The notes below the pieces were generated by a model. The model did not search any database. It saw nothing but the letters and a program-made list of their open reading frames with translations, and was not told the origin of the DNA. From positions 1 through 28,534 of IMG/VR virus record IMGVR_UViG_3300028840_001281: 28,534 nucleotides of DNA. One strand, 5' to 3'. Of the stretch, positions 1 to 28,534 are shown piece after piece. This stretch comes from a virus. The translations under genes and the position numbers were made by a program. Every line of letters starts with the position of its first letter. Within the stretch, counting starts at the first letter, position 1.

Positions 1-2
1 TT

Positions 3-281
3 TTATTTAAATCTTGGGCTAATATATCAACTTCTGTTAATAATTATGGTGTTCATTCTCATAAATCTTTTTTAACTTGTGTTTATTATTTAAAAAGTAA
101 ATATCCACACTATGGAACAATTTTAACTAATGAACAAATAATTATTCCTGCTATTGAAAATTCTTTATTAGTCTTTAATGGTAAAATTAAACACTCTATA
201 AGTAATCTTCCAAGTCATTTGTTTAAAGGCATAGATGATTATAGATATTCTATAGTATTTGATTTTGACAAATTAAAATGA
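3..281 (+). CDS. 2OG-Fe(II) oxygenase-like protein, 5'-truncated by window edge
   Basis: The reading frame is open from the first bases to a TGA at 279-281, so only the C-terminal ~92 residues are present. The pattern W-A-N near the start, G-V-H-S-H, then a C-V-Y-Y strand, and a distal K-H-S plus R-Y-S-I-V-F-D-F matches the double-stranded beta-helix core of phage 2OG-Fe(II) oxygenases (family like Pfam 2OG-FeII_Oxy_5). His residues would bind iron and the late Arg would bind 2-oxoglutarate. It overlaps the next gene by ATGA and looks like a diverged paralogue of it. The substrate cannot be told from sequence. The family call is inferred from motif layout. Confidence 0.6.
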   Translation, partial: LFKSWANISTSVNNYGVHSHKSFLTCVYYLKSKYPHYGTILTNEQIIIPAIENSLLVFNGKIKHSISNLPSHLFKGIDDYRYSIVFDFDKLK

Positions 282-895
282 AAAAAACAGGACAATTAAT
301 ATTTGCTAAAGGTTATGCATATGTAGAAGATATTGATTTAAATCATGATTTAATATTAGAAGAATTAAAAGACTTAAAATATAAACTTGCAGATAACTAC
401 CCTGTTTATAAAACATATATAAGTGATCCTATGAATATATTAAAAACTATACCATCAGGAAAAAAAATATTAAAAGAAGTCTCTAAACACGTTCAAGATA
501 GTATTGATAATTTTTTTGAATTAAATATAAAACATAGAATTGTAAACGGTTGGGCAACTTATTCACCACCAAATACTACATCCGCTTTTCATGTACATAA
601 CAATTTTTGGTTAAGTGCTTGTTATTACCCGCATGGTACTATTAAAGATGAATTTTATATAAATTTTTCATCAAATTATTTAGATACAAGTTTTGAACCT
701 CCTGTAAAAAGATATAATCCTTTGAATTCTCAACTCTGGTCTCAATCTGTAAAAAAAGGTGATTTAATTATATTTCCATCAAATCTTAGACATAGAATTG
801 GTTATAATCATTCTAATAAAAATAGATATTCTATGGCTTTCAATATTTTACCAAAAGGTTCTTTGGGATCAGGTGATGGGGTTTTAAAATATTAA
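278..895 (+). CDS. 2OG-Fe(II) oxygenase-like protein
   Basis: This 205-aa protein carries the features of phage 2OG-Fe(II) oxygenases. There is an F-H-V-H metal-binding motif after a W-A-T-Y strand, then the A-C-Y-Y strand, and near the C-terminus G-D-L-I-I-F-P-S followed by L-R-H-R and R-Y-S-M-A-F-N, which supply the distal His and the 2-oxoglutarate-binding Arg. Such enzymes hydroxylate proteins, nucleic acids or small molecules; the target here is unknown. The start overlaps the stop of the upstream paralogue by ATGA, so the two are likely co-translated. The proximal metal motif is HxH rather than the commoner HxD, which is usual in this phage subgroup. Position just before virion genes hints at virion protein modification, but this is inference. 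Confidence 0.7.
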   Translation: MKKTGQLIFAKGYAYVEDIDLNHDLILEELKDLKYKLADNYPVYKTYISDPMNILKTIPSGKKILKEVSKHVQDSIDNFFELNIKHRIVNGWATYSPPNTTSAFHVHNNFWLSACYYPHGTIKDEFYINFSSNYLDTSFEPPVKRYNPLNSQLWSQSVKKGDLIIFPSNLRHRIGYNHSNKNRYSMAFNILPKGSLGSGDGVLKY

Positions 896-925
896 AAATA
901 AAGTTTATTTCTAATTTAATCTATG

Positions 926-941
926 TATAATAGGCGCCTAT
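926..941 (+). promoter_or_regulatory. TATAAT box abutting a 12-bp palindrome at a start codon
   Basis: A perfect TATAAT lies at 926-931 and runs into the perfect palindrome ATAGGCGCCTAT at 930-941, which contains the first two bases of the ATG at 940. No good -35 is seen. If the -10 is real, transcription would start about 937-939, giving an almost leaderless mRNA. That would fit the absence of a clear ribosome binding site. The palindrome could alternatively be an operator. Confidence 0.3.
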
Positions 942-2886
942 GCCATTACAGAAGATACAATTTAGACCAGGATTCAATAAACAAGAAACCGCTTCAGGTG
1001 CTGAAGGTCAATGGATTGATGGAGATAATGTTAGATTTAGGTATGGTCAACCTGAGAAGATAGGTGGTTGGCAGCAACTCGTTTCAACAACTTTAGTCGG
1101 TCCAGCGCGAGAGCAGCATTCATGGACTGATTTAGAAGGTAGAAAATATGCTGCCATTGGTACTTCTAAACTTTTAATCATTTATTACGAAAGTGCTTTT
1201 TATGATATTACTCCTATTGAAGCTGATCAAACCGGAGCAACCTTTACCTCAACAAATGGTTCTGCTACCGTTACCGTTAATCTAACTGCACACAATGTCT
1301 CTATTGGTGATTTATTTATTTTTAAATCAGGTTCCGTTACTTTACCTGGAGGTGGAGTCACTGGTTATACGACTGCTGATTTTGAAACAAATGCTTTTGA
1401 AGTTATCTCAGTTCCGACTGCTTCAACTTTTACTATTACCATGCCTTCAACTGAAACAGGCACAGGTATGACAGCTCAAGGAAGTGCAACAATTAATCGT
1501 TATGTTACACCAGGTCCCGCATTTCAAACTCCTGCTTATGGTTGGGGTACAGGTGCTTGGGGTGAAGAAGAATGGGGAACAGAACGTTCAACTTCAAACG
1601 TAATCCTAGCTCCAGCTTCTTGGTCACTAGATAACTTTGGACAAATTTTAGTTGCTACTATTAAAAATGGTAAAACGTTTACCTGGACACCTGTAGGCGC
1701 TGCGCGTCTCGAGACGCGAGCAACGGTTATGACCGGTGCGCCAACGGCGTCAATTATGACTATTGTATCAGATCGAGATCGACATTTATTTCATTTAGGT
1801 ACGGAAACAACGATTGGTAGTTCTTCAACACAAGATCCCATGTTTATTCGTTTTTCAAATCAAGAAGATTTTAATACTTATCAACCAACAGCAACAAATA
1901 CAGCGGGTACTTTTAGAATTGACCAAGGTAATGAAATCATTGGCGCGGTGCAAGGTAAAGATTATATTTTAGTTTTAACCGATCAAGCGGCTTATACTAT
2001 TCAATTCGTTGGTCCACCTTTTACTTTTTCCGTTAGACAAGTTGGTAGTAACTGTGGTTGTTTAGGTCAACATGCTATGGTCTATGCTCAAGGTGCAGTT
2101 TTCTGGATGGGTTTTGGTGGTGGCTTCTTTATGTTTGATGGCACCGTTAAACAATTAAGTTCTTTAGTTGAAGATTTTGTTTTTACAACTCAAGGCGATA
2201 ATTTAGGTATTAACTATGATGCTAATCAAATTTGTTATGGTTATCATAATTCACTTTATAATGAAGTCGGTTGGTACTATGCAGCGAGTGGCTCGCAACA
2301 AATTAATCGAAATGTTGTTTATAACTTTGTTGATCAAACTTGGACAACGGGTTCACTATCTAGAACAACTTATCAAGATGCTCAGACTTACAGTTTACCC
2401 TATGCCACTAAATACAACACCACTGCTGTGCCAACGTTTCCAACGGTTAATGGTATAACTAATGCTGTTGGGGCTACTACTTATTATGCTCATGAAACAG
2501 GAGATAATGAACTTGATGCGGCAGGTAATGCTACAGCGATTCCAGCTTATATTCAATCAGGGGACTATGATATATCCGTTGAACAAGGTTTAAATGGTAA
2601 TGGTGAGAATATTATGCGTGTATCAAGATTTATCCCTGATTTTAAAAACTTAGCCGGTAATGCTAAAGTAACTTTATTCTTTAGAAATTATCCTGCTCAA
2701 ACCGAGCAAAGTGATAGTAATGGTCCATTGATTACCGGTCCTTTTACTGTTAATACTACGACTAATTTTGTTAGTACGAGAGTCAGAGGTCGATTAGTAA
2801 GTTTAAAAATTGAAAATGATGCAGTTAATGAAAACTGGCGTTATGGTACTTTAAGACTAGATATTCAAGCAGGTGGTAGAAGATAA
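940..2886 (+). CDS. large virion structural protein, gp10/tail-stabilisation-like
   Basis: A 648-aa protein rich in beta structure, with many T, S, G and aromatic residues and no membrane segment. The N-terminus (M-P-L-Q-K-I, then G-Q-W-I-D-G-D-N-V-R-F-R-Y-G and P-E-K-I-G-G-W) is the pattern common to a conserved marine podophage tail protein. It also resembles the opening of the P22 gp10 packaged-DNA stabilisation family, which forms part of the short tail. The body looks like repeated beta-propeller blades (recurrent strand-turn units around residues 60-450). It is the first gene of the TAATG-linked virion operon. No strong ribosome site is visible. The structural role is well supported by context; the gp10 equivalence is inference. 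A 16-bp GC-rich palindrome and other GC-rich patches lie inside it. Confidence 0.6.
   Translation: MPLQKIQFRPGFNKQETASGAEGQWIDGDNVRFRYGQPEKIGGWQQLVSTTLVGPAREQHSWTDLEGRKYAAIGTSKLLIIYYESAFYDITPIEADQTGATFTSTNGSATVTVNLTAHNVSIGDLFIFKSGSVTLPGGGVTGYTTADFETNAFEVISVPTASTFTITMPSTETGTGMTAQGSATINRYVTPGPAFQTPAYGWGTGAWGEEEWGTERSTSNVILAPASWSLDNFGQILVATIKNGKTFTWTPVGAARLETRATVMTGAPTASIMTIVSDRDRHLFHLGTETTIGSSSTQDPMFIRFSNQEDFNTYQPTATNTAGTFRIDQGNEIIGAVQGKDYILVLTDQAAYTIQFVGPPFTFSVRQVGSNCGCLGQHAMVYAQGAVFWMGFGGGFFMFDGTVKQLSSLVEDFVFTTQGDNLGINYDANQICYGYHNSLYNEVGWYYAASGSQQINRNVVYNFVDQTWTTGSLSRTTYQDAQTYSLPYATKYNTTAVPTFPTVNGITNAVGATTYYAHETGDNELDAAGNATAIPAYIQSGDYDISVEQGLNGNGENIMRVSRFIPDFKNLAGNAKVTLFFRNYPAQTEQSDSNGPLITGPFTVNTTTNFVSTRVRGRLVSLKIENDAVNENWRYGTLRLDIQAGGRR
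1703..1718. repeat. 16-bp perfect GC-rich palindrome inside a coding region
   Basis: CGCGTCTCGAGACGCG is a perfect 16-bp palindrome (81 percent or so G+C in the arms with flanks) inside an AT-rich gene, encoding part of A-A-R-L-E-T-R-A. Its core GCGTCTCGAG recurs exactly at 20837-20846 in the UvrD-like gene. Confidence 0.6.
2284..2296. repeat. short GC-rich hairpin GCGAG-TGG-CTCGC in coding region
   Basis: Arms GCGAG (2284-2288) and CTCGC (2292-2296) flank a 3-base loop. The same arms in the reverse order occur at 10504-10516. CTCGCAAC (2292-2299) is shared exactly with 10504-10511. Confidence 0.45.
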
Positions 2887-3068
2887 TGGCAAAAATTAAT
2901 GTTACTTTCCCAGAACCTAGTGTTTTAGAGCGTCCTGGTACCAATGCTCATGCTCAACTAATTGAGGCCTTAGATTCACAAAAATTACAATTAAACTTTT
3001 CTTTTCAAGATGAACTTAAACAAGAATTACAAAGATTTACTTGGTTTAATATAAGGATGGGTTGTTAA
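2886..3068 (+). CDS. small conserved-type phage protein, unknown function
   Basis: A 60-aa protein whose ATG overlaps the upstream stop (TAATG) and whose own TAA overlaps the next ATG in the same way, strong evidence for a translated operon member. It has a short beta-like N-terminus (M-A-K-I-N-V-T-F-P-E-P) followed by a helical, Gln/Leu-rich middle. I do not recognise a family. Its place between the large tail protein and beta-rich structural genes suggests a virion or assembly role, but this rests on context alone. Confidence 0.6.
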   Translation: MAKINVTFPEPSVLERPGTNAHAQLIEALDSQKLQLNFSFQDELKQELQRFTWFNIRMGC

Positions 3069-3841
3069 TGTCTTGTAATAATGTAAACTTTCAAAGTCCT
3101 TTTGATCTTGATGTTTCTAGTGGAGCTTTATCTCCTAGCTATAAACAAATTTATAAATTTGGAACAAATGCTAGTGTTGGAAATAGTGTAGAAACTATTT
3201 GGCAACAAGGAGGACTTTACTCTTATCCACCAAGTGCATCAACTATGACAGTATCAAGTTCGAATGTAAATGATACCTCTGCTGGAACAGGCGCAAGAAC
3301 TGTTGAAATTTTTGGATTAGATGCAAGTTATAATGAAGCTAGTGAAACTATAACTTTAAATGGTCAAACAGCAGTTACTACCGTTAATACCTATATTAGA
3401 ATGAACAGAGCCATAGTTCTAACAGCAGGATCAGGTGGAGCAAATGCTGGAAATATTTATGTAGGCACAGGAACTGTTACAGCAGGAGTACCTGCAAATA
3501 TTTATACAATAATTAATGGAGATGGTAGTAATCAAACATTACAATGTTTTTGGACAGTACCTGCGGGTTACACTGCATATGTTTATCAAACAAATATTTC
3601 AACAGGTACAGCATCAGCGACTCCTGCTATCCTAACAACTTTTTTAGTTGCAAGACCTTTTGGTGGAGTCTTTAATACAAAAGAAGTCATAACTATAAAT
3701 AGTGGAAATCATTTACAAGATTATAGTTTTCCACTTAAATTAACCGAGAAAACAGATATAGAGTTTAGAGCTGAATCTAGTTCTGCTGCTGTGAGTTTTA
3801 ATGTATCTGCTTCTCTAAACATATTATATACACAAAACTAA
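3068..3841 (+). CDS. beta-rich virion structural protein
   Basis: The ATG at 3068 (TAATG overlap with the previous stop, AAGGATGG upstream) is preferred over a TTG two codons earlier, giving 257 aa. The protein is dominated by T, S, G, N and alternating hydrophobic residues and lacks charged helices, as in beta-sandwich or jelly-roll virion proteins. The middle (I-F-G-L-D-A, then E-T-I-T-L-N-G-Q) and late W-T-V-P-A-G-Y-T-A segments look like strand-turn repeats common to fibre or decoration proteins. The next gene starts inside its stop codon. The precise structure (tail, fibre or head decoration) cannot be decided from sequence alone. Confidence 0.65.
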   Translation: MSCNNVNFQSPFDLDVSSGALSPSYKQIYKFGTNASVGNSVETIWQQGGLYSYPPSASTMTVSSSNVNDTSAGTGARTVEIFGLDASYNEASETITLNGQTAVTTVNTYIRMNRAIVLTAGSGGANAGNIYVGTGTVTAGVPANIYTIINGDGSNQTLQCFWTVPAGYTAYVYQTNISTGTASATPAILTTFLVARPFGGVFNTKEVITINSGNHLQDYSFPLKLTEKTDIEFRAESSSAAVSFNVSASLNILYTQN

Positions 3842-4179
3842 TGGCTAATTTTTATAAAAACGCATTCTATGACCCTAATACCACTAACGCGGTAACTGTT
3901 TATACGTGTCCATCTAATTCCAATGCTATTATTCAAAATGTACAATTAACTAATGAATCTGGTAGTAAAATTGTTAAGACACATATTACAGATAGTTCAG
4001 CGACTACTAGTTATTTAGTTGCCTATGCTTCTGTTAGTGGTCCAACCATTTGTAATGTGGCTAAAGGACCTATTATTCTTGAAGAAAGCGACGTACTAGC
4101 TATTGAATCTTCAACTACATCTGGTATAACTGCAACAATATCGATACTGGAAATAAGTAGAGAAGATCAGAATGGATAG
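3841..4179 (+). CDS. small beta-sandwich-like structural protein
   Basis: A 112-aa protein, start overlapping the previous TAA. The composition is beta-rich: V-T-V-Y-T-C-P-S near residues 18-26, V-Q-L-T-N-E-S-G, then alternating T/S/V strands. This is typical of compact virion accessory or decoration proteins. It overlaps the next gene by 8 bases. No enzyme motif or membrane segment is present. Function is inferred from composition and its place among virion genes. Confidence 0.6.
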   Translation: MANFYKNAFYDPNTTNAVTVYTCPSNSNAIIQNVQLTNESGSKIVKTHITDSSATTSYLVAYASVSGPTICNVAKGPIILEESDVLAIESSTTSGITATISILEISREDQNG

Positions 4180-4360
4180 TATAATAAAAGTAAAAACTAA
4201 AACGAAAGAAACATTTAGAAGTAAGTCTACTGGTAAAACTTATGCAACTAAAGAAGAGTTTCTACAGCAACATGCTTTAGAAGATTTAGCTCAAGATTTA
4301 ACAGTGACCATTGATCCGAAAGGTTTAGAAGTTCTAAGTGCAGCAATGAAAAAGAAATGA
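4172..4360 (+). CDS. small hypothetical phage protein
   Basis: A 62-aa, Lys-rich protein with a short beta-like opening (I-I-K-V-K-T-K-T) and a helical remainder ending in K-K-K. It contains F-R-S-K-S-T-G-K-T-Y, which looks like a beta-hairpin, followed by an acidic helix. It overlaps its neighbours by 8 and 4 bases (ATGA into the glycosyltransferase), so translation is likely coupled. No family recognised. Confidence 0.55.
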   Translation: MDSIIKVKTKTKETFRSKSTGKTYATKEEFLQQHALEDLAQDLTVTIDPKGLEVLSAAMKKK

Positions 4361-5286
4361 ATCCACGAGGTGGTACCGAGTTACAATTAGAATATCTATA
4401 TAAATATGTAGATAATAAATTATTAGATCAGGTTCAGATTACAACTTCTGTACCTGAAAAAATACCTTTACATCCAACCAAGTTAAATATCTTATGGCAA
4501 AAAAATTCTTATGATCAACAAAATTTAATGCCTTGGTTTAAGGATAAAAATAACCATCATAAATATGATTGGTATGTTTTTAATTCACATTGGAATTATG
4601 AAAACTTTAGAAAAGTTTATGATCTACCAACCGGTCGTTGTTTAGTTATTAAAAATGGTATTGATAATATTACCCCGCGTAATATTGATAAACCAAATAA
4701 ACAAATTAGAATTATTCATCAACCAACACCTTGGCGAGGTTTAGCTGTTTTATTAGGAGCTATGCAACTAGTTAAAACAGACGTTGTTTTAGATGTTTAT
4801 TCATCAACACAAGTTTATGGTGATGCCTTTAAAGCCGCAAACGATAAAACCTTTGAACCCTTATATGCTCAAGCAAAAGAATTACCGAATGTTAATTACA
4901 TTGGTTACAAACCTAATGAATACATTAAAGAACATTTAAAAGACTATGACATGTTTGTTTATCCATCGATTTGGGAAGAAACATTTTGTATTTCGGCTTT
5001 AGAATCTATGGCCGCAGGTCTTTATACGATTGTTACCAATTATGGCGCTCTGTATGAAACTTGCGCTGAATATGGTGTCTATGTACCTTATGATAATAAC
5101 TATCGTCGTTTAGCCCAAACCTTCGCTGACGTTATTGATCAAGCATCAACACATATTCATAATGAAGGTGTTAAACAACATCTTAAATCACAGGTACAAT
5201 ATATTAATCATTTTTATAATTGGAAACGAGTAGCGGGGAACTGGAATAAGTTTTTACAAGGAGCATTAAATGCAAGAAAACATTAA
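4357..5286 (+). CDS. GT4-type glycosyltransferase
   Basis: A 309-aa GT-B fold glycosyltransferase. It opens with N-P-R-G-G-T-E-L, the glycine loop typical of phage GT4-like enzymes. The C-terminal half has the donor-binding signature: V-Y-P-S-I-W-E-E-T-F-C-I-S-A-L-E, with the E-x7-E pair at residues 208 and 216, and the following M-A-A-G-L. The middle N-G-I-D-N segment is also typical. The enzyme would transfer a sugar from a nucleotide-sugar donor; the acceptor is unknown. It overlaps a second glycosyltransferase by 17 bases, so the two may act in series on virion glycans or on a host surface target. A GC-rich patch near the 3' end (5227-5244) resembles one at 20856. Confidence 0.85.
   Translation: MNPRGGTELQLEYLYKYVDNKLLDQVQITTSVPEKIPLHPTKLNILWQKNSYDQQNLMPWFKDKNNHHKYDWYVFNSHWNYENFRKVYDLPTGRCLVIKNGIDNITPRNIDKPNKQIRIIHQPTPWRGLAVLLGAMQLVKTDVVLDVYSSTQVYGDAFKAANDKTFEPLYAQAKELPNVNYIGYKPNEYIKEHLKDYDMFVYPSIWEETFCISALESMAAGLYTIVTNYGALYETCAEYGVYVPYDNNYRRLAQTFADVIDQASTHIHNEGVKQHLKSQVQYINHFYNWKRVAGNWNKFLQGALNARKH
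5227..5244. repeat. GC-rich patch similar to 20856-20873
   Basis: Fifteen of 18 bases match the patch at 20856-20873 in the UvrD-like gene (shared core GTAGCGGG and ACTGG). Both encode R-V-A-G-x-W, so a chance protein similarity with matched codons is possible. Confidence 0.3.
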
Positions 5287-6142
5287 GCCTATTTGGTTCA
5301 ATAAAAATCAATCAATTAAAATTGATGTTAGTAAAGCATTGTATAAAATATGGGTTGCTACACCTGTTCATAGTGAAGTTTCAATTCACTATGCTCAAGC
5401 CTTACTTAAATTTCAACAACAATGTATGCGGAATAATATTATCTGTAGTTTTTCTTTATTAAAATCATCCTTAGTAACACAGGGTCGAAACCTATGTGTG
5501 GCTAATATGTTAGCAGCAGAAGATATTAAATACACTCATTTATTGTTCATTGACTCTGATATTGATTTTGATTTTGAAACAATTTGGAAAATGCTGCAAT
5601 TTGACAAAGATGTTATTGCTTGTCCTTATCCCATGAAACATATTAATTGGGATACTATTTGGAAAAAAATACAAGAAGGTAAAATTAAAAGCAAAGATGA
5701 TTTAATGCGCGCTGGTTATATCTATCCTATCAAAGCAGAGAACCATACGGGTACTCATATTACTTTTGATAAACCAGGGCTTATGGAATTAAGTCATGTC
5801 CCTACTGGTTGTACTTTATTTAAACGAGATGTATTTGAAAAAATGATAAAACATTATCCTGAATTAAAGATTAATCAACCTACTATTGTTAATGGTATTG
5901 CTAAAGAACATCCCTTTATGTATAATTTTTTTGATACAATTCATGAACCAACTACTAAAAAATACTTTGGCGAAGACTTTGGTTTTTGCAAATTATGGTC
6001 AGAAATGGGTGGTAAATCCTATGCTTATATCGCAGATGATATTAGTCACGTTGGTGAGTATCAGTTTAGAGGTAAATTAATGGATTATATTGATTTTGAG
6101 CAACCTACTAAAACCATTGACGAAGTTAAAAAAATCAAATAA
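5270..6142 (+). CDS. GT2-like (GT-A fold) glycosyltransferase
   Basis: A 290-aa protein starting 6 bases after AAGGAG. The pattern V-A-T-P-V-H-S near residue 30, then Q-G-R-N-L, H-L-L-F-I-D-S-D-I-D-F with the D-S-D metal motif at residues 95-97, and D-V-I-A-C-P-Y-P-M-K is that of phage GT-A glycosyltransferases related to the ANP1/MNN9 group. The late E-D-F-G-F-C segment could supply the catalytic acidic residue. It follows and overlaps the GT4-like enzyme, suggesting a two-step glycan pathway. Substrate unknown. No secretion signal, so it acts in the host cytoplasm. Confidence 0.85.
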   Translation: MQENIKPIWFNKNQSIKIDVSKALYKIWVATPVHSEVSIHYAQALLKFQQQCMRNNIICSFSLLKSSLVTQGRNLCVANMLAAEDIKYTHLLFIDSDIDFDFETIWKMLQFDKDVIACPYPMKHINWDTIWKKIQEGKIKSKDDLMRAGYIYPIKAENHTGTHITFDKPGLMELSHVPTGCTLFKRDVFEKMIKHYPELKINQPTIVNGIAKEHPFMYNFFDTIHEPTTKKYFGEDFGFCKLWSEMGGKSYAYIADDISHVGEYQFRGKLMDYIDFEQPTKTIDEVKKIK

Positions 6143-6208
6143 AGTAGTAAAATTCAGGATTCTACGCCTGCCTTATTTAATTAAATTATGACAATATCAA
6201 GAGGACAA

Positions 6209-8158
6209 ATGTACAGACAACTATATTATGCAGGCGGTAAAGGGATTGCCTCTTTAGATGCTGGTGCTCCATCCATTAAATATGAAGGTAATATTAATCC
6301 ACAAATGGCATCGAATTATGTTGGTGGACCCGCAGGTCCTTTATCCCTGCGAGATAAATATTCAATCGCTATTATAGGTAAACCTTATAAAGAACTATCT
6401 TTTGAGGAACAACAAATGATTGATCAAATTTTAAAAACACCTGAATCTAGATTACCTAGTCAAGAACCAGATCTTTCTCGTGAACAAAAATTAATGGCAT
6501 CAGCGCCAGATCCCCTAGCTGATTTAAATGATATAGCTTTAAATATTTTTGGTAGACCTTTACAGCAACTAACCGAAGATGAACGTGATCTACTACAAGA
6601 CATAGCTAGAGACAGTATGAATAAAGGTGGAATAGCAAGACAAAAATATGGTCTAGGAAGTTTAGTTAAAAAAGCATTCAAAGGTGTAAAAGACGTAGTT
6701 AAATCAGATATAGGTAAAGCTGCTTTAGGTGCAGCGGGTTTATACTATCTTGGCGGTGGTGCTTTAGGACCTTTACAAAGAGCAGGTATGTCTGGATTTA
6801 GTTTTGGTAATATACCAGGTGTTTTACAAGCAAGGCAACTTTTTCAAGGCACACCCATGGGAGAATATGATCCAAGATCAGGTGGTGTTTTATCTAAATT
6901 TTTTAAAAGTGACTTAGGAAAAACTGCAGCTGTTGGTCTTGGTGGCGCAGCATTAAGTTTATTATCGCAATCAGGTTTATCTGACGAAGAGATTCAAGGA
7001 CTACAAAGAGATCCTGAAGCTTTAGCAGGTTATTTAAGATCAAGTTATAAAAGAGTTAATCCTGATGCAAGTGAACAAGAAGTAGAAACTTTTGTTGCAG
7101 AAAACACTAGAGAATATAGAGCAGGAGGCGGTATCACTAGAGTAAACTTAAAATTTGGAAGTCCTATTGGTGGACTTTTAAATTTAGCAAAAAAATTTGG
7201 TAAAGACGTAGTTAGAAAAGGTCGAAACTATTTAGATAAAATAACTGACGATGTAGAAATAGAAACATTTGCAGATTATGCAGACGATTCAGGAGCATCT
7301 TTAGATATTGTATTAAAACCAAAAACTAAAAAAGGTAAAAAGGCTCTTGAGGAATTAGCAGAAGAAGGAATTCTTGATCCAAAGGATCAGTTTGGTAAGT
7401 ATTATGTAAGAGATTCAGAAGATTTTATAGGTGGTGCAATTGAAAAAGATATTAAAGCATCTGGTATTATTGATAATGAAGGAAAATTTATCCGTTTTGA
7501 TGAAGGTGCTGGAATGTCTGACTATGTCGACATCACAGGCGGAAATGTACCATATTATGGTTTTGATCCACTTATTGAAGCTTTTGTTAGATCTAAAAAA
7601 TTTGAAGGTGGCAGAGTTAACTATGAAGCCGGTGGTATGAAAAAAAGAAGTATTATTGAAAGACTTGTAGAAAAATTAGGTGGACCAGATCTTTTAAAAG
7701 CTGAACTTGGTTTATCAGGTCTTTTAGAACTATATAATACATTAGGTATGCCTCTAATGGCCAATGGTGGTCGTATTATGACTCCAGAAGAATACTTTAA
7801 AGAAAAAAGTAAAAGAAACGAATTAGGAACTTATGAAGAAATGAGACGAGAATATGAAGACTATTTATATAGACAAAAATATGGACCAAGAAATAGTGCG
7901 GCTAAAGGTGGGATAATGGATGTTCCTGTTAGAAAAAATCAAGCAGGTGTTAAAGAATTAGATTATAGAGAAAAAGGTGGCTTTGTACCTCCTATTGGTC
8001 TTAAAGAAAAAGAAGATGATATTCCAGCAATGTTATCTAACAATGAATTTGTTTTTACAGCCGACGCGGTGCGAGGAGCGGGAGACGGGAATGTTGATAA
8101 AGGTGCTAAAAAAATGTATATGTTAATGAAGACTCTAGAAAAAGGAGGAAAAGTATAA
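6209..8158 (+). CDS. putative internal virion/ejection protein
   Basis: Two in-frame starts exist, at 6188 and 6209. The second has a proper ribosome site (GAGGA at 6201) and gives the M-Y-R-Q-L-Y start common in marine phage proteins of this type, so I prefer it (649 aa). The protein has Gly/Ala-rich hydrophobic helices (A-A-L-G-A-A-G-L-Y-Y-L-G-G-G near residue 175) and lysine-rich G-L-G-S-L-V-K-K-A-F-like segments. Its C-terminus includes D-I-P-A-M-L-S-N-N-E-F-V-F-T-A-D-A-V-R, a motif repeatedly seen in marine phage virion genes. This composition fits proteins ejected with DNA into the cell. The role is inferred. Confidence 0.55.
   Translation: MYRQLYYAGGKGIASLDAGAPSIKYEGNINPQMASNYVGGPAGPLSLRDKYSIAIIGKPYKELSFEEQQMIDQILKTPESRLPSQEPDLSREQKLMASAPDPLADLNDIALNIFGRPLQQLTEDERDLLQDIARDSMNKGGIARQKYGLGSLVKKAFKGVKDVVKSDIGKAALGAAGLYYLGGGALGPLQRAGMSGFSFGNIPGVLQARQLFQGTPMGEYDPRSGGVLSKFFKSDLGKTAAVGLGGAALSLLSQSGLSDEEIQGLQRDPEALAGYLRSSYKRVNPDASEQEVETFVAENTREYRAGGGITRVNLKFGSPIGGLLNLAKKFGKDVVRKGRNYLDKITDDVEIETFADYADDSGASLDIVLKPKTKKGKKALEELAEEGILDPKDQFGKYYVRDSEDFIGGAIEKDIKASGIIDNEGKFIRFDEGAGMSDYVDITGGNVPYYGFDPLIEAFVRSKKFEGGRVNYEAGGMKKRSIIERLVEKLGGPDLLKAELGLSGLLELYNTLGMPLMANGGRIMTPEEYFKEKSKRNELGTYEEMRREYEDYLYRQKYGPRNSAAKGGIMDVPVRKNQAGVKELDYREKGGFVPPIGLKEKEDDIPAMLSNNEFVFTADAVRGAGDGNVDKGAKKMYMLMKTLEKGGKV
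8064..8089. repeat. GC-rich patch, 21/26 match to 20848-20873
   Basis: Within a conserved C-terminal motif of the preceding gene, bases 8064-8089 match 20848-20873 in 21 of 26 positions, including the exact 10-mer AGCGGGAGAC. Bases 8064-8076 also match 1943-1955 in 11 of 13. The host genes are unrelated. Confidence 0.4.
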
Positions 8159-8964
8159 TGGCTGATATTCAAACAGTAAGACAAGCATTACCAGAATTTT
8201 TAGAAGCACCAGCAAAAACTTATTTAAGTCAATTAGAAACAGCGATTGGTGGTCTTAAAGGTTTAGATGTATCACAATTATATGGACCACAATTTGTAGC
8301 TGGACCGGGTGCATTAACAACACAAGCAGAACAGTTAGCAACAGGTTTAGGTGGTTATCAACCTTATTTACAAGCAGCAGCTGCTGCAACAGGACCAACT
8401 GCTTATCAAGCTTACATGTCACCGTATCAGCAAGATGTTATTGGTGCTACACTTAGAGAATTTGATGTTCAAACTCAAAGAGGTTTGCCAGCATTAGCAG
8501 CCCAAGCAATTGGTGCTGGGGCTTATGGTGGCGGTCGAGAAGGTGTGCAGAGAGCTGTTTATTTATCAGAAGCAGATAGAAACAGAGCAGCATTACAAGC
8601 ATCGATGTTACAAGAAGGATTTACTCAAGCACAAGATTTAGCACAAAGACAATTTACTCAACAATTAGGATTAGCTCAAGCAGCTCCTCAATTTTTAGGT
8701 CAACAGATTGGTGCGTTAACAACATTAGGTGGAGCGCAAGAAGCAAGAAGTCAAGCACAACTTCAAGCGCAACAACAGTTAGCACAACAGCAAGCATTTC
8801 AACCATTACAAACTGCTCAACAGTATGGTACAGGTATTATGGGATTAATTTCTGGTTATCCTGGAGTTGGAGTTCAACAAACAATCACTCCATCACCAAC
8901 CGCTTTACAATCAGCTATTGGAGCTGGAGCAACCTTAGCAGGAATATATAGAGCATTTAGATAA
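8158..8964 (+). CDS. Gln/Ala-rich putative internal virion protein
   Basis: A 268-aa protein with an AAGGAGG site and a TAATG overlap with the preceding stop. It is strongly Ala/Gln-rich. Residues about 60-240 are long amphipathic helices with stretches such as A-Q-L-Q-A-Q-Q-Q-L-A-Q-Q-Q. The Gly-rich segment A-I-G-A-G-A-Y-G-G-G-R-E-G is conserved in similar marine phage proteins. No enzymatic motif is seen. Such Q/A-rich helical proteins are typical of phage internal or DNA-ejection proteins, which it would share with its neighbours. A role as head-tail or scaffold-like component is possible. Function is inferred from composition and position. Confidence 0.55.
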   Translation: MADIQTVRQALPEFLEAPAKTYLSQLETAIGGLKGLDVSQLYGPQFVAGPGALTTQAEQLATGLGGYQPYLQAAAAATGPTAYQAYMSPYQQDVIGATLREFDVQTQRGLPALAAQAIGAGAYGGGREGVQRAVYLSEADRNRAALQASMLQEGFTQAQDLAQRQFTQQLGLAQAAPQFLGQQIGALTTLGGAQEARSQAQLQAQQQLAQQQAFQPLQTAQQYGTGIMGLISGYPGVGVQQTITPSPTALQSAIGAGATLAGIYRAFR

Positions 8965-8965
8965 T

Positions 8966-9850
8966 ATGAGTATAATTTTTAAAAGACCTATGTTTAAAAA
9001 AGGTGGTGCTGTTGGCACCGGCATCATGGCCAATGTGGAAAGAAGAAACTATGCTGATGGTGACTATGTTGAAAGACTTACGAAAGCTGCTGGCTTAGGT
9101 CCAGATCAAGGTATGGATCCTTTAACTAAATTTTTATTATCTTATGGTCCTGCGGTCGCAACACAAAGACCAACTGGTGGAACAGTAGGTACTTTAGTTG
9201 CCGCTGCTAAAGCACCAACGGAACAGTTAATAACTGATGTTGCTGAAAAAGAAAAAGCATTAAGAAACATTAGACTAGCAGGAGAGCAAGCTGCTATTGA
9301 ACAAGAAGGTAAAAGAGAATTATTAAGAGAAGAACTAGCAGCGAGACAAAAAATTGCCGCACAAGAAACAGCAGCAAGATTAGGTGAACTAGGTGAAGAA
9401 CGTGCTATGGAGTATGCTGAAGAAGAATATGATAAGGATATGAATAAAGGTAGAAATCGTTATGCTTATGAAAAAATAGGTGGTATTAGAGAAAAACTCG
9501 CTGACACAGTTGGTGTATCGCAGATAGGTGGAACTATTGATGTAGATTTAACTGATCCAAAACAAGCTAAAAAATTTGCTGATTTGAATAAGTCTAAAGT
9601 TAATAAATATTTTTTTGATGTAACTACAGGACAAATTAAAAAATTAACAAGATCTCCAGAAGGAGTGCTTGGTTTTGAAGTAGTTTCTATGGCTGAATTA
9701 AAACCAGAAGAAGGAGTCAAGCTGCCTGAGCCAACAGAACCAAAAGAAAAAAAGGAAGAAATAAAACCATTGACACCTTCTTATTATATGAGACCACCAA
9801 AACCAGCAGAGAAAGATATTCCAGGATATACGGATATAACTGGAGCATAG
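8966..9850 (+). CDS. putative internal virion protein, coiled-coil
   Basis: A 294-aa protein beginning one base after the previous stop. The start M-S-I-I-F-K-R-P-M-F-K-K-G-G is a short basic motif. Residues about 90-160 form a charged coiled coil (E-K-E-K-A-L-R, E-G-K-R-E-L-L-R-E-E-L). A more globular alpha/beta segment follows (residues 170-245). The tail is Pro/Lys/Glu-rich and probably disordered. I see no catalytic motif. It precedes the 1327-aa protein with an AGGAGG in the junction, consistent with a shared ejection complex. Confidence 0.55.
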   Translation: MSIIFKRPMFKKGGAVGTGIMANVERRNYADGDYVERLTKAAGLGPDQGMDPLTKFLLSYGPAVATQRPTGGTVGTLVAAAKAPTEQLITDVAEKEKALRNIRLAGEQAAIEQEGKRELLREELAARQKIAAQETAARLGELGEERAMEYAEEEYDKDMNKGRNRYAYEKIGGIREKLADTVGVSQIGGTIDVDLTDPKQAKKFADLNKSKVNKYFFDVTTGQIKKLTRSPEGVLGFEVVSMAELKPEEGVKLPEPTEPKEKKEEIKPLTPSYYMRPPKPAEKDIPGYTDITGA

Positions 9851-9858
9851 GAGGCTAA

Positions 9859-12800
9859 ATGGCGGAATTCGTACCTCTAATTCCAGCAGAAGAAAATAAT
9901 GATACCAGCTGGTACACTGCTACGGCTGCAGGTATTGCTTCAGGTATAATTAAAGTTCCTGAAGGTATTGTTTCTTTAGCTGCAGAATTAATTGATCTTG
10001 GACTTGACAGCAATAAAGCTGCTGAAGTTGAAAAATTTTTTGATAAAATAAATCCTTTTGAAGAAGTTGCTGATGATCGAGCGATTGGTAAATTAACCGA
10101 AGCTTTAGTTTCCATTGGTATACCAGGCGCTGCCGGTTTCAGGGCAGCAACTAAACTTGCTGATAAAGCATTAAAAGCTAAAAGAGCTGGTACTTACGCT
10201 AATTTAAAATCAAAAAATTTAATGGCTTCTTCAAGAAGAGCCAAAGAACTAAATAGAAAAGCCGGTTATCAAAAATTTGCTGCCGGTGTTTTTGGTGGTG
10301 CTGCAGGTGAAGCTTTTGTTGCTGACGTTGAAGAGATTGGAACTTTTGGTGATCTATTAGGTGGACCAACTGATTTAGATCGAGATGAATATTTAGAAGG
10401 ACGACCTGATGCTATTAGAAAACTTTTAAATAGAGTTAAGTTTGGTTCTGAATCTTTATTCATTACACCTTTTGTTGCTGGCGCTGGTAAAGGAGCAAAG
10501 GCACTCGCAACGCGAGGCGCGGAACTTGCTTATAGTGATAATAAATTTTATCGATGGATTGATAGATATGTAGGTGCACCTTTTAGACCAAGAGGAGATT
10601 TACCACAAGAAGTTTTTTTATCTGAGATGAGAAAACAAGGTCTAAAATCTAAAGATATAAATCGAGCTAAACAAATCGTTAATCAAATAACTAAAATAAC
10701 GGATAAAATGTTTCCAGACATTCAAAGTGTTTTTGATAAATCTGTTAGAAGTGAAAGAGAACAATTTCTTAAAAAATTAAATGATGCTTTGTTTGGTGGT
10801 GATTTAAGAAAAGGTATATCAGGTAAACAAATAGATGAAATTGTTGATGACATGAAAGCAAAAAACATGACTGAAGTTGAACAACAAAATATTGTAACTA
10901 GTCTAAACGAAGCAAGATTAGAAATGACTGGTTTAGTTGATGTCTTAGATAGAAATTTAAAACTAGGTGTCAATGTTAAAAAAAGCACTAAAGATTTACA
11001 GGAAATTTTAAAAGAAAGAATTCAATCTTGGGTAGGCACAACCTATAAAATTTATGAACATAAAAGTGGTTTATTTAATTTGTTCAGAAGTTATAAGCCA
11101 ACGGATGAAGCTTATACTAAAGCCGTTAATTTATTTAGACGATATATTGCTAAAAACGATAAAACAAGAAAAACACCTTTTGATCAGGATAGTACCGAGT
11201 ATGTTGAACAAGCAAGATCTATAGTTGATGATATTTTAGATCAAGTAGAGAGAAAAAAGAAACCAGGAATGTTGCCAGATTTTACTTACATTAATAAAAC
11301 TTTAGATGGTCAAACAACTAAATCATTTGAAAAATTAGCTGGAAAAGGTTCTAAAGTATTTAGAGAATTGTTTGGTGAAATACAAGATCCAAGATATTCA
11401 ATCTTTAATGCCATAACTAATTTATCAGCTGTTAGTCGAACTTTAGCTTATTTAGATGATGTTGCTCTTAAAAATGATGATGTCATTGCTAAAGGTGGCC
11501 GAGGATTTTTCTGGGCCAATGAAGAAGCTGCTAAACAAGCAGTTAGGCAAGCAGATACTGGTATAGAATTAGTAGAAATGGATGATGTAATTTCTCTATT
11601 ACCTGGTATGAAAAATTTTAACAATCCTTTACAAGGTAAATGGACAACTAGAGAAATTGCCGATGGTATAAAAAATGCGAACGATATTGCTAGTGGTTTA
11701 TCAGCATTTGTTAGAGGAAGAGAAGCAGCTAGTGGAGCTGAAAAAGCCGTTAGTTGGTTTTATAGAAATTTATTATTAGTTCCAAAAGGAATATCACAAT
11801 TAGCAAAAACAGTTTTATCAATTCCAACTCACATACGAAACTTTTTAAGTGCGGGTGCTTTTGCTGGAGCCAATGGAGTTTTATTTGAAAACCCAAAATT
11901 ATTTGCAAAAGCGTTTCAACAAGGAATTGATGTTTCAGGTTTATTAAAACTAGGTGACAATAGTCCTCAAGCACAAAAAATTTATAACGAATTAGTTGAA
12001 TTAGGTGTCGTTAACTCACAAGTTCAAATTGGAGATTTAAAAGCTTTATTAAGAGATGTTCGATTTGGAGAACAATTAAATAATACCGATGCTATTTTAC
12101 GACCTATGATGGCTAGATTAAAAAAATTAGGTCAATTCTTTCAAGGTAAATATGTGGCAGAAGATGACACTTGGAAAATAACTAACTATGTTGTTGAATT
12201 AAATCGAATACATAAAGCACGAGCTAAACAAGCAGGAAAGTCAGTGGATGAATTCTTGGAGGGTTTAGGTGAAGTTGAACAAAGAGCTTTAAAAGAAGAA
12301 GCAGCAACTATTGTTAAAAATACTGTTCCTAATTACGCTTACGTAGGTTCAGCTGTTAAAACTTCTAGATTATTACCAATTGGTAATTTCATGTCTTTTC
12401 CTTCAGAGATGTTAAGAACTACAACAAACATTGCTGAACAAGGTATTAAAGAATTAAAACATTCAAGACCCACAAGAGGCAGTAATATAACACCTGTTGT
12501 TTTTGAGATAGGTAAAGGTTTTGTAAAAAATGATGCTATTGCAAGAGGTACTTACGGTACTGGTTTTAAAAGAATATCTGGAATGGCAGTAACGGTTACA
12601 GGAGTTCCTGTTGCTGTGACTGAAGGTGCGAAAGCATTGTATGATGTAACCGAAGAAGAAATAGATGCTTTACGACAATTTGTTCCTGAATGGTCAAAAA
12701 ATTCTACTCTTATTCCAATTAGAGATGATGATGGTGAATTAAGATACATAGATTTCAGTCATAGTAATGCTTATGATGTTATTAGTCGACCTTATAGAAC

Positions 12801-13842
12801 ACTTATAAATAATATCTTAGAGGGACAACAAGACGGTGATACTTTACTTTCAGGTTTTGTTAGTGGTGTTAATGAAGCTAGTGCAGAAATAATGAATCCA
12901 TTTATATCTGAATCTATCTGGACAGAAGCTATTACAGATTTAACTGTTAGAGGAGGAATAACTCCAGAAGGAAGAAGACTTTACACAGATCAAACTTCTG
13001 CCGGTGATAAATTAGCTATTAGATTTTTACATTTAGGGGAAGCTCTAGCGCCTTCTTACAAACAATTTCAAAGACTAGGTCAAGCTGCATTCGGTATACC
13101 TACTAAACGAGGAGAAGAATTAGATATAGGACCTGAACTTGCGGGCTTTATGGGTTTACGACCAATTAAAGTTAATCCACTAGAATCAATGGGTTTTAAA
13201 ATTGCAGAATATCAAACAGGTATTCGAAATGCCCGAAGAGAATTTACTGGTGGTTATTTTGGTTTATTAAGAGGAGGTCGAGTAACTCCTAATGAAATTA
13301 TTGAAAGATATTTACTATCTAACGCAGCTAGATTTAATGTTCAAAAAGAAATGTATAAAAATATTAATGCAGCTGGTGTTTTAGGTGTTAATCCATCTTT
13401 ATTAAAAAGAGAATTTGATGATAGACAAATTAGTGCAAAAACTTTTAATCAATTAAGGCGAGGTAGATTTGATCCTTATTTCCCTTCACAAGATATTCAA
13501 GATAGGTTTAGAGAAATAGCAGCTAATCTAGGTGAACTTAATCCTTATAAAGAAGCAGCGCCTATTTTAAGATTGATTAGAAACGATTTAAGACAACTAG
13601 ATTTAGGTAGTAATTTTGATTTAAAACTAGAAGATTATTTGCTTGAAGATATTAGTTTACCTGCTCCGCAAACATCACAACTTACACCAAGTCCTGATGT
13701 TATTACGCAAGGACAAAATATATTAGGTCAGGGACAAGCATTAGCACAAGGTATAACTCCATCTGGCTTGACACCAACTGAAGAAGCGTTATTATCAGAC
13801 GAAGAAAAATTAATCCGACGTAGACAAAGAGGACTCGTATAA
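9859..13842 (+). CDS. giant internal virion (DNA-ejection) protein
   Basis: At 1327 aa this is the largest gene in the window, with an ideal AGGAGG ribosome site. It has Ala/Gly-rich hydrophobic segments near the N-terminus (A-T-A-A-G-I-A-S-G, A-G-V-F-G-G-A-A-G), long charged helices, and a Gln/Pro-rich tail (residues ~1275-1310). It occupies the place of the large T7 gp16-type ejectosome protein in podoviruses: after other internal proteins, at the end of the virion module. I see no clear lysozyme or transglycosylase motif. No tape-measure gene is evident, which fits a short tail. A GC-rich hairpin lies inside at 10504. The assignment rests on size, composition and position. Confidence 0.6.
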   Translation: MAEFVPLIPAEENNDTSWYTATAAGIASGIIKVPEGIVSLAAELIDLGLDSNKAAEVEKFFDKINPFEEVADDRAIGKLTEALVSIGIPGAAGFRAATKLADKALKAKRAGTYANLKSKNLMASSRRAKELNRKAGYQKFAAGVFGGAAGEAFVADVEEIGTFGDLLGGPTDLDRDEYLEGRPDAIRKLLNRVKFGSESLFITPFVAGAGKGAKALATRGAELAYSDNKFYRWIDRYVGAPFRPRGDLPQEVFLSEMRKQGLKSKDINRAKQIVNQITKITDKMFPDIQSVFDKSVRSEREQFLKKLNDALFGGDLRKGISGKQIDEIVDDMKAKNMTEVEQQNIVTSLNEARLEMTGLVDVLDRNLKLGVNVKKSTKDLQEILKERIQSWVGTTYKIYEHKSGLFNLFRSYKPTDEAYTKAVNLFRRYIAKNDKTRKTPFDQDSTEYVEQARSIVDDILDQVERKKKPGMLPDFTYINKTLDGQTTKSFEKLAGKGSKVFRELFGEIQDPRYSIFNAITNLSAVSRTLAYLDDVALKNDDVIAKGGRGFFWANEEAAKQAVRQADTGIELVEMDDVISLLPGMKNFNNPLQGKWTTREIADGIKNANDIASGLSAFVRGREAASGAEKAVSWFYRNLLLVPKGISQLAKTVLSIPTHIRNFLSAGAFAGANGVLFENPKLFAKAFQQGIDVSGLLKLGDNSPQAQKIYNELVELGVVNSQVQIGDLKALLRDVRFGEQLNNTDAILRPMMARLKKLGQFFQGKYVAEDDTWKITNYVVELNRIHKARAKQAGKSVDEFLEGLGEVEQRALKEEAATIVKNTVPNYAYVGSAVKTSRLLPIGNFMSFPSEMLRTTTNIAEQGIKELKHSRPTRGSNITPVVFEIGKGFVKNDAIARGTYGTGFKRISGMAVTVTGVPVAVTEGAKALYDVTEEEIDALRQFVPEWSKNSTLIPIRDDDGELRYIDFSHSNAYDVISRPYRTLINNILEGQQDGDTLLSGFVSGVNEASAEIMNPFISESIWTEAITDLTVRGGITPEGRRLYTDQTSAGDKLAIRFLHLGEALAPSYKQFQRLGQAAFGIPTKRGEELDIGPELAGFMGLRPIKVNPLESMGFKIAEYQTGIRNARREFTGGYFGLLRGGRVTPNEIIERYLLSNAARFNVQKEMYKNINAAGVLGVNPSLLKREFDDRQISAKTFNQLRRGRFDPYFPSQDIQDRFREIAANLGELNPYKEAAPILRLIRNDLRQLDLGSNFDLKLEDYLLEDISLPAPQTSQLTPSPDVITQGQNILGQGQALAQGITPSGLTPTEEALLSDEEKLIRRRQRGLV
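10504..10516. repeat. short GC-rich hairpin CTCGC-AAC-GCGAG in coding region
   Basis: Arms CTCGC and GCGAG flank a 3-base loop, followed by GCGCGG. CTCGCAAC is shared with 2292-2299. The patch stands out from flanking AT-rich codons and encodes A-L-A-T-R-G-A-E. Confidence 0.4.
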
Positions 13843-14246
13843 TGACATTAGAAGAATATTTAGAATATTTAAGAAGACTTCAAGAAGGTGGAGATAATTC
13901 TGCTAATATTTTTACACCACAAGACGCTAGATTAGCTGTTGGTCAAGAACCTTTAAGCAATAGAGGTATTATGGCAGCAGGTTTTTTAACAGGCAATCCT
14001 TTTTTTACTATGGCAACTGCTTTACCTCGATTAGCGGATAGAGGTATTTTACCTTCTGGTTTAAATCGAATGTTTGGTTCAAGAGCATCTGCAAATGTTG
14101 AACAAGGTTTACCAGCAGTTATAAACATGAAATCAGTCTATGATGATTTTGGATATGGTGACAGTGGACCTAGTGGTTCTTATGATGGAGCAGCTAGTAT
14201 GTCTGAATACTCTGCAGATCCAACTTCATTTTCAGGGAGTTTTTAA
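13842..14246 (+). CDS. hypothetical protein in virion operon
   Basis: A 134-aa protein with a TAATG overlap at both ends, so it is an operon member. Residues 1-30 are an acidic/Tyr-rich helix (L-E-E-Y-L-E-Y-L-R-R-L). A Gly/Phe-rich middle (A-A-G-F-L-T-G-N-P-F-F) could associate with a membrane. The C-terminal 35 residues are Ser/Gly/Asp-rich and probably disordered. No family recognised. It may belong to the ejection complex or be a small virion component. Confidence 0.55.
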   Translation: MTLEEYLEYLRRLQEGGDNSANIFTPQDARLAVGQEPLSNRGIMAAGFLTGNPFFTMATALPRLADRGILPSGLNRMFGSRASANVEQGLPAVINMKSVYDDFGYGDSGPSGSYDGAASMSEYSADPTSFSGSF

Positions 14247-14422
14247 TGCCTAAAAAATCTGCACTACAAAAAATAGAAGCTCATGAAAAACTTTGCAGGA
14301 TAATGCAAAAACAAACGTTTGATCAAATTAAAGAATTAAAAGCACAGATAGTTAGAATAGAAAGAATATTAATTGGTACGGCTGCTTTCGTTATTATGAG
14401 CCTACTTGACAAGTTATTTTAA
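14246..14422 (+). CDS. small XhlA-like membrane peptide, possible holin-related
   Basis: This 58-aa gene starts inside the upstream stop (TAATG). It has the layout of XhlA-type phage peptides: a charged coiled coil (residues 5-40, E-A-H-E-K-L then I-K-E-L-K-A-Q-I-V-R-I-E-R) followed by one C-terminal membrane segment (I-L-I-G-T-A-A-F-V-I-M-S-L-L). XhlA-family proteins take part in host lysis with a holin and endolysin. Here the endolysin candidate is 12 kb downstream, so a role in virion membrane contact is also possible. Call based on layout only. Confidence 0.55.
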   Translation: MPKKSALQKIEAHEKLCRIMQKQTFDQIKELKAQIVRIERILIGTAAFVIMSLLDKLF

Positions 14423-14433
14423 ATAATTATATA
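14406..14433 (+). promoter_or_regulatory. sigma70-type promoter for hsp20
   Basis: A perfect TTGACA (14406-14411) is followed after 16 bases by TATATA (14428-14433). It lies in the end of the preceding gene and about 60 bases before the hsp20 start, so hsp20 may be transcribed on its own. The expected start is near 14440, inside the inverted repeat at 14432-14451. Confidence 0.5.
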
Positions 14434-14451
14434 TGTTGCAGGCGCAACATA
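14432..14451. promoter_or_regulatory. 8-bp perfect inverted repeat overlapping hsp20 promoter
   Basis: TATGTTGC (14432-14439) and GCAACATA (14444-14451) pair perfectly around the 4-base loop AGGC. There is no T-run after it, so it is a poor intrinsic terminator. Its place across the -10 and likely transcription start suggests an operator or a 5' mRNA hairpin. Termination of the virion operon remains possible. Confidence 0.45.
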
Positions 14452-14490
14452 AGTTGGCCTATTAAACTTGCTTAATATAAGGAGGATAAT

Positions 14491-14922
14491 ATGACAGCAC
14501 TAGATTTAATCAATAAGTTCAATAAAGACGTTTGGAATCATTCAGACAAATTGTTTGGTGATGTGTTTGATAACATGTTCAGCAATATGGCAATGGGTTC
14601 AGCGACTCAATCTTTTCCTTTTCACAATGTTGTGAAGTATGGCAAAGGTGAATATGGCATTGAGTTAGGACTTGCAGGCTTCAATAAGAAGAATGTTAAA
14701 GTTCAATACAAAGATGGCGTATTAACAATCTCTGGTCAAGTTAATGATACAGAAAAAGAATACCTAGAAAAAGGTTTAGCATTTAGAAAATTTTTCAAAC
14801 AATTTGCAATCAATGATAAAGCAGTTGTTAATGATGCTAAAATGGAAGATGGTGTTCTAACAATCAAACTTGGTGTTAATGAACCAGAAGAAATCAAAGC
14901 TCAAGATATAGAAATCAAATAA
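14491..14922 (+). CDS. Hsp20 small heat-shock protein
   Basis: A 143-aa alpha-crystallin-type chaperone preceded by AAGGAGG. The domain spans about residues 45-140: Y-G-I-E-L-G-L-A-G-F-N-K-K-N-V-K-V strands, K-D-G-V-L-T-I-S-G-Q, then G-L-A-F-R-K-F-F, and the closing E-D-G-V-L-T-I-K-L-G strand. The N-terminus is Met/Phe-rich. Hsp20 proteins hold unfolding proteins; phage copies occur in many marine myo- and podoviruses and are thought to help virion assembly or host proteostasis. It has its own predicted promoter, and its stop directly abuts the stop of the convergent helicase gene. Confidence 0.92.
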   Translation: MTALDLINKFNKDVWNHSDKLFGDVFDNMFSNMAMGSATQSFPFHNVVKYGKGEYGIELGLAGFNKKNVKVQYKDGVLTISGQVNDTEKEYLEKGLAFRKFFKQFAINDKAVVNDAKMEDGVLTIKLGVNEPEEIKAQDIEIK

Positions 14923-16347
14923 TTATATCCACGCTTTAAGTTCTTCGCCCATAATTTCTGTGGCGATGTTAACTTTCTTTCGAAGGGATTGGACGATTTT
15001 ATCATCGACAGTCCCTTCAGCAATAATATCAATATAAGTCATAGGTTTTTCCTGACCAATACGATCAATCCTTGCTTCAGACTGTTGACGTTTTTCTAAA
15101 TCATAACCATTTGAATAATAAATCATTGTAGATGCGCCTGTTAAAGTAATTCCATAACCACCTGTTTGTGGTGTACCAACAATAAATCTAACAGGAGAAT
15201 CTTTGTCTTGAATTTTTTTAATTGCTTTTTGTCGATCATCAGTAGTGGTGTCACCATAATAAGTAACTACTGAATTTTCGCCATATTCTTTTGCTATGGC
15301 TTCAACAATTTTTTTAATGTCATAACGATAATGAGCCCAAATAACTGCTTTACCTTCAACTTCATCTAGTATTTCCATAAGTTGATTGATTCTGTTATTT
15401 TTTAATTCTTGAGTTGTGCCATCATTAGCAGTGAAATGACCACAAGTGATTTGATGTAATCGCATCAATTGCGTAATAACGGTAGCTGATGAAACCATTT
15501 TACCATTTAAAAAAGCGATCGCTTCTTGTTTCATTTGTTTATAAACTCTTTTTTGGTCATCAGATAATTCTATAATTCTTTTAGAAAAAGTTTTTTTAGG
15601 TAAATCTAAACAATCATCTTTTAAAACTCTATCGGAAAATTTAGTTATTTTTTCTGAAAGTTCAGGTAAATTTCTATAACCTGTTACTATATTAACTTGT
15701 CGACCGGATACATTAATGGATCTCATCCAAGCATATCTTGCTCTAAAACTATAATAAGAAGGATGATCTAATAATGATCCATCTAAAAATTCACATTGTG
15801 AATATAAATCTAAAGGCGATTTAGTTACAGGTGAACCAGTTAATATTCTTCTATATTTTGAATACTGAGCTAAGGCTAAAATATTTTTAGTTCTTTTAGC
15901 AGCAGGATTTTTAATAGTCGTTGATTCGTCCACACCAATTAAATTCGTGTGACAACTTAAAAATTTATGTGCAAACAATAAACCTTTTTTAGTTGAAAAG
16001 GCTTCCACATTCATAATTAAAATATGTAGATCATTTCCTCGTTGGAACAAAGGTTTTAGATCTTTAGCATTAGGATCAGTTTTCCATAAACCTATTTTCC
16101 TTTCAACATAGTCAGGTAAATGAGTAGGTATTTCTGAATCAAACCAGTTTTTATACACACCTTTAGGTGCAATAATTAAAGCCCCATTAATTCTACCAGC
16201 ATTGTATAACATGGCAATATTATCAATAAGAACCTTTGATTTACCTGTACCCATTTCCATAAAGTAGGCAAATACTTCTTTATCCCAAGATTTTTCAAGC
16301 GCTTTATATTGGTGCGCAAAAGGTTTAGTTTTAAATTTATAGTTCAT
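14923..16347 (-). CDS. SNF2-family (SF2) DNA helicase/translocase
   Basis: A 474-aa protein and the only large minus-strand gene. Motif I is M-E-M-G-T-G-K-S (residues 30-37) after an H-Q Q-motif at 12-13; motif II is D-E-S at 140-142; motif III is L-T-G-S-P. The C-terminal lobe has V-I-W-A-H-Y, then V-G-T-P-Q-T-G-G-Y-G-I-T-L-T and the motif VI Q-S-E-A-R-I-D-R-I-G-Q, which marks SNF2-like ATPases. These remodel protein-DNA complexes or translocate on duplex DNA. In phages they probably support replication or recombination. Its promoter lies at 16373-16401, divergent from the replication operon. Its 3' end touches the hsp20 stop with no gap. Confidence 0.92.
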   Translation of the reverse strand: MNYKFKTKPFAHQYKALEKSWDKEVFAYFMEMGTGKSKVLIDNIAMLYNAGRINGALIIAPKGVYKNWFDSEIPTHLPDYVERKIGLWKTDPNAKDLKPLFQRGNDLHILIMNVEAFSTKKGLLFAHKFLSCHTNLIGVDESTTIKNPAAKRTKNILALAQYSKYRRILTGSPVTKSPLDLYSQCEFLDGSLLDHPSYYSFRARYAWMRSINVSGRQVNIVTGYRNLPELSEKITKFSDRVLKDDCLDLPKKTFSKRIIELSDDQKRVYKQMKQEAIAFLNGKMVSSATVITQLMRLHQITCGHFTANDGTTQELKNNRINQLMEILDEVEGKAVIWAHYRYDIKKIVEAIAKEYGENSVVTYYGDTTTDDRQKAIKKIQDKDSPVRFIVGTPQTGGYGITLTGASTMIYYSNGYDLEKRQQSEARIDRIGQEKPMTYIDIIAEGTVDDKIVQSLRKKVNIATEIMGEELKAWI

Positions 16348-16353
16348 AGTTTG

Positions 16354-16371
16354 TATTGCTTTCTATTGCTT
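16354..16371. repeat. tandem TATTGCTT repeat between divergent genes
   Basis: TATTGCTT occurs at 16354-16361 and 16364-16371, exactly 10 bases apart (one helical turn), at the predicted transcription start and leader of the minus-strand helicase gene. This could be an operator; no protein can be named. Confidence 0.35.
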
Positions 16372-16372
16372 A

Positions 16373-16401
16373 GATATATATTTTATTGTATATAATGTCA
16401 A
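16373..16401 (-). promoter_or_regulatory. sigma70-type promoter for the SNF2 helicase gene
   Basis: Read on minus, TTGACA (16396-16401) is followed after 17 bases by TATATC (16373-16378); a TATATA two bases nearer is an alternative. The -35 overlaps the start region of the divergent plus-strand gene, and the TATAAT for that gene (16391-16396) sits between, so the two promoters interlock. Confidence 0.5.
16391..16396 (+). promoter_or_regulatory. TATAAT -10 box just upstream of the 16401 gene
   Basis: A perfect TATAAT ends four bases before ATG 16401, with a poor -35 (TTGCTT at 16366, spacing 19). If used, transcription would begin around the ATG and the mRNA would be leaderless. No ribosome site is seen for this gene. 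Confidence 0.3.
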
Positions 16402-16781
16402 TGCAAGAAAGCATAAATAATAAAGATCCAAAACCTATGGTCTATGTAATTCAAGACATACCGGGTTCGAGAGAAGGTCGACCTAAAATAAATATTATTG
16501 GTGCGACCCAATTTGGACAATTAAAAGTTTTACTACCTGAAAATGCACAGATCATTTTGAGTCCTGGTCCCCTAATTTATAAATTAAGAACCTTATTAAA
16601 AAATTATACACCAAAAGATTATTTACTACTTACAGGCGATCCTGCCATAATTGGTGTTGCGTGCTCTATTGTTTCTGATATAACTAATGGCAAATATAAT
16701 TTGTTAAAATGGGACAAACAAGAAAGAAGATATTATCCAGTTGAAATTAATTTATATCAAAAAATGGATTCATCACCTTGA
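16401..16781 (+). CDS. hypothetical phage protein
   Basis: In-frame starts lie at TTG 16386, ATG 16395 and ATG 16401. I prefer 16401, since the earlier ones overlap the TATAAT box; this gives 126 aa. The protein has a beta-rich first half (P-M-V-Y-V-I-Q-D-I-P-G, G-R-P-K-I-N-I-I-G-A) and a segment D-Y-L-L-L-T-G-D-P-A-I-I-G, resembling a small Rossmann-like or nucleotide-binding unit without a recognisable catalytic motif. Position before the replication operon suggests an early gene. Family not recognised. Confidence 0.6.
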   Translation: MQESINNKDPKPMVYVIQDIPGSREGRPKINIIGATQFGQLKVLLPENAQIILSPGPLIYKLRTLLKNYTPKDYLLLTGDPAIIGVACSIVSDITNGKYNLLKWDKQERRYYPVEINLYQKMDSSP

Positions 16782-16806
16782 CAACCTTAAAATAAAGGAT
16801 TATATT
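16778..16806 (+). promoter_or_regulatory. consensus sigma70 promoter of the replication operon
   Basis: TTGACA (16778-16783), overlapping the stop of the upstream gene, is followed after exactly 17 bases by TATATT (16801-16806). The expected start is near 16813, leaving a ~20-base leader with a CAGGAG ribosome site before ATG 16833. This is the best promoter in the window. Confidence 0.65.
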
Positions 16807-16832
16807 AGAAAGAAAATATACAGGAGAAATAT

Positions 16833-17384
16833 ATGACGATTAATTATAGAGAAGACAAACAAGAAATGATAAAAGGCGCTAATGATGCTAAAACACTTTC
16901 TGATAAAGTGATTAAATTAAAATCATTGGAAGATGAAGTTTCTAATGCTGAAGAAAGTTTGAAAAAACTTAAAGAACAAGTTAGAATACTTTCACAATTG
17001 GAAATTCCACAAATGATGGAAGAAATGAATATTACAAAATTAAAGCTAAAAGATGGTGAATCTGTAGAAGTTAAAAAATTTTACAGTGCATCTATTCCTA
17101 AAGAAAAACAACAGGAGGCTTTTACATGGCTTCGTAATAACGGCTTAGGTGATGTTATTAAAAATGACATTACCGTTACCTTTGGTCGTGGCGAAGATAA
17201 CAAGGCAGCACAATATGCTGTCCTTGCCCGAGGTCAAGGATTTGAACCAGTCCAGAAAGTTGGTGTAAATCCGATGACACTCAAAGCATTGGTCAGGGAG
17301 CGTCTTGAATCTGGACAAGAGATGCCCTCTGATCTTTTTAATACTTACGCAGGTAACAGTACAAAAATAAACCGAGGAGAATAA
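16833..17384 (+). CDS. coiled-coil early phage protein, unknown function
   Basis: A 183-aa protein with a CAGGAG ribosome site. Residues ~20-65 are a coiled coil (I-K-L-K-S-L-E-D-E-V, E-E-S-L-K-K-L-K-E-Q-V). The remainder is more globular, and its end (T-L-K-A-L-V-R-E-R-L-E-S-G-Q-E-M-P) is a motif that I recall as shared by many phage proteins next to ssDNA-binding genes. It is the first gene behind the main replication promoter. A role as a partner in recombination or replication is inference; no catalytic residues are visible. Confidence 0.6.
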   Translation: MTINYREDKQEMIKGANDAKTLSDKVIKLKSLEDEVSNAEESLKKLKEQVRILSQLEIPQMMEEMNITKLKLKDGESVEVKKFYSASIPKEKQQEAFTWLRNNGLGDVIKNDITVTFGRGEDNKAAQYAVLARGQGFEPVQKVGVNPMTLKALVRERLESGQEMPSDLFNTYAGNSTKINRGE

Positions 17385-17385
17385 T

Positions 17386-18096
17386 ATGAGCACACAAGTG
17401 CAAAGTAAAAAAGAAAATCTACCGTCCTCTATTCTATATAGAGATGATACAGGTAGTGGTTTTGAAAATGTAAAGCAGGAAAGTCTTGCTCTACCTATTT
17501 TAAAATTGTTACAAAACAGTTCTAAGGAATCACAAAAACGTAATGAAAATTACGTTCAAGGTGCAGAACCTGGAATGTTTTTAAATACCGTCACTAAAAA
17601 ACTTTATGACGGGGACAAAGGGATTAATGTGATCCCATGCCACTATAAGTTGGAGTATCAAGAGTGGGCTGAGTTTGGTACTGGTTCAGGTAAACCAGAA
17701 CAAATTTATCCAGACACTTCTGATATTTTGTCTAAAACCACAAAAGATGGTGCTAAAGATAGATTACCAAACGGTAATTATATCTTAACAGTTAATCAAC
17801 ATTACGTATTAATCGTTAATGCTGATGGTTCTGTTGATCCAGCACTTATCAATATGAGTTCATCTCAAGGTAAAGTTAGTAAGAAATGGACTTCTTTGCA
17901 AATGTCACAAGTGATGACAGATGCAAAAGGTACTTTCCAACCTGCGATGTACGCTTATATGTATAACCTAAGTACAGTTTTAAATTCTGGAAAAGGTAAT
18001 CAGTGGTATGGATTTAATGTTAAACTAATTGGTCCTGTTAAAGACAGTAAAGTCTACGCAAGAGCTAAAGACTTTAATCAAAGTTTAAATAAATAA
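17386..18096 (+). CDS. putative phage ssDNA-binding protein
   Basis: A 236-aa protein with a GAGGAG ribosome site, one base after the previous stop. The pattern G-A-E-P-G-M-F-L-N-T-V-T followed by Y-D-G-D-K-G-I-N-V-I-P-C-H-Y and E-Y-Q-E-W matches a phage protein group often annotated as single-stranded DNA binding. The core (residues 45-220) looks like a beta barrel, with an aromatic Y-A-Y-M-Y segment. Its place between the early coiled-coil gene and the primase, followed by a strong hairpin, fits high-level expression of an SSB. It could alternatively be a recombination mediator. Confidence 0.5.
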   Translation: MSTQVQSKKENLPSSILYRDDTGSGFENVKQESLALPILKLLQNSSKESQKRNENYVQGAEPGMFLNTVTKKLYDGDKGINVIPCHYKLEYQEWAEFGTGSGKPEQIYPDTSDILSKTTKDGAKDRLPNGNYILTVNQHYVLIVNADGSVDPALINMSSSQGKVSKKWTSLQMSQVMTDAKGTFQPAMYAYMYNLSTVLNSGKGNQWYGFNVKLIGPVKDSKVYARAKDFNQSLNK

Positions 18097-18105
18097 TCAT
18101 ATCCT

Positions 18106-18127
18106 GGGGCGGTCTTAAAGCCGCCCC
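18106..18127 (+). terminator. strong GC hairpin after the ssDNA-binding gene
   Basis: GGGGCGG (18106-18112) and CCGCCCC (18121-18127) form a 7-bp all-GC stem with an 8-base loop, 9 bases after the stop. The following GATTATAATAT has few Ts, so termination may be partial, or the hairpin may protect the 3' end of the upstream mRNA. A TATAAT at 18131 might restart transcription, though no -35 is evident. Confidence 0.6.
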
Positions 18128-18150
18128 GATTATAATATAAGCGAGTGGAA

Positions 18151-19671
18151 ATGGACGATCTAGAAAGATTTAAAGAGATATTTAGTGGTTTAAGCACTGC
18201 CTATGGTGTCACTAAAAAAACTAATGAATTTGATGCCCGAGGTAAACACAAAACAAAATCGTTTATCTTTAAAGAAAAACCAGCTAAACATTTATGGCAA
18301 GCTCATTTAGATGGTAAAGAACCTGCTTTAGGTATTATTCCAATTAATGAAGACAGTAAATGTCGTTGGTCTTGTATTGATATTGATCTTTACAATGGTT
18401 TTGATCATCAACAATTAATTAAAAAAATAAGAGACAAAAATTTACCTCTAGTTGTCTTTCGATCAAAATCAGGAGGCGCCCACGTTTTTTTATTTACTAA
18501 AGATTTTGTTCCTGCTTCTTTATTACGGGATAAACTAAAAGAAATTGCTTCCGTATTAGGCTATGCTAAATCAGAAATTTTTCCAAAACAAAATATTTTA
18601 CGGACAGATAGAGGTGATACCGGTAGTTTTTTAAATTTACCTTACCATAATTGTAAAAATACTATGCGTTATGCTTTTAATGATAATGGCGAAGCTCTAA
18701 CACTACATGGTTTTTTTAGTTTCTATGAAAAGAAAAAACAAACTGAAGAACAAGTTTTAAGTTTAATTATAAAAAAAGAAGAAAAGAAAGATGACTTATT
18801 AAAAGGTGCTCCACCTTGTTTAATCTCTTTAGCAAATGAAGGTATTCCCAATGGTCAAAGAAATAATGCTATGTATAATTTTGGTGTTTATTTGAAAAAA
18901 AGATTTCCTGAAAGTTGGCAAACAGAAATATTTGAATACAATAAAAAATATTGCCTACCTCCATTAGATAAAAAAGAAATTGATATTTTAATTAAATCAA
19001 TTGATAAAAAAGATTATAATTACAAATGTAAAGATGAACCCATCGCATCTTTTTGTAATTCGACAAAATGTGTTTTTCAAGAGTTTGGTGTAGGTGATGG
19101 TGGTCCAGGTCCTGAAATAAAAGAATTAAAAAAATATGAATCGGATCCACCTATTTATTATGTATTAATTGGTGAAGATACTGTTGAAGTTGACATCAAT
19201 ACTTTATTAGATCCTTTTAAATTTTCTGTAGCCTGCGCTGAACAAATCAATCAACCTATTGCGACTGTAGGTCGAAACATCTGGATCAAGATGTTACAAA
19301 AATTATTTAAAGAAATGATTCCAATTCCAGCGCCAGAGTCTACTAAAATAGATGTTCAATTAAAAGAATTGCTAGCTGAATTTATAACTAAATCAACAGG
19401 TAAAGAAAAAGAAGATATTTTAAGAGGACTAACTTTTACTGAAGAAGGTAAAAGTTATTTTAAAGCAAAAGATTTCTGGGACTTTTTACAAAGAAAGAAA
19501 TGGAATTTAAGTAAACACAAAACCATTCGTTTATTAGAAACTTCTTTTGATGCTGTTTTTCCTAAATTAAGAATTAATAAAAAAGAACAACGAGTAACTG
19601 AAATAAAAACAATGAAATTAGATAAACCAAATGTTCGTACAACCAAACTTAAGAAACCAGATTTTGCATGA
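18151..19671 (+). CDS. archaeo-eukaryotic-type (AEP) DNA primase
   Basis: I start at ATG 18151 (GAG five bases upstream) rather than GTG 18145, giving 506 aa. The N-terminal catalytic domain has the AEP signature: C-I-D-I-D-L-Y with the metal-binding D77 and D79, then S-K-S-G-G-A-H-V-F-L-F with the nucleotide-binding S/H near 107-111, as in primases of the TOTE/plasmid type. A helical PriCT-like segment follows (N-G-Q-R-N-N-A-M-Y-N-F-G, ~residue 232-243), with a Cys pair region near 285-305. The C-terminal third is probably a helicase-binding or DNA-binding module. It lies upstream of the UvrD-like helicase (ATGA overlap), suggesting a primase-helicase pair. Confidence 0.85.
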   Translation: MDDLERFKEIFSGLSTAYGVTKKTNEFDARGKHKTKSFIFKEKPAKHLWQAHLDGKEPALGIIPINEDSKCRWSCIDIDLYNGFDHQQLIKKIRDKNLPLVVFRSKSGGAHVFLFTKDFVPASLLRDKLKEIASVLGYAKSEIFPKQNILRTDRGDTGSFLNLPYHNCKNTMRYAFNDNGEALTLHGFFSFYEKKKQTEEQVLSLIIKKEEKKDDLLKGAPPCLISLANEGIPNGQRNNAMYNFGVYLKKRFPESWQTEIFEYNKKYCLPPLDKKEIDILIKSIDKKDYNYKCKDEPIASFCNSTKCVFQEFGVGDGGPGPEIKELKKYESDPPIYYVLIGEDTVEVDINTLLDPFKFSVACAEQINQPIATVGRNIWIKMLQKLFKEMIPIPAPESTKIDVQLKELLAEFITKSTGKEKEDILRGLTFTEEGKSYFKAKDFWDFLQRKKWNLSKHKTIRLLETSFDAVFPKLRINKKEQRVTEIKTMKLDKPNVRTTKLKKPDFA

Positions 19672-21173
19672 GTGAAAGAATAATTATACCCGGTCCACCA
19701 GGAACAGGCAAAACCCATAGACTTATTCATTATTTAGATAAAGAATTAAATGAATATAAAACCGACCCTATTAAAATTGCTTTTATATCTTTTAGTAAAG
19801 CAGCTGCAGAAGAGGCCAAGCGAAGAATAAATAATGATAAAATTTTTGCGGGTACTATGCATTCGTTAGGTGCTCGTAGTTTAAGTATTGATACTAATTC
19901 ACAATTACTTAAAGGTAGTAAATGGAAAACGTTTAAAAATTTTTCTGTTATTTGTCAGCATTTATCTTTTGAAAGTTATGTTACTGAAACTGGTATACCG
20001 CAATATAAAAATCATCATATGAAGATAATTGAATATGCTCGTTCAAAAAAACTAACGTTAAACGATGCAGCCATTGAACTAGGTCTACAATATAGTGTTG
20101 ATATATGGTTTACCGAACAATTAGCAGAAGATTTAAAAGCATACAAAGAACAAGAAAATATGTTTGAATTTTCTGATATGATTACCAAGTTTGTTGAGAA
20201 AGATAAATGTCCTCCACTCGACGTTGTCTTTCTCGATGAAGCTCAAGATCTAAGTCCTTTGCAATGGGATATGTTTTTTTACATCGAAGAACAATGTAAA
20301 AGATCATACATTGCAGGGGACGATGATCAAACCATTTATAATTTTCAAGGTGCTAATCCTGAAATATTTATTAATTTGAAAGGAACTTTTGATCCGCAAA
20401 TTAAATCAAGACGAGTTCCAAGAAAAATACACCAACTAGCAGAATCTATTTTTCCTCACATGACAGAGCGTTTAGATAAGAAATGGGAACCAAGAGATGC
20501 TGAAGGTGAAATTGAGAACAATGTCAGCTTAGAAGATTTAGATTTTACTACCGGTCAATGGATGATTTTAGCTAGAACTAATGAGAAACTTAAACCTATT
20601 GCTGAACATTTAACAAGACAAACAATTAGATTTACAAGTAAGATACAAAACCTTTTATCAAAAGAATTATTGAATGCTTATCGAACTTGGATTCGTTTAA
20701 ATGCCGGTGCTTTAGTTAGTAAAGAAGATGCACAGGATTTATATAAATTTTTAAACTATAAAAAAGGTCATGTTGAGTATGGTTTCTCTGGAGGTAAATC
20801 TTTAAATACTGTTGAGAATGTTGATCTAGATACTTTGCGTCTCGAGCACGGGTTGCGCGTAGCGGGAGACTGGGAGCAATTGCATATTCCAGAAGAAAGT
20901 AAAAATTATATGAAAGCTTTAATTGATTCAGGTGATGATTTAATGAAAGAACCTAGAATTAAAGTATCTACTATTCATGGAGTAAAAGGAGAAGAATGTG
21001 ACAATGTCGTTTTACATACAGATTTAGAAAAAATTATTTATGATGCAGCCTTAAAAAATGCTGATCCTGAACATAGAACTTTTTTCGTTGGTGTGACTAG
21101 AACAAAAGAAAAATTATTTTTAGTGAGACCAACATCAGAATATAATTATACCATAGGAGATCCTATTGTATGA
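19668..21173 (+). CDS. UvrD/Rep-like SF1 DNA helicase
   Basis: A 501-aa SF1A helicase starting in the primase stop (ATGA). Motif I is G-P-P-G-T-G-K-T (residues 9-16), Ia A-F-I-S-F-S-K-A-A, motif II V-F-L-D-E-A-Q-D, motif III G-D-D-D-Q-T-I-Y-N-F-Q-G-A, then V-S-T-I-H-G-V-K-G-E-E (motif V) and F-V-G-V-T-R-T-K-E (motif VI). It is shorter than cellular UvrD (~720 aa), as the 2B-type domain is reduced. It unwinds DNA with 3'-5' polarity in known relatives. No DnaB-type helicase is in the window, so it may be the replicative helicase. A GC-rich patch sits at 20837-20873. Confidence 0.93.
   Translation: MSERIIIPGPPGTGKTHRLIHYLDKELNEYKTDPIKIAFISFSKAAAEEAKRRINNDKIFAGTMHSLGARSLSIDTNSQLLKGSKWKTFKNFSVICQHLSFESYVTETGIPQYKNHHMKIIEYARSKKLTLNDAAIELGLQYSVDIWFTEQLAEDLKAYKEQENMFEFSDMITKFVEKDKCPPLDVVFLDEAQDLSPLQWDMFFYIEEQCKRSYIAGDDDQTIYNFQGANPEIFINLKGTFDPQIKSRRVPRKIHQLAESIFPHMTERLDKKWEPRDAEGEIENNVSLEDLDFTTGQWMILARTNEKLKPIAEHLTRQTIRFTSKIQNLLSKELLNAYRTWIRLNAGALVSKEDAQDLYKFLNYKKGHVEYGFSGGKSLNTVENVDLDTLRLEHGLRVAGDWEQLHIPEESKNYMKALIDSGDDLMKEPRIKVSTIHGVKGEECDNVVLHTDLEKIIYDAALKNADPEHRTFFVGVTRTKEKLFLVRPTSEYNYTIGDPIV
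20837..20873. repeat. GC-rich patch with inverted GTCTC/GAGAC arms
   Basis: Bases 20837-20846 (GCGTCTCGAG) equal the core of the palindrome at 1704-1713. GTCTC (20839-20843) and GAGAC (20866-20870) are inverted arms. Bases 20848-20873 match 8064-8089 (21/26). It encodes L-R-L-E-H-G-L-R-V-A-G-D-W. Confidence 0.45.
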
Positions 21174-21184
21174 TTAAACCGATT

Positions 21185-21295
21185 GGGTGTAATGCGGTGA
21201 CCTTGGGGAATGTGGTAGTTTCCTGTCTTCGGGCGAAGTTGGTTCAGTTGCGTTATACCCTGTTTTCATTAACTGTTAAACCAACATCTACCACA
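21185..21295 (+). ncRNA. candidate pseudoknotted structured RNA / 5' leader element
   Basis: The 139 bases between the helicase stop and the DUF3310 gene are GC-rich for this genome (31 of 60 bases G+C at 21181-21240). Helix A pairs 21185-21195 with 21250-21260 (11 bp, two of them G-U). Helix C pairs 21239-21244 with 21279-21284, stacked on D, 21245-21249 with 21271-21275, with a 3-base bulge. Strand 3' of A begins directly after D, so A and C/D make an H-type pseudoknot with a zero-base junction and a 10-base crossing loop. An outer 8-bp helix pairs 21211-21218 with 21288-21295. A small CTTC-GGGC-GAAG hairpin lies at 21227-21238. The ribosome site (AAGGAG) follows 7-8 bases later, so a regulatory leader is plausible. 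No known class is recognised. Confidence 0.6.
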
Positions 21296-21312
21296 AATAA
21301 AAAGGAGAAAAT

Positions 21313-21552
21313 ATGACACATAAAGACATGTTTAAAGAATACAATTATGATTCTTTACAAGAACAAGTAGGTGGAAAACATTATAAACATTTTAAGATTC
21401 AACCTGCTTATTTTATAAACGAGAATAAGTTGCTTTTCGCAGAAGGTAATGCTATTAAATATATTTGTAGACACCGGACGAAAGGAAAAGAAGAAGACAT
21501 TAAAAAAGCAATTCATTATTTAGAAATGATATTGGAAAGAGATTATGCCTGA
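21313..21552 (+). CDS. DUF3310 (T7 gp1.7-type) protein
   Basis: A 79-aa protein with an AAGGAG ribosome site. The whole middle matches the DUF3310 family: Q-V-G-G-K-H-Y, then I-Q-P-A-Y-F-I, A-E-G-N-A-I-K-Y-I-C-R-H, and K-G-K-E-E-D-I-K-K-A-I-H-Y-L-E-M. T7 gp1.7 contains a related domain in a nucleotide kinase, so a link to nucleotide metabolism is possible, but these short versions are uncharacterised. It is the first gene after the structured leader and overlaps the methyltransferase by 8 bases. Confidence 0.9.
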   Translation: MTHKDMFKEYNYDSLQEQVGGKHYKHFKIQPAYFINENKLLFAEGNAIKYICRHRTKGKEEDIKKAIHYLEMILERDYA

Positions 21553-22219
21553 TACAAACTTTGTTAACTATAATGATTTTTATCCTAAAAATATTCCTAT
21601 GTGTGAAGAAACACTTCATCCAAAAGAATTAAAACTAATTTCTAAATTAAATAAAATAGTTAATGGTCCTGTGGAAGGTAATTATTGTTTTAAACATCAA
21701 ACTATTCTTAACGAAAAGTCTATTCCAGTTAAAGAACGTTCATGGAAAAGACAATATTTAAGAGAAGCAATCACTGATCGAGAACATGCTCTAGAGATTG
21801 GCTTCAATGCTGGTCACAGTGCTGCTATTATGCTGTTAGCAAATCCTAAACTATATTTAACTTCCATTGATATTTGTATGTATCCTTACACAGTTAAATG
21901 TGCCAAGTTTATGTTTAAATATTTTTATCCACGTTTTAGTTTTATTGGAGGTTCAAGTCAGCAAGTTTTAAAAAAAACAACATTAGCCCAAGAGATAGAT
22001 TTTATTCATGTTGATGGAGGTCATGGTATTGCTGATTTCTATTTTGATATTGATTGGTCAACAAAAACATTAAAACCTGGTGGTAAATTAATGATTGATG
22101 ATGCTTATTTACCAGACTATCAAAAATATATTGCTTATAAATTACAGCAACAAGAATATAAAATAGCTAATACAATTAGACCAACATCTCATGAAAATAT
22201 TTTATTGGAGAGACTATGA
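21545..22219 (+). CDS. class I SAM-dependent methyltransferase-like protein
   Basis: A 224-aa Rossmann-type protein. Motif I is A-L-E-I-G-F-N-A-G-H-S-A (about residues 81-92), the acidic ribose-binding strand is L-T-S-I-D-I-C, and the later strands are I-D-F-I-H-V-D-G-G-H-G and L-K-P-G-G-K-L-M-I-D-D-A-Y. This layout is typical of the Methyltransf_24 group, which acts mainly on small molecules or sugars. Known relatives sit near glycosyl or surface-modification genes. The substrate is unknown. It overlaps DUF3310 upstream and the DNA polymerase downstream (ATGA), so it is co-transcribed with replication genes. Confidence 0.8.
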   Translation: MPDTNFVNYNDFYPKNIPMCEETLHPKELKLISKLNKIVNGPVEGNYCFKHQTILNEKSIPVKERSWKRQYLREAITDREHALEIGFNAGHSAAIMLLANPKLYLTSIDICMYPYTVKCAKFMFKYFYPRFSFIGGSSQQVLKKTTLAQEIDFIHVDGGHGIADFYFDIDWSTKTLKPGGKLMIDDAYLPDYQKYIAYKLQQQEYKIANTIRPTSHENILLERL

Positions 22220-24078
22220 TTTTTAAAGCACAAACAGAATGGAATTGTCCAGAAAATTTTCCTGATTTAAGTCAGGCAAAATACATTGCGATTGACTTAG
22301 AAACTAAAGATGTTGATTTAAAATCTAAAGGATCAGGAGCTATTAAAGGTCATGGTGAGATTGTCGGTATTGCAGTCGCTGTTGAAGGTTGGTCTGGTTA
22401 TTATCCTATTGCACACGAAGGTGGTGGGAATCTTGATAAAAAAGTTGTTTTAAAATGGGTTCAAGAAGTCTGTAATACTAATGCCACTAAAATATTTCAC
22501 AATGCCATGTATGATGTCTGTTGGTTAAAAGCTTATGGTATAAAAATTAATGGAGCTATTGTTGATACTATGGTTATGGCTTCTTTAATTGATGAAAACA
22601 GATTATGGTACAGTTTAAATAGTGTTTCATTTGATTATTTAGGTGAAGTTAAAGATGAGAAAGCTTTGAAAGAAGCAGCAGATTCTTTTGGTATTGATCC
22701 TAAAAAAGAAATGTACAAACTACCAGCGATGTTTGTTGGTAATTATGCAGAAAGAGATGCTGAACTAACTTTAGAATTATTTAAAGTTTTATCTAGAGAA
22801 ATAGATAAACAACATCTTTTTAATATTTTTGAATTAGAAACAAATTTATTTCCTTGTTTAATAGATATGAAATTTAAAGGCGTTCGAGTTGACGTTGAAC
22901 GAGCCCATAAAATGAAGCAACTATTGTGTAAACAAGAAGAAGAGTTATTGCTAGCAGTGAAAAAAGATACAGGCATAGAGCCTCAAATATGGGCAGCAAG
23001 ATCCATTGCCAAAGTGTTTGACAAATTGTCTTTGTCTTACGCCAGAACCGAGAAAACGGGGTCACCTTCATTTACTAAAAATTTCCTTTCCCAACATGAA
23101 CATCCTTTAGTTAAAAAGATAGCAAAAGCCAGGGAAATAAACAAGGCACATACTACTTTTATTGATACAATTTTAAAACATCAATTTAAAGGTAGGATTC
23201 ATGCGGATATTAATCCAATTAAATCTGATACGGGTGGTACAGTTACCGGTCGTTTTAGTTATTCTAATCCAAACTTACAACAAATACCAGCCAGAAATAA
23301 AGATTTAGGACCGATGATTAGATCTTTATTTTTACCAGAATTAAATCACAAATGGGGTTGTTTTGATTACTCTCAACAAGAACCAAGACTAGTTGTACAT
23401 TATGCAGCTACAACAGAACCTATTTGTTTTGATCAATCGGTAACCGATATTGTAGAAAAATTTAAAGATGATTCTGTAGACTTTCACCAAACCGTAGCAG
23501 ACATGGCTAACATATCTAGATCACAAGCTAAAACAATTAATTTAGGATTGTTCTATGGTATGGGTAAAGCAAAACTACAAGCAGAATTAGGTTTAAATAC
23601 TAAAGCAGAAGCTGAGAATTTATTTAATCAATATCATGAAAACGTGCCTTTTGTTAGAGACTTAATGAATAAAACTTCTAATCAAGCACAAATGTCAGGA
23701 TCGATTGGTACTTTATTAGGTCGACGTTGTCGTTTTAACAAATGGGAACCTAATACTTTTGGTATGCATAAACCTATGGAGTTTGAAGAAGCTGAAAGAA
23801 CTTATGGTCGAGGTAGAATTAAAAGAGCTTTTACTTACAAAGCCTTAAATAAATTAATTCAAGGTTCAGCAGCTGATATGACTAAGAAAGCAATGTTAGA
23901 TTTATACAATGAAGGTATTGTGCCACACATACAAATTCATGATGAATTAGATGTCTCGGTTGAGTCTGAAGAACAAGGGAAAAAAATTGTTGATATTATG
24001 GAGAATGCTGTTAGTTTAAAAATACCTAATAAAGTTGATGCTGAATATGGTGCAACTTGGGGGGAAATTAATGGATAG
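22216..24078 (+). CDS. family A DNA polymerase with 3'-5' exonuclease
   Basis: A 620-aa PolA-type replicative polymerase. The exonuclease domain has A-I-D-L-E-T-K-D (D27, E29), H-N-A-M-Y-D-V and Y-A-E-R-D-A-E-L-T, so proofreading is intact. The polymerase domain has motif A D-Y-S-Q-Q-E-P-R (D384), motif B R-S-Q-A-K-T-I-N-L-G-L-F-Y-G (R435, K439, Y447) and motif C H-D-E (575-577). The residue equivalent to E. coli Pol I Phe762 is Leu443. There is no 5' nuclease domain, as in other phage enzymes. The ATGA overlap with the methyltransferase and a GGAGAG site support the start. Confidence 0.97.
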   Translation: MIFKAQTEWNCPENFPDLSQAKYIAIDLETKDVDLKSKGSGAIKGHGEIVGIAVAVEGWSGYYPIAHEGGGNLDKKVVLKWVQEVCNTNATKIFHNAMYDVCWLKAYGIKINGAIVDTMVMASLIDENRLWYSLNSVSFDYLGEVKDEKALKEAADSFGIDPKKEMYKLPAMFVGNYAERDAELTLELFKVLSREIDKQHLFNIFELETNLFPCLIDMKFKGVRVDVERAHKMKQLLCKQEEELLLAVKKDTGIEPQIWAARSIAKVFDKLSLSYARTEKTGSPSFTKNFLSQHEHPLVKKIAKAREINKAHTTFIDTILKHQFKGRIHADINPIKSDTGGTVTGRFSYSNPNLQQIPARNKDLGPMIRSLFLPELNHKWGCFDYSQQEPRLVVHYAATTEPICFDQSVTDIVEKFKDDSVDFHQTVADMANISRSQAKTINLGLFYGMGKAKLQAELGLNTKAEAENLFNQYHENVPFVRDLMNKTSNQAQMSGSIGTLLGRRCRFNKWEPNTFGMHKPMEFEEAERTYGRGRIKRAFTYKALNKLIQGSAADMTKKAMLDLYNEGIVPHIQIHDELDVSVESEEQGKKIVDIMENAVSLKIPNKVDAEYGATWGEING

Positions 24079-24080
24079 TA

Positions 24081-24731
24081 ATGGCCTATTTAAATGCGAA
24101 CACACCACCCATATATTGTCAAATTCGTAGAGAATATTTATACGATCTTAAAAAACATCACGGCGAAGTTGAAGATTGTATTATCTTTGGTCTTACATGT
24201 ATTACAGGGCGTCCAATACTTTTTCATGCAATCATGGAAAATGGGGCTGTATTTTACCGTTTGCCAATCTCTGCGTTTATTCAAAGAGGATTTGACCCAG
24301 AAAAAGTTCCTAAACGTCGACTTGATGAGTTGGAGTTATGGAATTGTTTTAGTTATTATCCTAGTGTGCATGCTTTCGACCTACTAGACGGTCAATCAGG
24401 TAAGTACATAGGCAAAGATAAAAAATGGCACTCAGGCGCCTATTTATTTACCGTTGACTTTGCCCATCCAGAGAGTAATATTCTTGACACAGATCATTCT
24501 GAAATTCCGCACGAACACAAGTGCGCTCACATAATGGCCTTAGATGATGGCAATTATGCAGCACAACCAAACAATCGAATCTTATGGGACATACCTTCTT
24601 TTACAGTAAAAGATAATGTTCCTGATTGGAAAGTGCAGACTTCAGAATGGAATGTTGAAGATACACGTAAATGGAGAACCGAAGATACGGACAACTTCTT
24701 TTACGAAATTGAGGAGAAAAAAAATGATTAA
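24081..24731 (+). CDS. conserved-type phage hypothetical protein
   Basis: A 216-aa protein that follows the polymerase by two bases. It mixes beta strands and Trp/Tyr/His-rich segments (L-W-N-C-F-S-Y-Y-P-S-V-H, K-K-W-H-S-G-A-Y-L-F-T-V-D-F-A-H, then I-P-H-E-H-K-C-A-H-I). The cluster of His, Asp and Cys at ~155-170 could bind metal, but no known motif is clear. It is slightly more GC-rich than its neighbours. The N-terminal part (I-F-G-L-T-C-I-T-G-R-P-I-L-F-H) looks globular. I recall similar proteins beside polymerases in marine phages but cannot name a function. Confidence 0.65.
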   Translation: MAYLNANTPPIYCQIRREYLYDLKKHHGEVEDCIIFGLTCITGRPILFHAIMENGAVFYRLPISAFIQRGFDPEKVPKRRLDELELWNCFSYYPSVHAFDLLDGQSGKYIGKDKKWHSGAYLFTVDFAHPESNILDTDHSEIPHEHKCAHIMALDDGNYAAQPNNRILWDIPSFTVKDNVPDWKVQTSEWNVEDTRKWRTEDTDNFFYEIEEKKND

Positions 24732-24804
24732 AAAATGTATTGACTGGGTTAAAGCTCAGTGGAAAAAATTTACTGATTGGGTTTTTAAAGGCTTTTACAA
24801 ATAG
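24724..24804 (+). CDS. 26-aa amphipathic basic peptide
   Basis: A tiny gene with an ideal AGGAG ribosome site about seven bases before the ATG, overlapping the end of the previous gene. The peptide has Trp at about every ten residues (W8, W13, W19), seven Lys and an F-x-x-W-V-F segment, giving a cationic amphipathic helix that would sit on a membrane. It precedes the membrane/coiled-coil gene. A lysis or membrane role is possible; a mere coupling peptide cannot be excluded. Confidence 0.45.
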   Translation: MIKKCIDWVKAQWKKFTDWVFKGFYK

Positions 24805-24807
24805 TTT

Positions 24808-25227
24808 ATGGCCTTAAAAATCGGCGAAGATCAAGCGGTACAGATGCCAATGAAGACTGTTGTCAGTCTGATTGCTATAGTAGCACTTGGCGTATGGGGT
24901 TACTTTGGTATTGTAGAACAAATTAATAAACATGATACAAGACTAGAATTAATGGAAAAAGATCTAGAGTTAAATACAGACTTTAGAATAAAATGGCCGC
25001 GGGGACTTTTAGGATCGCTTCCGGATGATGGACAACAATTTATGCTTATCGAAGATTTATATAAGCAAGTTGAAAAATTAACCAAGAATCAGGAAATGAA
25101 TACAAGTAATAAATTAAGAATTGAGTTTATGGAAAAGCAACTTAATAAGATGATGATTGATATTGAAAAATTGAAAGACTCCAATAGAGAAATTAAGTTT
25201 AGTAATGGTAATGGACATAGTAAGTGA
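24808..25227 (+). CDS. membrane-anchored coiled-coil protein (possible i-spanin-like)
   Basis: A 139-aa protein with one membrane segment (residues ~17-37, V-V-S-L-I-A-I-V-A-L-G-V-W-G-Y-F-G-I-V) followed by a long charged coiled coil (residues 38-60 and 85-125). A conserved-looking loop, I-K-W-P-R-G-L-L-G-S-L-P-D-D, splits the coil. The layout (short cytoplasmic N-terminus, single anchor, periplasmic coil) is that of an inner-membrane spanin, a lysis protein that spans the periplasm with a partner lipoprotein. No lipobox partner is evident in the window, so this is tentative. No ribosome site is visible; it may be coupled to the 26-aa gene ending 3 bases upstream. Confidence 0.6.
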   Translation: MALKIGEDQAVQMPMKTVVSLIAIVALGVWGYFGIVEQINKHDTRLELMEKDLELNTDFRIKWPRGLLGSLPDDGQQFMLIEDLYKQVEKLTKNQEMNTSNKLRIEFMEKQLNKMMIDIEKLKDSNREIKFSNGNGHSK

Positions 25228-25339
25228 AGGACAATTTCAAGAATATGATTATAATCAAGAATATTCAGAATGTGAGTGGAGAAAAATAAATGGATCCAGT
25301 AAGTGTTGTGATCGCTTTGTGTATGTTTGTCAACGGTGA
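25205..25339 (+). CDS. possible 44-aa Cys-rich protein
   Basis: An open frame begins at ATG 25205 inside the end of the upstream gene and runs to TGA 25339 inside the next gene. Its C-terminal half has a Cys-rich pattern (S-E-C-E-W-R, S-K-C-C-D-R-F-V-Y-V-C) unlike random AT-rich translation. It fills an otherwise empty 62-base gap. There is no ribosome site, so it is uncertain. Confidence 0.3.
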   Translation: MVMDIVSEGQFQEYDYNQEYSECEWRKINGSSKCCDRFVYVCQR

Positions 25340-25517
25340 ACTTAAAGAACATCGTATCCAGGACACAACCTCTGACTGTTTAAAACACAGACGTGAGTCC
25401 ATGAGACAATCACAAAATAAACCTCATATAGATTTTCGCTGCGGGAAGGTAGAGGTGATACTAGAGTCGAACGTCGATGGTTCAAAATCAATTAAAAAGA
25501 TTATTGGACCTAAATAA
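25290..25517 (+). CDS. small phage protein with conserved-looking Cys pair
   Basis: A 75-aa protein with GTGGAG upstream. It has an opening hydrophobic strand or signal-like segment (V-S-V-V-I-A-L-C-M-F-V-N-G), then H-R-I-Q-D-T-T-S-D-C-L and a later F-R-C-G-K-V-E, and a Lys/Ile-rich tail. The Cys residues (positions ~11, 30, 51) suggest a disulfide-bonded or exported protein. It resembles, in layout, the small proteins at 26797 and 27017. Function unknown. Confidence 0.6.
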   Translation: MDPVSVVIALCMFVNGELKEHRIQDTTSDCLKHRRESMRQSQNKPHIDFRCGKVEVILESNVDGSKSIKKIIGPK

Positions 25518-25521
25518 TAGA

Positions 25522-25605
25522 ATGACAGAATTAGCTTTTCCTGTGCAAACTTTGCTCGCTATTGTTTTAATGGCGATAATGATATATCACGGCACAAAAT
25601 TATGA
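25522..25605 (+). CDS. 27-aa single-span membrane peptide
   Basis: A 27-aa frame that ends in an ATGA overlap with speD. Nearly all of residues 4-22 are hydrophobic (L-L-A-I-V-L-M-A-I-M-I-Y), so it would be one membrane segment. The ribosome site is weak. Fits the pattern of small membrane peptides in phage lysis or membrane modification; function unknown. Confidence 0.4.
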   Translation: MTELAFPVQTLLAIVLMAIMIYHGTKL

Positions 25606-26003
25606 AAACAAATCTATTAGTACATAAACATTTAATTATTCGTGCTGAATCTAAACGTCCGCCTAAATCTGAAGAAGAAATGGTTAATTGGATGAATGAA
25701 TTTGTTAATAGTATTGGTATGAAAGTATTAATGGGACCTTATGCTAAATATTTAGATTTTCCTGGTAATCGTGGTTTGACAGTAGCAGCTATTATTGAAA
25801 CTTCACACATTGTCATGCACGTTTGGGATGAACCTCATCCAGCTTTAATGCAATTTGACGTGTATTCTTGTGGTGAATTTGATGAAAATAATATTTGTAG
25901 AAAGATTGCAAAAGATTTTGATTTAAGTAAGATAGAATATAAATATTTAAATAGAGAAACAGGTTTAACTGATATCTCTGATGGAATATTAAACTACAAA
26001 TGA
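25602..26003 (+). CDS. speD: S-adenosylmethionine decarboxylase proenzyme
   Basis: A 133-aa protein of the prokaryotic class 1 AdoMetDC type. It contains I-E-T-S-H-I-V-M-H, where Ser68 is the residue expected to become the pyruvoyl cofactor, followed by D-V-Y-S-C-G with the conserved catalytic Cys90. The enzyme decarboxylates SAM to give the aminopropyl donor for spermidine. Phage copies are common in marine phages and may support polyamine needs for DNA packaging. The residue before Ser68 is Thr, whereas cellular enzymes usually have Glu, with Glu here one place earlier. The start overlaps the upstream peptide (ATGA) and its stop overlaps the next gene. Confidence 0.88.
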   Translation: MKTNLLVHKHLIIRAESKRPPKSEEEMVNWMNEFVNSIGMKVLMGPYAKYLDFPGNRGLTVAAIIETSHIVMHVWDEPHPALMQFDVYSCGEFDENNICRKIAKDFDLSKIEYKYLNRETGLTDISDGILNYK

Positions 26004-26464
26004 AATTGACGGCTAACATAACCTTGGACGAACTTACCAAAAGCCAGGTTGCTGAACGTAAGGGCATCAATAATTTACCTTCACCACAGCAAATAGAAAA
26101 TTTAAAAGCATTGGCTGTAAATGTATTACAACCAATTAGATCACACTTTGATAAACCCTTAATTATCTCATCAGGATTTCGTTGCGCACAACTGTGCATA
26201 GAAATTGGTAGCAGTGTCAACAGTCACCATGTGGCGGACAATGGTTGTGCAGCTGCGGATTTCGAAGTACCAGGAATTGATAACGAGCATCTAGCGACGT
26301 GGATCAAATCGAACCTAGAATTTGACCAGCTTATACTTGAATTTTACAAAAAAGGCGAACCGTCGTCAGGGTGGGTCCATTGTTGTTATTCAACAAACGA
26401 TAATAGAAACATGTGTTTACACGCATACCGAGAAGACGGTAAGGTAGTTTATAAACCGTGGTAA
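26000..26464 (+). CDS. M15-family peptidase, likely endolysin
   Basis: A 154-aa protein of the peptidase M15A type (Pfam M15_3). It begins with F/T-x-x-E-L-T-K-S-like helix, then the R-S-H-F-D-K-P-L-I-I-S-S-G-F-R-C core, the zinc motif S-H-H-V-A-D-N-G-C-A-A-A-D-F (H77 and D87) and the second metal site W-V-H (H127). These enzymes cut D-Ala-D-Ala or related cross-links in peptidoglycan, so it would release progeny or help entry. The His-to-Asp spacing is three residues longer than the usual H-x6-D. No signal peptide, so a holin would be needed. The start overlaps speD by ATGA. Confidence 0.85.
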   Translation: MKLTANITLDELTKSQVAERKGINNLPSPQQIENLKALAVNVLQPIRSHFDKPLIISSGFRCAQLCIEIGSSVNSHHVADNGCAAADFEVPGIDNEHLATWIKSNLEFDQLILEFYKKGEPSSGWVHCCYSTNDNRNMCLHAYREDGKVVYKPW

Positions 26465-26493
26465 ATAATTATTTTAGAAAGATATTTAATGAA

Positions 26494-26685
26494 ATGGTGG
26501 TCACTGGCGACTGCCCTGAATGTCACAATATGACGGCGTTAATAAATATAGATACGAATATCTTTAAGTGTGTAGCGTGTGGCGAGGAACTAGAGCAAAA
26601 GGTTAATGGTGTTATTAAATACATGAAGGTTGACAAGAATACCAAAATGAGTCTAATAGACCCAAATGGCCAAGAAGAAGTCTAG
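26494..26685 (+). CDS. zinc-ribbon protein
   Basis: Starts exist at GTG 26458 (overlapping the peptidase) and ATG 26494. I prefer the latter, giving 63 aa, because it leads straight into the domain. It has C-P-E-C-H, then C-V-A-C-G spaced by 15 residues, a classic four-Cys zinc ribbon, followed by a beta-rich N-G-V-I-K-Y-M-K-V-D. Zinc ribbons of this size bind nucleic acid or proteins. Role unknown; it may regulate late genes. Confidence 0.6.
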   Translation: MVVTGDCPECHNMTALINIDTNIFKCVACGEELEQKVNGVIKYMKVDKNTKMSLIDPNGQEEV

Positions 26686-26800
26686 TATAGGTAGTGTAAT
26701 CTTTCATAAAAGGACACCTAAAAAACGTCCAGGAAGACACAATAAGAAGTTTAATAAAAGAGTACCAAGAAGAAAGAAGTATATTGGCCAAGGAAAATGA
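26666..26800 (+). CDS. 44-aa highly basic peptide
   Basis: This gene is too short for usual gene calls, but it overlaps the zinc-ribbon gene and the next gene (ATGA). About 20 of 44 residues are Lys or Arg (M-A-K-K-K-S, K-R-T-P-K-K-R-P-G-R-H, R-R-K-K-Y-I-G-Q-G-K). Short peptides of this style recur in marine phages. It probably binds nucleic acid or ribosomes; function unknown. Confidence 0.6.
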   Translation: MAKKKSSIGSVIFHKRTPKKRPGRHNKKFNKRVPRRKKYIGQGK

Positions 26801-27024
26801 TAAGACAAATAGCGTATGAATTTATAATAACTATTATGTTATTAACCAATAATGGTAAGATGCTAACCATTGAAACGAATGGTGTTTCATGTGATACTTG
26901 GTTTAAACAAAATGTTGAAGAAAAAGAATACGTTTGGAAAATTGGTAGAGAGAAAAGAACTTATCACACTTATCAAGACCATATTGTGGTTGGCTACGTT
27001 TGCTCTAACAATTTACCTAACTAA
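26797..27024 (+). CDS. small phage protein, Cys-containing
   Basis: A 75-aa protein, ATGA-coupled to the basic peptide. The N-terminus is hydrophobic (F-I-I-T-I-M-L-L-T) and could be a signal or membrane segment. The mature part has V-S-C-D-T-W, an R-T-Y-H-T-Y-Q-D-H stretch and V-V-G-Y-V-C. The layout (a hydrophobic start, an early C-x-x-W and a late G-Y-x-C) resembles the minus-strand protein at 27017 and the 25290 gene. Its end overlaps that minus-strand gene by 8 bases in convergent orientation. Function unknown. Confidence 0.6.
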   Translation: MIRQIAYEFIITIMLLTNNGKMLTIETNGVSCDTWFKQNVEEKEYVWKIGREKRTYHTYQDHIVVGYVCSNNLPN

Positions 27025-27229
27025 AATTTTGCTCAGTACACGTGAATTTAATAATGATTTTTTTCTCGTTAACATAGTCACTACCCATATTTTGGCTTAA
27101 TTCAATCATATTCAAAGCACCTGCATGCATACACTCATAATGCGAATTAAAAGGTTGATTTAATTGCATTGGGTTCATGCACTGTCCAATTAGGGCTGAA
27201 CAAACCTGAATTGTAAGAAAAAATTTCAC
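27017..27229 (-). CDS. small exported-type Cys-rich protein, minus strand
   Basis: A 70-aa gene on minus with a GTG start and AAGAGG a few bases upstream. The N-terminus M-K-F-F-L-T-I-Q-V-C-S-A-L-I-G-Q-C looks like a signal peptide or membrane segment. The rest has regularly placed Cys (C-M-N-P, Y-E-C-M-H-A-G, F-T-C-T-E). It resembles small exported proteins seen in marine phages. It ends overlapping the convergent plus-strand gene. Function unknown. Confidence 0.65.
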   Translation of the reverse strand: MKFFLTIQVCSALIGQCMNPMQLNQPFNSHYECMHAGALNMIELSQNMGSDYVNEKKIIIKFTCTEQNFS

Positions 27230-27246
27230 TTGACCTCTTGTATAAA

Positions 27247-27275
27247 TTGAGTTAATGTCCTATATTAAATATATA
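27247..27275 (+). promoter_or_regulatory. possible promoter for the 27300 gene
   Basis: TTGAGT (27247-27252) and TATATA (27270-27275) with a 17-base spacer, about 25 bases before the start at 27300. It follows a minus-strand gene, so plus-strand genes here need a promoter. Less good than that at 16778. Confidence 0.35.
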
Positions 27276-27299
27276 AAACTAAATGAAAGGATAAAGTAT

Positions 27300-27473
27300 A
27301 TGACAGACTTTAGCAAGTATAAAAACATAACCGTCGATAAAGAGTGTTATGCAGTTATAACAAAACTACAAACTAAACTTAAAGAAGATGTTAAGTTAAG
27401 TCGTAGTCAAGTTGTAAAAACATTAGTGACAGAGAAAGCAAGAAAGTTAAATGGCAAGTTGGACAAGAAGTAA
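27300..27473 (+). CDS. small RHH-like DNA-binding candidate
   Basis: The frame begins at 27255, but ATG 27300, with AAAGGATAAA upstream, is the likely start (57 aa). It has a beta-like N-terminus (I-T-V-D-K-E-C-Y-A-V-I), then two helices with L-S-R-S-Q-V-V-K-T-L-V at the turn, the ribbon-helix-helix (CopG) layout. It could be a phage regulator. It overlaps the following gene. Confidence 0.5.
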   Translation: MTDFSKYKNITVDKECYAVITKLQTKLKEDVKLSRSQVVKTLVTEKARKLNGKLDKK

Positions 27474-27810
27474 TTTTGGTAATGTAAAAGAATTACCTTT
27501 TATTGCTGAAACTAATCTAACAGCAGAACAAAAACTTTGGAAAGCAGTTTTATCCCAGGCTATTTATGAAGCCTGCACAAACTGGTATCAAGGTGTGCCT
27601 TTAACTATCACTGAAAAAGCAAAAGCTAGAAGATGGATTAACCTAAACAATCCAGATTTTCTTGAAGTATGTGAAAAGGCAGGATATAATCCTGAGTATA
27701 TCTGTTACAAAGCAAAACAATTAGAAAGGAAAAAAGATGAACTGGCAACAAAAGTACAAGGTTATAAGGTGGCTGCAAACTTCGTCAAAGTTATCGGAAC
27801 CATCAGCTAA
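27451..27810 (+). CDS. hypothetical phage protein
   Basis: A 119-aa helical protein that overlaps its neighbour upstream. The middle L-S-Q-A-I-Y-E-A-C-T-N-W and A-R-R-W-I-N then D-F-L-E-V-C-E-K-A-G-Y-N-P-E-Y-I looks like a helix-turn-helix or similar compact domain seen in phage early regions. The C-terminal end is a Lys-rich helix. Function unknown. Confidence 0.6.
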   Translation: MASWTRSNFGNVKELPFIAETNLTAEQKLWKAVLSQAIYEACTNWYQGVPLTITEKAKARRWINLNNPDFLEVCEKAGYNPEYICYKAKQLERKKDELATKVQGYKVAANFVKVIGTIS

Positions 27811-27919
27811 CCAAGTGGCTCATAAAGCAGTAACATTAATTGATAAAATAATTATGGCTAAAAATCCAAAGTTAAAATTATTTACAGAAATGGCAGGATT
27901 TGAATGTCAGGAAAATTAA
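27737..27919 (+). CDS. 60-aa overlapping phage protein
   Basis: This frame starts inside the previous gene in another frame, but it has a very good ribosome site (GAAAGG, then AAAAAAG before ATG) and 110 bases beyond it. It encodes a helical, basic protein (N-W-Q-Q-K-Y-K-V-I-R-W-L) and overlaps the next gene by 16 bases. Likely translated; function unknown. Confidence 0.5.
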   Translation: MNWQQKYKVIRWLQTSSKLSEPSANQVAHKAVTLIDKIIMAKNPKLKLFTEMAGFECQEN

Positions 27920-28086
27920 TTTGTCCTAGATGTAATGGTAATGGTTATCGACGCATTTGGAAAGATGCTGATGAAAACGAAAAAATTACTATTCAATGTG
28001 CTAAATGTAATTCCTCAGGGGAAGTAGAAATAACTGAAGATGAAGTTAATTCTTTATTAGCTAAAACAGCAAGGAGACTACAATGA
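27904..28086 (+). CDS. DnaJ-type zinc-finger protein
   Basis: A 60-aa protein with C-P-R-C-N-G-N-G and C-A-K-C-N-S-S-G, two CxxCxGxG-like motifs forming one DnaJ-type zinc finger. In DnaJ such modules bind unfolded proteins; the phage version lacks the J domain, so it may bind a protein or nucleic acid. It has an acidic helix at the end. Its stop overlaps the next start by ATGA. Confidence 0.7.
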   Translation: MSGKLICPRCNGNGYRRIWKDADENEKITIQCAKCNSSGEVEITEDEVNSLLAKTARRLQ

Positions 28087-28244
28087 TGAGTCATAAAGAT
28101 TGTGAAGAATTAGCGGCGCTCATTGCTAAAATGCAGAATGATAAAAGTTATCATCCTGTCTACAATAAGAAAGGAGTTAAACATGTCGGACAAAGGACCG
28201 AACGATCTCGAAGAACAACTTCGAATCGAGAAACAAAGAAATGA
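28083..28244 (+). CDS. possible 53-aa phage protein
   Basis: An open frame whose ATG overlaps the previous stop (ATGA). The first ~33 residues (M-M-S-H-K-D-C-E-E-L-A-A-L-I-A-K-M) look like a genuine helical protein; the remainder overlaps the next gene in another frame. Short proteins beginning with a similar helix occur in marine phages. No function can be given. Confidence 0.4.
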   Translation: MMSHKDCEELAALIAKMQNDKSYHPVYNKKGVKHVGQRTERSRRTTSNRETKK

Positions 28245-28410
28245 ATTTCTACATAAGCATGTAGATAAATTAGAAGATGAACTTCATGAGTTGCGTTATG
28301 AAGTTGGTTATTTAAAAACACAATTAAAAGAAACTAAAGATGATAACCGACGTTTAGTTTCTCAAATTGAAGATCAAATAAAACAATATCGAAATAAAGG
28401 ATTATTATGA
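28183..28410 (+). CDS. coiled-coil phage protein
   Basis: The ATG at 28183 has AAAGGAG upstream and is preferred over an earlier one at 28123, giving 75 aa. Almost all of it is a charged coiled coil (E-E-Q-L-R-I-E-K-Q-R-N-E-F-L, L-E-D-E-L-H-E-L-R-Y-E-V). Its stop overlaps the next start. Function unknown; dimerisation is likely. Confidence 0.6.
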   Translation: MSDKGPNDLEEQLRIEKQRNEFLHKHVDKLEDELHELRYEVGYLKTQLKETKDDNRRLVSQIEDQIKQYRNKGLL

Positions 28411-28534
28411 TCAGACCACTGATAAAAATAATCGTTAGACTTCGAATGTGGTATGCGGACTTTAGAGGTCACCATGGTAAACGTTGGAACTACGAACCTG
28501 GAGACTGGTATATGGGAAGGAGACACTATGGTAA
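28407..28534 (+). CDS. small Arg/Trp-rich protein, truncated at window edge
   Basis: Starts inside the previous stop (ATGA) and stays open to the window edge (42 codons visible). The peptide has a hydrophobic basic start (I-R-P-L-I-K-I-I-V-R-L-R-M-W) and G-H-H-G-K-R-W-N-Y-E-P-G-D-W. A second start with GGAAGGAG at ATG 28528, in another frame, could begin a further gene, of which only two codons are visible. Confidence 0.4.
   Translation, partial: MIRPLIKIIVRLRMWYADFRGHHGKRWNYEPGDWYMGRRHYG

Follow-up and report, generated by a model that had tools for sequence, protein, structure and literature searches.

A candidate pseudoknotted RNA without an Rfam match, preserved by matching mutations at gene junctions of distant phages

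To our knowledge, the structured RNAs of uncultivated phages have been little explored. The put RNA of phage HK022 consists of two simple stem-loops in the early leaders, with no pseudoknot, and antitermination RNAs of this type have conserved helices and act in cis on the transcript, whatever gene lies downstream. The Rickettsia palindromic elements are short structured insertions that spread between loci and keep reading frames open; they form simple hairpins and reside inside genes. The manA and wcaG motifs are structured RNAs nearly confined to marine metagenomes and cyanophages, where they occupy the 5′-UTRs of metabolic genes, and a pseudoknot has been suggested for manA (PMC2864571).

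The element described here was found in a 28.5-kb virus record of an uncultivated phage (the window, meaning the whole stretch of DNA analysed), in a gene row that runs from a UvrD-like helicase through DUF3310 and a methyltransferase to a family A DNA polymerase; Table 1. The spacer between helicase and DUF3310 measures ~140 bases and has a raised GC content, and the folded RNA occupies ~110 bases of this junction. The element differs from manA and wcaG in being optional and in its location, which is either among replication genes or just after an HNH gene. Its pseudoknot sets it apart from the put RNA, to which the likeness is an analogy of action only. In contrast to the Rickettsia elements, it sits in gene junctions, carries a covarying pseudoknot, and is present in one copy per record. 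It resembles homing endonuclease cargo in the junction that it shares with them, in its ATGA entry point, and in its optional and patchy presence, but it carries RNA and has no nuclease of its own.

Table 1. Coordinates of the element, its helices, and the neighbouring genes in the window.
Feature	Position	Strand	Basis or remark
UvrD-like helicase, upstream gene	19668..21173	+	Pfam UvrD-helicase, E 1.6e-26
48-codon open frame overlapping helicase stop and DUF3310 start	21170..21316	+	open in all lineages; no conserved protein
P1 5′ strand (pseudoknot helix), GGGUGUAAUGC	21185..21195	+	11/11 pairs with 21250-21260; covaries in four other lineages
P2 5′ strand, UGUGGUAG	21211..21218	+	GUGGUAG invariant in all lineages
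P3 hairpin	21222..21233	+	minimum-energy fold; sequence and length vary among lineages
P4 5′ strand, GUUGGUUCAGUU	21238..21249	+	GUUGGUUCRG invariant except R
P1 3′ strand, GCGUUAUACCC, within P4 loop	21250..21260	+	P1 pairing and covariation
Crossing loop of H-type pseudoknot, 10 nt	21261..21270	+	sequence; 10-16 nt in relatives
P4 3′ strand, 3-nt bulge UUA at 21276-21278	21271..21285	+	one A-U/G-C exchange
P2 3′ strand, CUACCACA	21288..21295	+	pairs with 21211-21218; conservation, predicted fold
Shine-Dalgarno-like AAGGAG for DUF3310, outside fold	21302..21307	+	sequence
DUF3310 gene, downstream	21313..21552	+	Pfam DUF3310, E 1.2e-09

Inside the outer helix, P2 (8 bp in the window), lie a hairpin that varies among lineages, P3, and a helix with a bulge, P4; the P4 loop and the 5′ leader pair to form P1. 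Most of this layout had been anticipated by the original prediction, which placed a GC-rich fold between helicase and DUF3310 genes, just ahead of the DUF3310 ribosome site. Both neighbours were confirmed by Pfam matches, the AAGGAG lies 6 nt beyond the end of the element, and the GC content of the core is 45.9%, compared with 33.2% for the window, which puts the core in the top 1.8% of same-size stretches. P1 is present as predicted, all 11 of its pairs being standard and two of them G-U, and so is the 8-bp outer helix. The predicted P4 (21239-21249 with 21271-21284, including a 3-base bulge) was recovered together with an additional pair, G21238-C21285. The P4 5′ strand abuts the P1 3′ strand, giving the zero-base junction that had been claimed, and the 10-base crossing loop was likewise found in the sequence. 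The tetraloop hairpin proposed at 21227-21238 fared less well: a small hairpin is predicted, but its minimum-energy version pairs 21222-21225 with 21230-21233, the proposed version uses G21238 of P4, and the sequence of the hairpin is not conserved among lineages. The helices cross in the manner of an H-type pseudoknot and are kept in relatives, with P1 covarying and P4 invariant apart from one compensatory pair.

Relatives were collected from IMG/VR by a helicase-protein scan, which yielded 80 loci, and by pattern scans. The same virus recurs in another sample and is identical over the aligned element and flanks. A diverged element follows the helicase stop in L087, L089, and L090, and most other loci of the helicase scan have none. 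The pattern scans added L378, L418, L410, and L417; L378 and L410 came from a pattern that demanded part of P4, though not P2, and the invariance of P4 is therefore partly due to ascertainment. A final scan of all IMG/VR with the pattern GTTAAACCAACATNTACC returned ten stretches, eight of which are real elements, and pattern matches in L166, L167, L169, L170, L172, L173-L190, L191, L415, and L416 proved on inspection to be chance. Eight elements are thus available beyond that of the window, one of them the identical copy, and the comparisons below refer to only five lineages and nine sequences, the window and its copy being counted separately. A covariance model run over ~2.7 Mb of loci and 33 whole records revealed no further members, and no record searched held a second copy. 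Absence from relatives had been named as evidence against the element; most relatives do lack it, but it is kept in four other lineages.

Conservation within the element is uneven. The segments GUGGUAG, GUUGGUUCRG, and CYGUUAAACCAACAUCUACCAC are invariant in the five lineages, except for a single R/Y (A-U/G-C) exchange, so that the frozen parts comprise two 7-bp helices (P2 and the P4 base) and a 3′ block of 22 nt. Even between the window and L418, whose flanking helicases share only 33% identity, the RNA helices do not differ. The sequence of P1 differs in each lineage whereas its pairing is kept, with 54 of 55 pairs standard (11/11, 11/11, 13/13, 10/10, and 9/10 by lineage) and two to four pair types in each of the ten shared columns. 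When the leaders and P4 loops of the five lineages were paired in all 120 permutations, the cognate set ranked best, with a mean of -18.0 kcal/mol compared to -11.0 kcal/mol for non-cognate combinations. Comparison with shuffled sequences gave single-lineage P values for P1 of 0.014 (window), 0.015 (L087), 0.037 (L378), and 0.025 (L417). The P1 of L410 is the least certain, as it contains one G-G mismatch and is, taken alone, not better than shuffles (P = 0.33). Comparison of the sequences thus showed P1 to be held by compensatory change. Covariation had been proposed as the test of both pseudoknot helices, with homologues devoid of it counting against the RNA; P1 passes in five lineages, whereas P4 is nearly invariant and offers one compensatory pair. 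P2 and P4 appear in the predicted fold of four of the five lineages, and since no change occurs in P2 or in most of P4, their pairing is deduced from complementarity, without covariation.

Searches against known RNAs and genomes returned no counterpart. In gathering mode, Rfam gave no family match for the window and four other loci, and a permissive search of four elements produced weak, inconsistent matches, none above chance. The manA (RF01745) and wcaG (RF01761) covariance models were unmatched both at the gathering score and among the weak matches, in agreement with the original prediction, which had assigned the fold to neither; its description as an unclassified pseudoknotted RNA is supported by the covariation and by the lack of an Rfam match. 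The preQ1-II riboswitch (RF01054) was rejected, its two matches scoring 16.9 and 18.6 bits (E = 3.9 and 0.6) against a gathering score of 47 bits, with no weak match in L378 or L417. HDV-like and integron attC layouts, compared by eye, do not fit. ARAGORN identified no tRNA or tmRNA gene in the window. The element was not found by blastn in 50,697 phage records (window, L087, L417, L410, and L378 elements as queries) or in 72,556 plasmids (L087 element); with short conserved blocks included, the sole matches were to DUF3310 coding sequence, to a neighbouring gene, or by chance. An 18-nt piece of the 3′ block was absent from both strands of 399 + 297 genomes (696) from two bacterial phyla, indicating that no sequence widespread in those hosts matches the block exactly. 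A literature search of open papers, incomplete in coverage, found no account of the element.

The distribution of the element was examined at 162 helicase/DUF3310 junctions. In 139 of these the genes overlap directly, usually by ATGA; the remainder consists of seven rows with the RNA (six contigs of three lineages), 13 with small genes, and three with a short gap. The small genes include some for zinc-ribbon-like proteins and, in L080, one for a LAGLIDADG protein (E = 5e-7), while the HNH/EndoVII-like proteins of L016, L075, and L047 were recognised by eye only, without confirmation by Pfam. On the helicase tree, the RNA label requires at least two changes, which are forced by well-supported branches. 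In L410 and L417, the element instead lies directly behind an HNH_3-like gene, and is followed by a methyltransferase-like gene or DUF7220, in place of the DUF3310 gene found downstream in the other three lineages. The element was thereby shown to be optional, and to have entered the helicase/DUF3310 junction at least twice, in addition to the separate site behind the HNH gene. Such a patchy phylogeny with two unrelated sites is that of a mobile element, and the two origins at one junction, together with the HNH-gene site, indicate that it moves between phages and is not bound to one gene. Insertion occurred at the ATGA overlap, where neither a target-site duplication nor an enzyme of the element's own was seen.

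Could the fold be a chance product of ordinary spacer in a single phage? The nested energy of the element is no better than that of shuffled sequences (z = -0.63 for the whole, and z = -1.54 for the core, not better than chance), as this would predict. The evidence that the element exceeds chance is comparative, namely the fold kept in four other lineages and the P1 permutation test, and chance folding, to which next to no credence was given, is refuted by homologues in which the architecture, the invariant helices, and the covarying pseudoknot recur. A small protein gene, with the RNA complementarity incidental, was judged very improbable. In its favour, a frame of 45-62 codons, with VKPTSTT close to its end, is open in all five lineages, in each of which the other two frames are stopped, its start codons overlap the upstream stop, and the site holds small genes in other phages. 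However, the 5′ strands of P2 and P4 are read in differing frames in different lineages, with an unrelated mid-peptide, so the constraint is not on a protein; the third-codon positions of the VKPTSTT block, like the synonymous positions of the 3′ block, show no change, P1 covaries, and the peptide has no match in PHROGs. The openness itself is weakly unusual: with the variable parts shuffled, the frame stays open in 26-48% of cases per lineage, a product of 0.008 for a frame that was selected after inspection. Preservation of the 48-codon frame at the expense of the helices, which had been named as a sign against the RNA, was not observed; the helices are kept and the frames differ. Selection for an open frame, which could for example let ribosomes continue into the following gene, is a weakly supported possibility. 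The P2 start reads AUG-UGG-UAG or GUG-UGG-UAG after a G-rich run in the window (21210-21218), L087, and L378; this start-Trp-stop is missing in L410 and L417 and is probably due to chance. Frameshifting was discarded, as a U-UUU-UUA run precedes P1 in L087 only, and in the wrong frame.

Control of the directly downstream gene in cis by a riboswitch or translational switch, as suggested for DUF3310 in the original prediction, would suit the position of the window element, which stops 6 nt ahead of AAGGAG, and structured 5′-UTR motifs such as manA and wcaG are known in marine phages (PMC2864571). The suggestion did not hold up well and is considered improbable, given that 139 of the 162 related junctions do without the element and that the association is not with one gene (DUF3310, methyltransferase-like, or DUF7220). 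Furthermore, the Shine-Dalgarno sequence lies outside the fold (L378 has no recognisable one), there is no terminator, and the invariant nucleotides are mostly helical rather than arranged as in a ligand pocket. The main rival, on account of the homing genes that keep company with the element, is a selfish, homing-associated element of no use to the phage, whose outer helices would be recognition ends, as RNA or folded single-stranded DNA, for a recombinase or homing endonuclease acting in trans. This explanation is unlikely, though to be taken seriously: the same junction also receives homing genes, an HNH_3-like gene lies directly 5′ in L410 and L417, presence is optional and arose at least twice at one junction, and invariant helix strands would suit recognition as DNA. 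Against it, P1 is wholly different in each lineage while the rest is fixed, which is unexpected of a recent copy, and its G-U pairs are RNA-like; no target-site duplication was identified, no searched record holds a second copy, and no endonuclease gene was recognised adjoining the element in the window record.

The reading preferred here, given about an even chance, is that of an undescribed structured-RNA family, an optional and horizontally spreading module at gene junctions of uncultivated tailed phages, which acts as RNA and probably uses its invariant helices to bind a conserved partner. Neither an excess of promoters nor a terminator was seen at the element, suggesting that the RNA is probably made within the operon transcript. 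P2 and the P4 base are frozen on both strands and P1 is free to change if paired, which points to P1 as scaffold and to the P2-P4 helix as the recognised part; the pseudoknot would then present the invariant P2-P4 double helix and the UUA bulge to the partner, for which a host or phage protein or ribonucleoprotein is the likeliest candidate. This lopsided conservation, two sequence-frozen helices beside one that changes while pairing, suggests that a specific partner is bound, and it opens the proposal to direct testing. The function would be accessory and not tied to the neighbouring gene. It might be exerted in cis on the polycistronic mRNA, by way of antitermination or of the processing or translation of that mRNA, or else in trans, as a processed small RNA or decoy. 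The varying downstream gene makes a switch for that gene unlikely, and fits better with an effect on the transcript in general, or with a trans-acting processed RNA; a free-standing RNA is possible. The frame open through the element in all five lineages leaves room for its translation to play a part. More tentatively, the element may represent a new, horizontally exchanged RNA class that takes the place of the small protein genes found there in other phages, and in which the invariant helix, mounted on the covarying pseudoknot, binds and redirects a deeply conserved host machine; RNA polymerase, the ribosome, or a nuclease may be the machine redirected during infection. The findings indicate that accessory slots for small genes and homing endonucleases can hold RNA instead.

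Several further observations concern the surroundings of the element. In the window, the gene just 5′ of the helicase (18145-19671) encodes a primase that has an AEP-TOTE domain (E = 1.4e-12), and positions 9859-13842 encode a 1327-aa protein with no PHROG match. In other phages (L016, L075, L047, and L080), the helicase/DUF3310 junction appears as a cargo slot, filled by small zinc-ribbon genes or by putative homing endonucleases. The methyltransferase-like gene directly 3′ of the element in L410 (1038-1577) has an NPPF motif and no Pfam match; it is missing in the otherwise similar L417, suggesting that the site after the element also gains genes. The L417 phage is rich in homing-type genes, and a LAGLIDADG protein (5006-5398) and an HNH_3-like gene (3057-3779) are located less than 3 kb from its element.
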